From: Sanghuangporus weigelae
Lineage: Eukaryota; Basidiomycota; Agaricomycetes; Hymenochaetales; Hymenochaetaceae
NCBI GenBank assembly: GCA_033182465.1
Contig: CP137320.1
Span: forward strand, 2,666,001 to 2,730,000
Direction: 5' to 3'
Length of the DNA: 64,000 nucleotides
The position numbers and the translations under genes were made by a program. Under the pieces are notes generated by a model that had not been told where the DNA came from, did no database searches, and saw nothing but the letters and a program-made list of their open reading frames with translations. Every line of letters begins with the position of its first letter. Position 1 is the first letter of the stretch. Of the stretch, positions 1 through 64,000 are shown piece by piece.

Positions 1-1418
1 TGTAACCCAAGCTTATAAAGCCTGTTAGAGTTCTCAAATAGGGCACGTCTAATGATGCCAACTGTCTGATCCTCTGAAACTTCACCGTCACGGATGCTTT
101 CAGCGAGTACCTATATAGTTACGGATGTCAGGGAAAGTCTTACAAGAGTCTATATTGTCGCTCACTTCGTAGAGAACTTCTCTTGCTTGGACTGACCCGA
201 GGTAGTACGTCTCAGGCCACCAATGTCCGTCAGCTGTATCCAGACGATAATTAGCAAGTAATTGTTGAGAAAGGTGCAACGTACTGGACCAGAGTATCTT
301 ATTTGTAGGACAGAGCTCGAGGACCTGGCGCAATGTGCTTTTCTGGCCAGTCTTGCTTACGAACGGGAAAATCTCGCCAAAATCAAGATAGACATTTTTG
401 TATACCGATGCAAGATAACCAGCTTCTCGCGTGTACGGATACGATGCGTGTAAGAGGACAACAGGCGTAGAAGGATGGGCTTCTATAAGCGGCTGCAAGT
501 GTGCAGGCGAAGACCGCACGAGTGATAAGTCCGCATCTCCTAGACCAGTGTGAAACTGAACTGCGATTGATATGAGGCACTAAGGTCTGATAGACACACA
601 GTGAGCATACTCACCAGGCTTTCCGCATTTCCCAGAGACTTCCATTGTCAATCTAACGATATAGTCGTTTAACGGTTTGTCCGCCAACCGGAGTTGTGTC
701 GTTTCCACGTAACGACTCATCACCCCCATGAGTGCAGTTTCGATTTCTTCTAACGGAGCGATCCTGGGGGAGACATCCAGGCCTGTTCGATAACATGCGA
801 TAGACTTGAAGCCCGCAACTAAAGGATCATTTGCAGCATATCTCAATGCGTCATCAAAGGCGGTTGAAAATACTGAAAGGAGATAAGATGCGGTATTAAG
901 AGAAACTGGTAGGTGATTCGGTATATGCGTCTTCAATATATCCTACCTAACTTGAGAAATAAGTGTTAGTGAATGCAAGAATAGCATACCTGTGCGAGTG
1001 TTTCAATTCTGACGATCCGTTTGGAGGGAGAAGATGAGAATTGATCATGCCATTGAATGCTTTCACAGAGCCCTTGGCCGTCCAGGCCATCGTCCAACAA
1101 GAAGCATTGAATTCCGGTAGATAAAAAGGATGCATTGCAAAGATCCTCATAGTTCAAGGATTGTCGCCTTTGCTTAACAGATTCCCAGTTATTTTCGCAA
1201 TGAAGGAGCTGGGAAAGCTGCCTCGTGGCACGATAGCAGGCGACGGTGTGTATGGCATCTTCAGTTACAGCACTTCCCTGCGCTTCAGAGAGGAGGCCCT
1301 CGAAGGCGAAGTCATCTTTGTGCACTTCTGAGAGTAGAGGATGAGTATGGTTGTCAATAGCTGGATAAGTGAAGGCCGCCTGGGCAAGAGCCTTGTACTT
1401 GTACGAATTGAAGTCCAT
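1..1418 (-). CDS. FluG-like amidohydrolase (3' part beyond window)
   Basis: Metal-dependent amidohydrolase of the FluG N-terminal type. I read four exons on the minus strand: 1418-990, 942-615, 560-166 and 110 to the edge, with short GT-AG introns. The start at 1418 is followed soon by DNHTHPLL, the HxH metal-binding motif of amidohydrolases. Later landmarks are PLQFHTGLGD-like, LLHASYPYTREAGYLA, NVYLDFGE and DGHWWPETYYLGS, all characteristic of FluG and its relatives. The last visible residues, RALFENSNRLYKLGL, match the end of the amidohydrolase domain. In FluG proteins a glutamine-synthetase domain follows, but that would lie left of position 1, so I cannot say whether it is fused here. 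It is divergent from the eRF1 gene, with about 260 bp between the starts. Frame and exon joins are clean. Confidence 0.85.
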
Positions 1419-1675
1419 TGATGTATGCAAGACGAGGAGGATTTTCGGATTGATTAGCGATAAGTGTCGATCATGATTTTCAAGATTGTAAGTTACGTAA
1501 CCTAAAAGTTTTGTCGTCCTCGCCACTGATCATCCGCATCCATCTTTGTCTTCCTACTCTCTCTTGACTGACTCACTGTAGGGGGTCGACCCCAATCTAC
1601 CCCGCTTTCCGAGTTCCTGTAGATAAAGCTATCGCTAGCCTCTGAAGAGCATATATCAACACAAAATCCGTAACC

Positions 1676-3276
1676 ATGTCGTTGCCGGACGCAGCAGAAC
1701 AAAACATCCAGATGTGGAAGATGAAGAAGCTCATCAAGAGTTTGGATTCGGCCAGAGGGTTCGTGCTTGTCCGATCTTTGCGATCATGTTCGAGTATTGA
1801 CCTGTCTGCAGTGCTGGAACGTCCATGATCAGTTTGATCCTACCTCCCAAGGTGCGATGAACGCGTCCGTGTCACTTTCTTTTTGAGCATCTTGCTAACA
1901 TACTGCAAAGGATCAAATTTCGCGAGCTTCAGCTATGTTGACCCAGGAGTATGGCACAGCGTCAAACATCAAGTCGCGTGTCAACAGGCAGTCTGTCCTT
2001 GCAGCTATCACTAGTACTCAACAACGCCTCAAGCTGTACAACCGTGTTCCTCCTAACGGACTGGTGCTCTTCGTTGGCACGATCTTGACGGATGAAGGAA
2101 AGGAAAAGAAGGTCTCCTTTGACTTTGAACCTCATAAGCCGATCAATACGTGAGTCTGGCCATGTGATTTCAAAACTAAATTTCTTATGTTGGCTCCACA
2201 GTTCTCTTTACCTTTGCGACAACAAATTCCACACCGAAGCTTTATCAGAGCTGCTTGAATCGGATCAGCGGTTTGGATTCATTGTCATGGACGGTAATGG
2301 AACTCTTTTCGGTACACTTGCGGGTAACACTCGTGAGGTCATTCATAAATTCACTGTCGACCTTCCCAAGAAGCATGGTCGTGGTGGTCAGTCGGCGTTG
2401 CGTTTCTCACGTTTGCGAGATGAGAAACGTCACAACTATGTTCGCAAGGTGGCTGAACTGGCGGTGCAGCACTTCATCACGAACGATAAGGTTAACGTGA
2501 CAGGTCTCGTACTCGCTGGAAGCGCCGACTTCAAGACGGAGTTGAGCCAGAGCGATATGCTAGATCAGCGGCTGGCTGCCAAAATCGTCAAAGTTGTTGA
2601 CGTCAGTTATGGTGGTGAAAATGGATTCAATCAGGTACTGTCAAGCGTTTAATGGAACGAAATTGATAATTCTGATTTCGCATCCAGGCGATTGAGCTCG
2701 CGGGCGAGTCTCTGGCCAACGTTAAGTTTGTTCAGGAGAAGAAACTAATTCAGAGGTATTTCGATGAAATCAGTCAAGATACTGGAAAGTACTGCTTCGG
2801 TGTCGAGGATACTCTCAAGGGTTTGGATTTAGGCGCAGTCGAAACCCTGATTGTTTGGGAGAACCTGGATATCACTCGTTATGTTCTGCGTAATGCCGCT
2901 GGTGGTGCGTACATTAAGCTCTAATAATGTGTTACAGGATTTCTTACATGCCATTTTCGCTCCAACGACAGAGGAGATCATCGTCCACGTTAGCAAAGAG
3001 CAGGAGAAAGATCGAGAAAAGTTCATAGACAAATCTACTGGTTTAGAAATGGAGCAGATTCAGGAGCCCCAGCCTTTACTTGAATGGCTTGCCGACAAAT
3101 ATAAGGAATTCGGAGCCAACTTGGAATTTGTCACCGATCGTTCTCAAGAGGGCGCGCAATTCGTGAAAGGCTTCGGTGGCATCGGCGGTATTTTACGATA
3201 CAAGGTTGACTTCACTCACCTTGCTTCGTTCGATGAAGATGAAGACGAGTTCTTCTCTGATGACGATGGTATCTGA
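1676..3276 (+). CDS. SUP45: Eukaryotic peptide chain release factor eRF1
   Basis: Class I release factor that recognises all three stop codons and triggers peptide release at the ribosome. The decoded protein is about 435 aa, the usual length. Domain 1 shows the GTS region, NIKS in [11 protein letters not shown], and YLCDNKF (the YxCxxxF motif) for stop recognition. Domain 2 carries the catalytic GGQ in [11 protein letters not shown]. Domain 3 follows, ending in an acidic tail ([14 protein letters not shown]) that in other eukaryotes contacts eRF3. Start ATG 1676 gives MSLPDAAEQ, and several short introns interrupt the gene; the first splits the GAGTS coding stretch. Nothing is missing from the key motifs. 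Single-copy housekeeping gene; identification is secure. Confidence 0.97.
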
Positions 3277-4036
3277 CGGTATTGTGGGCTCGCATATGCC
3301 GAGCCCCGGGGACAACACCAGGGTTCTCCGGGGAGCGTGGGAGGAGGTGGTAGCGGGGCTAAAAATTCTACGAATGCAGGCACAGAAAACTTAAAGGCCA
3401 CATTTCAAGGATTTTCTGGTGGGCTTTGCGCTTGTCCTCTCCTTTCTAATTGCTTAGTTTATTCCCTTGCAGCTATGGAGTTTATTCCCGTTGCAGTACT
3501 TAACGAAAGACAACTTGAAATTCGAAATGATATTACCAAGGCTATCTATTAAACTCGGCGAGACCTGTTGAAGGCGAGTGGGACTTCTCGTTCAACCTCT
3601 CAGACCTACGATCTCTAATCTTTCGTTTTACGATAGTTTATCGTGGTGATGAATGGTGTCTTTGCAGATCGAGGTGTTGTTTGTATTGAGGCAGACCAGT
3701 CCTGTACACGTAACGAATGTTTGTCAAGGAACTCTTTATCAAGCTATCGTGTTTATCCATAACAAATATCTGATCGATTTACTTTCTTCCTCCTCACATG
3801 GCACCTTAGGACGTGAGTGCAATCAAATCTATATTTATCATCTCTACTTAAGAAACATGGGAATTGGCGCACTCATTCAGCCTGTCCAGCGTGGCTGGCG
3901 GACCACGAGACCGCATGCCAACCCTTCCAATCACGTAGAAAGGCGTTCATCGGCCCTAACTGTGCCTGCCTTGAATCACATCCTCTGTTCCGCTATTAGA
4001 GGCCAGCTGAAAGTCGAATTGCGCATTCGGAGTGCT
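3277..4036. other. Intergenic: eRF1 3' flank and sedolisin 5' flank
   Basis: About 760 bp between two genes on the same strand. An open frame enters the sedolisin start from upstream, but it has no recognisable domain and precedes the signal peptide, so I treat it as 5' flank. No repeat or RNA gene seen. Confidence 0.5.
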
Positions 4037-6542
4037 ATGTTCCTTCTAGTCCTCTTACCTATTCTCTTAGCAGCTCATGGTTGCGCTGTTCCGGCGTATT
4101 CAACAGAGCCTCTCGTTAAACATGCATGGACGCAGATCCCTCACGGTTGGGAGGAACTCAGGACTCCACCTCTGAACCATCCTATCACTTTGAAGATCGG
4201 ACTCAAACAACGTAAGATAGAGGAACTTATTGACACTTTGTACCAGGTTAGCGATCCTTTGCACCCGAAGTACGGGAAACATTTGTCTCGTCTGTACGTG
4301 TAAACTTCTCTGAGATTTAGGATGACTGTTGAAACTGAATATTCAAAGCGAAGCCGAAGAGTTGGTACGGCCACACGAAACTACAGTCGATGCAGTGCAT
4401 GACTGGCTGGAAGCTCACGGTATCAATGTTGCGACAGAAGTTTCACGTAATTCTGCTGGAGACTGGATTTCGGTACTTCTCCCACTGGACCACGTCGAGA
4501 AAATGCTGGATGCAGAATACAAGCTTTATCTCCATAGCAAGACAGGTGAAACTATCGTCCGGACTCTGGCGTACAGTCTTCCGGAGCACTTGCACGGACA
4601 CATAGATCTTGTGCAGCCGACGACGATGTTTGATAATATGCGCAAGATGCATGCGACGTTTCATGTCAGTGATGCACCTGAGTTGGTCTCGGATCAGTCT
4701 GGAGCCGCACCTACGAACGTCATCGGCCCTGCAGGACAGAATATATCCGCCAGCTGCAATACAACAATTACGCCGACTTGCCTCATGCAGCTATATCGGA
4801 CCGAAGGGTATGTACCCCAGGCAACGGACAAGAGTAACCGGATTGGCGTCACAGGATACTTAGAGCAGGTACGAGATCACGATATGCATAGGGGCTGTTA
4901 GCACGTTCACACCATGTTCCTTTCAGTTTGTCAACTTTGCAGACTTGCAAGTAGGTTATAATCAAACCTTTACATCACCTCATCTTACTCCAGAAACCAG
5001 ACGTTCTACCAAATGTTTCGACCTGACGCTGTTGGTTTCAATATCTCTGTCATTTCAGTGAACGGAGGTCTTAATGACCAATCAATGCCAGGCGTGGAGG
5101 TCGCTACATCCTCGCTCTTCAATTATTCGGTTAAGATTTGAACTTTTTCATCAGGCAAACCTCGATAATCAATACACGACCGGCCTTACCTTCCCTACTC
5201 CGAACATTTATTATAGTACGCCAGGGACAGCTCCGACGATCAACGATTCTGTTACACCTCCGCAACGCGATGAGCCATATATTGATTGGCTGGATTTCGT
5301 ACTCTCCCACGACGAAATGCCATTTTCTTTCACTACATCTTATGGAGGCGACGAGTGAGCTTGTCTCAGTACGAAAACAATCTTATTGCTAACTGAGTTG
5401 AGCAGACAGACATTTCCGAAAGAATTTGCTGTGTAGGTCATTCAATCATGAAGATCACCAGTAAACGCTGAGAAGGCACTCTGACAAAGCCGCGCCTGCA
5501 ACCTTTTCGCACAGCTCGGAGTGCGCGGAGCATCCGTCATGTTTAGTAGCGGAGACGGGGGCGTTGGAGATGGGACATGCCTGACCAATGACGGTACAAA
5601 TCGGACGATCTTTCAGCCTGTGAGTATACCAAATTTCAGTATTCTCGAACTCCGTGCCTTGACGATAACGATTTCAGGTCTTCCCAGCGACTTGCCCTTT
5701 CGTGACCTCAGTAATTGACCTCAGTTTCCCCTTATGACCCAACTTTCTCAGTCCACTCAATAGGTTGGCGCCACCTTTCATGTTGCTCCGGAAGTAGGGA
5801 TCGGGTTCTCACAGGGCGGGTTCTCAGTCTACTTCCCTCGTCCAACTTATCAAGCAAGAGCTGTACCGTCATTCCTCGAGAAACTTGGCAATACCTATGC
5901 AGGCTTATTCAAGTAAAGCTACGCTAGTTCATCTTGTTCCTTGTCTCTGAAACTTGCTCTTAGTCCCGCCGGAAGAGCAGTCCCAGATGTCAGTGCTCAA
6001 GGAGAAGGGTAAGCCACTCACGTAATTAGGTCCATGGACTAGCTCACTGGAACATACACATCGTCAGTTTTCAGGTAGTTTCCGGTGGTCGAGTGCTTTC
6101 TGTTGGAGGAACCTCTGCTAGTTCCCCCACCTTCGCCGCTATAGTTGCTTTGCTTAACGATGCGCGCATCTCTGAAGGGAAGCCGCCTCTCGGTTTCTTG
6201 AATCCTCTGCTCTATTCCGTGGGACTGTCAGGTAAGCTTTGAATATTGTTATGAAATGCATCGTTTACTTACATTTTGCAACTAAGGCTTCGTTGACATA
6301 CTAGCCGGAAATAATCCAGGATGTGGGACTCCAGGTGAGGTCGAACAAACTTTCGAAGTACAAGCCGAAAATCTCATCGATGATGCTTGTCCTTCTAGGT
6401 TTCAATGCCACCGAGGGTATGCATCGATTTTAATCCTTACACTAACCATAGAATTTTAACTATTACGTTCCGACAAGGCTGGGATGCTATCACAGGGCTT
6501 GGCACCCCCGATTTCGTCAAACTTAGATCTTTGCTGGTTTGA
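4037..6542 (+). CDS. Sedolisin / tripeptidyl-peptidase, S53 family
   Basis: Secreted acid serine-carboxyl protease. ATG 4037 opens a signal peptide ([17 protein letters not shown]) followed by the long S53 pro-region ([31 protein letters not shown]-like). The mature domain begins near TPTCLMQLY. Catalytic residues are all present once exons are joined: Glu and Asp in GVEANLDNQY, the oxyanion Asp in SSGDGGVGD, and the nucleophile Ser in [12 protein letters not shown]. The calcium-binding end [13 protein letters not shown] is intact. Roughly ten exons, about 600 aa, a normal length. The intron cutting the EANLD motif has the weaker donor GTCGCT. Likely role is extracellular peptide breakdown at low pH. 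The product is clear; exact exon edges in the middle (5380-5520, 5620-5700) are less sure. Confidence 0.9.
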
Positions 6543-6784
6543 TTGTCTTGTAAATCGGAAGAAGTTCATATGTCACAAACTGCGTCATACAGCTAGGATT
6601 ACACTAGAATATGAGATCGAATATGCAATTTTGTAAAAACAAGGTTCAAAAGCTATAGAGACAAAGCAAAATAGAGAGAAGGTAGCAGGAAATGGAAACG
6701 AAGAACAAGCGGCAGAATGAGTGTGCACAGAAGAGCAAGGGTTGTTATGAGCTGGAAGAGATCCTCGGGTTTGGCCCTAGGCGT

Positions 6785-7570
6785 TCAGTTCGTATGATGG
6801 ATTTCGGCGTTTGACGAATCCTTCGGAACCTCGTCACTACTATTCGAGCAATTTTCTACAGCAGGTTCGGGAAGATCCTTCCTCGCGTGGTTCTGAACAA
6901 GTGCAACGACCGCCCATTGCCTTCTTAGGCCGTCACGCCAAGCTTCTTCTGTACGTGCCTTCTGACTACCTCGGGGAGAGTTGAACGTATTACGACCGCG
7001 TTTGTCCTGAGTCGAGAACTTCTTTTCGAATAAGGCGATAAGCTCAGCGCTTCTAGGAGCGAGGAACGTTATGCTTTGGATGCGCCACCAGCCCGCGAAG
7101 TCGAAGTTATTCTTCAGGAACGGGAGCTGCTGGAATAATGGATACTCTATGCTCGATTCGTCGATCGCAAAAGAATGTGTGGAAGACTGATCGATTTGAT
7201 CCAGCTGAACGTTAGTCAGCTTGTGCAGGACGTGGAGATTGGATTTACATAGAACTTTATGCTCGTTCTTCCACTCTGGATGCTGGCCATCGAATAGAAG
7301 CAGAGCACGAAGTGTATCGTCCTCCGATTTTTGTATGTCCTCCAACTCGTTCGTCTCTTCCGATCTGAGAGGCTTTACTACGGTAAGTGTACTAAGACAG
7401 TGCTTCGCGCATCCAAGGAGACCGGCGATGTCGTCAAGAGAGTAGGTCGAGTTCGATAACATGATTCTGCTCTGACGGTCGCTTAGCCTTGACTCGAGTG
7501 ATTTTGATCCTGCTTCACTTTGAGAAGTGACATGCTGCTTGTTTCGCAAATGAGGAGGAACGTAAGCCAT
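6785..7570 (-). CDS. Hypothetical protein, 261 aa
   Basis: Single-exon reading frame starting MAYVPPHLRN, a start shared by several unrelated fungal proteins. I do not recognise a catalytic domain. The body is mixed charged and hydrophobic (FDFAGWWRIQSITFLAPRS is a conserved-looking block near residues 155-175), and the tail is rich in Ser, Asn and acidic residues. It converges on the sedolisin gene at its 3' end. Its start lies only about 100 bp from the left end of the nested transposon, so its upstream region has been separated from its former divergent neighbour, the Rap1-like gene at 20 kb. Open throughout, so it looks like a live gene of unknown function. Confidence 0.65.
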   Translation of the reverse strand: MAYVPPHLRNKQHVTSQSEAGSKSLESRLSDRQSRIMLSNSTYSLDDIAGLLGCAKHCLSTLTVVKPLRSEETNELEDIQKSEDDTLRALLLFDGQHPEWKNEHKVLCKSNLHVLHKLTNVQLDQIDQSSTHSFAIDESSIEYPLFQQLPFLKNNFDFAGWWRIQSITFLAPRSAELIALFEKKFSTQDKRGRNTFNSPRGSQKARTEEAWRDGLRRQWAVVALVQNHARKDLPEPAVENCSNSSDEVPKDSSNAEIHHTN

Positions 7571-7667
7571 GCGGCCCTAGTCTTTATCTCGGAATTTGTC
7601 GACATAAGCATACAGGAAAAGAATAATATCAAATTGTGCTCACTTGTAATTGTTACGTACGGAGGTA

Positions 7668-7704
7668 AGATACACGAAAGTTATACTCGACAAGCTGTGA
7701 CGTC
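7668..7704 (+). repeat. Left terminal inverted repeat of the transposon
   Basis: About 37 bp matching the inverse of 19662-19698 with one mismatch. Similarity stops sharply just after TGTGACG. Preceded by the TA target duplication at 7666-7667. Confidence 0.88.
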
Positions 7705-7708
7705 ACAG
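7695..7708. promoter_or_regulatory. 14-bp perfect palindrome with CRE-like core
   Basis: CTGTGACGTCACAG is a perfect palindrome whose centre TGACGTCA is the consensus for ATF/CREB-type bZIP factors. It overlaps the inner edge of the left terminal repeat; the right end does not have it because the two ends diverge here. It lies about 125 bp upstream of the 261-aa gene's start. Regulatory activity is inference. Confidence 0.4.
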
Positions 7709-8741
7709 TCACAACCCCAAACTTTATATAATATTTCCCGATTTGGAAGGACCCTGATGGCCAAATCGGAGGGGAAAGTTTTGTCAACTAGGTATTTACA
7801 AGGTATTTACAATGAGAAATATACTATATGCCTGCTGCAGACATATCTGCAAGAATTCTCTCATTTATAACCCTATGTCCATGATATCGTTTGTTCACCC
7901 ACTGTGCCTGAGGGCCTGTTAATCTATGACGATATGCATCCATAAACCGAGCAGATCTATCTGCAAATCTGTAAACACAAATAAAATGAGTGATAGATGG
8001 TTTACAAGAAAGAGAGACGTACTTCTTGAAGAGTTCTGTAGGAATAGAATCAAGACTTTGTATTACATTGTTCTCCATCTCCTTTTCATTTGATGTACAA
8101 GGTAACATCCGATAATAATATTTTGCCCTTCCCCAGCATTGCTCAATGAAGTTGAGCTCGCAATGAAATTTTGGGTAGAAAATGACCTTGTGCCCACAGG
8201 ATTCAATGTATTCTTCGAGAGCAGACTTCTGATGTCGAAAATCAGCCTGGTTGAAAAGAATGCATCTGCAGCAGCATGACGCATTCTCACCTTGATCTTG
8301 ACACTTGAAGTCCTTACACTGGGCTAACTTGCGTGATGCGTCAATTCCACGTTCAAGAAGAATTTGAGCCATGCCTTTGAATTCCCCGGGGTGAGTTGGG
8401 TGGTCTTTGGAGAAGTAAAGAGGTTGCGGACTGCCATCAGGAAGTTGTCCAGGATGCATTGGAACCTTGGGAGCACGTCCACTATGCCAGCCTGGACCTT
8501 TTGGCATGTGACGTGCAGAAAGGGCATCTTTGGCACGTTTGGTATGAGTAGTTGCATTGTCGAATGCAAAAAGTCCAGCGGTATTTGGAAATCGGTCTTC
8601 GAAAATGTCAATTGTATTCTTCACTTGCTTCATAATATCTTCATGTCCAAAGTACCCCTCTCGATTCTTGCCAGCCTTGAAAACAACCCTTGCCTGCCTA
8701 GATCTGATATAAAGTGAGTAGGAATCAGTTTATTTGCAAAG

Positions 8742-10280
8742 TGTTACGAAAATTGTGGTTATCTAAGGCGGCGTGGGCTAAATTTTACACACCAAGTTGC
8801 GATGCCAAATCAAGACTATTTCGAAAGGCTACTACGACAGAACAGTGGTGGCGACTCAAGAGTAGCAAACCACGGATCGTCTGGAGAAGACACGGAGGAC
8901 TCTAATGATTTGCAATTAGGACTAACTAATATGCACATTGGACATACTCCACCGCCGGAACGCAGTCTGGCGGCGATGGAAGAAAGGAATGTCGCAAGGT
9001 ATACGGAACTCCTGCAACGAAGACATTATCGGCGTGGTGCAACTAGAAGATTTGTACATGAGAGCTTGGTGTGCGCCAATTGTTACTTGGCCTACCAACG
9101 AAGCTGGGTACTTGCGGAATGGCTCATGAAGAACTTCACGGAACGGTTAGTGTCAAGGGAAGCAGCCGATGTCAAGATTCGGCATAAGCCCAGACCCTCG
9201 GAACGAACAGAAGACCAACCATTACCGAACCACGGAATGAGTGCATACGACCATGAGGTATCCATATGGCTTAGCGATAGGGATGTCTATGCATTAAAGG
9301 TCGGCGTGCGAGCTTGGATCAATCAGCATCGGCACCAGACCTTGTGCAGTCACACGGCAGTGGAAGTAGATTGGCCAGTTTACAAGCGGCCACCTTCGGA
9401 CATTGAACATCTTACGGAAGAAGCGATAGAACGCTTAATGCAGGCTTGGCGAGCGTCAGAGCCAGGGGTAATTACAGTTGATGAGTGGAATAGCCGTGAG
9501 CACTTTGGACAGAGGCTACGGCTAACCACGGGCCCAGGACTACAACTATCGGACATCGAAGTCGCGGCGAGGCACAGAAGGAGTGTAGCGGAGTACACTC
9601 ATTCGCCGGGAGAAGATCGGCAAGCTCTGCCGATCTCTAACCCTGATATCACTATCTCCCCCATGATCGAGGATTAAGCGGCAGAAGCTCGGCCCGGGAA
9701 CGGAGCGCCAGAGAAGCGATAGCTTGGCAACTATCATGGGAACCCGTCTGGGAACGGAGAAGGATCGCGGGGTAAAGATAAGGAGAGATTAACATGTGAT
9801 AACGATTGCAGATCGGAGGAAGCACGGAAGAAGCCTCTCGAAGCATCGGGGTAGTAGGACTCAAACAAACCCTCCTAATATGGTAGAATTATTGTGATTC
9901 AACACTAGAGGAAAGTATCGGTGTTGGCACCAGAGTAGAGTACTGGTGTCAGAGAAAACATATTGTCTAGACCAATAGCAAGGCTGTAGTCGGTAGTAAT
10001 AGGTAGTCGGTACTATTTGGTAAATAGGTTATTTAAGGGCCAGCTGAGCGGGGCATTGTCCCTCAGCAAAATTATTTTGTACTCTCAATCGAAAACTGTA
10101 CCCTTTGATTGAAACCCTGTTCCACTACTGAGGTCAAGCTTGAGCCTATCGCTCGCTTCTAAAGTAGTACATCTATAACCTTCGTTCCGTCTCCAATCAA
10201 TTATCATCAGAAGGAATAAGCAGGGACTTGTTCCGGTACGCTTAGACTGACCACCTCGTCTAAAAACACTGGTCCTAACA
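8742..10280 (+). mobile_element. LTR-like element (solo LTR or short non-autonomous element), family Z
   Basis: 1,539 bp beginning TGTTAC and ending CTAACA, flanked by the 5-bp duplication CAAAG (8737-8741 and 10281-10285). A TATTTAAG box at about 10030 is followed by a plausible transcribed region, as in an LTR. It lies inside an intron of the transposase and is on the opposite strand. It contains one long open frame. Superfamily not determined; no reverse transcriptase or integrase seen, so it is not autonomous. Confidence 0.6.
8802..9677 (+). CDS. Open frame of 291 codons within element Z
   Basis: Begins MPNQDYFERLLRQ, is charged and hydrophilic throughout, and has one CANC motif near residue 96 but no zinc knuckle or protease motif. 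I do not recognise it. It could be a relic of a capsid-type gene or simply a chance frame in the repeat. It is listed because it is long and uninterrupted. Confidence 0.3.
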   Translation: MPNQDYFERLLRQNSGGDSRVANHGSSGEDTEDSNDLQLGLTNMHIGHTPPPERSLAAMEERNVARYTELLQRRHYRRGATRRFVHESLVCANCYLAYQRSWVLAEWLMKNFTERLVSREAADVKIRHKPRPSERTEDQPLPNHGMSAYDHEVSIWLSDRDVYALKVGVRAWINQHRHQTLCSHTAVEVDWPVYKRPPSDIEHLTEEAIERLMQAWRASEPGVITVDEWNSREHFGQRLRLTTGPGLQLSDIEVAARHRRSVAEYTHSPGEDRQALPISNPDITISPMIED

Positions 10281-10519
10281 CAAAGTTACTTACCCATCAG
10301 CCGACTTGAGCCATCCAGCTTCTGGAGTGCAGAAGTTGGAAATTATAATAGATACCCCTTCACCCTTTGGCCTTGGAGTTGGTGCCTTGTTCACATGTGC
10401 CCACTGTAGCTGATGCTGGTCGTTTGCATAGAAAGTTGATTCGTCATGTGTGATAAGGACAATGCGACGGTTTGTGTCAGTCTCATTCTCACCAGATGGA
10501 AAGTGCATTGCATCTCTGG

Positions 10520-10786
10520 AGCCACGGATGGTATCTTGGCGGCAACATCAACGATGCGATCAGGAACGTCAAGACCGGAATGAGAAATTTTGAGGTTAGC
10601 AATAGCATTGTTGCGAGGTAGCGATGCACCGTGGATGTGCTCTTCTGGAGTGACGGGTGCGTGTTTCTGCCTAGCCAAGAATGACATCTTGACGGCAGCA
10701 TCGACGATGCGAATGGGATCGTCAAGACCAGAATGAGAGTTTTCAAGGTTAGCAATAGCATTGTTGCAAGGTAGCGATACACCGCT
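10520..10786 (-). repeat. Tandem repeat units 2 and 3 in the transposase
   Basis: Two consecutive units of roughly 140-150 bp encode a repeated peptide of the form SLPRNNAIANLENSHSGLD followed by IVDAAVKM. A third, N-terminal unit lies at about 15085-15240 on the other side of the inserted nest. Joining 10786 to 15078 restores a continuous repeat array, which confirms the insertion point. Confidence 0.75.
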
Positions 10787-11719
10787 GTAGCGCACACCGC
10801 TATTCTGGGTGTCAGCGGTCGAGTATTGTACATACTTCACCAGTGTCCAACACACTGGTGTATCAGCTGCCCGAGTGACTCCAACAGTCACAAAGGGTGT
10901 ATATGACTTGATTCAATCCTTCCGAGCGCTCCGCCATACCTTAGGACACGCCCAAGACTTCGTACATATCTTGGCTCACCCCATTTCACCTACCATTGCA
11001 CATATGTCACATTCCGAGACCCTGAAGACCCGCTAATACTGCGTGATAGGCGCCACGCCATATTTCATTGTCCATACTTTGTCACACTACCGCTCGCCAA
11101 CCTCCACCTCAGTCACCCGAGCGGATATCGGCACTCCGAAGCCTGGGCCCAGACTCCTGAAGGGACCCTATAAAAGGATCCGTTCAAAAACTCGCATCAG
11201 GATCGACGCAATCAGCAGATCCACACGATCAGCTTTCCAAACGCGACCAGTAACCAAGCCAGCTATCACGGGCCCAAGCGATCGAGCGGCCTAGGCAACA
11301 GTAACCTGTTACCACCCGAGCACTAGAAGCACCGAAGCGGATACGTAATCCCGCTAACAGCTAACACCGCCGACCGCCTATCACCGCGGACTACCACTCT
11401 AACGCCGCCGACCAAGCAACCAGAGCGACCTCGATCAAAAGAAGCAATCAAACTTCTTAGAAGTCCAGAAGCACAACTACTAAAGCCTAAACACTAAAAG
11501 GCTAAAGGCTAATAAGGTTTATGGAGACCTCACTGGCATTTCAGCACTGTCAAGTCTGTGCACGAGTTTACATGGTCCTTTATGAAGTATACTACTTAGT
11601 ATGCACAGCAACAGTTGGTACACGTGACTGTCACATCGAAACCGAGCGACACCTTCAAGATACAATGCATTCCAATCCACCAAGCCCAGTAGTACCCAAG
11701 AAACAAGAGGAACTCACGA

Positions 11720-13041
11720 TGTAGTGCGCCGCACTTGCCTGTACCGGTACGTCGGTACAGGCCCCTCAGTACTCCGTACAGTATACCATCGTGCGGCGAC
11801 CGCTACACCTCCGCCGCTCCTTAAGACCTTCCAAACCGCCGCTCCTTGATTCGCGGCTCAACCAATACGTCCGCCGCCTCCCGTCCTTCGAAGACTTCCC
11901 AAACCGAGTATGCTTGGCCAGCCGCACTTTCTGATACACGGGCGCCTGGAACGTTGCAGCGGATGTATCGGCTACGGCGGCGGAAGGATATCGAACTGTA
12001 TAGCCGATGGAATATTCGTCGGCTCCTGATGATTGGCTTATCCGACGTCGGGTAGTGGTTTTACAAGGTCCCAGGTACCACGTTTCATGTTCATACTATG
12101 CTGCTTCGTGCGCCGAGTCCGATTGTCGGACGCGGCGGCCACTCGCGTATTCCCCTTTTAGTATTATTGCCTCCCCTGACGTTTCATATTCGTGTGGTGC
12201 GACCACTTAGCGATCCGAGCGCGCCCGATGATGATGCGCCGCGCCAATCACTGCCAGCCCGATCAGCGCGCGCCCGTGTCTTGGCAGCTTTGCGGCGCGC
12301 CCCGATCTTTGGGTCCGCACCGATTGCACGCCTGTAACGCGCCGTCACTGTCGCCGCCTCTGTGACGCTCTTCCCCAGCATTCCCCAGTATATATAGACC
12401 TCATGTATGTAGTGTTCAGAAGCAGTAGTTCAGAATAGATCTTAGTGCACTCCTCTCGTCTCTATTAGCCCTTTTGCTCTCTATCGCCTCCGCCGAAGAT
12501 CGTGTGCCGACACACCGCCGCTCTCCCGGGGAATCGGCAGCGCCATCGCCCTCTCGACAATCGGCGACACCGTCGCTCTCCTGGTAATCGGCGACACCGT
12601 CGCTCTCCTGGTAATCGGCGACACCGTCGCTCTCCTGGTAATCGGCGACACCGTCGCTCTCCTGGTAATCGGCGACACCGTCGCTCTCCTGGTAATCGCC
12701 GCTGCTCGCAGGACTCGACAGCGCCGTCGCTCTACTGCTTATTCGCGACGCCGACATCTTGACTCGTCGGCGGCTTTGTCTCGTACATTATCGGCGGCGC
12801 CCCCTCTATACGCAGACCATACCATAGCCCTTACAATTGAGCTCTCCCCACGACTGAGCGCGCATCCCGATCGGCAGCAGTGCTTCCGGGTCAAATTGTC
12901 CGCCGCGGCACCGAGCTGTCCAGGAGGTTTAGCCACGAGTTGGATCCCTTCTTACCTCTCCGATCTTTGACACCGCCGATGCCTCTCTGTGGTCGAACGC
13001 CGTCGCCTTCGCCGCTGCTTAAGAGGGTCTGATAGTCTACA
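11720..13041 (+). mobile_element. LTR-like element Y (innermost)
   Basis: 1,322 bp, starting TGTAGTGC and ending GTCTACA, with ACGA duplicated on both sides (11716-11719 and 13042-13045). Copy B of element X lacks it and shows the empty site. A TATATATAG box at about 12389 fits an LTR promoter. It is GC-rich and carries the 27-bp minisatellite. Solo LTR is likely. Confidence 0.68.
12534..12695. repeat. 27-bp minisatellite, five perfect copies plus one degenerate
   Basis: The unit starts TCGGCGACACCGTCGC and recurs at 12561, 12588, 12615, 12642 and 12669 without any difference. A diverged copy precedes at 12534. The period of 27 keeps all frames open, which creates long open frames on both strands that I regard as artefacts. 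It lies downstream of the TATA box of element Y. Confidence 0.92.
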
Positions 13042-16000
13042 ACGATTACAACTCAAACCCCTTGAACTGTGAACCCGATAACTTGGAGAATGATTGGATG
13101 GTATAGACCAGAGTTGCACACACCATGTCCAGCATCTACGATACAGGCAAACCTTTATTTACCGAGAGATGTGAACCTGGAAACCAAGCAATTACAACTC
13201 CTTATACAACAAAGGATATGGCGCTACATTCGAGATATACGATACGAAGGCAAAGCATGGCTAGTCACCAGAACCCAGCAGAACCTGCCAGCAGAGCTTA
13301 TGCAGTTCATGACATGCCTTGGACCATACTCTACACCAACCTGACACCTTAACACTGACGTGCAAGTTATGCTTACCCTCGCTGGACCTCGAGATGAATT
13401 CCGAAGAATTACATACCGAGCAGCCTACATCGCTCCAAGAGCAAAGATGCCACTCAATGACGGCAATGACATCGTTATGGAGTACTGACAGTGGAGCATT
13501 CCACATCGGAACACCACCTCTATTGTCTCAGTCAGCAACTCCACAGAATTCTGTCATAGTGGAGACGACCTTACAAAGATTGGAGCAAAGTGGAGCGAAG
13601 CGCAGCAGGATGACAAAGGAACAGATGTAATGGTGGAGAAAAGTGGAGTAAAGTGGAAACAGGATGAGTAAGAAATAGGATGGAAAATGGAATATCTGGG
13701 AGCATAAATAGTTGTAGGATTAGGCCCTCATTTCCCCATCTTTCGATCCTCTTAACACACTGGTGTAAAGCTTGCCCTACAGCGAGTTATTACTGTGTGC
13801 TTTGTACTATCATGCCTCTTGGAAATCCCAATCTGCTTTACTATCACCTCGTATCTGAAAGCATCCATAACTCGGACCGTGACTAAGAAGGCTAGTAAGG
13901 GACCGCGTGGTACAGTCAGACGTGGGTAGATAAGATCACCTCTGCACAACACACTGCTGCTTAGGCAAAAGGATTGAACCGGTGTAACCCCGGGCCTACT
14001 CTCTAACACCCTAGGCCTTTTCATCAGCGTTTTACACTGCCAGGGACCATTCCGACCTGTTTTGAGGTACCTAACGGTCGCGTACCTTCATCCTAGATGT
14101 TCCACGAGGTGCGCTCCATTGTTTGGACTTTGCCAAAGTGGCCTCTGAGGTTCGGACTTCTGATCGGGGTTTGCCGATTGGTACATCCGTTTGATCACTC
14201 TGTCCGGTTTGTCCACTGACTTGGGTGCACGGTTCAGAGGACCCTTCCTGGACAGTTTTCCTGTTGTTTCACAGTTCCTTGTAGTCTGTCTGACCCTTAT
14301 TGCGTCAGTTTCACACTCCTTGCTATGATTTTATCCTGTTTCACAGTTTCCTGTAGTCTACTAGACTTCTGTCTCGTTGGTTTCATGCTCCTTGTTGTGG
14401 TTTTATTACATTTCATCTCACGTCTTGTCACGATCCTACCCCAGTCCCAGATCAGTCGTTTTGTACATGTTTTGGACCCCCATAGTCTATAAAACCCATC
14501 CAGATGTCATAGTTTTCAGATAGCGAATACCAGAGATCTGTTCAGCACACGCATCTTCTGTTCCGAAGACTCTCAGACCGTCCCGACCGTCCCTGTCATT
14601 CATAGAAAGCCGCAGTACCCGCCTTAGGTGTCTCGTCTTCCTTGTCTAGACTAGTCCGGACGTCCCGGGGGTGACTTGGATACTCTCAGCTTGTCTTCTT
14701 TCTTCGTCGACTCATCTCCGAGGTGATCAAGTCGCCGAAGTATTCACTCGGTTCACCGCAGCACGTCCGGATTGGTCTCCCTAGACGACCATTGAGTATC
14801 ACATCTTGCCTACGTGTATTCGCTCCCCCTTTTCTTCCTTTTTTTTAGATAGTTCACACCGACCGTTCCGGCCGGAGGTATCCCGACTATCCACGGTTCC
14901 CACAGAGTAGGCTGGAGTCTCAGTCTATCTCAGGGGAGTCTTCCGGATCACCTCTCTTTGTTAGGTTTCCCCAATTCATTCTCGCTCGCTCGCTATAGGA
15001 TCGAATGCCCTAGCCTGCTAGGATTGCACCTACAGACCTAGTCTGATCGTCCACCCACCCTATCGATCATACACCGCGGATGTGCTCTTCTAGAGTGACG
15101 GGTGCGTGTTTCTGCCTAGCCGCAACTGACATCTTGACGGCAGCATCGACGATGCAAATAGGATTGTCAAGACCGGAATGAGAGTTTTCGAGGTTAGCAA
15201 TAGCATTGTTGCGAGGTAGTGATGCACTGTGGGTGTGCTCTTCGACTTTGAGCCTCTGCCTGGCTAAGGTGAGTGCATTGTAGCATGCGTTGGCAGACCG
15301 TGCCTTCGCTGATTCATCCAGTATTCTGGTTGCATCTAGGTCGACGGATGTGCGTTGTGCATTGCTCGTGTTATTTTGAGGAAGCATTGCTGCTTGTATA
15401 TGCTCTGGAATAAGGATTCCTCACTTGATGAAGTCGAAGGCTTGAATCTGAGCATGCAGAGCTGAGACTTGCTCTTCCGTGAACGAAACCGGAGACTGAT
15501 CGGATGAACAATTGCCATCTGGTTCTTCATTATGTCTCACCCGTTCACTTCCAAGGGTCTGCGGTTTATCAAGACTGAACTGCAGGTGTACTTGCGCACT
15601 GCACTTGCAACTCTTTTGACCTTGGATGGCTGTACGAGGCTGGTGACGAAAGGCAGCCTGTTCTGCCTTCACATCTTGCACAAGAAGCTCGACAAGGTCA
15701 TCTCTGCGCAGTACACAATGTTGTGCAGGGTTTGCATGAAATCCGACCTCAACTTCATCATCCTCGTTGCGAACTATCTCAGCCTTGTCAGGCTTGGCTG
15801 GCTTTGAGGTATTCCCCCCTGGTACCAAAAAGTGATGAATATCTGCAAACCCTCTCCTGTGAAGTTCAACTTTTTTTTTTTTTGCATTAGCCTTTTGACG
15901 CCTTTGTGTACATTTACTGAGTCCTGTGTATGTTGCAGGTCATCGACAAGCCTTCAGCTGGGTGTACCATGCCTCAATCCCGTCAACAAGCCTTTGAAAG

Positions 16001-16060
16001 AAGCTTTTGGCAGCATTCGCACTAATAAGACCATCATCTGGCCTGTCAAGATCTGCCTCA

Positions 16061-17572
16061 TGAAAGGATCCGCTCAAAATCTCACATCAGGATCGACGCG
16101 ATCAACAGATCTACACGATCAGCTTTTCAAACGCAACCGGTAACCAAGCCAGCTATCACGGGCCCAAGCGAGCGAGCGGCCTAGGCAACAGTAACCCGTT
16201 ACCACCCGAGCGCTAGAAGCACCGAAGCAGATATGTAACCCTGCTAACAGCTAACACTGCCAACCGCCTATTACCGCGGACTACCACTCTAACGCCACCG
16301 ACCAAGCAACCAGAGCGACCTCGATCAAAAGAAGCAATCAAACTTCTTAGAAGTCCAGAAGCACAACTACTAAAGCCTAAATGCTAAAAGGCTAAAGGCT
16401 AATAAGGTTTATGGAGACCTCACTGGCATTTCAGCACTGTCAAGTCTGTGTACGAGTTTACATGGTCCTTTATGAAGTATACTATTTAGTATGCACGGCA
16501 ACAGTTGGTATGCGTGACTGTCACATCGAAACTGAGCGACACCTTCAAGATACAATGCATTCCAATCCACCAAACCCAATAGTACCCAAGAAACGAGAGG
16601 AACTCACAATCACAACTCGAACCCCTTGAAGTGCGAACCCGATAACCTGGAGAATGATTGGATGGTATAGACCAGAGTTGCACACACCATATCCAGCATC
16701 CACGATACAGGCAAACCTTTATTTACCAAGAGATGCGAACCTGGAGACCAAGCAGTTATAACTCCTTATACAACGAAGGATATGGCGCTACATTCGAGAT
16801 ATACGATACGAAGGCAAAGCATGGCTAGTCACCAGAACCCAGCAGAACCCGCCAGCAGAGCTTATGCAGTTCATGATATGCCTTGGACCATACTCTACAC
16901 CGACCCGACACCTTAACACTGACGTGCGAGTTATGCTTACCCTCGCTGGACCTCGAGATGAATTCCGAAGAATCACATACCGAGCAGCCTACATCGCTCC
17001 AAGAGCAAAGATGCCACTCAATGACGGCAATGACATTGTTATGGAGTACTGACAGTGGAGCATTCCATATCGAAGCACCACCTCTATTGTCTCAGTCAGC
17101 AACTCCACAGAATACTGTTATAGTGGAGACGACCTTACAAAGATTGGAGCAAAATGGAGTGAAGCGCAGCAGGATGACAAAGGAACAGATGTAATAGTGG
17201 AGAAAAGTGGAGTAAAGTGGAGACAGGATGAGTAAGAAATGGGATGGAAAATGGAATATCTGGGAGCATAAATAGCTGTAGGATTAGGCCCTCATTTCCC
17301 CATCTTTCGATCCTCTTAACACACTGGTGTAAAGCTTGCCCTACAGCGAGTTATTACTGTGTGCTTTGTACTATCATGCCTCTTGGAAATCCCAATCTGC
17401 TTTACTATCACCTCGTATCTGAAAGCATCCATAACTTGGACCGCGACTAGGAAGGCTAGTAAGGGACTGCGTGGTACAGCCAGATGTGGGTAGATAAGAT
17501 CACCTCTGCACAACACACCGCTGCTTAGGCAAAAGGATCAAACCGGTGTAACCCCGGGCCTACTCCCTAACA
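16061..17572 (+). mobile_element. LTR-like element X, copy B
   Basis: 1,512 bp starting TGAAAGGATCC and ending CCCTAACA, with CTCA on both sides (16057-16060 and 17573-17576). A CATAAATAG box at about 17267 lies some 300 bp from the right end. Removing it restores the transposase frame. It lacks the element Y insertion found in copy A. Solo LTR likely. Confidence 0.72.
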
Positions 17573-18120
17573 CTCAGCATCACTGTCAATAAAATTGAAG
17601 CTCTTGTTTGAAGCAGTTTCAGTGATATGGATAGTCATGTCCTCTGAGACAACCGAATCAGAGTCAGATACCACTTCTATTGCCTGTACAAGACATCCAT
17701 AAGATGCTTTCATAATAATAAATTGCACATTCACCTCTTTCTGTTTTCTGTTTAGATTGCTGAGTCTTGCTTTCACAGTCTTAGAGAGCCGACCCATTGA
17801 CTTGACTGCAAGGTGGTTGTGCCACGAGATATCATGCTGATTACAAATGATTACAAATAACTTAATATAGAAATAATTGGTAATCCGGAGTTTGCCGTTG
17901 ATGGCCAAATCCTGAGGTCAAAAATTGCAGAACCCGCCATTGAGCAGAAAATTCATTTCTGAGTATTTTTAAGAATAAAAAAAAAACCTTGAAATTGTGA
18001 CATCAAATCTTCTTATTTTACAAAAATAAAACCAACAATCGATAGCTATGATTCAGAGGAAGACTTCTCTGGAGGCCAAATTTGATTTGAAGTCTGAGTG
18101 TTGTCAGAATTTTGACATCA

Positions 18121-18520
18121 CACAGCGGGCAATGATGCATCTCGAAAGCAACGAGATAACTCCCGAGATGTATGTGGAAATTTAAAATCTCATGATGTGT
18201 CTCGCCGCATGAGAGATTTAAAATTTCCATGCTGGAGAGATTCTAGAATCTTGATGGCCCCAAGATCCTTTCTAAGATATTAAATCTCGGCCTCGTGGAG
18301 ACTTAAAATTTAGCTAAGCATCTCATCAGGGATGAAATTTAAAATCTCTTTGTTAGGATCTCAATGTGTCCGAAATCCTCCGCGAGACGCTAAATCTTGT
18401 TGGGTCCGAGATGTAAAATTTAATTGATGCATCTCATAAACACCGAGATTTTGACACACTCATCGCGCGATCGCAATCAGAGCGCGACCGTTGCACAACC
18501 ACTGCGCGACCAGCGTGCGG
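18121..18520 (+). repeat. Left arm of foldback element
   Basis: Pairs with 19215-19618. Inner edge is approximate, near the GCGACCAGCGTGC words. AT-rich with periodic GAGAT/ATCTC motifs. Confidence 0.75.
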
Positions 18521-19214
18521 TGAGTGGAGTCAGAGATGAGTGATTATACTTTATGTCACTAATCTGAGAGGAAGGAACTCGGGCCCATGTTGTATCTGAG
18601 TTTGAGTAGTCGCTCCAGGTAATCAGATATATGTGGTAAGAGACCGCTTACCATGTTATGTCCAGTTCCATGTCTCCACATACCTGAACAACGACATTGT
18701 TGGGATACCTCAAGCTCAACAAAAGTCTGGTCGATTCGTCAAAGCTATTCATGCTCGTTTACAGTAAAGGGCAAGAAGGGTTGTCTACGTAGTAACTTGA
18801 TGGGACAACTGAAAATGTTGATTTTTCGGCACGTATTGTCATCACCGGAGACTTAAACCTGGAACTTGACAAAGTTAGCGTGCCGAAGAGCATCCCCATG
18901 ACTCTTGCGTATCAAGAAAGAGGATAGTAGGAAGAACATCTTGATTGACGTGTGATTTAAAGCTGTTTGACAGTGACTCTGTATATTATCGTGTACTTAC
19001 AAGAGCTCGTGTGGAATAGACCGATGAAGCATGATATGTGATTCGAGACACCGGGGACCGTATAGATTTTTGGTACAATAAGTGTGTGGATGTATGTATG
19101 GATCATTGAAAGGCACTTTAAGAATGGAGATTAGGTCAATCACAGACTGTAAATCACATACAAGTAAGGAGATCAACATTAAAAGTAAACTGAGGATGAG
19201 AGAAGTAATAAAGA
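18521..19214. other. Unique loop of the foldback element
   Basis: About 690 bp between the arms. Short open frames only, none recognisable. I see no conserved domain; it may be captured sequence. Confidence 0.4.
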
Positions 19215-19618
19215 AAATTCCTCATCGCGCGACCAGCGTGCTCTGGTCGCGCAATGGTCGTGCTCTGATCGCACGATGAGTGTGTCAAAATCTCGGTGTT
19301 TACAAGATGCATCAATTAAATTTTACATCTCGGACCCAATGAGATTTAGCGTCTCGCAGAGGATTTCGGACACATTGAGATCCTAACAAAGAGATTTTAA
19401 ATTTCATCCCTGACGAGATGCTTAGCTAAATTTTAAGTCTCCACGAGGCCGAGATTTAATATCTTAGAAAGGATCTCAGGGCCATCGAGATTCTAGAATC
19501 TCTCCAGCATGGAAATTTTAAATCTCTCACGCGGCGAGACACATCACGAGATTTTAAATTTCCACATACATCTCGGGAGTTATCTCGTTGCTTTTGAGAT
19601 GCATCATTGCCCGCTGTG
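19215..19618 (-). repeat. Right arm of foldback element
   Basis: Inverse copy of 18121 to about 18520; the outer end reads GCCCGCTGTG. Confidence 0.75.
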
Positions 19619-19661
19619 TCATTGTGTAGGCTGAGAATGGAAACTTGGGTTAGGCACGTGC

Positions 19662-19698
19662 CGCGTCACAGCTTGTTGAGTATAACTTTCGTGTATCT
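19662..19698 (-). repeat. Right terminal inverted repeat of the transposon
   Basis: Inverse match to 7668-7704 with one mismatch; followed by TA (19699-19700). Just inside it lies the palindrome GGCACGTGCC, an E-box-like word. Confidence 0.88.
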
Positions 19699-19746
19699 TA
19701 AAAGTGTCTGCATCCCAAATTGGCAATTAGAAGTTGTTCCGAGACG

Positions 19747-19773
19747 CGACGTGACAGTGGTAGCGTCACGTCG
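19747..19773. promoter_or_regulatory. 9-bp inverted repeat in the upstream region of the Rap1-like gene
   Basis: CGACGTGAC, nine bases, then GTCACGTCG: perfect arms containing ACGTGAC, a bZIP/bHLH-like core. About 300 bp upstream of the Rap1-like start, outside the transposon. Could be a regulator site; function is inference. Confidence 0.35.
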
Positions 19774-20066
19774 TAACCTAGTGTCACGGGCGTAAAACCG
19801 CAGGCGTAAAACGAATCGGCTATCACCTTTTCCATTCTCTCCCAGCAACATACCTGAGTCCTGTGACAGACAGCTTCTCGTTAGAGCGCACCGCGACTAC
19901 GATATTACTAGTCGTTTTCCTCTGTATTTTCGGCCAATTGTTGTGTTGTTGTATCGTGTTTGGTCGCCCACCCTCGTCGTAGGTACTGATCTCTTGCCTT
20001 CTTTCCATGGTAATCTAATCAAGGTACTTCACAGATCGACGTCTTCTACAGCAATTCAACTTTCAA

Positions 20067-22499
20067 ATGGTGGGAAATATACCGAAATAGGCGTGATACT
20101 GCTTCTGAACTACCTGCTCTAGTCTGATAGTGAGACCGACGAGGTGAACCATCAAGTATTCATAAAACCGGATAATGGGAAACCCGTGAAATTCTTCATA
20201 CACCAGACGTTGACGCTCGAGCAACAAACAGTGCTTGAAAGAGATATTCTAGTACGTATTCCTTGACTTTTCTCAGCGAATTTTCTGACAGACTACTCAG
20301 GCAAATGGCGGGGTTCTGTGCGGTGAGGAGAAACAGGCGGATACTATTCTGGCGCATCATGAGGTCTTTCATGCATTAAGGCAACGTTATGCACATTCCA
20401 AAGCCATCTATGTTGAACTGCCGGACTTCGTTAAGCGATGTTTGAAGCAGAGCAAATACGCACACGACATTCCACAGAAAAGATCGCTGGGAGGAAGGCC
20501 TGCAGGCATCAGGTGAGTTATGTACGACACTCTGGCGCACACTCTCATTTGTAAATGGGGGGAAATAGGGCAAAACCATTCACTCACGAGGAGGACCTCA
20601 AATTGGCTAGGTATCTAGCGAACTTGCTTCCCGATCGAGAAGCAGGTGGTCGGACCGGTAATAAGGTTTATGAGCAGCTGTGCAGTCCTGTAAGGATCGT
20701 GACGATCAGCTGAGCGGCCTTTGCTCATTGTACTTAGCTTTACAGAGAAGATTATCCTTGGGCTGCAAATCATCCTTGGCAATCATGGAGAAATCGCTAT
20801 CGTAGCAAACAAGACCTCTTCAATGCGTGGATTGACGATGTACTTAGTGTGTACCCTCCGCATCCAGACGGAAAGGGCGAATATCCACACGATAGACGGC
20901 TCGTCGGCCTGGCTAGGCGTCGTCATCTACCAATAAGAACCGGTAAAGAAGAGGAGGAGTCAGAGGAGGAGAATGCTCGTGAGAGCGACGTTGTTGAGGC
21001 TGCGACCCCGGTGCCAAGGAGGACAAGGGATCAGACGGCGAACGAACGTGATGAGCCTTCTGCTCCTCACAGAAATGGAAAGAGGAGGAAGGTGGGAGGT
21101 CCTAACGTAGAACCAACGCTGACGCCCGAACAAGCCCGGAAAGGCCAACGTTATAGCCACACAGTGCATGTTGCAGGTTCCAGTGGTAGCGTGCACGATG
21201 AACTTCTGAGTAGCCCGGAACTCGTCAGGTATGTTGGTCGTAACGCCAATAAATACATTACTTGACTTTTTGGTCGCTTGCAGCTTTAACGACGATGGCA
21301 ACTACATGGACGTCTATGATGATGATTACCCGACTCGTGTGCCGATCAACACGCAAGCCACACTCGTCGGAGGTAGGCCTGAGTATGTTGGTACCAAGAA
21401 GCCTAATAATCCGGCTGAGGTGACACCCTCTTCGTCGGTGCTTACTACGGAGCGCAGAATGGCAGCGCGGAATAGGGAACGATCTGCGATTGTGAGGCCA
21501 GGTGCAACTGGACGAACGGTCTTCTCAGAGTCTCCTTCGAAAAGTACCCGAGCAACTTTTGTCGCGACGCAACCCGGCGGAGTCGTCAACCGGGAGCAGA
21601 CTCGTCTAGAGAGACGCTCAGACGATCACGATAATGTAGAGGTGATAGTTGCTAGCGCCTCTACTCGTCCATCCGGTCGAGACGCTACAAGAAAACAAGC
21701 CTCCAAGCCCACTGCCAGGCGTCCCGTGCTAGGAATGCAAACCACTGCACCGCCTGTTGCGCTGCCAGACTCGCCAATCGTCGAGACCCAGGTACGTACG
21801 GCAACGATCGATGCGCCGTACCGTAATACTCGTGCTCGATCTCGCTCCGTTGAGCCCATGCCTCCTCCGCCTGCTATTCGATCGAAGCGCAAAGGCAAGG
21901 CCGTCATGCAAATAGTAGAAGAGCTTGCGGAGGAGGCCGACAATGTCGTGAACGAGATGGATACGAACGAGGAACAGCAATCGTTGGATGTCGTTGAAGA
22001 TGCGCTTCGTATCGTACAAACCGAAGAATATGCAAGGCAAGAGGCCGAGCAAGGGCAAAGTGGAGACCCGGAAAACGAAGAAGGGAGTCAAGACGGGGAA
22101 GACGGAGAGGAGGACGAGGAGGAAGAGAGCCAACCCACCGAGGATATTGCGCTTCTTGAGAGGGGAAACGATATAAGGAAATCCATTATTGCGGAAAGCA
22201 CGCCGCATCAGTCGCAGAGCTTCAGGTCGTCTTTCGGTGGGAGCTGGCTTGAGCTTTCGAGTGTGCAGACTCGCGTCAAGGTTAACTCGCGTCACCGAGC
22301 GGAAAGCTCAGAGGGTGAGTTTCCAGCACCGGGTACGCGCTCCAAAGAAGCTAGAAATCGGCAAGAGCAAATAGAGAAGGCGGTACCATTTACGCCGACA
22401 CCCGGGACCAGAGCCGAAAGGGTTAAAGCAACGCAGTTGACAGGAGACGCCGAGATACCCGTGCTCAGAGCTAGAGCTAGGAAGATAGCAAGGCCATGA
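20067..22499 (+). CDS. Rap1-like telomere protein 1 (BRCT + Rap1-type Myb)
   Basis: I read six exons: 20067-20069, 20123-20251, 20301-20512, 20569-20689, 20738-21228 and 21284-22499, giving 723 aa with consistent phase. The start codon is the whole first coding exon (ATG followed by the GT donor). Residues about 8-105 form a BRCT-like domain (VFIKPDNGKPVKFFIH, ANGGVLCGEE, VELPDFVKRCL). Residues about 120-185 form a Rap1-type Myb domain (PFTHEEDLKLARYLA, GGRTGNKVYEQL, ANHPWQSWRNRYRSK). BRCT followed by such a Myb is the order in Rap1/TERF2IP. The rest is low-complexity and acidic (DGEDGEEDEEEES near residue 580). I find no RCT domain. Likely a nuclear telomere or chromatin protein. Confidence 0.82.
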
Positions 22500-24491
22500 A
22501 GCTACTATCCATTGCTGGTCGCAGGGGTGACGGCGTTAGCGTGGTGAAATATTTATAGCGAATCAATCGCTGTCTTTGTTTATTTGTTTATTGTCTTTGG
22601 TTTGGTTACTTGGGAAACGTAAGTGGTACGTCTTTAGATACCATGGCTTTTTTTCTGGGATCAATTTTGGGCCTGTTCCAAGCAAATTATCTAGACGTCT
22701 TTGATTCTTCTTGGCCATTACACTTGCGTCGAACGTTATGAAACTAGTCCAAGGGCCGGGTTTACTATGCTAACCAGTCCACTCGTTATTTGATGATAAA
22801 GCCGAGATCTCGTGGCGACTTATTTCGGCCAGAACTTGCGCAAAATTCTTAATGTCTGATATCAGTAAATCAAATTTACGCTTCCCTTCTGGAGAAACAC
22901 CCGAGCGCATTCTGCTGATTCCTGTCGAAGAGCTTTACTCGTGGAATGCGTGGAAAGGTATGAATCTCCTCGTGTAACCGACAACCTTTCTCCAACGTCA
23001 TGGTACGTTCTCCTTGCCCTGGTCTCAACGCCCTAGCCGAAAAAGGGAAACTGTGTGTTTTTATGTAAACTCAAGACATTCATCCGTATAGTCTAAACCA
23101 TTACGCGACGTAGATCCAGGGATGGCAAGAATGTAAAAAGCTATACGAACTCTACTAGGGAATGCAGTCACGAATGAGTACAATATCGATTGGGCATTGG
23201 CAGCTGCCCTAGCCTCGCTCGGAATCGTTCGATGCGGTGACCCGTCAAGAGGGAGATCAATCTGCATGACCTAGCCCTTCACAATGCAATAGAGCACAAC
23301 CCCTCTCTCTCTTTCATCGCCGTGCGAAGGATGGAGAAAAGTATGCACCAACGAAGCCAAGTCTTGCGCTCATTTAGGAACTTTGTACGATCAATGGCAA
23401 GGACAAGGACAACCCTTACAATTTTCCTTTTGAAGAAGACTTCATCAGTCATCGGCAGAACCTAAAGGAACGCAACGGCAAGCGCCTTTCCCTAGTACAG
23501 GAAAGTGACTGAACCACAAAGATGGCAGGAAGGCAAGACGGGCGTCAGAAAGGATTTCCTCCGCGCTTGGGGCCATGAAGAGAAACTTTCAAAAGAGTTC
23601 AGGTGGGGGGAAACCACATCACAAACTGACTTTCAGGGACCTTCAAGGGCAGCAGGAAATAAAAAGCTGGAGGAAATAGTCACCGATGGCGAGCAAAAGT
23701 AGGGAAAAATCTTTTGGTAACGGTCTTTGACGAATTACACGAGAAGATGAATACTTCCGATGCTTGCTATTGAGACTGTAACCACGTTCTACTAATGTGC
23801 ATACTATGCAGCTTGAATAGATTTCAGATGTGCTGTTCGTCGAAAATCTGGTCTGAGTGAATATATAATCAGTGTGAGAAATAGATTCCTTTTGCAGAAT
23901 GCACCGCACCTCAAGTTTAGCATTAGCGGGATTCGGAACTTACAATTGTCCCTCTCCTCTTGCAGTGCTTACTCTTATGTCTGAGCCTCACTATTATTAT
24001 TATGCTACCGGCGAATATACAGCCTCTGTACGCTTTGGCGGCGCCTTACTTCAACAATTGTAGGAAACGATCCTTCGCTCGTCAAGATTAGATGAAGGCG
24101 GTACGGTACTTTGCACTTAGGTGATCAACTTGAAGATTGTTATTCGCCGCTCTAACTCGTCTCGCCTCGGAAGGAGATGGAAAGATTTGATGCCGGGTAC
24201 ATGTTTCTGACCGTGAAAATGTGACTCGTTCAGTCCTCGTGTTCTTCACGTACCGGAATACGGGAATGGGAAGGCTCCTGACGTCGTGTATGCCCCACTC
24301 CGTAATTTGACCTTACTACAATAGAAACTTCTTCAAATCTATATCGCCGCAGCGGTGTCTCAAGGCCCTTTAGACTCCGAGACCTGCTATAAGTACTTTG
24401 CGACTCTGGAATGACCTTGGCGTACCTCCTTTCTTCCGCTATTGCCACTGGTGGCGTTCGTTTAACTCTCGTATCTCGTCTCCTGCTTCTC
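22500..24491. other. Intergenic, 2.0 kb
   Basis: 3' flank of the Rap1-like gene and 5' flank of the peroxidase gene. A few short coherent-looking peptides occur on the minus strand near 23.06-23.5 kb, but nothing recognisable and no clean exon structure. No repeat or RNA gene seen. Confidence 0.4.
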
Positions 24492-25292
24492 ATGGCCACA
24501 TTTCAGAATCATAATTCATATGCTCCCGCTGGTCCTGGAGACAGCCGCTCACCTTGCCCTGCTCTTAATGCTCTTGCTAACCATTCCTACATGTGAGTCC
24601 TCTTGCCAGTGTTCTTGTTTGAAGACGTTCTGACAGCTTCTTGCTCCAGTCCTCACTCAGGCCGCTGTATCCCCTTCTTTCAACTCATACGCGCCTTGCG
24701 AACAGTTTATAATTGCTCATACCTCTTCGCTTTCGTCTTGTCCGTTGTTGGTTTCCTCTGGTGTGGCCACCGCACGGGTTCAGGGCTTTCTACGCGCCTC
24801 GCTCTTGATCTCCACGACCTGGCTCGCCACGGACGTATAGAACATGATGGGTCATTGGGTCACGCGGATGCAGCGCCCGGTCAAAAATATGCTCCAGTCG
24901 TACCTGACCCTGAGAGGCTCGCGTCATTACTTGATGCCCAGGGGCCACGCGTAAAAGGTCCTGCAGGGGTCGACGCGCTATCTTTACTCGACCTCGCTCG
25001 TGTACGTCACCTCCGTAACACTGAGCTCGCTCGTCCCCTCGACCCTTTACATGCCTTTATCACGCGTGGCGAAGTCGCCCTTATCCTTCTCGCGCTGGGA
25101 GTAGCCAGCAACAGAGAACTGGAGGATCTAGTCGTGCCTCGCGAGAGGCTCGAACAATGGTTCACCGAGGAGCGCCTTCCCGATGACTGGGAGGGTCCAA
25201 GTACTCAAATTGGTCTTCGGAACACAGCGAAAGTGGGAAATATCGTACAGAGCGAGGTAGCCCGGTTCGCGCGGTACAACCAGGCTGGATAA
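24492..25292 (+). CDS. Heme-thiolate peroxidase (chloroperoxidase / peroxygenase family)
   Basis: Two exons, 24492-24592 and 24650-25292, 247 aa. The proximal heme ligand Cys lies in SPCPALNALANHSY, the signature of the family, and the acid-base region appears as RIEHDGSLGH. A later Glu-containing helix (FITRGEVALILLALG) also fits. These enzymes use hydrogen peroxide for halogenation or for oxygen insertion into organic substrates. No signal peptide precedes the PCP motif, unlike secreted unspecific peroxygenases, so the product may be intracellular; the hydrophobic stretch SYLFAFVLSVVGFLWCG lies within the domain. Family assignment is strong, substrate unknown. Confidence 0.9.
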
Positions 25293-26588
25293 GGGCCCAC
25301 AAAACTTCTCGTTCTGACTCTGCTAACAGTCTTGGAGTCAAATCGGTGATGACCTGCGGACTTAATGATTCTGCAACATTCGCCCCTTGCTTCGCCGTCC
25401 TATGGTCACGATTGACTACAGCTTTCGGATTCTTGTTCATTCCGGTATTGCATCTACTTTGTCACAAAGTACCCATTCTCAAGATTTCTTGTCTACGTAT
25501 AGACCGATTGTCCCTTCTCGATTCCTTAATTAGCTCTCTTGAATACCGGACGCGAATCGTTCTCTTTTATCCACTAGAATTACTGATTTTTGTTTCGGAG
25601 CTCCGATTTCGAACTTACTTTTTTTCTTTTTCTATCTAATGGCGTTTCTCACTTGTACTCACCGATGTCCCGACTGTTTTACATCCCCGTGTATCGTAAA
25701 TTTTCTGAAAAGTATGCATCCAATATTAATATTATTTTGTGTATCCCCCTATCTTGTTCACGCGTCCCTTTAGAAATGAGGCAATGTCGTTGGGAAGATA
25801 GCCAAAGTTTGGTAAGTTTCGTACACGAAGTATATTTCCCCGGATTGCGGATATCATCCCCATCATACAGTGAGCAGCGTACAGTGATATGAAATTTTTG
25901 TGTTCGTTTACTCCGCAAAAATTGTCAAAGTCGTATCTGAAACTGTCGCCCAATTTGATAATATCGTAAGTACAATGCTAATCTGAGATGGAAGATCGAC
26001 CTGAGACACGATAACACCGTCATAAAACCCGGTCGATCCACTTTTCTCTTCCGCGAACCACAGGGCTAGGACCACCGAATAAATAGTGGCGTTTGAGTTG
26101 CTTCGGAACAGAAGTGAAATTAGTATAGTGGCGTTTGTCTGCTTGTCCGGGTCTCGGACTCTGCATGTCTCGGAGGTTCGTACTTTAGAATCGCCAGACT
26201 GCAGGTAATATTGTAAGTATCAAATCTCATTCGGACTTGTAATTGTTAAACTAATCAAATTCTGAATGAGGTAAGACAAATGATTCAAAACGGAAATCCT
26301 CATTTCTTCACCGGAGCGTGCCTATGTGCCGACGATTTTGACGTCCTGAACTTCGTTTCGCCGAATCTGATGCTGCGCGAAATCATGCGAGTAGGAAAAG
26401 TCAATTCTGTCCGTTATTTTCAGACTCTTCGATCTTGTAATCAGCATTTCTAATGAGTTCCGATCTGAATGAGCAAAGCTCATACTCGTTTACTAAAATC
26501 GACTCACTTCTCAGCGCTTGTCATGTTTGTTCCCACTGCAGAAGCTCAAATGCTCCTTTGTCTGAGCATCCCTCCCACAAGAAAAGTC
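25293..26588. other. Intergenic, 1.3 kb
   Basis: Between the 3' ends of the peroxidase gene and the convergent RWDD2-like gene. AT-richer than its surroundings; only short unrecognised frames. Nothing I can name. Confidence 0.4.
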
Positions 26589-27068
26589 TTATCCTGGACC
26601 GCTTTTATTATAGCCCATGGACTTCCGCCACCAACTTTCCAAGCCTACACGTTTCATGTAAGCTCCCACTTCGCTCATTTTCTCGACCATCATTACACCA
26701 GCAGACTCAGTCGTCGCGTGCCTGTCCGCCGTCATGCGGAGATCGGTGTCATTCAACCCAGAAGTGAAGTTTGTGACCGTACAGGATGCCCAACGTAATG
26801 ACTTCGTTTTTTTAACAAACAATCAGAACATTGAGATACATGCTTCTAAATTCAGGCCTTTACTCACCTTGATCTGCTTCATGTAGCTTCCTACCTGGTC
26901 TTCTCTACCCTCGACGGCAAGAACACCAGGATACCCAACCTTACAGATACCACATAAATCAAGCTCTCGAGCCGCGTCCCGTATAAATTTCTTCTTTTTT
27001 GTGGACAAGATGTGATGGAAAGTAAGGAGGGCGCGTGCGTTTGAGTTTACAATATTCATTCCTTTCAT
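26589..27068 (-). CDS. Small RWDD2-like (DUF1115) protein
   Basis: Two exons: 27068 to about 26869, with the donor at AAG|GTGAGT, and from about 26796 to 26589, resuming at SLRWASC. The protein of roughly 138 aa shows features of the C-terminal domain of RWDD2 proteins: LLTFHHILSTKKKKFI, LCGICKVGYPGVLAVEG followed by EDQV, and a final helix with WWRKSMGY. The N-terminal RWD domain usual in the family is absent; upstream sequence looks like promoter. Function of this domain is not well known. Divergent from the second Rap1-like gene, with about 230 bp between starts. Confidence 0.7.
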
Positions 27069-27302
27069 GAAGTCTGATAGGGCTGAGATTGTGCGCAGAG
27101 GTCACGTGATTGTTGCATAAATTGAATCTCCGCTTCATTTATAAACGAGACTAACCGTGCCTCTTCCTTGAGTCCTTTCCTTTCATTCGCCATCTACAAC
27201 TTTTTGTCCCGGATTATTCGAATATTCCCCCTTTTCATGCTATGGTTTTAACATAATACTCCAATTCTGTAGTATACTTCAGTTTCTTACATCGAAATCA
27301 GC

Positions 27303-29122
27303 ATGCAATCATCCATTTCAACTCGACAATTCTGTGCAGACGACCGCGTTGACTTCTTCTTAAATGCAGAAGGTTGCGCCATAAAGTTCAGAGTACAGTG
27401 CGACCTCAGTGACTCGTTGAAAATGCGCTTGGAAGATGGGATTACTGTGGGCCAATACTCTTTTAGTTCTTACTGATTGTGAAAATTCAGTGCTCCACAT
27501 CTTTAGATGCACGGAGGGATCGTGATTGGCAAGATTCCGATTCATGGCTTGGTCATCGTGGACCCGAAGTCTCGCACTGGTCGGGACCTTGTACACGACT
27601 GGGCGTGGAAGGAACGACCTGGACGACAAATCGTGCCGTACTCATTCATTTTGCAATGCATCAACGAAAAACGACTGCTCCCGATTGATGAGCATGCGTT
27701 GCATCCTGAACAACAACATACACTCAGTGCGAACGCGTATGTTCTTTTTGATGTCACTTGTGAAAAGGCATGCTGAGATGTTGCTGGTCTATGCGCATAT
27801 AGCCAGTATGCCTTGCCTCGAAACGTGAAAGACAAGCTGGCATTATTTCTTGCTACGATCCTGCCGCATTCAACTGGTAAAAGGTCATCTAATAATGCTT
27901 ACAAGAAGCTCGCGAAGAATGTAAGCGTATATGCGCCTGATTGCTCACTTTCGCTCAGGTTTCGTTGGCTTTCGTAGAAGGAACGTTATCCTTGGGTTGG
28001 CGACTACGACTGGAAAATGCTCAGGAACCACTACTGCAGAAACAAGAAGTACTATGATAAGCTCATACCTGTGATCGTCAAGAAACGCGCTGGCAGAAAG
28101 ATACTTAACTCAGTAGCTCCATCAATCGTTACCAGCCGGAAACAATTCTTGATTGCGAAGAAGGCAGACAACAGTGCAAAACTTTCAATTATAGAGGTCG
28201 TCCTACCCCGTAACGAAGCCACAACAAAAGGTCGTGCAAACAAGAAAGTCAAATTTGATAAGCCTTTTCTTATTGAGAGCAAGCGGAAATTTGGGAATGA
28301 TATCACGAACGAGAAGATGATGAAGAAACTGCGTACAATCGACGACATGTTGAAGGCACCTTTACCACCAATTGTGGCTGAAAGAAAGATTACAAGGCGT
28401 TCAGCAAAGCAGGCGACGTCCCCCGTACTGCCTGGTGAGTACCTCTAAATGCTTAAGTTCTGTTATTTGACTGTGTCGTTCAGCTGGAAACATTTCGGAC
28501 ATCGAAATTGGCCGACCCGCATCGCAAGATGCTCATGCCGGCATTTGGATCGATGATGGTTTCAAGGAAGACAGGTAACGTTTCTTCAGCTCGATCAGGA
28601 CCTGCTCACTGATATAACATGCCTCTTGTTTACCGAAGGTTGCGTAGAGAGAAGAATACTCTGGGACCTTCTGGACCTCGTCTTCAGGATTGCTTTTCAG
28701 AATCTCTGGTTTACTATAACATGGGACTCGACGATCTACGCCTAGCTGCTTCATTGGACTTGATGGATAATAGCAGCGACTCGGAAGTAATTGACGAGGC
28801 TAGCGTCCTGGAACTACTTGAGCTACCTATTGAGGCTAATACTGCTCGCGGGACTGATCCTAAGCTCAGGCTAAAGACAGCGGAGCCTTCTGATAACCAG
28901 GCAGCTTGCTCACACCTGGAAAACGACGAAGCCTCCAGATCTGCTGCCATTCTGGAACTCGCAGCAAGTACCCGCTTCACTGCGGAAGAGATCAAGCAGA
29001 AACTACATGGCTTCTCGGGAAATGTGGACAAAACACGCGACTTCTTTCTGCGCTGCCGGCAGCTTGTGGATGACTTGTTCATAAGTAGTTCCATTACTGA
29101 ACGAGGCGGTGCGTTGAAATAA
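27303..29122 (+). CDS. Rap1-like telomere protein 2 (BRCT + Rap1-type Myb + RCT-like end)
   Basis: Six exons: 27303-27446, 27507-27736, 27803-27920, 27978-28434, 28484-28574 and 28639-29122, giving 507 aa in consistent phase. The BRCT-like domain is at about 11-110 (VDFFLNAEGCAIKF, HGGIVIGK, VPYSFILQCINEKRLLP). The Myb domain at about 130-190 (KLALFLATILP, SSNNAYKKLAK, YPWVGDYDWKMLRNHY) aligns with that of the gene at 20 kb, including the spacing before YPW. The C-terminus at about 445-490 (TAEEIKQKLHGFSGNVDKT, then RDFFLR) resembles the helical RCT domain that Rap1 proteins use for protein contacts. The middle is basic. Probably a diverged paralogue, or the true Rap1 with the other as paralogue. 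Confidence 0.78.
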
Positions 29123-29847
29123 GCTCGGAGCTGGAGGACACGCGAAATTAATTTTTAGGACGGACACGAGGATAAGGAAGTGGATAAAATATAAAGAAGG
29201 GGCAGTGATGGAAGGTTGGAATGGAGAAAGATAGGAAATACGGCTTGTGCAAGTTGCGGACAAATGCTTATGTAGACACTGATATGAAGAGTGAATCAGA
29301 AAAGAGAGGCCATAGTAAGCAAGGAAGCCGGCCTGACTAGAAGCGGATCCGGTCAGGTGCGTGTGATCGGCCGTGTCTCCGTCTCACCTAGCCACCGTCA
29401 CTTGCCCCTAGGCCTCAACAACGCAGCCAACGTCCACGACCACTGCCCACGACGACGACGCCTTCGCTAAGCATGTCCGCCACGCCCATCACGTACTGAA
29501 TCTCGTCATCCATATATATTTCGTAAGTCGCATACGTATACTCGGTTTGTATGCAAAGTGCCTCGCGGCTCACGCGTTTTGCAGGTCGTGTTCCCAAACT
29601 TTGCCGATTCTGGTTGCTATCAATCGCGTTCTTCACGGGTATTGGGCCCATTTATTTATCTCCATCCTATCGCCCTTCTATAAAAAATTTATCCTCTCGC
29701 TCGAGTACTGGAAGTTTGTTTTTCGTCCTGATATCCAACGCAATCGCTGGTGGATCGTCTTAGATAGAATTTTGCCTGCCACCCGGGCTTCCTTTCCTTT
29801 CCTGTATTTAACCGGGCGTGGCTTAAGCCCTCGAGGCATCCAGGGAA
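29123..29847. other. Intergenic, 0.7 kb
   Basis: 3' flank of the second Rap1-like gene and presumed promoter of the next. No repeat or RNA gene recognised. Confidence 0.4.
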
Positions 29848-31950
29848 ATGTCGGCTCGCGGAGACAATTGCCCCGTTCAGGTCTTACGTCCAGAAGCGCG
29901 GCCCAAGGAGCTCCAGGTGGTTGACTTTGGCCTTGACGCGGCCACAGCGCCGCCGGCCACTCTTGCTATTTCTCGTCCCATACGGTGTTACTCTCTCCCT
30001 CCCTCTCCACCGTACACCAACCCTCATCTCAGGTGTGCGATCCCACTCCCGCTTCTGGACGAGATCGCTTCTTTCAAGAGTCATCAGACTGGCCTGATGG
30101 ACTCCGAGAAGAGTGGGGAACGACGTGTGTTGTCGATGGGCATGCATGGTCCAGCAAACTTGCTTTCCCCTCCGTATTCTACTCGTAAGCGGTCTCTTTT
30201 GCTGCTAACTGTGGATGAGAAAGAGGAGGAGGAACCTACACGTCCTTTGTCCACGGCAGTGTCGTCCAAACAGGCCGCTCCCGTCCGAGGTAGATGGGGG
30301 GAATCTGACGATGGTGCCAATGACTCAGAGCCACCTATCACGAAATTGAAGGATCTGGACCTTGGAGAAGAGTCTGATGATTGGGATGAGCCACTGTTCC
30401 TGAACGCACCTTCTGCGTTTAAGGCGTCGGACAGTCTGTCTCTTAATTTATTTGGCGCCGTATACTCTAGCGATGACGAGGAACCCTCCTTTCAGTCGCT
30501 CGTACCACCATCGTCTCCGACTATACGTTCATCGTCATTGCCGGATTTCGAGCATGAGGGGTTTGGGGAAAGTGATCTTCCGGAGAAGAGTAAGCCTCTT
30601 TTCGACCCTTCTGATTTCGATGTCTTCGAGAACGGATGGGATACTGTCACCACTGACTCAACTCAGTCGTCCCTTTTCTCGCATGAGTCTTCGCAAAACT
30701 CTACTTCATGTCCTGACCGTGACGAGTCGACGGAATTTCATGTCCACACGGAGCCTTCATTGTTTCCTGTACCCTCTTCGCCTTCGAGGCGAGATGTCAT
30801 AGATCTTCCGGTTGATGACAACTCGGAGCCTTTGCTGTCGGAGTCGTTAACACGGTCTCGGGCGCCTATCATCGAAGGCAATGAATTTACGAGTGAATTA
30901 GATCAATTGTTTGGTCATTCACGCCCTTCTCGGAACGCCTTCCATTGTTCACACAATCACCAACCACTTGATGTTCCGTCTGAAGTAATTCAGACTCCTT
31001 TTAACATTCCACTTTTGCTTCCATCTTACGTATCACGCACGCCGCCGCTTGCGAACAGCCTTCTTTTCGCTGCACTCCAACCACAAGAAATTCCGCTACC
31101 GGAATCTCCTTTAAGTCCGGTTCTTAATTTCCAGGGAGAGTATGTTGTGCCGCCAATCATGCTCGAGGAGAGTCGAATTCGTAGATTGCACCGGGAAATG
31201 GCCAAGGTGGAAGCGGACGCTAGGACCAGAGAATCCCTTTTGACGGAGTATATTGCAAGGTTGAATTCGCTTGCACCTCCATCGCCGACAGTGCCGGTTG
31301 CAGTCTACTACCCTGAAGCGCAGAACGAGATGGAGTCGTGTCTTTCTGAAGCAAATGATGACGGTTCGAAACCAATACAACTCGAGAAGCAACAATCTTC
31401 TTCGGAAACATCTTCATCCTACTTCTCGAATGAAGCTTCTGTGGCACTTGAGTTTCTTCAAGCGCGTCGGAAGGAGGTGCAGAATGCAGTTGCAATGCGT
31501 GCTGCGGAGCGACGTCGTCGGAAATACATCAAAGAACGAATCCGCGAGCTGGAGGCGTTACTCCAGCTTAAGACCAACCAGCTACGCTCGACCTACGTCG
31601 GCGATGGCTGGAGTTTATCAGCACCCACTCGTGGGCGGAAAGGGAGGAACGACGAAGCCATAGTCCTCGCTGCGTCCGGATCCGACCGGCATATTCATAC
31701 GAACGTGATCTGTCTTGAGGGAGATGCGCTCGAACCTCAGAGTACTGCCTTGCAGAGTCGGAAGCAGGATGGGATTATGCAGCTGGTTGCGAAGATGGTA
31801 TTTCGCCGACGCGATACCTCAAGACCTCTTTCGGGCAAGAGCGCGCCGATAGTGCACGAGTACGTGCCCTCCGGATTATCGCGAATGGCTTATGTTGATG
31901 AAGTTGGTGACGAAACTGGCAAAGATGAAGCCAACGACGATTTGAGCTAG
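29848..31950 (+). CDS. Hypothetical disordered protein, up to 700 aa
   Basis: Long uninterrupted frame with no recognised domain. It is rich in Ser, Pro, Asp and Glu with repeated acidic patches (SDDEEPSF, GEESDDWDEP), as in disordered regulatory proteins. Two basic helical stretches could form coiled coils: around residues 445-475 (SRIRRLHREMAKVEAD) and 530-580 (AAERRRRKYIKERIRELEALL). The first Met is uncertain. MDSEKSGERR at 30097 is an alternative start, and the stretch before it could be 5' leader or contain an intron. Clearly codon-constrained over 2 kb, so it is likely a real gene of unknown role. Confidence 0.65.
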   Translation: MSARGDNCPVQVLRPEARPKELQVVDFGLDAATAPPATLAISRPIRCYSLPPSPPYTNPHLRCAIPLPLLDEIASFKSHQTGLMDSEKSGERRVLSMGMHGPANLLSPPYSTRKRSLLLLTVDEKEEEEPTRPLSTAVSSKQAAPVRGRWGESDDGANDSEPPITKLKDLDLGEESDDWDEPLFLNAPSAFKASDSLSLNLFGAVYSSDDEEPSFQSLVPPSSPTIRSSSLPDFEHEGFGESDLPEKSKPLFDPSDFDVFENGWDTVTTDSTQSSLFSHESSQNSTSCPDRDESTEFHVHTEPSLFPVPSSPSRRDVIDLPVDDNSEPLLSESLTRSRAPIIEGNEFTSELDQLFGHSRPSRNAFHCSHNHQPLDVPSEVIQTPFNIPLLLPSYVSRTPPLANSLLFAALQPQEIPLPESPLSPVLNFQGEYVVPPIMLEESRIRRLHREMAKVEADARTRESLLTEYIARLNSLAPPSPTVPVAVYYPEAQNEMESCLSEANDDGSKPIQLEKQQSSSETSSSYFSNEASVALEFLQARRKEVQNAVAMRAAERRRRKYIKERIRELEALLQLKTNQLRSTYVGDGWSLSAPTRGRKGRNDEAIVLAASGSDRHIHTNVICLEGDALEPQSTALQSRKQDGIMQLVAKMVFRRRDTSRPLSGKSAPIVHEYVPSGLSRMAYVDEVGDETGKDEANDDLS

Positions 31951-32447
31951 GACGAGGTTTATGTCCAACGAATTTCATGCAATTTTTACTCTTTTCTCTC
32001 TTTCTTCCAAGCATATTGTCTCATTTCATGCATTGAAGGTCCCCTAACATCGAATCTTTTGCTATTTCTGCTTCTGCTTTTCTCTGCTCATCGTCATTAT
32101 CATGCAATTTTCTGGATCCCATTTCATACATGAAACGGAAGGGTAGATCATGCACCGATGATACCCGCCAAATTTGATCGTTGATCTCGTACGCGCAATC
32201 CATGGAATCTCGCAATGTACTCCTCCTTCACCTTTCCTCCCCTTTAAATCCCGATTCAATTCAAACCGTTTAGCTTTGTACCGTAAAGATATGTTGATCT
32301 GTATTCATACAGCTGTATTTCTATAAGCGATATACAATCCGGCTTTGCAAGGACAAGGGTTACACAGTAAATAGAGAAATAAATAGAGGAAATACATGGA
32401 AATTATGATAGTAGTTGAAACAAAGTGACAAACAAAGCGTAGAATTT
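31951..32447. other. Convergent 3' flanks
   Basis: About 500 bp between two genes that point at each other. AT-rich near 32.3 kb, consistent with untranslated ends. No gene seen. Confidence 0.45.
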
Positions 32448-34146
32448 TCACGAGCCGGAACGCACCATATGATCGAACTCTTCGTCGAGCTCAACGCTCA
32501 GGGGTGGTTGCTCCTCTGGGCGCTCCAGAACGGGAGTATGCATGAGGGCATGGTGTTGTAAGGTTTCCTCTCCTTCGTTAGCATGAGGCTGGAGCTCATT
32601 TTGTCCCACACCACGGTGCTGTAGAGCGTATGCTCGACATGCCTCACGGCTCTCTTCAAGCGCAGGATCTTTATGATCCAAAGCAATGACCACGAGACCC
32701 GGGAAATTGTGCTCTAACAGTCCCTTGAGATCCGGTAGCAGCATCGCATCTGGGGAGTACGTCCCCGAGTTATTATCAATCACGAGTTCCCATTCTACCG
32801 CCTCGTCCAGAGTTTCATCGCTGAAGGATGCCCAGCCACCAACGGGCCTCGGATGGAACTCGCCGCTGTATCGAACGCGTTCCGCGCAATTAGAATGTAG
32901 GGCGTGCTTGGAGGCGAAGTCGACGAAGAAAGCCGCGCCTGTTTCGGAGAATCGGAAGGTGTCGTCTGCGGCTGCGATAATGTACGTGTACACCGCGGGT
33001 TTGACCCTAGTCGTCTCTTTCGCCCCGACAGAGCCGCCTCGCAGTAATGCGAGGAAGTCGTCTTTGGATTCGAGAATACCACTCCCGTTTCGTGTCGAGC
33101 GGGCGTATAGCATTCTGTGTCCTGATCGGATTGATGATCGGACTGCGAGCGATGCGGGTCCTATCCCGAAGATAGTTTGAGCAGCACGATATTTCGTGTT
33201 CCAGTGTTGATACTCATCTCGGAAGAAAAGTGCAACGCCCTTGAGGTGGATCTTCCATGTCGAATAAAGTCGCTCATCGTTGAGATTAGTCAGTCGTCCG
33301 ACTGTGGGTGAGAAGTGCTGTGTATACCGGATTGGACCATCAAATAGGTATATTCGCTTCGGAAGCTCGGATGGAGTTGTGGTCACCTGGCATGGTAATG
33401 TTAATACTTTGAAACATGACAGTGTTTAAATAGGACCGAAGGCAGCCTTTGGGGAAATGAGAATGCGATATTAGCCGCTGAACCACCCCCATCAAAACCC
33501 CTAAACTCTCTGAGCAACGCGGCTAGACTGGCGTCAAAATAGTACCAATGGCGAAGAAGATAGATCGATAGTGAACAGAACTTTGAGCATACCTTTAACC
33601 AAAACGTTCCTCTGACGATCTTTCGAATAGTCGAGACTATTTCGACTTCTTTTGCTCCCGGAGTCACTGAGGTAGTAAAGCTACCGATATAATCGTCATG
33701 GACTGAGCCCTCGTCTTTGTCTAATACTTCAACGTATAGGGTCTAGAGGTGCCACGGTATGAGTAATTAAAGGCGCAATGAGACTAAAAATACTCGTACC
33801 GCATTCTCAGGGACGTTCTTCACATTCCACGTTTCGTTCCAGACAGGAGCCAAAGTGTTCGGCTGCACATTCGACCTAGCATATAACTCAGCTGAGACAG
33901 AAAAGAATACCCAGGAGATGGGGAATTATACACTAAAGTAATACGATTGTCGATTTTCGCCACGAAATATGGGTCTGCCAAGCCCACGATATCCATCTTT
34001 GGCAAACCCGATGCGCCAATAAATTGTATGGAAACGTCCACCAGCTTTTGCTCTAGCATTTGTTCTTCCGCAAATGCTCGGACACGGTCCGCGGCCTGCT
34101 TTGCGTCGTGCCGTGCTCGTGCAACGGCACCCAAGATACGCGACAT
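32448..34146 (-). CDS. C2-domain protein
   Basis: Multi-exon minus-strand gene. N-terminus MSRILGAVARARHDAKQA is helical. The C2 domain follows: SIQFIGASGLPKMDIVGLAD, then DPYFVAKIDN, then NTLAPVWNETWNVKNVP, then VEVLDKDEGSVHDDYIGS. The Asp residues usual for calcium and lipid binding are in place. A downstream exon of 312 codons begins TTTPSELPKRIYLFDGP and looks like a fungal domain of unknown function found after C2 in basidiomycete proteins. Probable membrane-associated signalling or trafficking protein. The start could be 36 bases further upstream (MPGARNPIVPT). Divergent from RAD7. The first two introns have uncertain edges. Confidence 0.8.
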
Positions 34147-34811
34147 GGTCGGCACAATCGGATTTCGCGCTCCTGGCATCAATGAGCGACTATTAGTGCC
34201 AAGAGAACAAAAAAGAGGAGAAAGAGCAATGCATACTGAGACTGCACAATATAGTGCTTCAAAAACCAAGTTCACTTTGCATGAGTTAGTTGCGCGACCC
34301 CGAGCGGCGACCTTGACAGTACTTTGCTGCGTGCGATGCCGCAGCATTACGTAATCACGAAGACGAGGCACACTTGTGTTTCCGATCCAATGTCTGTTGA
34401 CTGGGAGCGAGAGCATGCACGCCTGATGCACATCAAAAGGACATACGAAGGCGAATACCTGCGTCGGTGTAAGTGGCGACGACATTATCTCATTTTTCTT
34501 CGCTTCAATGAACAGCACAGATTCATGAGTCATAGTTGCTCCCTCAAAAGTGAACATATTCTATCAGAGGAATCATTCTTGCTCAACGCCGTACGAGGAG
34601 TTCAACTGCAAGTTGTTCAATCTGATTTTTAGGTGATTCCAAAAATCATTGTTGCGTTGCGCGTAATAAATAACGTTTGGCGCGTGACGCGACGCGACAG
34701 AACAGTAATTATCTCACGCTCACGGCTCACTCACTAAATCCAAGTTATTTCAGCCTTTTTCTGCCACCATCTCATGATCAGATCCTCAAGCGCTTTCCAG
34801 CATCGTTCACA
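34147..34811. other. Divergent promoter region of the C2 gene and RAD7
   Basis: About 665 bp between divergent starts. Contains GCGTGACGCGACGCGAC-like words near 34.68 kb. No reading frame I would call a gene. Confidence 0.45.
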
Positions 34812-37019
34812 ATGAGTAGACGACCGAATAATGTGCGCGGACCGACGTCTGCCTTGACAGAGTTTCTTCGGGTCAATACCTCGTTCAGCTAATGTCTGAG
34901 TCAGGCCTTTGTTCTCATTTTTCTTTTGGCATCCAGGAACAAGGCATCAACTCGACTCTTATCGCAGCACGCGCTCGCACGCAGCAAGAACAGGAGCAGG
35001 AGCAACCGGATGCTGGGCCGAGTAACTTGAGCAATGGTATGGATGGGAACCGCGCAGGAGAAGGGGAGTCTAATGAGGTGCGCTTGTGGCTCGGTTCTGC
35101 GCCCGCTTACGGGCATAAAATTGATTATGAATCCAGCCTCCAGTCGATTATGACTCTGAAAACTTAGATGGAGAAAATGAGGGAAATGAGAAGCCGGCGA
35201 AGAAACGCAAGCTTAGTAAGAAGGAGGAGGTAAAACTCAAAGCTAATGAAAAGGCGAAAGCAAAGAAGAACAAGAAAGCGGGAAGTGATGACGAGAGTGG
35301 CGATTCTGAGGATGATGAATACAGCGCACTGTCGCGTGGTGCTGCACGAAATAGGGCCAGAGCAAGCTTACCAGGCGCTCAACCTCCTATCGGGAGTTTT
35401 GAGAGCTGCGCGAAGTGCGGGAAGCAGTTCACTGTGGTATGGTTTCTTGATTTTACGTTTTGGCGGATAGTCTTGACCTTATCTTTGTTTCGTAAGACCC
35501 GATATACTATGGCAGCTAATCCGGGCCCAGGCTGGCTTTGTCACGTATGCGCAAAAGCGAGCGGTGCTGACCCGTTCAAGAAACCATCCATACCACGTCA
35601 GAGAAAGCCACAGGAAGGAAAGCGTAAGGTCATAAACTTTGAAGATAGAGAAATTCCGTCCCTTGCTTCGTTGTGTATAAAGGTAATGGAAGTTGCAGGC
35701 TTAAGGGTCGATTAATTCATGAGGATTTTTTCTTTCAGGTCGTCAGCCAGCATATCGAGGATGTGGAAGCTCTCGGAGACATTAGCTCCTCTAGTAAACG
35801 AGAGATAGGAAGAGCACTTGCTAGAAATCGTAGTCTGTACGTGATTTATTCTAATAAGCCATTTTGACGCTCGTGTCACCAACTGAAACATAGGACGATT
35901 GACAAGGCGCCGCTTTTATACGACGTGAGAAATACAGAGCTCACAATTTACGATGGAACTAGTGCGTCCTTGGTGACCATTGTAAATTTTACTATCTGCT
36001 TATTTTCTATTGGAACAGAGCTTGGCCCAAATGCATTCTGTGCTCTCGCTTCCTTGAATCCATCTCTTGAATCATTACGCATTGACTTCTGCGGGATGAT
36101 TAATGACGATGCTATAAGGTTTTGGGGCGAACATCTCAGCACCCTCAAGCGTATTGAACTTCTGGGTCCTTTCCTTGTCAAGTCGGAGGCGTGGCAAGCA
36201 TTATTCACGGGTCTCCCGCAACTGACTGGCTTTCTCATCACTCAATCCCCTCGGTTCGATATCGACTGTATGGCGAGTCTTGCGCAACACTGCCCTGATC
36301 TCGAGGAACTGCGCTTAAGCCAGATTGGCCAGATGAGCGATGAGTTTCTGGGTTACGTCGCCGGATTCAAGAATTTAATCAGCCTAGACCTTAGCGTACC
36401 TTCCACAAGCCTGGGCACGGAAGCAGTCGTTACGCTACTCAATGCAATTGGGTCTAACCTTATCCACCTCAACCTTTCGAAGAACGATCTTCTAACGGAC
36501 GAAGTTCTTTCTGAGGGCCTCCAGCCAAACGCTCGTGTCCTCACATCGTTGGTGCTTGAAGAGCTACCCGAGATAACCGACGCCGCGATGGGAGCTTTCT
36601 TTGCCAATACAACGAACACCCCCATGCGTCGCATTTCCTTACGGCGAAATCATGATTTAGCCGATGAAACCCTCGTCGCGCTTCTGAAGCACTCAGGCAG
36701 TACCCTCACAGAGCTTGATATCAACAGTTTGAGAACTATGTCGAATGAGGCTCTTCTTTCGATAGGGGAACAGGCAAGGAGCCTCCAGAAGCTCGATATT
36801 GGCTTCTGTCGGCAAGTTGATGACTTTGTTATAAAGGCTCTTCTTGACAGATGCGAAGCCATGAAGGATATATCGGTCTTTGGGTGCAATAAGCTGACGG
36901 AGAACTGCCCGAGAAAGGTCCGTCTATTTGCATGTGCTTCTGAAAGTTGATAAACTAACAAGTCCACTGGCCAGCAGCGTGGAGTCAGCATCCGTGGTAT
37001 CGAAACAAATGCTGTCTAG
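34812..37019 (+). CDS. RAD7: DNA repair protein Rad7/Rhp7
   Basis: Leucine-rich-repeat protein that with Rad16 recognises damage for global-genome nucleotide excision repair. Start MSRRPNNVRGPTSALTEFLR matches the conserved Rad7 N-terminus (GPxSALTxFLREQGI after splicing). Next come an acidic and lysine-rich linker (KPAKKRKLSKKEE), then a zinc-finger-like pair SCAKCGKQF and WLCHVCAK, which Rad7 proteins share. A long LRR array follows (LEELRLSQIGQMSDEFLG, LIHLNLSKNDLLTDEVL, LQKLDIGFCRQVDDFV). The last exon adds RGVSIRGIETNAV to the stop at 37019. At least eight exons. Complete and apparently functional. Confidence 0.9.
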
Positions 37020-40000
37020 GAGGAATCAGTTGAAATATAGTACTTTCTGTTGCGTGAAAGGACTTGATTCAGGTGTATTCATAAACATACATCAACTCAG
37101 TTTCGTTCAAACTATAGGAAATAATAATCGCGAGAGACTTTGCAGTATCTGATTCTTCAATTCAACTGCCGGATTCAGCGCTCCTTAGTCTCTTTCGGGG
37201 AGCTTCTGAGAGTGTATACCGCTTCCCTGCTAGTTGGTTTGGCGGTCACACAACTTACTCCTGACGCCCTCTGTATTCATTCCTGCCTGTACCGATCCTC
37301 GCGGGAAGGCTTCGGATTCCCTTCTCGTAACGCTCGTACGAGCACTCCGTCTAGACGGCAAAGTCGGTCATCGTGAGTAGAATCTTTCTTAGAGTCCAGA
37401 TCCTACAGGTCCCAGACGCATACCGCGTGGCTGTCTCGGAGTACCAAGAACGGCCTTGTAGTCCCTCAGTTAATGCTCAATGTCCACGACAATCTACGCG
37501 TAATATTATTCTCATCTTCCAAAGTGAGTCTCCTCTAATACTCGCGGCTCAAAAACTGATGACGCCGTCATTCAGTAGTGAACTGTTCCAATGTGTAAAA
37601 ATAAGTTTAACCGAAATATAGTTCCTCGATTCCGGAAGCCTATGTCACAGGCTTCCTGATCAGGGACCAAAGAAGGGTCTAGGTGAGTCGTTCCGTAACG
37701 AGATTGTTCGATCAAATCGCCCTGATACTTACCATTTCTGAAGTTATTGGTGGGAAGTGATATTGTGACTTGTGAACGAAGGTCACAAACGGCCCGCTCA
37801 ACATAAGGCGAATAGAAGGGGAATTATCTCACAAAGTGCCTGGTGCTTTGTCTTCCTTCCTTCAAGGGTTTTTCGCTACGGGTCTTACTTCGCTGATAAA
37901 GTAGACTTAGGTAATCTCGTATTGTCAGTCATTTGAAATCTTACCTTCTAATAAAGCCGTCCATGACTGCGTTAGGATATGGGCGCAAGATATTCCAAGA
38001 CTTCCTGAGGAATAGAAGCCAGAATCTTAACGAGATACCGTACAAATGTATTCAATACTATTGCATCGTGCAATTATCGCTGAAGAAGAAGCGGACTTCT
38101 CGGTGAATCTCACTGTCGTGAATGATTGCCGACTGTCTGGCGAAATGGTCCTGCTGGTCCGCATATCGGCTGCCGGCATAGATGTGGTTGAAAGGTATTT
38201 GCGCAGCTAAAGGTTGTTCTTTCTGACGAGAACCGATTCGCTCGTAATTGACTATTTTAGTATGCCACGTCATATGCCTCGACTCTCTTTCTGGATCCTG
38301 TGCGCTCCTATGCTTGAGCTGTTTCGCATTACTAATGTTTCGGCCTACTAAAGTATCAGTGGGGGTAGGGGGACGCTCCGCTCATAGAAGGCAGGCTCAA
38401 GCACCCATCGGTGAAGATTGAACCCGACTGTGCAGACATTTGACTCTTAGCCTTGTCTGTATTCCGTGACTGATGCTATTCTCCGTTTCCGCCCAAACAG
38501 GTGTGCCCTTCCCATCTGGTAGAATTGAAGTCCCTGCAGGATTGTAAGAAATAACGTAAGTCAGACGAATGGTTGAACAAGACTTCGCAGTACCGTTGAC
38601 ACGTTAAGTAGCTTATCATTCAACCTTAAAGGTATTGAGTTGGAAATGTATTCGTTTCCGTCAAGTGCGACCTGGAGGAAAGTCCTGATCTTTTAATCCA
38701 TAAGCCCTCAAGCCATTACACTTGAACCATGTTGCGCGTGCGTCATAACTGCTTGAACTCGACAAGGTAACGAAGTTAGCCCTCTTCTCTTGGCTTCAGT
38801 CTCAGGCTGGTCTGGTCTAATCTGGGGAGCTAATTAGCCTGTCGGATACCTTCTTCAGTGACATTTCTGTATTCTTCCATTGAGTCTGGAGTGAAAATGT
38901 CAATGGCGACGCTTTCGATTGGTCTGGAGCATTTTGGGACGTAATGGATGATGGAGATGCTGGACATTGTTAGCTCGGAGCATAATCACACGATCCTGTA
39001 CCATGCGTCAGGGAGTGTATTAAGCGGTCTTGTACGGCATCGTTTCATCCCTTTTCGGATCTCCTCGTCCTGGATAATAGCCGGAAGAAACTCATGCGGT
39101 GAGCGGCCTCGATGAATGGTGCCCTCTTTGTCCGCGAACCAGCAAATGCCATTGATATCTTACGGGATTCGGAAAATAAGATACCCCTCGAATGAAGGTT
39201 TACTGAAGCCCTGGCTCACCAGCTGAATAGTCAGTGTTTTTTTTTTTGTTCAGCTTCGAACCTTCATGACCGCTTGGAACTCTCACGACTGCGGCGTGTG
39301 CTGTGTCCTTTTACCTGGAACATATCTGGGTCGTCATCTATGCACCGGCAGAAATACATTGAAACCTTCGGTGTTGAGGGAATAAAGTTGCCCCATGTCT
39401 TGTGCATGCAAGTTTCTGCTACCCGCGGAAGCAGGATTTAAATGTGCCTCCTTCGATCCAACGCCACCATCGATCGTCCTAGCGGCTGGAAATGGTCTCT
39501 GTCATGTCTGAAGAATATACACTACATGAAGAAGCCTACAAAGCTGGATGACGACTTTCTATATGTGCTATTAGAGATGAGAATTGACCCCGGAACTTCG
39601 TCTTGCCGAACATCACAGTGTTCTGATGGATGATGAAGATTCGAAGTCAGGGCAGCAGCATGCTCTCCAGAACTGGGGTGGGTAACTAGTGGTGTCTGCG
39701 ACTACTGAGGTACGTTAGCGTCATTGACTTTGGCCAGCTGCATTGAGTATAAAAGTGGACGAATCAGCTACTCGAATCCAGCATCCTACGGGTTTACTCT
39801 CAGTTCTCGTCAAGTACCAAAGGATGCCACGGTGTTCTCCTGTATTTCAGTCCATGCTTGCACTTGGGTTGGGTATCCGTTTGCGGTGAGTATTATCAGT
39901 CTTGCTCTAGACCGCGGTATTTTATTAGCGCCGGAGGCTACTTGTTCGTGAGGCCTGCGACCATGGTTTCTTCAGTCTCGTGTTTCTCTATGCGGCTATT

Positions 40001-41353
40001 ATTTTGCGCCCAGAAATGACTGTCCTTTTTGAGCGCAGTCACGTCTCAATTGCGTGTGGCTAGGATTTGTCCATGTAAGTCATCGCGCTCCTTGTTAGGG
40101 CGGATAATTATCCATCGGTGGGTAAGTACTCCATCATTTTCGTATTATTTCCAAATCCGCATCTCTCAGGACTACTCCATTTCATCTTGATATTTGTCTA
40201 TATAACATTCATCTTGCTTACAGTTTCTTGTTGTCTTTCAGGATTTTTATTGAAGCCCGTCGCTGGACGTTTACCCGTCCTGACAATGCCCGATGCCTCA
40301 GATGAGCATATTCCGAGCAGCCATTAAACAAGCGTTATCTTTGTTCTCTTGTCTGCATGTCCCCGTTTTTCTATCATTGCCATCTGTTCAAACATGCAAA
40401 GCTAGTTTCATGATGGATATTGTCTATGAAAACACGACTTATATTTTTACTATTTCACTCGAACTTTTTATTTGTTTTCGTAGTTAAGGAGCTACGACGT
40501 GCAGGACTGCTATATGTATTTCTATTGCTCATTCTTGGAGCAATGTCAGCCTAGCAAGATGAGCTCTGTCGAGAGTATAGCGCAGTCCATCTGGTATCTC
40601 CGGGGGATTCATGGAAACCGACTTGGGCATTTATTATTTGGAAAGGACTTGTATCGTCTCGGAAAATAGTAGACCGCACACATTTTGTGCGCTATTGAGG
40701 TTGCACTCGTCTAACCGAGTAACTTACCCTCTGTAACAATGCATCATTCCTCATCTAACATCGTAGTCTTCGAATGGTGTTTCATTGGCCAGATGATCGA
40801 CGTGAAGTCTAATTTCCGATCATGTCAATTCAACGCCAATCACCGCGTGGTATGAATTTGTCAACGCTTAGCTAATCACAAGAATAAAGATAATCGGATG
40901 AGCTACGCAGCTGACAAAGAACTGGAGTTGCCTGGAAAAGAAACAAGCGTTTGGCGCAAGACGACATTGTAAGAATAGGTAAGAATGCATAGCGTGACAT
41001 CAAGGGAGACTGAAAAGAAACAAAAGTTCGGCTCGTAGTTGGGGTACTGATTCGAGGGATTCGGGAAGAATGGAGCGGTTGAATATTATGAAATGAAATG
41101 AGGTAGGTCAACGATAGCGAGTCATAATAATACAAGACGGGATAAGGGAGAAAGAAAAAAAAAACCGACACGACGAAAGGACGCCTAGACCCTAGAAGAC
41201 TGAGCAGTCGATGAGCAGACCTGCTGCAACACTGTTAAATGCATAAGCTTCTCAGAACCACTTTATAGCGGGAAACAATAGAAAAATCAGATTTACCAGT
41301 AACTAAGTGCGAACAAATCTGTCAGAACCAACTGCAAACGGACGTCGATGCTC
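37020..41353 (-). other. Unidentified heavily spliced or decaying gene, minus strand (about 37.3-41.0 kb)
   Basis: No long open frame, yet the minus strand gives a series of protein-like peptides in order from 41.0 down to 37.3 kb. Examples are IPDGLRYTLDRAHLARL near 40.57, YPTQVQAWTEIQENTVAS near 39.85, ADKEGTIHRGRSPHEFL near 39.1, FTPDSMEEYRNVTEEG near 38.88, DGNEYISNSIPLRLND near 38.65, VWAETENSISHGIQ near 38.48 and HIYAGSRYADQQDHF near 38.15. Several are bordered by plausible splice sites. I do not recognise the family. It may be a live gene with many short exons or a pseudogene. A possible start is near 41.0 kb (MSRYAFLPILTM). Limits are approximate. Confidence 0.3.
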
Positions 41354-41704
41354 CTACGCCGGAACTACAGCACCCTTCGTTCCTTTCGCGGCATCTCCGC
41401 CGATAGCCATGGTCTTCAGCGGTACAGCGATATCGGAGACAGTCCTCTTTAGCATATAGGCTTTGCCATTTACGCCCTTGTGTGCATTGTCGATGCGCGC
41501 GGAGTTGAGCAGGTCTAGTGTGTAGATATACAGCTCCTTGGAATACTCCTTTAACAGGTTCTCCTCCCGCGAAATGACACCTGCAGCACCAGCAGGGAGA
41601 GAATCACCCTCTTGATCATGTTCGGGCTTTACAATGTCGGTTTTCTGCGTCTCTGAGGCCTTCGCGGTCGATGTTGAAGTCGTGATGGTAGACGGCATGT
41701 TCAA
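41354..41704 (-). CDS. Small hypothetical protein, 116 aa
   Basis: Single exon starting MNMPSTITTSTSTAK. The first third is Ser/Thr-rich. The rest (REENLLKEYSKELYIYTLDLL, trimmed here, then GKAYMLKRTVSDIAVPL) is predicted helical and more conserved-looking. No recognised domain, signal peptide or membrane segment. Transcribed toward the 37-41 kb stretch. Open reading and composition support a real small gene; function unknown. Confidence 0.55.
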   Translation of the reverse strand: MNMPSTITTSTSTAKASETQKTDIVKPEHDQEGDSLPAGAAGVISREENLLKEYSKELYIYTLDLLNSARIDNAHKGVNGKAYMLKRTVSDIAVPLKTMAIGGDAAKGTKGAVVPA

Positions 41705-42184
41705 AACGATTGAATGGGTAGAGATGATTGTACAGAAGATCGTGAAGATGAAGCAGGCGATGGGGACACAGAGACGAAACGAACAGATATATATAAGCTA
41801 GAAGGCAGTGTGTTCGTCTGGCTGCGTGTATACGCCAGATAGAACAACGGGTCTTGTTGATGGAGGTGTGATGGAGGAGAGATTGTAAGCTATGGACGAA
41901 GCCGGCAGACCACGTTGTCCTCCTCAAATTCACGAGCCGCACGTGATCGATCAGCTATCTGCCGTTAGTTAGATAGTCTCAGTCCGTCCGTCTGGACTCA
42001 ACGTGAACAGGTCTGGGTTCTCTGCCTCTCAAGTGACCCGGAAGAAAGATAACAAATTCACTCGATTATATTAAACATTGCCCGCAAGATCATCTTCTTC
42101 CGAGCATACGGAGAAAAATAGAACAGAAATACACTGCCTGTACTCGAGATTTCATAAGATATGCTTTCCTTCCTCGCTTCTATA
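41705..42184. other. Intergenic between the small protein gene and DBR1
   Basis: About 480 bp; promoter side of the 116-aa gene (TATATATAAG near 41.79 kb) and the 3' flank of DBR1. Nothing else seen. Confidence 0.45.
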
Positions 42185-44194
42185 TCAGCTTCCCATCGCT
42201 TCTCCCGTCGAACCATGTTGCGAATTATTCGCCGTAGAGACGAAAGGAGAATTAGGATGAACTCCCTTAGGAACAGGGTTGATCTTATTTTCAATCTGGA
42301 GCAGTTCGCAGAAGGCCTCGGTCTGTCGATTTGTGTACCACGGTGCTACAAATAGTAGGTAGGAATAAATCAGTTACAAAGCACTAGATGAGTGGGTGAG
42401 AGAACGAACGTTGTCTGTTCTTATTAAGCCCTTCGCTTCCTGGGCCAGGCGCAGTCGGCCAGAACTCTTGACAATCAAGCACATCTTTATTTCCAGCGTT
42501 CTGAGTTACCCATTCCATTTCCTTCTTCAACTTTTCTCTGGCTTCTGCTGCGTCCGGAAATCGAGGCTGGAGTCTGGTCGTCGAGAGATAAGGATGGAAT
42601 GCACGGGTGACGGCAAGCCATTCCGGATCATATGCGAGTCGAGGAGTCGTCGGAGATTCAGCGGACGGGATGTCTACAATCTGCGAGGACGATCGATTAA
42701 TGCTGATAATAGAACAGCTTGGAAAGAAATGGCACCTCTAAAAATTGTCGGCGCGGAAGACATTTGTCCAATGCAAGAAAATTAGTCGCGAGCTGCGTTG
42801 GAGGTGGAGCAATAACATCATCCAATTCATCATCGAGGAGAATCTCGTCTGGGTTCGCTGGGAATTCTGGCGTCTTTTCCGTTGCTAATGAAGTAGTCAG
42901 CCCCACAGGCACTTTGTCAACCGCGGTTGATATCGCGTCATCGTCTAGGTCATCTATAACAATCTCGTCGGGATTGTCGCCCTTCGATTGCTCTTGTATA
43001 ACTTCATATCAGACTCATGTTGTACAACATGCACAAGGAGACACAGACCATCCGCACTAGTCTGATTCTTTGGAGCTCCATGGATGACAGTCGCCTCAAA
43101 TCTGCAGTGCAGATGAGCCGAAAACCACCAAGTTGGTTTTAATTTCTGGAGTAAATGCATGGCAGGAGGCGAACCGAGCGTATTAGATTGTACATCAGAC
43201 CGGAAGAAGGGCTTCCGACGAAGTAGATCATCCATGTCTCCATGATGTACGATACCTAATGGCCAGTCATGAGACATAACGATGTCTGGAGATGCTAACT
43301 GCGAACACAACGACCAATAGACTCGTATCTCGGGGTGTAAAGTACAGATCATGTGTTAGGCTCACCTGAGAAAGGCGGAAAATATCGTATTCGCGGACGT
43401 GATAGATACTTCTTATTGCATTGCCGTCGTAAGGAAGAGCTTCGTAGTGACCTGACTCCAACTTCAATTTTCGAGAATCAAGAGCGACTCTCGACGGCTT
43501 ACCTAAACGATAGTGATGCTCGTTATAGATTCCAGACGCACCGGCTATCCGAATCCCGTTCACTTGTACACAGCCCGCGAAGCCAAGGAAGTAGATGTTG
43601 GGGGCGAGCCATCCTCCGTGGTACCTAAAAGGTCCATGGAAGTGTTCGTGTCTTTCTTCTACAGCAGATGACCAGCCTCACAGTTCCCACATGTAGTTCG
43701 ATGCTTCATGGTTCCCACCGATAACGAGTGTCAAGATAGGTGCCGTTTTCTCCCCCGTGTAGTATCTATTCAGACAGTCAGTAAGGATGCGTCAGCAGAA
43801 CACTCATGAGACCGACAGGACATCAGGTTTTACGTTGCGGGAAAGTCCGTTGACTCATTTCAAGTACCCCGCAACGTGTATTACGGCATGACGTGGTGCC
43901 ACAGTTATGGAAGGTGGAGGCAAAGGATAAACTGAACCCACACCTATGAAATCCGCCTAGACGTTTGTACTTGTTCGGGACAGCCATACATTGAAGGTCC
44001 TGGTGATTCCGGATGGCTTGGAAGTCCCCACAGATGAGCAGACAGTCGACTTTATAATTGTTGCGATGCTCAAGTTGTTCAATGTGCTTGTATATCGCGT
44101 CCAACTCTCCATGGCAGCATCCTTGAACGGCAATCTATCACGCTTGCGATTCAGCTGGTCAGGTCGGACAATAGAAAAAAACGATTACCTTCAT
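42185..44194 (-). CDS. DBR1: RNA lariat debranching enzyme
   Basis: Metallophosphoesterase that cuts the 2'-5' branch of intron lariats after splicing in the nucleus. The first coding exon is only ATGAAG (44194-44189). After a 50-odd-base intron it continues [18 protein letters not shown], with the metal-binding GCCHGELD. Other metallophosphatase motifs follow: [29 protein letters not shown] and [12 protein letters not shown], then SHDWPLGI, then [13 protein letters not shown]. The C-terminal DBR1 domain contains [16 protein letters not shown] and [16 protein letters not shown]. The last exon, with [15 protein letters not shown], ends at 42185. All catalytic His, Asp and Asn positions are present. 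Complete. Confidence 0.93.
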
Positions 44195-44677
44195 TTGAGG
44201 ACGAGCAGAAGATAAACTCCGTCTGGAATTGTCGAAGACTTCGTGGAAGAATAGACAATATTTCCCAGTTCTTTTCCTCGCTTCGGCAAGAATGCACGCA
44301 AGCGACTGCGTCGACCGGGATAGCATACAACACTGCTGTAGGACAGAGAGAAGCCTGAGGGGAAAGCTTTAGAGCAGTCACATGACTCGAAATATAATCA
44401 GAAATTGATAATATGATATTACTAAGCTTACCAAATCAGAGCATCGATCAATGGGAGTGCACTTCACTTTCATTCATCCCTCATCCCTCAAACTGAGGCT
44501 CAAACGAACAGCTCTATTATTCAAATGAATGCATTGAACGCACCTGCCTATTTGGTACTTCCCGCTTCTAATTCTTTATCCTCGTCAAGGCAAGATAACC
44601 GCGAAGACTGTAGGAAAACACTTCATTTACAGAGGGGAGCTAATAATTTTTCGTCTCTACATCCACATCCTTTAAGA
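44195..44677. other. Intergenic between DBR1 start and GH3 end
   Basis: About 480 bp. DBR1 promoter side and GH3 3' flank. No gene or repeat recognised. Confidence 0.45.
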
Positions 44678-47600
44678 TCACAGCCCATTCCACTCAAAGA
44701 CATCTGATTTCTGCAGAACGAGAGGCGCCTTCAACGGCAAGCTCTCGGACGATGATCCGACATGCACCATGTACTCTCCGCTCTCGATCGTCCAAGCATT
44801 AATGCATTCTTCCCAGCAACTTACCGCATATTTGTCGAGCGTAAGTTCTACGATACGCTTCTCGCTGGGTTTCACGTCTCGTAGTTTCTTAAAGGTACGT
44901 AGGGCAAGAGGCACCTGAGTAAGTGCGGAGGTCACTGGATGCGCGACGTATACTTGGACAATCTCAGAGCCCGCAACAGAACCCGTGTTCGTCACTGTCA
45001 CCGACACAATGACGGAGAGGTCTTTCCTGCTGTCTGAAGCTACGACCTTTGGCTTTGAGACGCTCAGGTCGGAGAACTCGAAAGTTGTGTACGAAAGTCC
45101 GTGGCTATCTTAAGTGTCAGTTGCTACTTCATCTCAACAGGAAGCAGACTGTACTTACCCGAACGCCCATAGGGGTTTGATCTTGATGTTTTGGTAATGC
45201 TTGTACCCCTGAAAATGATCTGCCTGAGCTTCATGCATAGATGTCATACGATCCAAAAGGACTCACGACGAACAGATCCTCGGAATATAGCACGGTTCCA
45301 TTCTCTGAGTGGAAGTGACCATATGACGGCACGTCCTCGAGTCTTTTCGGGAACGTGAGAGACATCTTGCCGGATGGATTCACTTTACCAGTCAGGACAT
45401 CTGCGATGGCATCACCTGTTGAGTTACCGAGATACCACGCGTGTACGATGGCCGGTACAGAGTCAGCCCATGGCATGGTAATAGCAGAGCCCTGATCAAT
45501 GACTGAAATTAGCACCGCGTAAGATAAAGTACACATTAGTCTTACCGACTGCGTCACAACAACTGTATTCTTGTTAACTGCTGCTACTTTCTCCACCAGC
45601 TCGTCGGTACGCCCAGCAAGAGCCAGCGTGGTTCTGTCGTAACCCTCACTTTCCCAATCACTGTTCAATCCCACGACAACGATGGCGATGTCTGCCTCCT
45701 TTGCAAGCTGGATGGCAAGAGCTAAATCTCCGTCCGGGTCCTTTACGGGAGCACCGCCGAGGCGGACTCCAGGATTAGAGTCCATAAGTAGCTCATCCTC
45801 ATCTCCATCTGCTGGGCCGCGCACGTTAACATAATGCACATGTACGTCGTGTGCGACTCCTGCTTTCAGTTCGAAGACTGCCTTCTCTTCCATTGTACCT
45901 GAGCTGAAGAATGCTTCTCCACGCCGTTGACGTGTCCAGTTGTCGATTAGAAGCTTTCCGTCGATGTACAACTGTAATCATCAAAGCATGATTTAGGACT
46001 ATTGGCATACCGATAATCAAATGGTGTACCTTAGCACGTCCTGCAACAGTTAAGCCAAACTCGAACTTCGTATCCTCATTTTTTGGCTTCGTTTTGCCTC
46101 TCAGATGTAGAGTAAAGTGAGTGGCGACTCCCTTTGGCTTGTCTACCGAGATAAATGCATTCGTTTCATCGATTACTTGCGTCAATACTGGATTTCCCTG
46201 GGCAGCCAAGCCATCAGGACCATTCGAGTACCATTCTCCTGTCCAGCATTTCTCGCCCTTTTCTGTTACAAGCTCATTCTCGAGCGTAGGCAACGTTTTA
46301 AATGCTAAAATTCAGTCAATTGACGTTGCCGACTTATTGAGGGAAGTTATTCGCTCAGTCCGTACCTCTGGCACCCTCTGCATAGGTGATTTCGATGTTC
46401 TCACCGAGAGCTTTTGCAATGCCATCGTAGGGTGAGACAAAGTATGACGCTTTCAAAGACGCGGAACCACCTCCAGAGAGGACGGCTGCCTTTGCATTTC
46501 CACCCACAATTGCGACTTTCTTCAGCTCAGAGATCTGAAGAGGAAGCAGACCTCCTTCATTCTTGAGAAGCACGATCGACTCTGAAGCGACTTTGCGCAT
46601 CAATGCGGTGTCCTCCTCACTCTCGACAGTTCGCTCCTTGCCGTCCCCGTCTAGTATGTCCGGCGCACCTTGAGCACAGAGCTTGACCAACTCAAGCACT
46701 TTCGCTGCGCGTGCCTTGACAATGCGAGCTGTAGTCTTACGAGCTTCGACCGCACGTCGCACCTTGTCCCAAGTTCGCCACTTGTTAGTGCCGGGCATTT
46801 CAAGGTCGAGACCAGCGTTAATACTGTCCGATACGCTGTAAACGCCAAACCTTCATAGTTTTCCCGGCGTTAGCTCTATAACATACACGATCACCAAAGT
46901 GAATAATAGTAGGGATGCGTACCAGTCACTCATGATTGGAGCACTTGATCCCCATTCTTTGCGAACGATGTCCTGTAGAATCAGAGGATTCTCAGACACA
47001 TGCAGACCATTCAGTTTATTATACCTAAAAAATGGTTTATACGCGTCTTTCAAACGCAAACTGATTTACTCACGCAGTCATGAATGACCACGGCTTCGCA
47101 TATTTCTCGGTAAGCATGAATGGCATCAAGTAGATCTCGCGCAACGCTCGTAAAGTGACGCGACTGTCGTAACCCATACGATCGTTCTCCTTGTCATTCG
47201 TGCTAAACGCGCCCAATATCCATTTCGTAAATAGTAAGACCTGGGGAAGAGACTGTACACCCACGCAAAGTGCTTGATTGCGGTGCCGATCCCTTGGGAT
47301 TGAATGCCTGCAACGTAGGCAGAGGCGATCAGGCCCGACAAGATTGGATCTTCTGAGAAGCTCTCGAAGCTCTAGGGGAAAATAGATCAGGACTTGATCC
47401 GCGTGTTGCATGAGGTTGCGCCGAAAGACGTACCCTGCCGCCGAGAGGGTTCTATATGGTGACAAATGAGAGAAACAATCAGTTATGAATAGAACCAATG
47501 AGGATAAACATTGAAGAGATGAAGCGATGTTATTAAAACAAGATCCTCACTCGTTGGATATTGCACGTCGGAGCGAGGATTATGGAGGCTGAACGTAGCT

Positions 47601-48080
47601 TCGCTTCAGGAGCGAGAAGCTTTGCACCGACCTCACGAATGAGCTCGGTGTCCCACGTTGCTCCAAGCGCCGTGGCCGACTGATAGATTCCAGACGCGGC
47701 AAGTTAGCAAACGGATATCTTAGCAATTCCAAACAAGACACACCGGTAGACACTTTGCAGGTGTGCCCATGAAAAAGAAGTTTCCGCGTACACCTGTATT
47801 TTGAGTCAGTCTGGTGTTCTCTCCATAAAGCTCTTATTTGCCGGAAGACTGATCAATCACCATTAGGACCATCGCTAACCTGAAGAAGAGAATGTCGAGA
47901 TCAACCAAAATAAAGTGGATTGTGCGACAGAAACGATACCTTGACGGCAGGTATTCCGAGGCGCTCAACACCGTGAGTGTGCCAGAAACCGACACCTGCA
48001 ATGAGGGCGGTAGCCTCTTCGAGGGTCAGCTTCTCAACAATGCTAGGTATGTCAGCGTTCGCAAAATCGGATGGGGCCAT
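44678..48080 (-). CDS. GH3 beta-glucosidase with PA14 insert
   Basis: Glycoside hydrolase family 3 enzyme splitting terminal beta-glucosides. Start [18 protein letters not shown] at 48080 has no signal peptide, so it is probably intracellular. The GH3 N-domain shows [16 protein letters not shown] and the nucleophile Asp in APIMSDW, where an intron follows the Trp. The C-domain contains [18 protein letters not shown]14 domain follows ([23 protein letters not shown]), inserted as in the Kluyveromyces enzyme. A fibronectin-III-like end contains [19 protein letters not shown]. About 860 aa, usual for this subfamily, in about a dozen exons. Likely works on imported cellobiose or other small beta-glucosides. 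Confidence 0.93.
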
Positions 48081-48866
48081 TGTTCAGCGCTTTTAAGCCA
48101 CGCTCTACGGTGATCAGCTTGCCTGCCTTCAAGATATGAAGCAGGGATGAGAAAAGGGGACTACACGGACACTGGAAAGTTTGAAAGACGCGATATATAG
48201 TAGATACTTGTTTATCCGTTTCGCCGACAATACTCCGAAGGTATTCATGGAAGTGATCATCAGAGTTGCCGTATCCACGTGGAGATTATTGCTCCGACAT
48301 GACAAAGGAAGAACGGACAATGCTGATTGAAGAAATGCGAGTGTCATTCTGTGAGATTGGAAGACATATAACTTTAATATAAGCCGATGCTCGAAGAAGT
48401 CACCAGTTTTGTGCAGTTCGCATCACTGAGTGCTAAGCGAGTAATGATTGGAGCACGTACATAGAGCGTCCGACGGGCTAAAAGCTGTTGCCGGAGCGTT
48501 TAGTGGATGAATAGATGTAGAAAAGACAGTAAGAGTGAAATAATACAGAGAAATGGAATAAACACCGGTTATGTGAGAAGTCGAGAAGTTGTGGGAAAAT
48601 AAATTCAAGACCGGCCCGGCGACTGGCACTGATTGCAGATCATTTCATTCATCACTTCCCAACTCTCGTGGTAGCACTCCGAGTCGCAGGTCCTGCGCGG
48701 TTCACCACCACCACTAGTTACTCCTCAAATACACAGTTTTGGTTTTGCTACTCTATTTCCCCCTTTCTCTTTCCTGACCATCTCCCTTGTGCATCTCATG
48801 AAAACGACAATTTTCTCGGCCTGATCTGGGTTGCAGTGTGAACCACACTCTCGTCATTATTTATAG
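48081..48866. other. Divergent promoter region, GH3 and histidine kinase
   Basis: About 790 bp between divergent starts. Pyrimidine-rich tracts near 48.75 kb precede the kinase start. No gene seen. Confidence 0.45.
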
Positions 48867-51800
48867 ATGGCTTCCTCAATTGCACATATTCCTTTCGTCG
48901 ATTTCCTTACAGCCTATCCACATCCCGCTTTCATTGTGCAAGGAAGACACCGGTCCGATCGCGTTGCTCCAGATTTAAATACTGTCCTTGGAAACCCGTC
49001 CTTTCGTTCTCTTCTTCTCGGACCAGACGCAGATACCGCCGAACTCGGCCGTTCTTTCTTACGCGCTTTGCAGACGGTAGAAGCAGTGGAAAGATTTGCA
49101 GCCTGGCTTTCCATTGGACTCAATGACTCCCAACGGCAAATCGATACCCTCGAAGTCACGCTCAGGCTTTCCTGGGCCGTTATCGATGCAGAAGCCGTCG
49201 TGCTTGAGCTCTCACAGACTATCCTCGAAGATTTTACTGTCTGCACATCAGTTCCCCGGTCATCTCTTCCAAAATCTATGCCAATTCAGACGGCAATATC
49301 GTCCGCGTCTCCCGTGGTAACGCAGCGACGTGCCGGCCGGACAATGCGGCTGCCAGACTTCCCTCCTCCTCCAATGCTTCTACATTCAAACACAACTAGT
49401 TTGCCGTCAGACATGTTTTCCATGATCATGCGTGCGCCAACACTCGACACCCAATCATCTCATTCTCCGGAGCGACGGCTGGAGACTTCAAGCTCAGTAC
49501 AAGACCAAGGAAGAACTGGTGTGATGCGCGATATGATAGAGAATTTTGACTGGGACGATACTCCTCTCGGGCCCCGTAGGGAATGGTCTTCCGTATCAAG
49601 GACGGCCGTTGACTACATGCTTTCACATCCATTTCCGGTGAGCACTGGCATCTTTAAGTATACCGGGTGTACGGCCCTTTACACTCTGATAGGTGAGCTT
49701 ATGGTGGACCGAGGAACTTGTCTTATTGTACAACGATGCCTACAAAGATATGATCGCGCACAAGCATCCATCCAGTTTTGCTCAACATGGTAGCCTGTCG
49801 TGGGCCGAGATATGGGATTCCATAGGTCCAAGGGTTGACAATGTCTTCGCGGGTGAAGCTGTTGCCGAACGAGATGGTACGTAAGCTACGTTTTTGTCGA
49901 AAGGCACGTTTCTTATTTCGAGACATATCTGCAGATCTTCTTTTCATCGAACGTATGACGGAAGCCAAACTCCCGGAGGAAACTTACCACAGCTGGTTTT
50001 GGGTAAGCACATAGCGTTGCTTTGCCGTGAAGAAAGCTAAATCTGGCTCCTAAAGGTCCCTGTTACGGAAGACGGTGTTGTAAAGGGTTTCTTAAACGGC
50101 ACCTTCGGTGAGCTCAGAATGGACGCGTACTTACGTTGATTGCTAATAAGCCGGTTTACAGAGACGACTACGAAAGTTATTACAGAAAGGCGGATGAATT
50201 TTTTGCGCGATTTTTCTACTCAAGCGGGTACGTTCATTCAGGTTTACTGCAATGGTTCAATTTCATTATTGCTTATTGCTTGAATCCAGCTCAAAGCCGA
50301 ACCGCATTGGAGTTCTCGAAGACGTTGCTTCTTGCGTTGGAATCATTTCGGATAGAGTAGGGGTGCCTTTTTACCCAACAAAACTCGGTCTTAATTTCAA
50401 AACTTCCCAGTTGTCCTTTCGCAGCTTTGTATAGTGCTTCTATTGCCGGTAAGCTGATCCGCTTCCTGTCGACATCGCTAAGCACTAACCAGGCGCGTAA
50501 GAATCCGGTTCTACATCTCCTACAAACATCCCTCGCACTTCTTACCTTCGAAAAACGTTTCATGATTCGCCGATGACGATTAAGCTGACCTGTGCTGGGA
50601 CCGTGGGCGTTCCGATGCCTCATCCTTCTGTCCCTCAAACGGTAGACTTTGTAATCGATCCATTGCGAATAAATCCATCCCCTCGACCGCGCCCTCAGAC
50701 CGCATCTCCGGTTCCATCCTTCTCTTCTCAGGACTCGACGGTCACCACTGTCCCTCACGAAGAAGCACATTCTTCAACGCCATCGAATCCTTCTGCTCGA
50801 GCTCTAACTGCTATTTCTTTTGCTTCATTGGGTGGCAGCAATAGCCGTGGCAGTTCTGTGAGAAGCGTTAACTCGAGTACGCGTTCAATACGCAGAATAC
50901 AAGAGAGCGCTATTTTTTGGCCATTTGCGGAGGCATTTGCGACTCGCCTGCCAGTGCACGTAGCTAATCTTCCAGATTATGTCGTAGAAGGCTTCGAACT
51001 TCGCGGATGGGGCGAGCATGCGCGTGAGGCCATCGTGATTCCGATTTGTGTGGAAGATGCGGATGTTCCCGGCGCAATGCTCGTATTGGGTCTCAATAGT
51101 CGCCGACCCTATGACGCGGATTATGCTAATTGGATTGATTTGTTCCGCCTTACAATGAATGCCATGCTCACGGCTGTCAAAGGTCGAGAAGCTGATCTCA
51201 TACGCGCCGAGTGAGTACGCGCTGCTATTATTGATGATTATATTGACGCTTGTACTTCTCAGGCACCTCGCGGAGCTTGATAGTGCAAAAACCGCTTTCT
51301 TTAGCAATGCCTCACATGAGCTTCGTATGCCACTTCAGTCTTAACACTCTGAATGAATGCCCACTATACGTCTTCCTAGGAACACCTCTGCAACTTATTC
51401 AAGGCCCACTGCAGGACGCGGTTGCTAGTCTACCTGACTCAAAGGCAAGAGATGGGTTGAAGATGGCCGCTCGAAATGTGACGCGTCTCTCTCGGCTTGT
51501 CGATTCATTGATGGACTTCAGCAAACTCGCCGCGAATAGACTTGAGGGTACAATTATACACTACACAATAATATATTGAGACTTCTCTGACGTTTTTCTA
51601 AGGGCGATTCAGACCCGTTCAGCTCGGCGAGGTGACCGCTGATCTTGCTTCTCTATTTCGAAGGTGCGTGTCGATTGCGTCAATTTTCATATCTAGCTGA
51701 TCGCCTATCCTCTTTGTAGCGTAATCGAAAGGACAGGGATTGAGGTAGGATTCAGATTCTACCATCTTGGCAAAGCTAATTGCCTATTTGTAGTACATCG

Positions 51801-54800
51801 TTGACTGTGACACAACAGATAGAAAGCAAACGTACATTGATCCTGAGTAAGCCTGAATCTAGGTAGTTGAGAAGGGACCTGACATCAGTTTATTAAACTG
51901 GTCAGCTTCTGGGAGAAAATTCTCTTCAACCTTATTGGGAATGCATTCAAGTGTTAGTCATTAGCCGAGTGGCGCTAAACTTCTTGTCTGAACCCCTCTC
52001 TCGCAGACACGTTAAGGGGCTATATCCATGTCATTGTACGGTACGACTCAGATCGCGCTTATTTTCACGTAAAGGACACTGGTGTCGGCATCCCTCAGTC
52101 TGGTAAGGATGACGTTCTCGGAGTTACGCAAACTGATGCAACGCACGTGCAGACATTGACAAAATCTTCGATCGATTTCATCGTGTCCAGGTGAGTGCTT
52201 TCTGATTTATGCCCTCCCTCTGTGATCGATTTAACGTCCTTAGGCTATCGCTCGTTGCCACGAAGGTACCGGGATTGGTTTGTCTTTAACAAGAGCAAGT
52301 TCTTTCTTTGCACCTTCGTCTTCATCGCGCACTAATCATTAGCTAGGAACTCGTCAAACTGCACGGAGGCACTTTGACTGTCGTTTCAGCGACCGCACAG
52401 GACTCTCCTACCGACCACGGTAGCTGCTTCACCGTCACCTTACCACTCGGACGAGATCATCTGCCTGCGGCGCATATCGTTCAGAACGTTGCTGACGTAC
52501 CACAGAACCGACTTTACGCTCGTGGTATTGTCGACGAGGCGACACATTGGTCCTCTCGCCATCCGGATGAGCGAACACCGAGCGACACGAGTGATTCTGG
52601 TGGAAGCAGCGATAGCGGTGGTAGAATGGATCCATCTACTCTATTTTTTGTCAAGAGCGATATCATCTTGCTAGGTAATATTGCCTCAATGACCGATTCC
52701 ATTGTCTCATTCGCTAAGCATACTGCAGTTGACGATAATGGCGATATGCGCAGGGTAAGAGCATCTGAACGGTTTCAAACGGTTTCAAGATTATATTCTT
52801 TGCTGATCTCTTCATCCTTAGTATATCAAATCATTGTGCGTGAATCTTGCGAGTATCGATACGTTGCCAATGCTAAACTAAAACTCAAGATTCATCCCGT
52901 TCTGCCGAGTCGTTGAGGCCAGTAACGGTCAAGAGGCTCTAAGCCTTCTTGATGAGATTAAGCCGAACCTCATACTGAGTGACGTGATGATGCCAGGTGA
53001 GTATTTTCCCGTATCTTCTCCGACATTCCTGGACTACAGTATTCACGAGTTATTCAAGTTTTGGACGGATATGCCTTGATTTCCCACGTAAGACGGCGGC
53101 CCGAGACGAGTACGTCATTCGCTTTTCCTACACTCCGTATGCTCTAATCGATTTCATCTAGGATTGACTCCGATTATCCTTGTAACTGCGAAGGAGAGCG
53201 AGGAGGCGAGGGTTGAAGGCCTAGTGAGTAGTTCAATCTTCCCAGATAGAATGTAGAATTAAATGTTGACTTTATAGCTTTCGGGCGCGGATGAGTAAGT
53301 ATTTTTGCTTTCTTCACCATGCCTGCGCTCAGTTCTCTTCAAGTTATATGAGTAAACCGTTCACAGTAGGACATTAATTTGACCTCTGGAGATGCATATT
53401 GACTCGACTGTAGGGGAAGGAGTTGATTGCGAGGGTGCACTTACAGATGCAGCTCGGGAAGCGGAGAATAGAACTTGAGGTACGTGTCTCTGGAGTGACG
53501 TTAGGATATGGCTCTCAGTTCTTATCGATACGAATATAAAGGGCAAATTCCTGTAGGATCTCTTTGCAGTTTAGCGTCCAACAATCTGATTATTTGCCGT
53601 TGAAGGGAGAGGACTCGTGAAATCCAATTGTTGTCAGATCTTTCTCCTGTTGGGATCTGTAGGTAAGTTTCCCAGGCACGTCTGTTTTGTGGAGAAGAGC
53701 GTTGATTTACGTTGCATAGAGCCGATGCAAATCGTCGGTGAGTGGAAATGCATATCAAACCACGGAATTTTGTTGACATTTACTTACTTTCCCAGGATGC
53801 TTTACAGTACGTTTATAAGCCTCAGTTTCGAACAGAAGACTGACAAATCGGGTAGTGAACCAACGGTGCTATGAAATAAGCGGGCTCGAAACCTCGGCTC
53901 CCGATGAGCAATTGTGAGTAATTTCACTATGTTCTTCTAGCTTGCTTTAGATGATTAAGGGGATTGGGAGGTTTAATTGGTAATATTTGTTTCCTTGATT
54001 CTAATGAGTTGCTCATCCCACCGATGACTTCAAGCGTACAGGAGGAAGACCAGCAGGTAGCAAGAGATCTTTGGGAATCGGCGTTCGCAACTCAGAAAAG
54101 CGCTTCGATTGAGACGCGTGAGCTCAATAATTTCTTTCTCGTTGTAATGTGCGCTTTGCTGATCACCTGCTCCAAGGCTTCAAAAACGGGATTTACGCGA
54201 AATGGTCTGTCCAACCTGTCCATTCTCCCGAAGGAACTTGTAAGCGCGAGATTCAATTAAAATTGTGTTAAGCTCACTTTTTTTTGGATTTGACCAGTTT
54301 CCGGAATAATATCGACCATCACGGATGTTTCGGACCAGCGACATTTCGAGGAAACCCGATTGCAGCATGCACAAGAAAGAGAAGCACTTGCCCGTAAACG
54401 AGCCGAAGAAGCAGAGGAGAGAAGGAAGGAGGCTGATGAGCGAAGACGTGGACAAGGTAGGATAAAGTTCACGTTGGACTGAACGAATGGTTAATGCATA
54501 GGATTTCAGAACTCTTAATCGACGTCACATCGCATGAGCTCCGTCAGCCGGTGTCTGCGATCCTGAACTGTTCAAGCTTGGTGCGGTCTAATCTTGCTAG
54601 GCATCGTAAGGAGCTCGGGCGAGCGTGCATGAGCAATGCGCCGTTCAGGCCAACGAAAGAGCTGTTGAGGGCCATGGATGATGATCTTGATGCATTGGAC
54701 GCTATCTACCAGGTGTGTTTTTTTGCTTGTGGGGTTCTGAACTGAAAGGATCTGATATCAACCCCTCGCGCAGTGCGGTCTGGCTCAAGGTTGTTTTCTT

Positions 54801-56728
54801 TTTGTTTATGCTCTACCGTTGACTGATGACCAGTTGTGCTTCCCAGAGAGGATCGCAAATGATGTCCTGTCTCTCTCTCGGATCCAACTTCAAATCTTGT
54901 CAATCCAGCCTGTCGAATTTGAACTTATCCCTGAGATACAGAGAATAGTGTCAATATTTCGTAACGAGTTGAAAATGTCCGTACGCCATGGTAGACACAT
55001 TTGATCGACGTGTTTCTTATCCTGTCTTATAGGAAACGCATCAACTTGAACACGACGTTTGACGACTCTTTGAGGGGGCTTGGCGTCAACCGTGTCCGGT
55101 CAGATAAATCGCGCTTTGGACAGGTCATGTAAGCATTTTCTTTGATACGTGTCTACGGCCCGGTACTGATTGGCTGTAGAACGAATCTCTTAAGCAACGC
55201 AATTAAGTTCACAGATGTATGCCCTCGTATTAACATATTGCTCTTTTTTTTTGTAATTATCTGTGCACAGACATCAAACGATAAGAGAGATATTTCTATT
55301 ACAGTAGAAGTCTCTCGCCGTGCACCAGGCCCAGATGAGCCGTGTGTTCCTCCGCGGGAACCCCTGGGTATCACTTCCGAGGATGACAGGCCTATAGATG
55401 GGCATACGTCGACAAATATATTTATTTTCGTCTCAGTTCGGGACTCGGGCCCTGGTTTGAATCCTGATGATTTGGCGTTATTGTTTAAGCGGTTCGTAAA
55501 CAGCCGTCTTCTCTATCTTAATTTCTTACTGTTTTTTCTTTTACAGTTTCCAGCAAGGATCAGTACGTTATGACGACTAAAGACAATCATTGGTATCTTA
55601 TTCGACTGGTCTTACAGAATTCTCACAATGTATTCGGAGGCTCAGGTCTCGGACTCTTTGTTTCTAGGAAATTATGTGACCTCATGGGTGGGCGGATAGA
55701 TGTGAGATACTTACTTTCTTGTGAAAGAGATGCTCTCATTACCTAGCCTCCTAGGTCGATAGTACATTCGGTGAAGGAGCGACCTTCCGTTTCTTCGTGG
55801 AGGCCACGACTGCTTCCACGTCTATGGATCATAATGATGTTCATCCTGGTTATGAAACGGAAACTAGTGGAAACCTGTTCGCAAATATGGAGGAGGTTAA
55901 GGTGACAATACCATTACAGTGCGTGGCTACGTTTGTCGGTGTAATGCAATTCTCTACAGTCATCCACATGGCATTCTTTTCAGCATCCTTATCACAGAGG
56001 ACAATTTAATAAATCAGGTTAGTACACATGAGTTCTGGAGTTCATCTATCTTTCTGATTACTTGGGTCATTAGACCGTTCTCAAGTAAGTACCAATTTTA
56101 AAAAAAAACGTCCGTCATTCTGGACGTCTTACTAATCGAAAATCAGTCGTCAGCTGCTGAAAGTTGGCTGCACGACTTCGCTCGCTAGCAACGGTATGCA
56201 AGCTATTAAGAAGATACGCTCGCTTGCGAAGAGCGATGGCCTTCGTAAGACGTTTGACGCTATCCTCGTGAGTTTACAATACTTCTACCGCCACGTAATT
56301 TACTTATCTAATCCGGTCATCGTCAGATGGATTGCGAAATGCCGGTCATGTATGAGGGTTCACGCGAGACTTGGAGCCCCAAGGCTGATAGCTTTTACTA
56401 CTTGACTCTAGGGACGGCCTAACGGCAGTACGCGAAATACGGAAAATGGAACAGACAAAGGAACTGCCCGTTCGGAGTCGCATTTATGCTCTGACTGGTA
56501 ATGCTCGCGCGGGTCAAATAGAGAGTGCTCTAGAAGCAGGCATGGATGAAGTTATTGTGAGTGCGATACACTATCTTGTTTTTTCAACTGGCTAACGTGC
56601 CATTTATGATGACCTTGCAGATCAAGCCGTATAGACTCGATGAACTTATTTCAAAAATTCAATCTTCCATTGTTGAAGAAGATGCTGCATCTTACCGAAG
56701 TGTTGCAATGGAGGTGGACACGGATTAG
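48867..56728 (+). CDS. Dual hybrid histidine kinase (HK-REC-PAS-HK-REC)
   Basis: One very large gene with two complete phosphorelay modules. The N-terminal part has a PAS-like region (FDWDDTPLGPRREWS, LLYNDAYKDMIAHKHP) and a GAF-like region. Kinase 1 has H-box FFSNASHELRTPLQL (the intron after GAGCTTC restores RTPL), N-box NLIGNAFKY, and G-boxes DTGVGIP and GTGIGLSL. Receiver 1 has LLVDDNGDMRR, phospho-Asp in ILSDVMMP, and MSKPFT. A PAS domain follows (LLSDLSPVGIC, NQRCYEISGLET). Kinase 2 has H-box IDVTSHELRQPVSA, NLLSNAIKFT, and GGSGLGLFVSRKL. Receiver 2 has ILITEDN, AILMDCEMPVMDG, and IIKPY. Every active residue is present. Cryptococcus Tco2 is the known example of this dual layout. No membrane segment seen, so probably a cytosolic sensor feeding Ypd1 and the HOG pathway. 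Confidence 0.87.
53720..53737 (+). other. 18-nt microexon of the histidine kinase gene
   Basis: Flanked by introns 53663-53719 and 53738-53795, each with GT and AG ends. Phase joins to read CRADANRR across the PAS domain. Without it the frame would break. Confidence 0.65.
53796..53806 (+). other. 11-nt microexon of the histidine kinase gene
   Basis: Reads GATGCTTTACA between introns 53738-53795 and 53807-53855. Joined product is RRMLYMNQRCYEISG, a good PAS-domain sequence. Confidence 0.65.
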
Positions 56729-57460
56729 ACGCATATTTCACGACTTTACACAAACACGAACTCGGATGGACAGTACTCAATGTATCGCACGCCATGGACA
56801 CATATCAATCTTTAACATTTTTCTTGGTTATATAAAGTAGTTCCTGGTCCTTGTGCACATGTAATTGTAGGTCTCAGAGTAGACATAACGATTCGGTAAA
56901 TTTTACAGCTTGCCAAGGACTTATTTAAGCGTCTTTTGTAGTACTTTCTGATAACTTCTCGGATACATCTGCGCAATTGCGACTCTGACTCCTTAGATCA
57001 CCCCAAATCAGTCACGGCTGACTTTGCTGCGCCAAGAAGTATGTACAGTATGTAAATACTTGTTCGAGCAGAGGGAGGAAGGAAGCGCATCACGTCAATC
57101 TGTCGATCGTGTTCTGGACTTCGGCCGTGTATCCATTTGAGGTGATACCGCATCTGAACGATTGACCAAGAGAATCCCAGGCGCATTTGCCGTCATCAAC
57201 AGTATTTGATACAGGCAGAGGACTATGATGGATATCGAGATATTCTCTCCTTTTAAGAGCCCTCCGACGTGCCTGATTCGTGTTCTCCCCCCTTCTCGAT
57301 TTCTCGACTCATTTCACACCTTCCAACTTGTCCTCGCTCGTTTGTTTTATCCTGCATCCGCCTGTCTTTTATTTCTTCTCTTTTGACCTTTCTCTATCAC
57401 TTGGCTTTCCGCTTCGACTCTCGTATGTTTGTTTGACGACCTTCCCAACCCCTATTTATT
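56729..57460. other. Intergenic, 0.7 kb
   Basis: 3' flank of the kinase gene, then a pyrimidine-rich tract (57.27-57.45 kb) typical of fungal promoters before the next start. No gene seen. Confidence 0.45.
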
Positions 57461-59471
57461 ATGATGACTACGAACCTTACCATCGACGACTCTTCAACCG
57501 ACATAATTTATTCAAGCAACTGGGCAGTCCAGTCCTCCATAAATGACCCGAACACGGACCATTTCTTCCAGTCAACCTATCATAGTGCACAGGGAGATGG
57601 AGCCTCTGCTAATCTCACGTTCAGTGGTGAGCCGTTCTCACACTTATCATGCAATGCATACCGCTGATGAATTATTCGTTGCAGGGACTGCAATTTATCT
57701 GTATGGTACAAAAGGCCCTGGTCACGTATGTTTGGTATCTTGTCACCTTTCTGACGCGTATTTTGACATTTGTTATTATCACAGGCGAATTACAGTGTCC
57801 AGTTCGACAATTTCATCATATTTTATTCGGCTAATCAGTCGGAAACGGAATATCAACAACTATTGTTCGGACAGACGTTCAACACATCTGGGACGCACTT
57901 TGTGTCGCTGACATCGCGGCATGCCTCATCAACGGATAACTGGCTTGATCTTGATTATATCACCATCACCGTGAATGAGACAGATAGGTGTGTGACGACA
58001 ACGCGTTGTACTAGCGCCAAACTATTGCCGAAGAGGAAGAACAAAAATGGACTGAATTTCATAACTTTCTTAGCAACTCTGGTGTAGCATCTGCATCTGC
58101 ATCTGCAACACCGCCAACAGCTTCTCCGACAATCTCACCACCATGGGTCCTGGAAGCATCTTCGTGAGTCTTCAACTTCTTGATATCAGAAGACTTGATC
58201 TCGAGCCTATTTATATTGACCGGGTACTTGAAGCTCAACTGCTGAACCAAGTGGACTTGCTTCATCATCGGGCACGGCATTGCCAACAGAATCGTGAGCC
58301 TGTTCTTCGCTCCACATCTCTCGCATCATTTTTTTCTAACCGATTGCATCTTCCGCAATGCATTGGTCATTCGTATCAATTTTCCCATTTTGTCCAAACT
58401 CCGCGATACGCATCTCTTTCTTGTCTCCGCTTCGGACCGGTAAATTCATGCTCTGACTATAGGAGCTCGTCGTCATCTTCGTCGGCAAACACCACCACGC
58501 TTGTCTTAGCAGCGGTGTTTGGCGGGATCATCCTTGCTGGAGCGATATTTGGAGTTGGGCTTTTCCTAGCTCGGCGGCGTAACAGAGGTTGTGATGATCA
58601 AAGACCACTCCGGCCAGATACCCCCGGGACGGGAACCGGAGGAGCTTTCGCCTACAAACCTCCGCCATCGTCGCCTTCGTTCATCGGAGGACAATTGTCT
58701 CCCATCAGCCCGGAGCCGTACACTGCACAGTCGCCAGCGTATGATAGGCTATTGCCAGGGCCGGAGCTTGAAGGGCATGCTCATGCTCCTGGACAGGTAC
58801 ATGGGGCGATTTTGGACGGTCGAAAGAGTCCTCATAGTACGGTCAGTTTGGGGGGTGCGACCGTACTCACCGCCGCAAGCACCGCATACCTGCTAAGCCC
58901 GCATCCACACAAGGTTGTAGACGAGCCTACAGCACACGAGCAGACAGAATCGATCTCTACCGCCGTTGCTCGACCTGATATTAGGACGCGCACCGGAAGA
59001 CCGTTGCCACAATCCAGACAAACATCAGCGCACTTGCCTATTTACAAGCAACACAGGGTATTTGATTCGGAGTCTGCGATCAACGTGCTCAAACAGTCTG
59101 TCGGAGGTCATGCAGGGATTGACAATGAGTCTGCGACGCCGGCTATAGTGGTACTTCCAATTTCAACCACGCCTCCTTTGACCGAGAAGCCCGATAATCG
59201 GAGAGTGGGTGGGACGAGTACTGCGCCGGACTCCCAAAATAAGCGACGTGCCCCGCTCATGGCACTGCATGCAGCACATCGTTCCGAATCTGATTTGTCG
59301 ACGACCACACGAGCTGCTCCGGGTGCTCCACCACGAAGGCCAAAGCGTCCAGGAGATGGGTTACTGGATTTTATCGGAAGCCAACTCGCGCAGAAACTTG
59401 AGCGCAGTGCGTCTGCGAAGCGGAGAAGGGATGATGGGAACTCTGAACGGACTAATTTCTTGAAGGTGTAG
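57461..59471 (+). CDS. Single-pass membrane protein with lectin-like ectodomain
   Basis: Typical agaricomycete surface protein. MMTTNLTIDDSSTDIIYSSN opens an ectodomain with the family pattern (HSAQGDGASANLTFSGTAIY split by an intron, then GTKGPGHANYSVQFDNF, and SSTDNWLDLDYITITVNETD), resembling a galactose-binding jelly-roll. A Ser/Thr/Pro-rich stalk (SASASATPPTASPTIS) is built from several small exons. One membrane helix, VLAAVFGGIILAGAIFGVGLF, trimmed at LARRR, is followed by a long disordered cytosolic tail rich in Pro and Ser ending at 59471. No cleavable signal peptide is obvious, which is common in this family. Role unknown, probably cell-wall or surface sensing. Exons in 58.18-58.46 kb are uncertain. 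Confidence 0.75.
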
Positions 59472-59762
59472 GGAGGCTCACCCACGTGGGAAAGGGACTG
59501 ACTGCTTGCATTATGTTATTTCTTGATGGACTTTCTTGCTGCATTTGAATTGTATGCACTATACCCAAGCTTGCTCAGTTATTTTTTGAAGAAACTTGTG
59601 CTGTCGATGACCTGCAGGATTGAGATTCGAAGACGAGAAGGCGTATGCCAAAGAAAAGCTGAGATTAAATTAGAACGCATCCTAACATGGTCCTTCCAAG
59701 TGATGAAATGGTAGCGTGTAAGAGCAAAGGACAATCATACAGAAAGGGTGTTTCGGCGAGAA

Positions 59763-60294
59763 TTACGGGCCAATCCACCAAGCAACGATCCGCCACACGA
59801 TCCAGAGGCTCATAATAACGCCAACACACATGAGGATATTCCGCCAGGTCTTTACACCGCCTGATAATCCGAATGCACGAGCTGCGCGCTGTGAAGACTG
59901 CGCAAGGGACGTGCCGAACGAAGTGAAGGAGTTTGACTGGTAGATAGAAGAAAAGAAGCGAAAAACACGTCAGTCTAGGAATCCTAGGAGAAGCGTGCAA
60001 ATAATTTGAAGGGCAAAACCATTGGTGATCGCACTTATCTGCAGAACAACCGGAATGAAAAGAGAACGGAGGAATAGGAGTACTCACGGTTTCGTCTAGT
60101 GTCAAATGCTGGCGCTCGACGTCTTCGTAAATGTCCGTCGTCACCTAGCGATTATCGTCCCTGTCAGACAAGCCGATGCGGAGAAAGAGAGGATAGAGAC
60201 AGACCCCCCGCAGAGTACGTATTTTAGAGGTTAGGTCATCGAGTCGCTGGTCATTCTGTGTCTCGAGCTGGTCGGCGTCGCGCGAGGATGCCAT
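59763..60294 (-). CDS. Qc-SNARE of Bet1/Sft1 type
   Basis: Small tail-anchored SNARE for ER-Golgi or intra-Golgi vesicle fusion. Start MASSRDADQLETQNDQRL at 60294. The SNARE helix reads LDDLTSKIRTLRG, then (after an intron) VTTDIYEDVERQHLTLDET, then SFTSFGTSLAQSSQRAARAF. The C-terminal anchor NILMCVGVIMSLWIVWRIV ends WWIGP at 59763. Three exons, roughly 108 aa, normal for the family. I cannot separate Bet1 from Sft1 by eye; the KTWRNILM join before the anchor is more Bet1-like. Its promoter is shared with or close to the divergent membrane-protein gene. Confidence 0.82.
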
Positions 60295-60778
60295 TGTGCA
60301 TCGGCAATGTCGTTGCTGTCGAGAGTCAAGAAGCAACAAGCGATGAGTGACGCTGTCCAGGAATGGCGATTGGACAGCCCGTGACGATCGACGCGCAGAT
60401 CGATATTTCTAATTTTGGGCTTGAAAAGTCGATTCTGTTTCGCCAGTACGTACTGGCAAACATAATCGCGATCTCAAATTCCCGTGTAAATTATATAAAA
60501 GATCGATTTCGGCTTCCATGGCGAACGTTCCCAGAGCATTTAGCGTGATCGCCAGTGTACCTATCGTATGGATCGTACTTGTGTCGGAGTCTTGTGAGAT
60601 CTCTGCTTCTCCAGCTCCACTATTTTACCCCTTCCGTTTCTCCCTTCTCCCCACTTTCTGTCTGTCTTTCTCTTTCTGTTGTCGCTAGTACATACCCTCT
60701 CCCCGACGAATTCCCAGCCTTTCTATCTCTAGTTCATGACTATTTCCCAAATCTCCACGATTGCAAGTTGAAAGCCAG
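60295..60778. other. Divergent promoter region, SNARE and membrane protein
   Basis: About 480 bp between divergent starts with a pyrimidine-rich tract near 60.62-60.70 kb. No gene seen. Confidence 0.45.
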
Positions 60779-62826
60779 ATGTCATGGACGAAATTCCTTC
60801 CAGAGAACGTCCGCGAGCATCCTGAGCATTTTGTTGGTCCTTACGTTGCGGGGGTCATTGTCCAGAGTCTAGAGACAGGTATTCTCATCGGCCAATCCGT
60901 ACGGTTTTGGACCCGCGCACACTACGAGCCACCCATCATCAAATCACTCGTTGCATTCGTTTCGTTTTTTGCCCTGTAAGTGCTTTTCTTAGCTCTTTCA
61001 TCTACTCTCGAATATGGTTCTCGTCCATACATGCACTCGGGTTTTATAGAGAGCTGGCCGTGCCCGCGTGCGAGAGGAAATCCTATTTCTGTCTAAGCTT
61101 TCATATGAATATGAAGAGGCAAAGCTGACGATATGTGTTTGCTTCGACTTCGCGCAGGTTCCAGACATTCATTGCGATATACAACACGTGGCGAGTTGTC
61201 GTACTCAGCTTCGGAGATGTTGTAAATACTTCCCGTGTCCTTTTTCCCATCCAAACAAACGGACATGTACTTAATTTATGACAGATAACCGTGGTTGACC
61301 TGGGATGGGCGGACCGAATACAGCCTGCATTGGTAAGAACCTTTCAACAGGCCAGGGAGAAGGTGTATGTTAACCATGTGCTTAATTTGCTGTATGTCTC
61401 GGTTCTTTTTTAGAACTGTGTCATGGCCGCCCCGTTTCAAGCGTTCCTTATCTGGCGATGTTGGAATGTAAATATGACATTAGATTTATACATGCGTTAT
61501 CTTGCTAATTCAGATGTTTGCGGCAGGTATTACAAAGACGGTGGATTATTTTGGTCAGTCCTCGGAGACTGTAACCAACATAACGAAGACATCGTTCCTT
61601 ATTGATCAATAGGCACCTCTGGTCTCGGTTCTCCTGCCAAACGTCGTCATGAACATATACATTACAATCAATATATTTTTCATCTCGTCCACTACACAAT
61701 TGCTAAATGGACCACCTGTACGGGCCTCCACCTTTTGAAGATTGATAGAATACTCATGACTACCACTGGTGATAGGATTCATGTTAGTTCCAAACGATAG
61801 TTCATTTATGCTCGAGTCGCTGATATGTTGTACTTATGTCAGACATAACGGCTTTTGTCCTTACAGCCGGTGAGTGCCTATCTTTTGGGGAGCAAAATGT
61901 CAGCAACTTATGTATCTTGATAGTCCTCGACATAATGATTACCGCACTTAGTGAGTCTACTTGGTGTTTCTCTCGTCCCTGGCTCGGATCCGAATTTGAC
62001 TTTCAGTGATGTGGTTCCTTCTTCGCGTCAAATCGCAAGTCATTTCTAGACATTTAGCACGAGTCAGTATCCAGCTCAATCGTCTTCTATTTCTTGCTGA
62101 CCAGATCCCAGGTAATTGTTCGACTTCACCGTATGGTGTGGGAAGCGGCTGTCCCTCCCTGCGCGTGTGCGATAGTAGCGTGCGCCGTATACATTACCAT
62201 GGTGAGTCGTACAGCCGGCCCAGCCCCTGGTTGCATTGGCTAAGAATAATCTGTAGTCTCAAGATAATCTGTGGGATGTTTTCCTACAGTCGATTCTTGG
62301 AAAGCTCTACGTTATCTCTCTATTTGTCATTCTGTGAGATCTACGGTTCTGCAGCATACTTCTTGAACGTCGAGACTTACGGTCGTCAAAGGAACGGTCG
62401 TGCAGACCTGAAGCGGTCGGTTCCCACCTTGACACAGTCTACTCGGATGTCGAGATACTGGGCTAATGACACACCGTTCCAATTCCGGGTCGATGTACGT
62501 CTCTCGATCTTGAGCAATCGTTCTCTTCAGATTTGAACCCTTTTGTCCATCATTTGCAGCTGACGAGCGTGATCGACCTGCAGGCTCAATCCGACGTGGA
62601 GATGGACCCAACGGCGAATGCACCTCTGCGTCCCGGCGGAGACAGACACGAGTGGAAAGCTCGCTTGTCGTCTCGAGATAGTACAATCCCGGAGCTTGGA
62701 CGAGGCGGCTTGGTTGCCGTCCCCTCACATGAGCCCTTCTTCTTTGAGGTTCAGGATAGGGCGGAGACCAGCAGCTTTGTCATGGTAACGAGGCCGCCGA
62801 CTGTGTTGCATCGATCTACCGGATGA
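60779..62826 (+). CDS. Seven-helix membrane protein, DUF6534-like
   Basis: Start MSWTKFLPENVREH. Several hydrophobic segments follow: GPYVAGVIVQSLETGILIG, IIKSLVAFVSFFALFQ, CVMAAPFQAFLIWRCW, VSVLLPNVVMNIYITINIF, and LTAVVLDIMITALMWFLL. The polar loop after the first helix and the motif LNGRADLKR just after the last helix (recovered by splicing CT|GTGAGATC to AAAG|GAACGG) are hallmarks of this basidiomycete family, usually LNxRxSxR. The cytosolic tail is polar. About eight exons; those between 61.46 and 61.95 kb are uncertain. Function unknown; expansion in mushrooms suggests receptor-like roles, which is inference. Confidence 0.75.
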
Positions 62827-63177
62827 GGTGACAGGAGAATGTCGTGCTAGTCCCAGCCGAAAACCACTTTATTTATGAATTCTTCAGATTTAATTCCAAG
62901 TAGTGTGACGACTGCAGTAATAGAGGACTCTGAGGAGAAGGGGACAATAAATCCAATTGAAGCCGCGATGGATTTTAAATTGAAACTCCGCACAAAACCT
63001 GTGATCCGCGTCTCGTGCTTTGATGATGATCTGAAGCCGCTTCCGGATGTGGCAGTACGGTTGGATTTCAAGAGGCGCATTGCCGACAAACGCGTGCTCA
63101 TCATCTCTTCCTTCGTCGCCATCGTGCCTCCTCATTTGTTGCTCTCTTTCTTGTCGGCGTCGCCATCGCGAGCCACG
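62827..63177. other. Short intergenic region before the shugoshin gene
   Basis: About 350 bp. Open frames exist on both strands but look like chance; no domain. Likely 3' flank plus promoter. Confidence 0.45.
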
Positions 63178-64000
63178 ATGAGCAGGCGCGACTCTTCCCG
63201 CGTGCACATCGCCGTGCGCCAGAACGACACGCTCGCGGAATTCGAGAACTGTAAGTTCACTAGTGTCGCGGGTGCACCTTCGAGCGCGTGTGCCGCACGC
63301 GTTCAGCACCCCATCCTTCATTTCACCCGCTTCTAACTCTGCCATTTCATCTTTCTCTTTAGTCAAGAAGAAATTCCTCTTTGCTAACAAGCAGATAACG
63401 AAGTACGTCTATCAAAGTCTCATCAAATCATTTCCGGAGTTAGAGTGCTAATGAATGTATTTGGTTACGTAGGCAAAATTGTAGCTTGAGCATGAAGATT
63501 GAGGAGCTCAATGCACACATCTCATCCCTCTACGTTGAAAATTTACGATTGCGCGCGTCAGAGATCGCGTTACAGTCTCAGCTCAAGAGGGAGAAGGTCA
63601 GGAGCCACAAGATCATGGCCGATGCCGAGGCTGCTGTGAGTATCACCCCTTCTCCTCATATCGCTTCACGGCTCGCGGGAACTCGTTCCTGCAGTCTAGA
63701 AGCAAAACCACGATGCTGAACGGAAGCTATATACGCTTGTATATACAGGTATTCAATCTTCTCAAGCACTTCGGTATTATCCGGGAGTCGTACAACGTGC
63801 CCACCGAACGTCCACATTCACCCAAAGATACGATGGATTCTCCTCCTTCGCCGCGCTCGCGCAAGCCGCCGCCACGCTCACCGTCTGCCATGCGTCTCGC
63901 GCAGCTCCCATCTATACCCGACATCACTGAGGAACCCGAATTGAATGAGATTTCATCCGAGGGAAACGACGATGAGCATTTCCCAGCGGAAAGAATGAAT
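63178..64000 (+). CDS. SGO1: Shugoshin, N-terminal part (runs off right edge)
   Basis: Protector of centromeric cohesin that recruits PP2A in mitosis and meiosis. Exons read MSRRDSSRVHIAVRQNDT, then FKKKFLFANKQITKQN, then SLSMKIEELNAHISSLYVEN followed by LRLRASEIALQSQLKREK. This is the shugoshin N-terminal coiled coil with its NKQI and LYVENLRLR signature. After another intron comes a disordered Pro/Ser-rich part (SPPSPRSRKPPPRSP). The C-terminal basic shugoshin motif that binds phosphorylated H2A would lie beyond position 64000. Introns are short GT-AG types. No sign of damage in the visible part. Confidence 0.82.

What the first reader, a model, noticed from the sequence alone, without database searches (positions are those of the whole stretch)
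20067..29122. Two Rap1-like BRCT-Myb genes within 9 kb
Both genes at 20.07-22.50 and 27.30-29.12 kb encode a BRCT-like domain followed by a Rap1-type Myb. The two Myb regions align (YLANLLP/FLATILP, NKVYEQL/NNAYKKL, YPWAANHPWQSWRNRY/YPWVGDYDWKMLRNHY). Rap1 is usually single in a genome, so a linked, strongly diverged pair suggests an old local duplication and division of telomere or silencing tasks.
Basis: partly seen in the sequence, partly recalled or inferred. Interest (0 to 1): 0.8.

Follow-up and report, generated by a model that had tools for sequence, protein, structure and literature searches.

The report
Two linked Rap1-like fungal genes
Two neighbouring fungal genes look like very old copies of one another and relatives of Rap1, a protein known from chromosome ends; one still has a clear Rap1 DNA-binding domain and the other has drifted far from it, and what either does is untested.

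Summary
Both genes are real and intact. A (20067-22499, 723 aa) and B (27303-29122, 507 aa), both +, each splice as six exons. A has a Rap1-type Myb above Pfam's cut-off (35.1 bits, cut-off 27.1) and a sub-threshold BRCT; B has a sub-threshold BRCT and no Pfam Myb match. B's Myb is visible through A: 21 of 62 residues identical, score 99 against a best of 51 in 500 shuffles. Three introns in the BRCT-Myb part share phases (0, 2, 0) and positions, two exactly and one within two residues, so the genes are paralogues copied as genomic DNA. The split is old: BRCT similarity is marginal and the tails share nothing. No Rap1 C-terminal (RCT) domain was found in either. The pair is linked but not adjacent: a Peroxidase_2 gene and a Prp3_C-type frame lie between. 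Division of telomere or silencing tasks is untested. Copy number and phylogeny could not be checked: no genome is held for this window. Duplicated, specialised Rap1 is known in methylotrophic yeasts (PMC6510891). Modest interest: a diverged linked pair of a known kind.

The parts
20067..22499 (+). Gene A, BRCT + Rap1-type Myb, 723 aa; exons 20067-20069, 20123-20251, 20301-20512, 20569-20689, 20738-21228, 21284-22499. An ATG at 20007, also followed directly by GT, would give the same protein if spliced to the same acceptor.
   Evidence: GT-AG introns of 48-56 nt; second ATG
20186..20456 (+). Gene A BRCT match, residues 23-96 (exons 2-3)
   Evidence: Pfam BRCT_2, 20.7 bits with the region alone, below cut-off 27.3
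20579..20806 (+). Gene A Rap1-type Myb, residues 119-178 (exon 4 and start of exon 5, split by the intron 20690-20737)
   Evidence: Pfam Myb_Rap1 35.1 bits; matches human Rap1 Myb 1fex, 0 of 2000 shuffles
21284..22499 (+). Gene A last exon: charged tail with an acidic run at residue 589; no RCT match
27303..29122 (+). Gene B, BRCT + diverged Rap1-like Myb + C-terminal part, 507 aa; exons 27303-27446, 27507-27736, 27803-27920, 27978-28434, 28484-28574, 28639-29122
   Evidence: GT-AG introns of 49-66 nt
27381..27692 (+). Gene B BRCT match, residues 27-110 (exons 1-2)
   Evidence: Pfam BRCT_2, 25.2 bits with the region alone, below cut-off 27.3
27804..28067 (+). Gene B diverged Myb (exon 3 and start of exon 4, split by the intron 27921-27977)
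   Evidence: homologous to A's Myb; no Pfam match
28639..29122 (+). Gene B last exon, C-terminal region; helices predicted only at low confidence; RCT not detected

Best explanation
A and B are anciently diverged paralogues of the Rap1 kind: nuclear proteins with an N-terminal BRCT (protein contact) and a single Rap1-type Myb (DNA contact). They arose when an intron-bearing gene was copied as genomic DNA, probably locally. Shown: intact gene models, homology, shared introns, unequal divergence of the Myb. Inferred: A still reads or clamps DNA with its Myb, since it keeps the FT..ED start of the first helix and basic residues just before it. B, whose first helix and arm have changed but whose W..LRN.Y helix stays basic, works mainly through protein contacts via its BRCT and C-terminal region, as an adaptor with weak or altered DNA binding. 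Whether they act at telomeres or as Rap1-like regulators elsewhere is open.
For: Spliced models without internal stops. Myb_Rap1 in A above cut-off. BRCT_2 as the best family for both BRCT regions given alone. A-B Myb 21 of 62 identical, BLASTP E 3e-9 for a single comparison, 0 of 500 shuffles. Introns of phase 0 at QQTVLERDIL|ANGGV and LKMRLEDGIT|MHGGI, of phase 2 in the BRCT-Myb linker, and of phase 0 inside the Myb before YPW; random uniform placement matched three such sites within 6 nt and in phase in 8 of 2,000,000 trials. Unequal divergence: A matches human Rap1 Myb, B does not. Human RAP1 uses arm residue R133 of its Myb on DNA and its BRCT to contact KU (PMC12221994, passages). No convincing third copy among 906 six-frame ORFs of 40 aa or more in the window (best other E 0.8) or by tblastn (best other E 1.5).
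Against: BRCT scores are below Pfam's cut-off in both, and A-B BRCT similarity is weak (4 of 500 shuffles reach it). B's Myb has no Pfam match. A model of B's Myb, read through its intron, had mean pLDDT 64.8 and matched no Myb in the PDB by Foldseek (12 matches, best E 2.9). No RCT in either. B's third-helix slice is more basic than A's (net +5 of 18 against +3 of 16), which argues against lost DNA binding. No expression, selection or orthologue data.
Confidence: 0.5

Rival explanations
1. The two genes are ordinary members of a larger BRCT-Myb_Rap1 family in mushroom-type fungi that works away from telomeres (transcription or chromatin), and their closeness says little about telomeres.
For: No RCT found in either. 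Myb_Rap1 (PF08914) is among the Pfam domains used to collect MYB genes in two Ganoderma surveys (PMC7407476, PMC8955403; passages), though no per-domain count was seen. Rap1 paralogues in H. polymorpha also have sites at ribosomal-protein gene promoters (PMC6510891, abstract). That such families are multi-copy in mushrooms is my recollection, from no call.
Against: No family count could be made; only two copies were found in the window.
Confidence: 0.35
2. A is the true Rap1 and B is a relaxed, decaying copy on its way to loss.
For: B's Myb is far more diverged from human Rap1 Myb and from the Pfam model than A's.
Against: B keeps six exons with GT-AG splice sites and no stop over 507 codons, and a slightly better BRCT score than A, unlike a decaying gene.
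Confidence: 0.08
3. B is not of Rap1 descent: a BRCT gene that acquired a look-alike Myb independently, and linkage is chance.
For: No Pfam Myb match in B; BRCT similarity between A and B is marginal; B alone does not match human Rap1 Myb.
Against: Three corresponding introns across BRCT and Myb together, plus strong A-B Myb similarity.
Confidence: 0.05

Closest known systems
Rap1 / TERF2IP (human RAP1; yeast Rap1)
   Same: N-terminal BRCT followed by a Rap1-type Myb; A's Myb passes Pfam Myb_Rap1 and aligns with human 1fex
   Different: no RCT domain detected in A or B; two linked copies; B's Myb too diverged for the Pfam model
HpRap1A / HpRap1B of Hansenula polymorpha (PMC6510891; abstract and section 14 read)
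   Same: two old, strongly diverged Rap1 paralogues in one fungus
   Different: the yeast genes lie on different chromosomes and resemble ScRap1 in BRCT, duplicated Myb and RCT; here they are 4.8 kb apart with one Myb each and no RCT found
Tay1 and Trf2 of Ustilago maydis (PMC7744550; start of abstract and passages)
   Same: two Myb proteins doing different telomere work in a basidiomycete
   Different: described there as having distinct domain structures from each other; not described as Rap1 relatives in what I saw

Membership tests
Rap1 (gene A) | Rap1-type Myb domain | tested here: met
   Myb_Rap1 35.1 bits, cut-off 27.1; 0 of 2000 shuffles against 1fex
Rap1 (gene A) | N-terminal BRCT | tested here: inconclusive
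   BRCT_2 20.7 bits, E 5e-4, below cut-off 27.3
Rap1 (gene A) | C-terminal RCT domain | tested here: not met
   no Pfam RCT match; no match to a 34-aa human RCT piece (1573 of 2000 shuffles as good). Absence is not proof: C. albicans Rap1 is listed without one (PMC4839565, Table 2 passage)
Rap1 (gene B) | Rap1-type Myb domain | tested here: inconclusive
   no Pfam match; homologous to A's Rap1-type Myb
Rap1 (gene B) | N-terminal BRCT | tested here: inconclusive
   BRCT_2 25.2 bits, E 2e-5, just below cut-off 27.3
Rap1 (gene B) | C-terminal RCT domain | tested here: not met
   no Pfam match for the last 77 residues alone, no PDB match for the last 86, no match to the human RCT piece; structure model mean pLDDT 39.1, unusable
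Rap1 (both) | localisation to telomeres or binding to a telomere protein | not testable with these tools
   needs ChIP, tagging or pull-down
Tandem duplicates | adjacent copies sharing gene structure | tested here: inconclusive
   same strand, 4.8 kb apart, three shared introns, but two unrelated genes between

The most novel reading that the evidence does not exclude
The linked pair is a conserved two-gene module of mushroom-type fungi in which the work of one Rap1 has been split: A keeps the DNA-contacting Myb and B keeps the protein-contacting BRCT and a C-terminal adaptor region, and the two act together at chromosome ends or silent chromatin.
Probability: 0.15. Interest if true: 0.6.

Novelty: new member of a known kind. 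Interest (0 to 1): 0.35.

Why it matters
[quoted passage not shown] A diverged, linked pair would let one ask whether the BRCT and Myb functions of Rap1 can be separated between paralogues, and would add a second fungal lineage to the methylotrophic-yeast example.

Tried and rejected
RCT domain in B: by eye B's FTAEEIKQKLHGFSGNVDKTRDFF resembled the human RCT, but the local alignment score was no better than shuffles (1218 of 2000 reach it for the whole tail, 741 of 2000 for the last 80 residues) and the best-scoring alignment was not at that place. Dropped.

Structure: B's last exon folded poorly (mean pLDDT 39.1), so its fold was not searched. B's Myb, read through its in-frame intron and aligned with A's, gave mean pLDDT 64.8; Foldseek against the PDB gave 12 matches with E up to 10, none at E 0.001, none a Myb. 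The intron-derived insert may spoil the model.

Relatives: three viral-contig scans and one genome-contig scan (bacteria and archaea) confirmed none. Five PDB sequence searches with window sequence gave no Rap1 chain; the two-sequence profile gave a weak match to the PARP4 BRCT chain 9dfr_A (E 0.65). Papers: ten searches; from the titles and abstract starts listed I saw no report of linked Rap1 paralogues in a basidiomycete. Four of them listed only part of what they found (20 of 48, 20 of 108, 20 of 180, 10 of 46), and one search found no paper.

DNA-level comparison of 18-30 kb (repeats of 18 nt or more): the one direct repeat that lies in both genes is 19 nt over the E(D/R)YPW codons; two other short pairs lie in non-coding DNA at unlike distances from the genes, and one inverted pair (73%) joins unlike parts of the two last exons. 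No duplication boundary is visible.

Full report
What is there. Reading 18.5-30 kb and splicing by GT-AG sites gives two complete genes on the + strand. Gene A, 20067-22499, has six exons and 723 residues. Its start codon stands alone in the first coding exon; an ATG at 20007, also followed directly by GT, would give the same protein if spliced to the same acceptor at 20122. Gene B, 27303-29122, has six exons and 507 residues. The ten introns are 48-66 nt with GT-AG ends. GC at third codon positions is nearly equal (0.503 and 0.508). The models rest on sequence alone; there is no transcript evidence.

Domains. Pfam gives A a Myb_Rap1 match of 35.1 bits against a cut-off of 27.1. BRCT_2 is the best family for both BRCT regions given alone, at 20.7 bits (A) and 25.2 bits (B), both under the cut-off of 27.3. 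Both have a F[VI]xxC[LI] stretch near the end of the BRCT (A in DFVKRCL from residue 86, B in SFILQCI from residue 94); that this is typical of BRCT domains is recalled. B has no Myb match in Pfam in either scan.

Are A and B related? Their Myb parts align with 21 of 62 residues identical. The alignment score of 99 compares with a largest of 51 in 500 shuffles; for the BRCT parts alone 4 of 500 shuffles reach the observed score; for the tails 231 of 500 do. A profile of A plus the human Rap1 Myb scores B's Myb at 25.7 bits, with 12.1 the best among 1000 shuffles. Since A is in that profile, this shows kinship to A rather than an independent match to Rap1. The human domain alone recognises A (score 48, largest shuffle 46, 0 of 2000) and not B (182 of 2000).

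Shared introns. Three introns in the BRCT-Myb part correspond: before the (N/H)GG of the BRCT (phase 0), in the BRCT-Myb linker (phase 2) and within the Myb before YPW (phase 0). In alignment A1 the first and third fall at matching columns; the second is displaced by two residues in a gapped linker. Three introns placed at random in 615 nt matched three sites (B's own positions were used) within 6 nt and in phase in 8 of 2,000,000 trials; uniform placement is a simplification. This supports one ancestral intron-bearing gene copied as DNA. A has an extra intron after its start codon; the introns in the tails (one in A, two in B) cannot be matched because the tails do not align.

Neighbourhood. 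Between the two lie a Peroxidase_2 gene on + (ORF 24597-25289, 91.2 bits) and a Prp3_C-type reading frame on - (26823-27101, 30.7 bits, cut-off 27.6). The pair is therefore linked, not adjacent. No convincing third copy was seen by tblastn or by a profile over 906 six-frame ORFs. The window holds no TTAGGGTTAGGG with up to one mismatch, so nothing here places the genes at a telomere.

The species was not identified.

Mechanism. In the human complex the RAP1 Myb sits on DNA with arm residue R133 and the BRCT contacts KU (PMC12221994, passages). A keeps basic residues just before its first Myb helix (slice GRPAGIRAKPF, net +3) and the FT..ED helix start; B's matching slice is ANAQYALPRNV (net +1). 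The third-helix slices are basic in both (A +3 of 16 residues, B +5 of 18), which leaves DNA binding by B possible. I infer that A is the main DNA-contacting partner and B leans on protein contacts. This step is inference from few residues, with slices chosen by me.

Against a full Rap1 label: no RCT was found in A or B. My own by-eye RCT resemblance in B failed its test, and the structure model of that region is unusable. RCT can be missing in fungal Rap1 (C. albicans, PMC4839565 Table 2 passage), so the label Rap1-like is safer.

Known background. H. polymorpha carries two old Rap1 paralogues with distinct but overlapping DNA preferences, on different chromosomes, and two homologues were found in eight methylotrophic yeast genomes (PMC6510891, abstract and section 14). 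Two Ganoderma surveys used PF08914 among their MYB domains without giving its number in what I saw (PMC7407476: abstract, one passage and section 12; PMC8955403: passages). Ten paper searches listed no linked Rap1 pair in a basidiomycete, judged by titles and abstract starts (calls and caps in Tried and rejected).

Verdict. Interest 0.35.

Noticed in passing
18117-19622: A 1.5-kb foldback element: inverted arms 18117-18501 and 19244-19622; a 356-nt stretch is 96% complementary. It ends 444 nt before gene A's start codon at 20067; no target-site duplication of 5-11 nt was found within 6 nt of its ends.
   Followed up: partly
12512-12698: 27-nt tandem repeat, 6.9 copies, 88% matches, inside an open reading frame at 12446-12967 (+).
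   Followed up: no
35131-36947: ORFs with an Rhp7-type treble-clef zinc finger (51.7 bits) and sub-threshold leucine-rich repeats: perhaps a Rad7/Rhp7-type nucleotide-excision repair gene.
   Followed up: no
26823-27101 (-): Reading frame with a Prp3_C match (30.7 bits), probably an exon of an unrelated gene between A and B.
   Followed up: no
7827-8729 (-): Sub-threshold DDE_3 transposase match (24.4 bits, cut-off 28.6).
   Followed up: no
2089-2649 (+), 4326-4898 (+), 45234-45977 (-): Other Pfam matches above cut-off: eRF1 domain 2, Pro-kumamolisin activation domain, glycoside hydrolase family 3 C-terminal domain with PA14.
   Followed up: no
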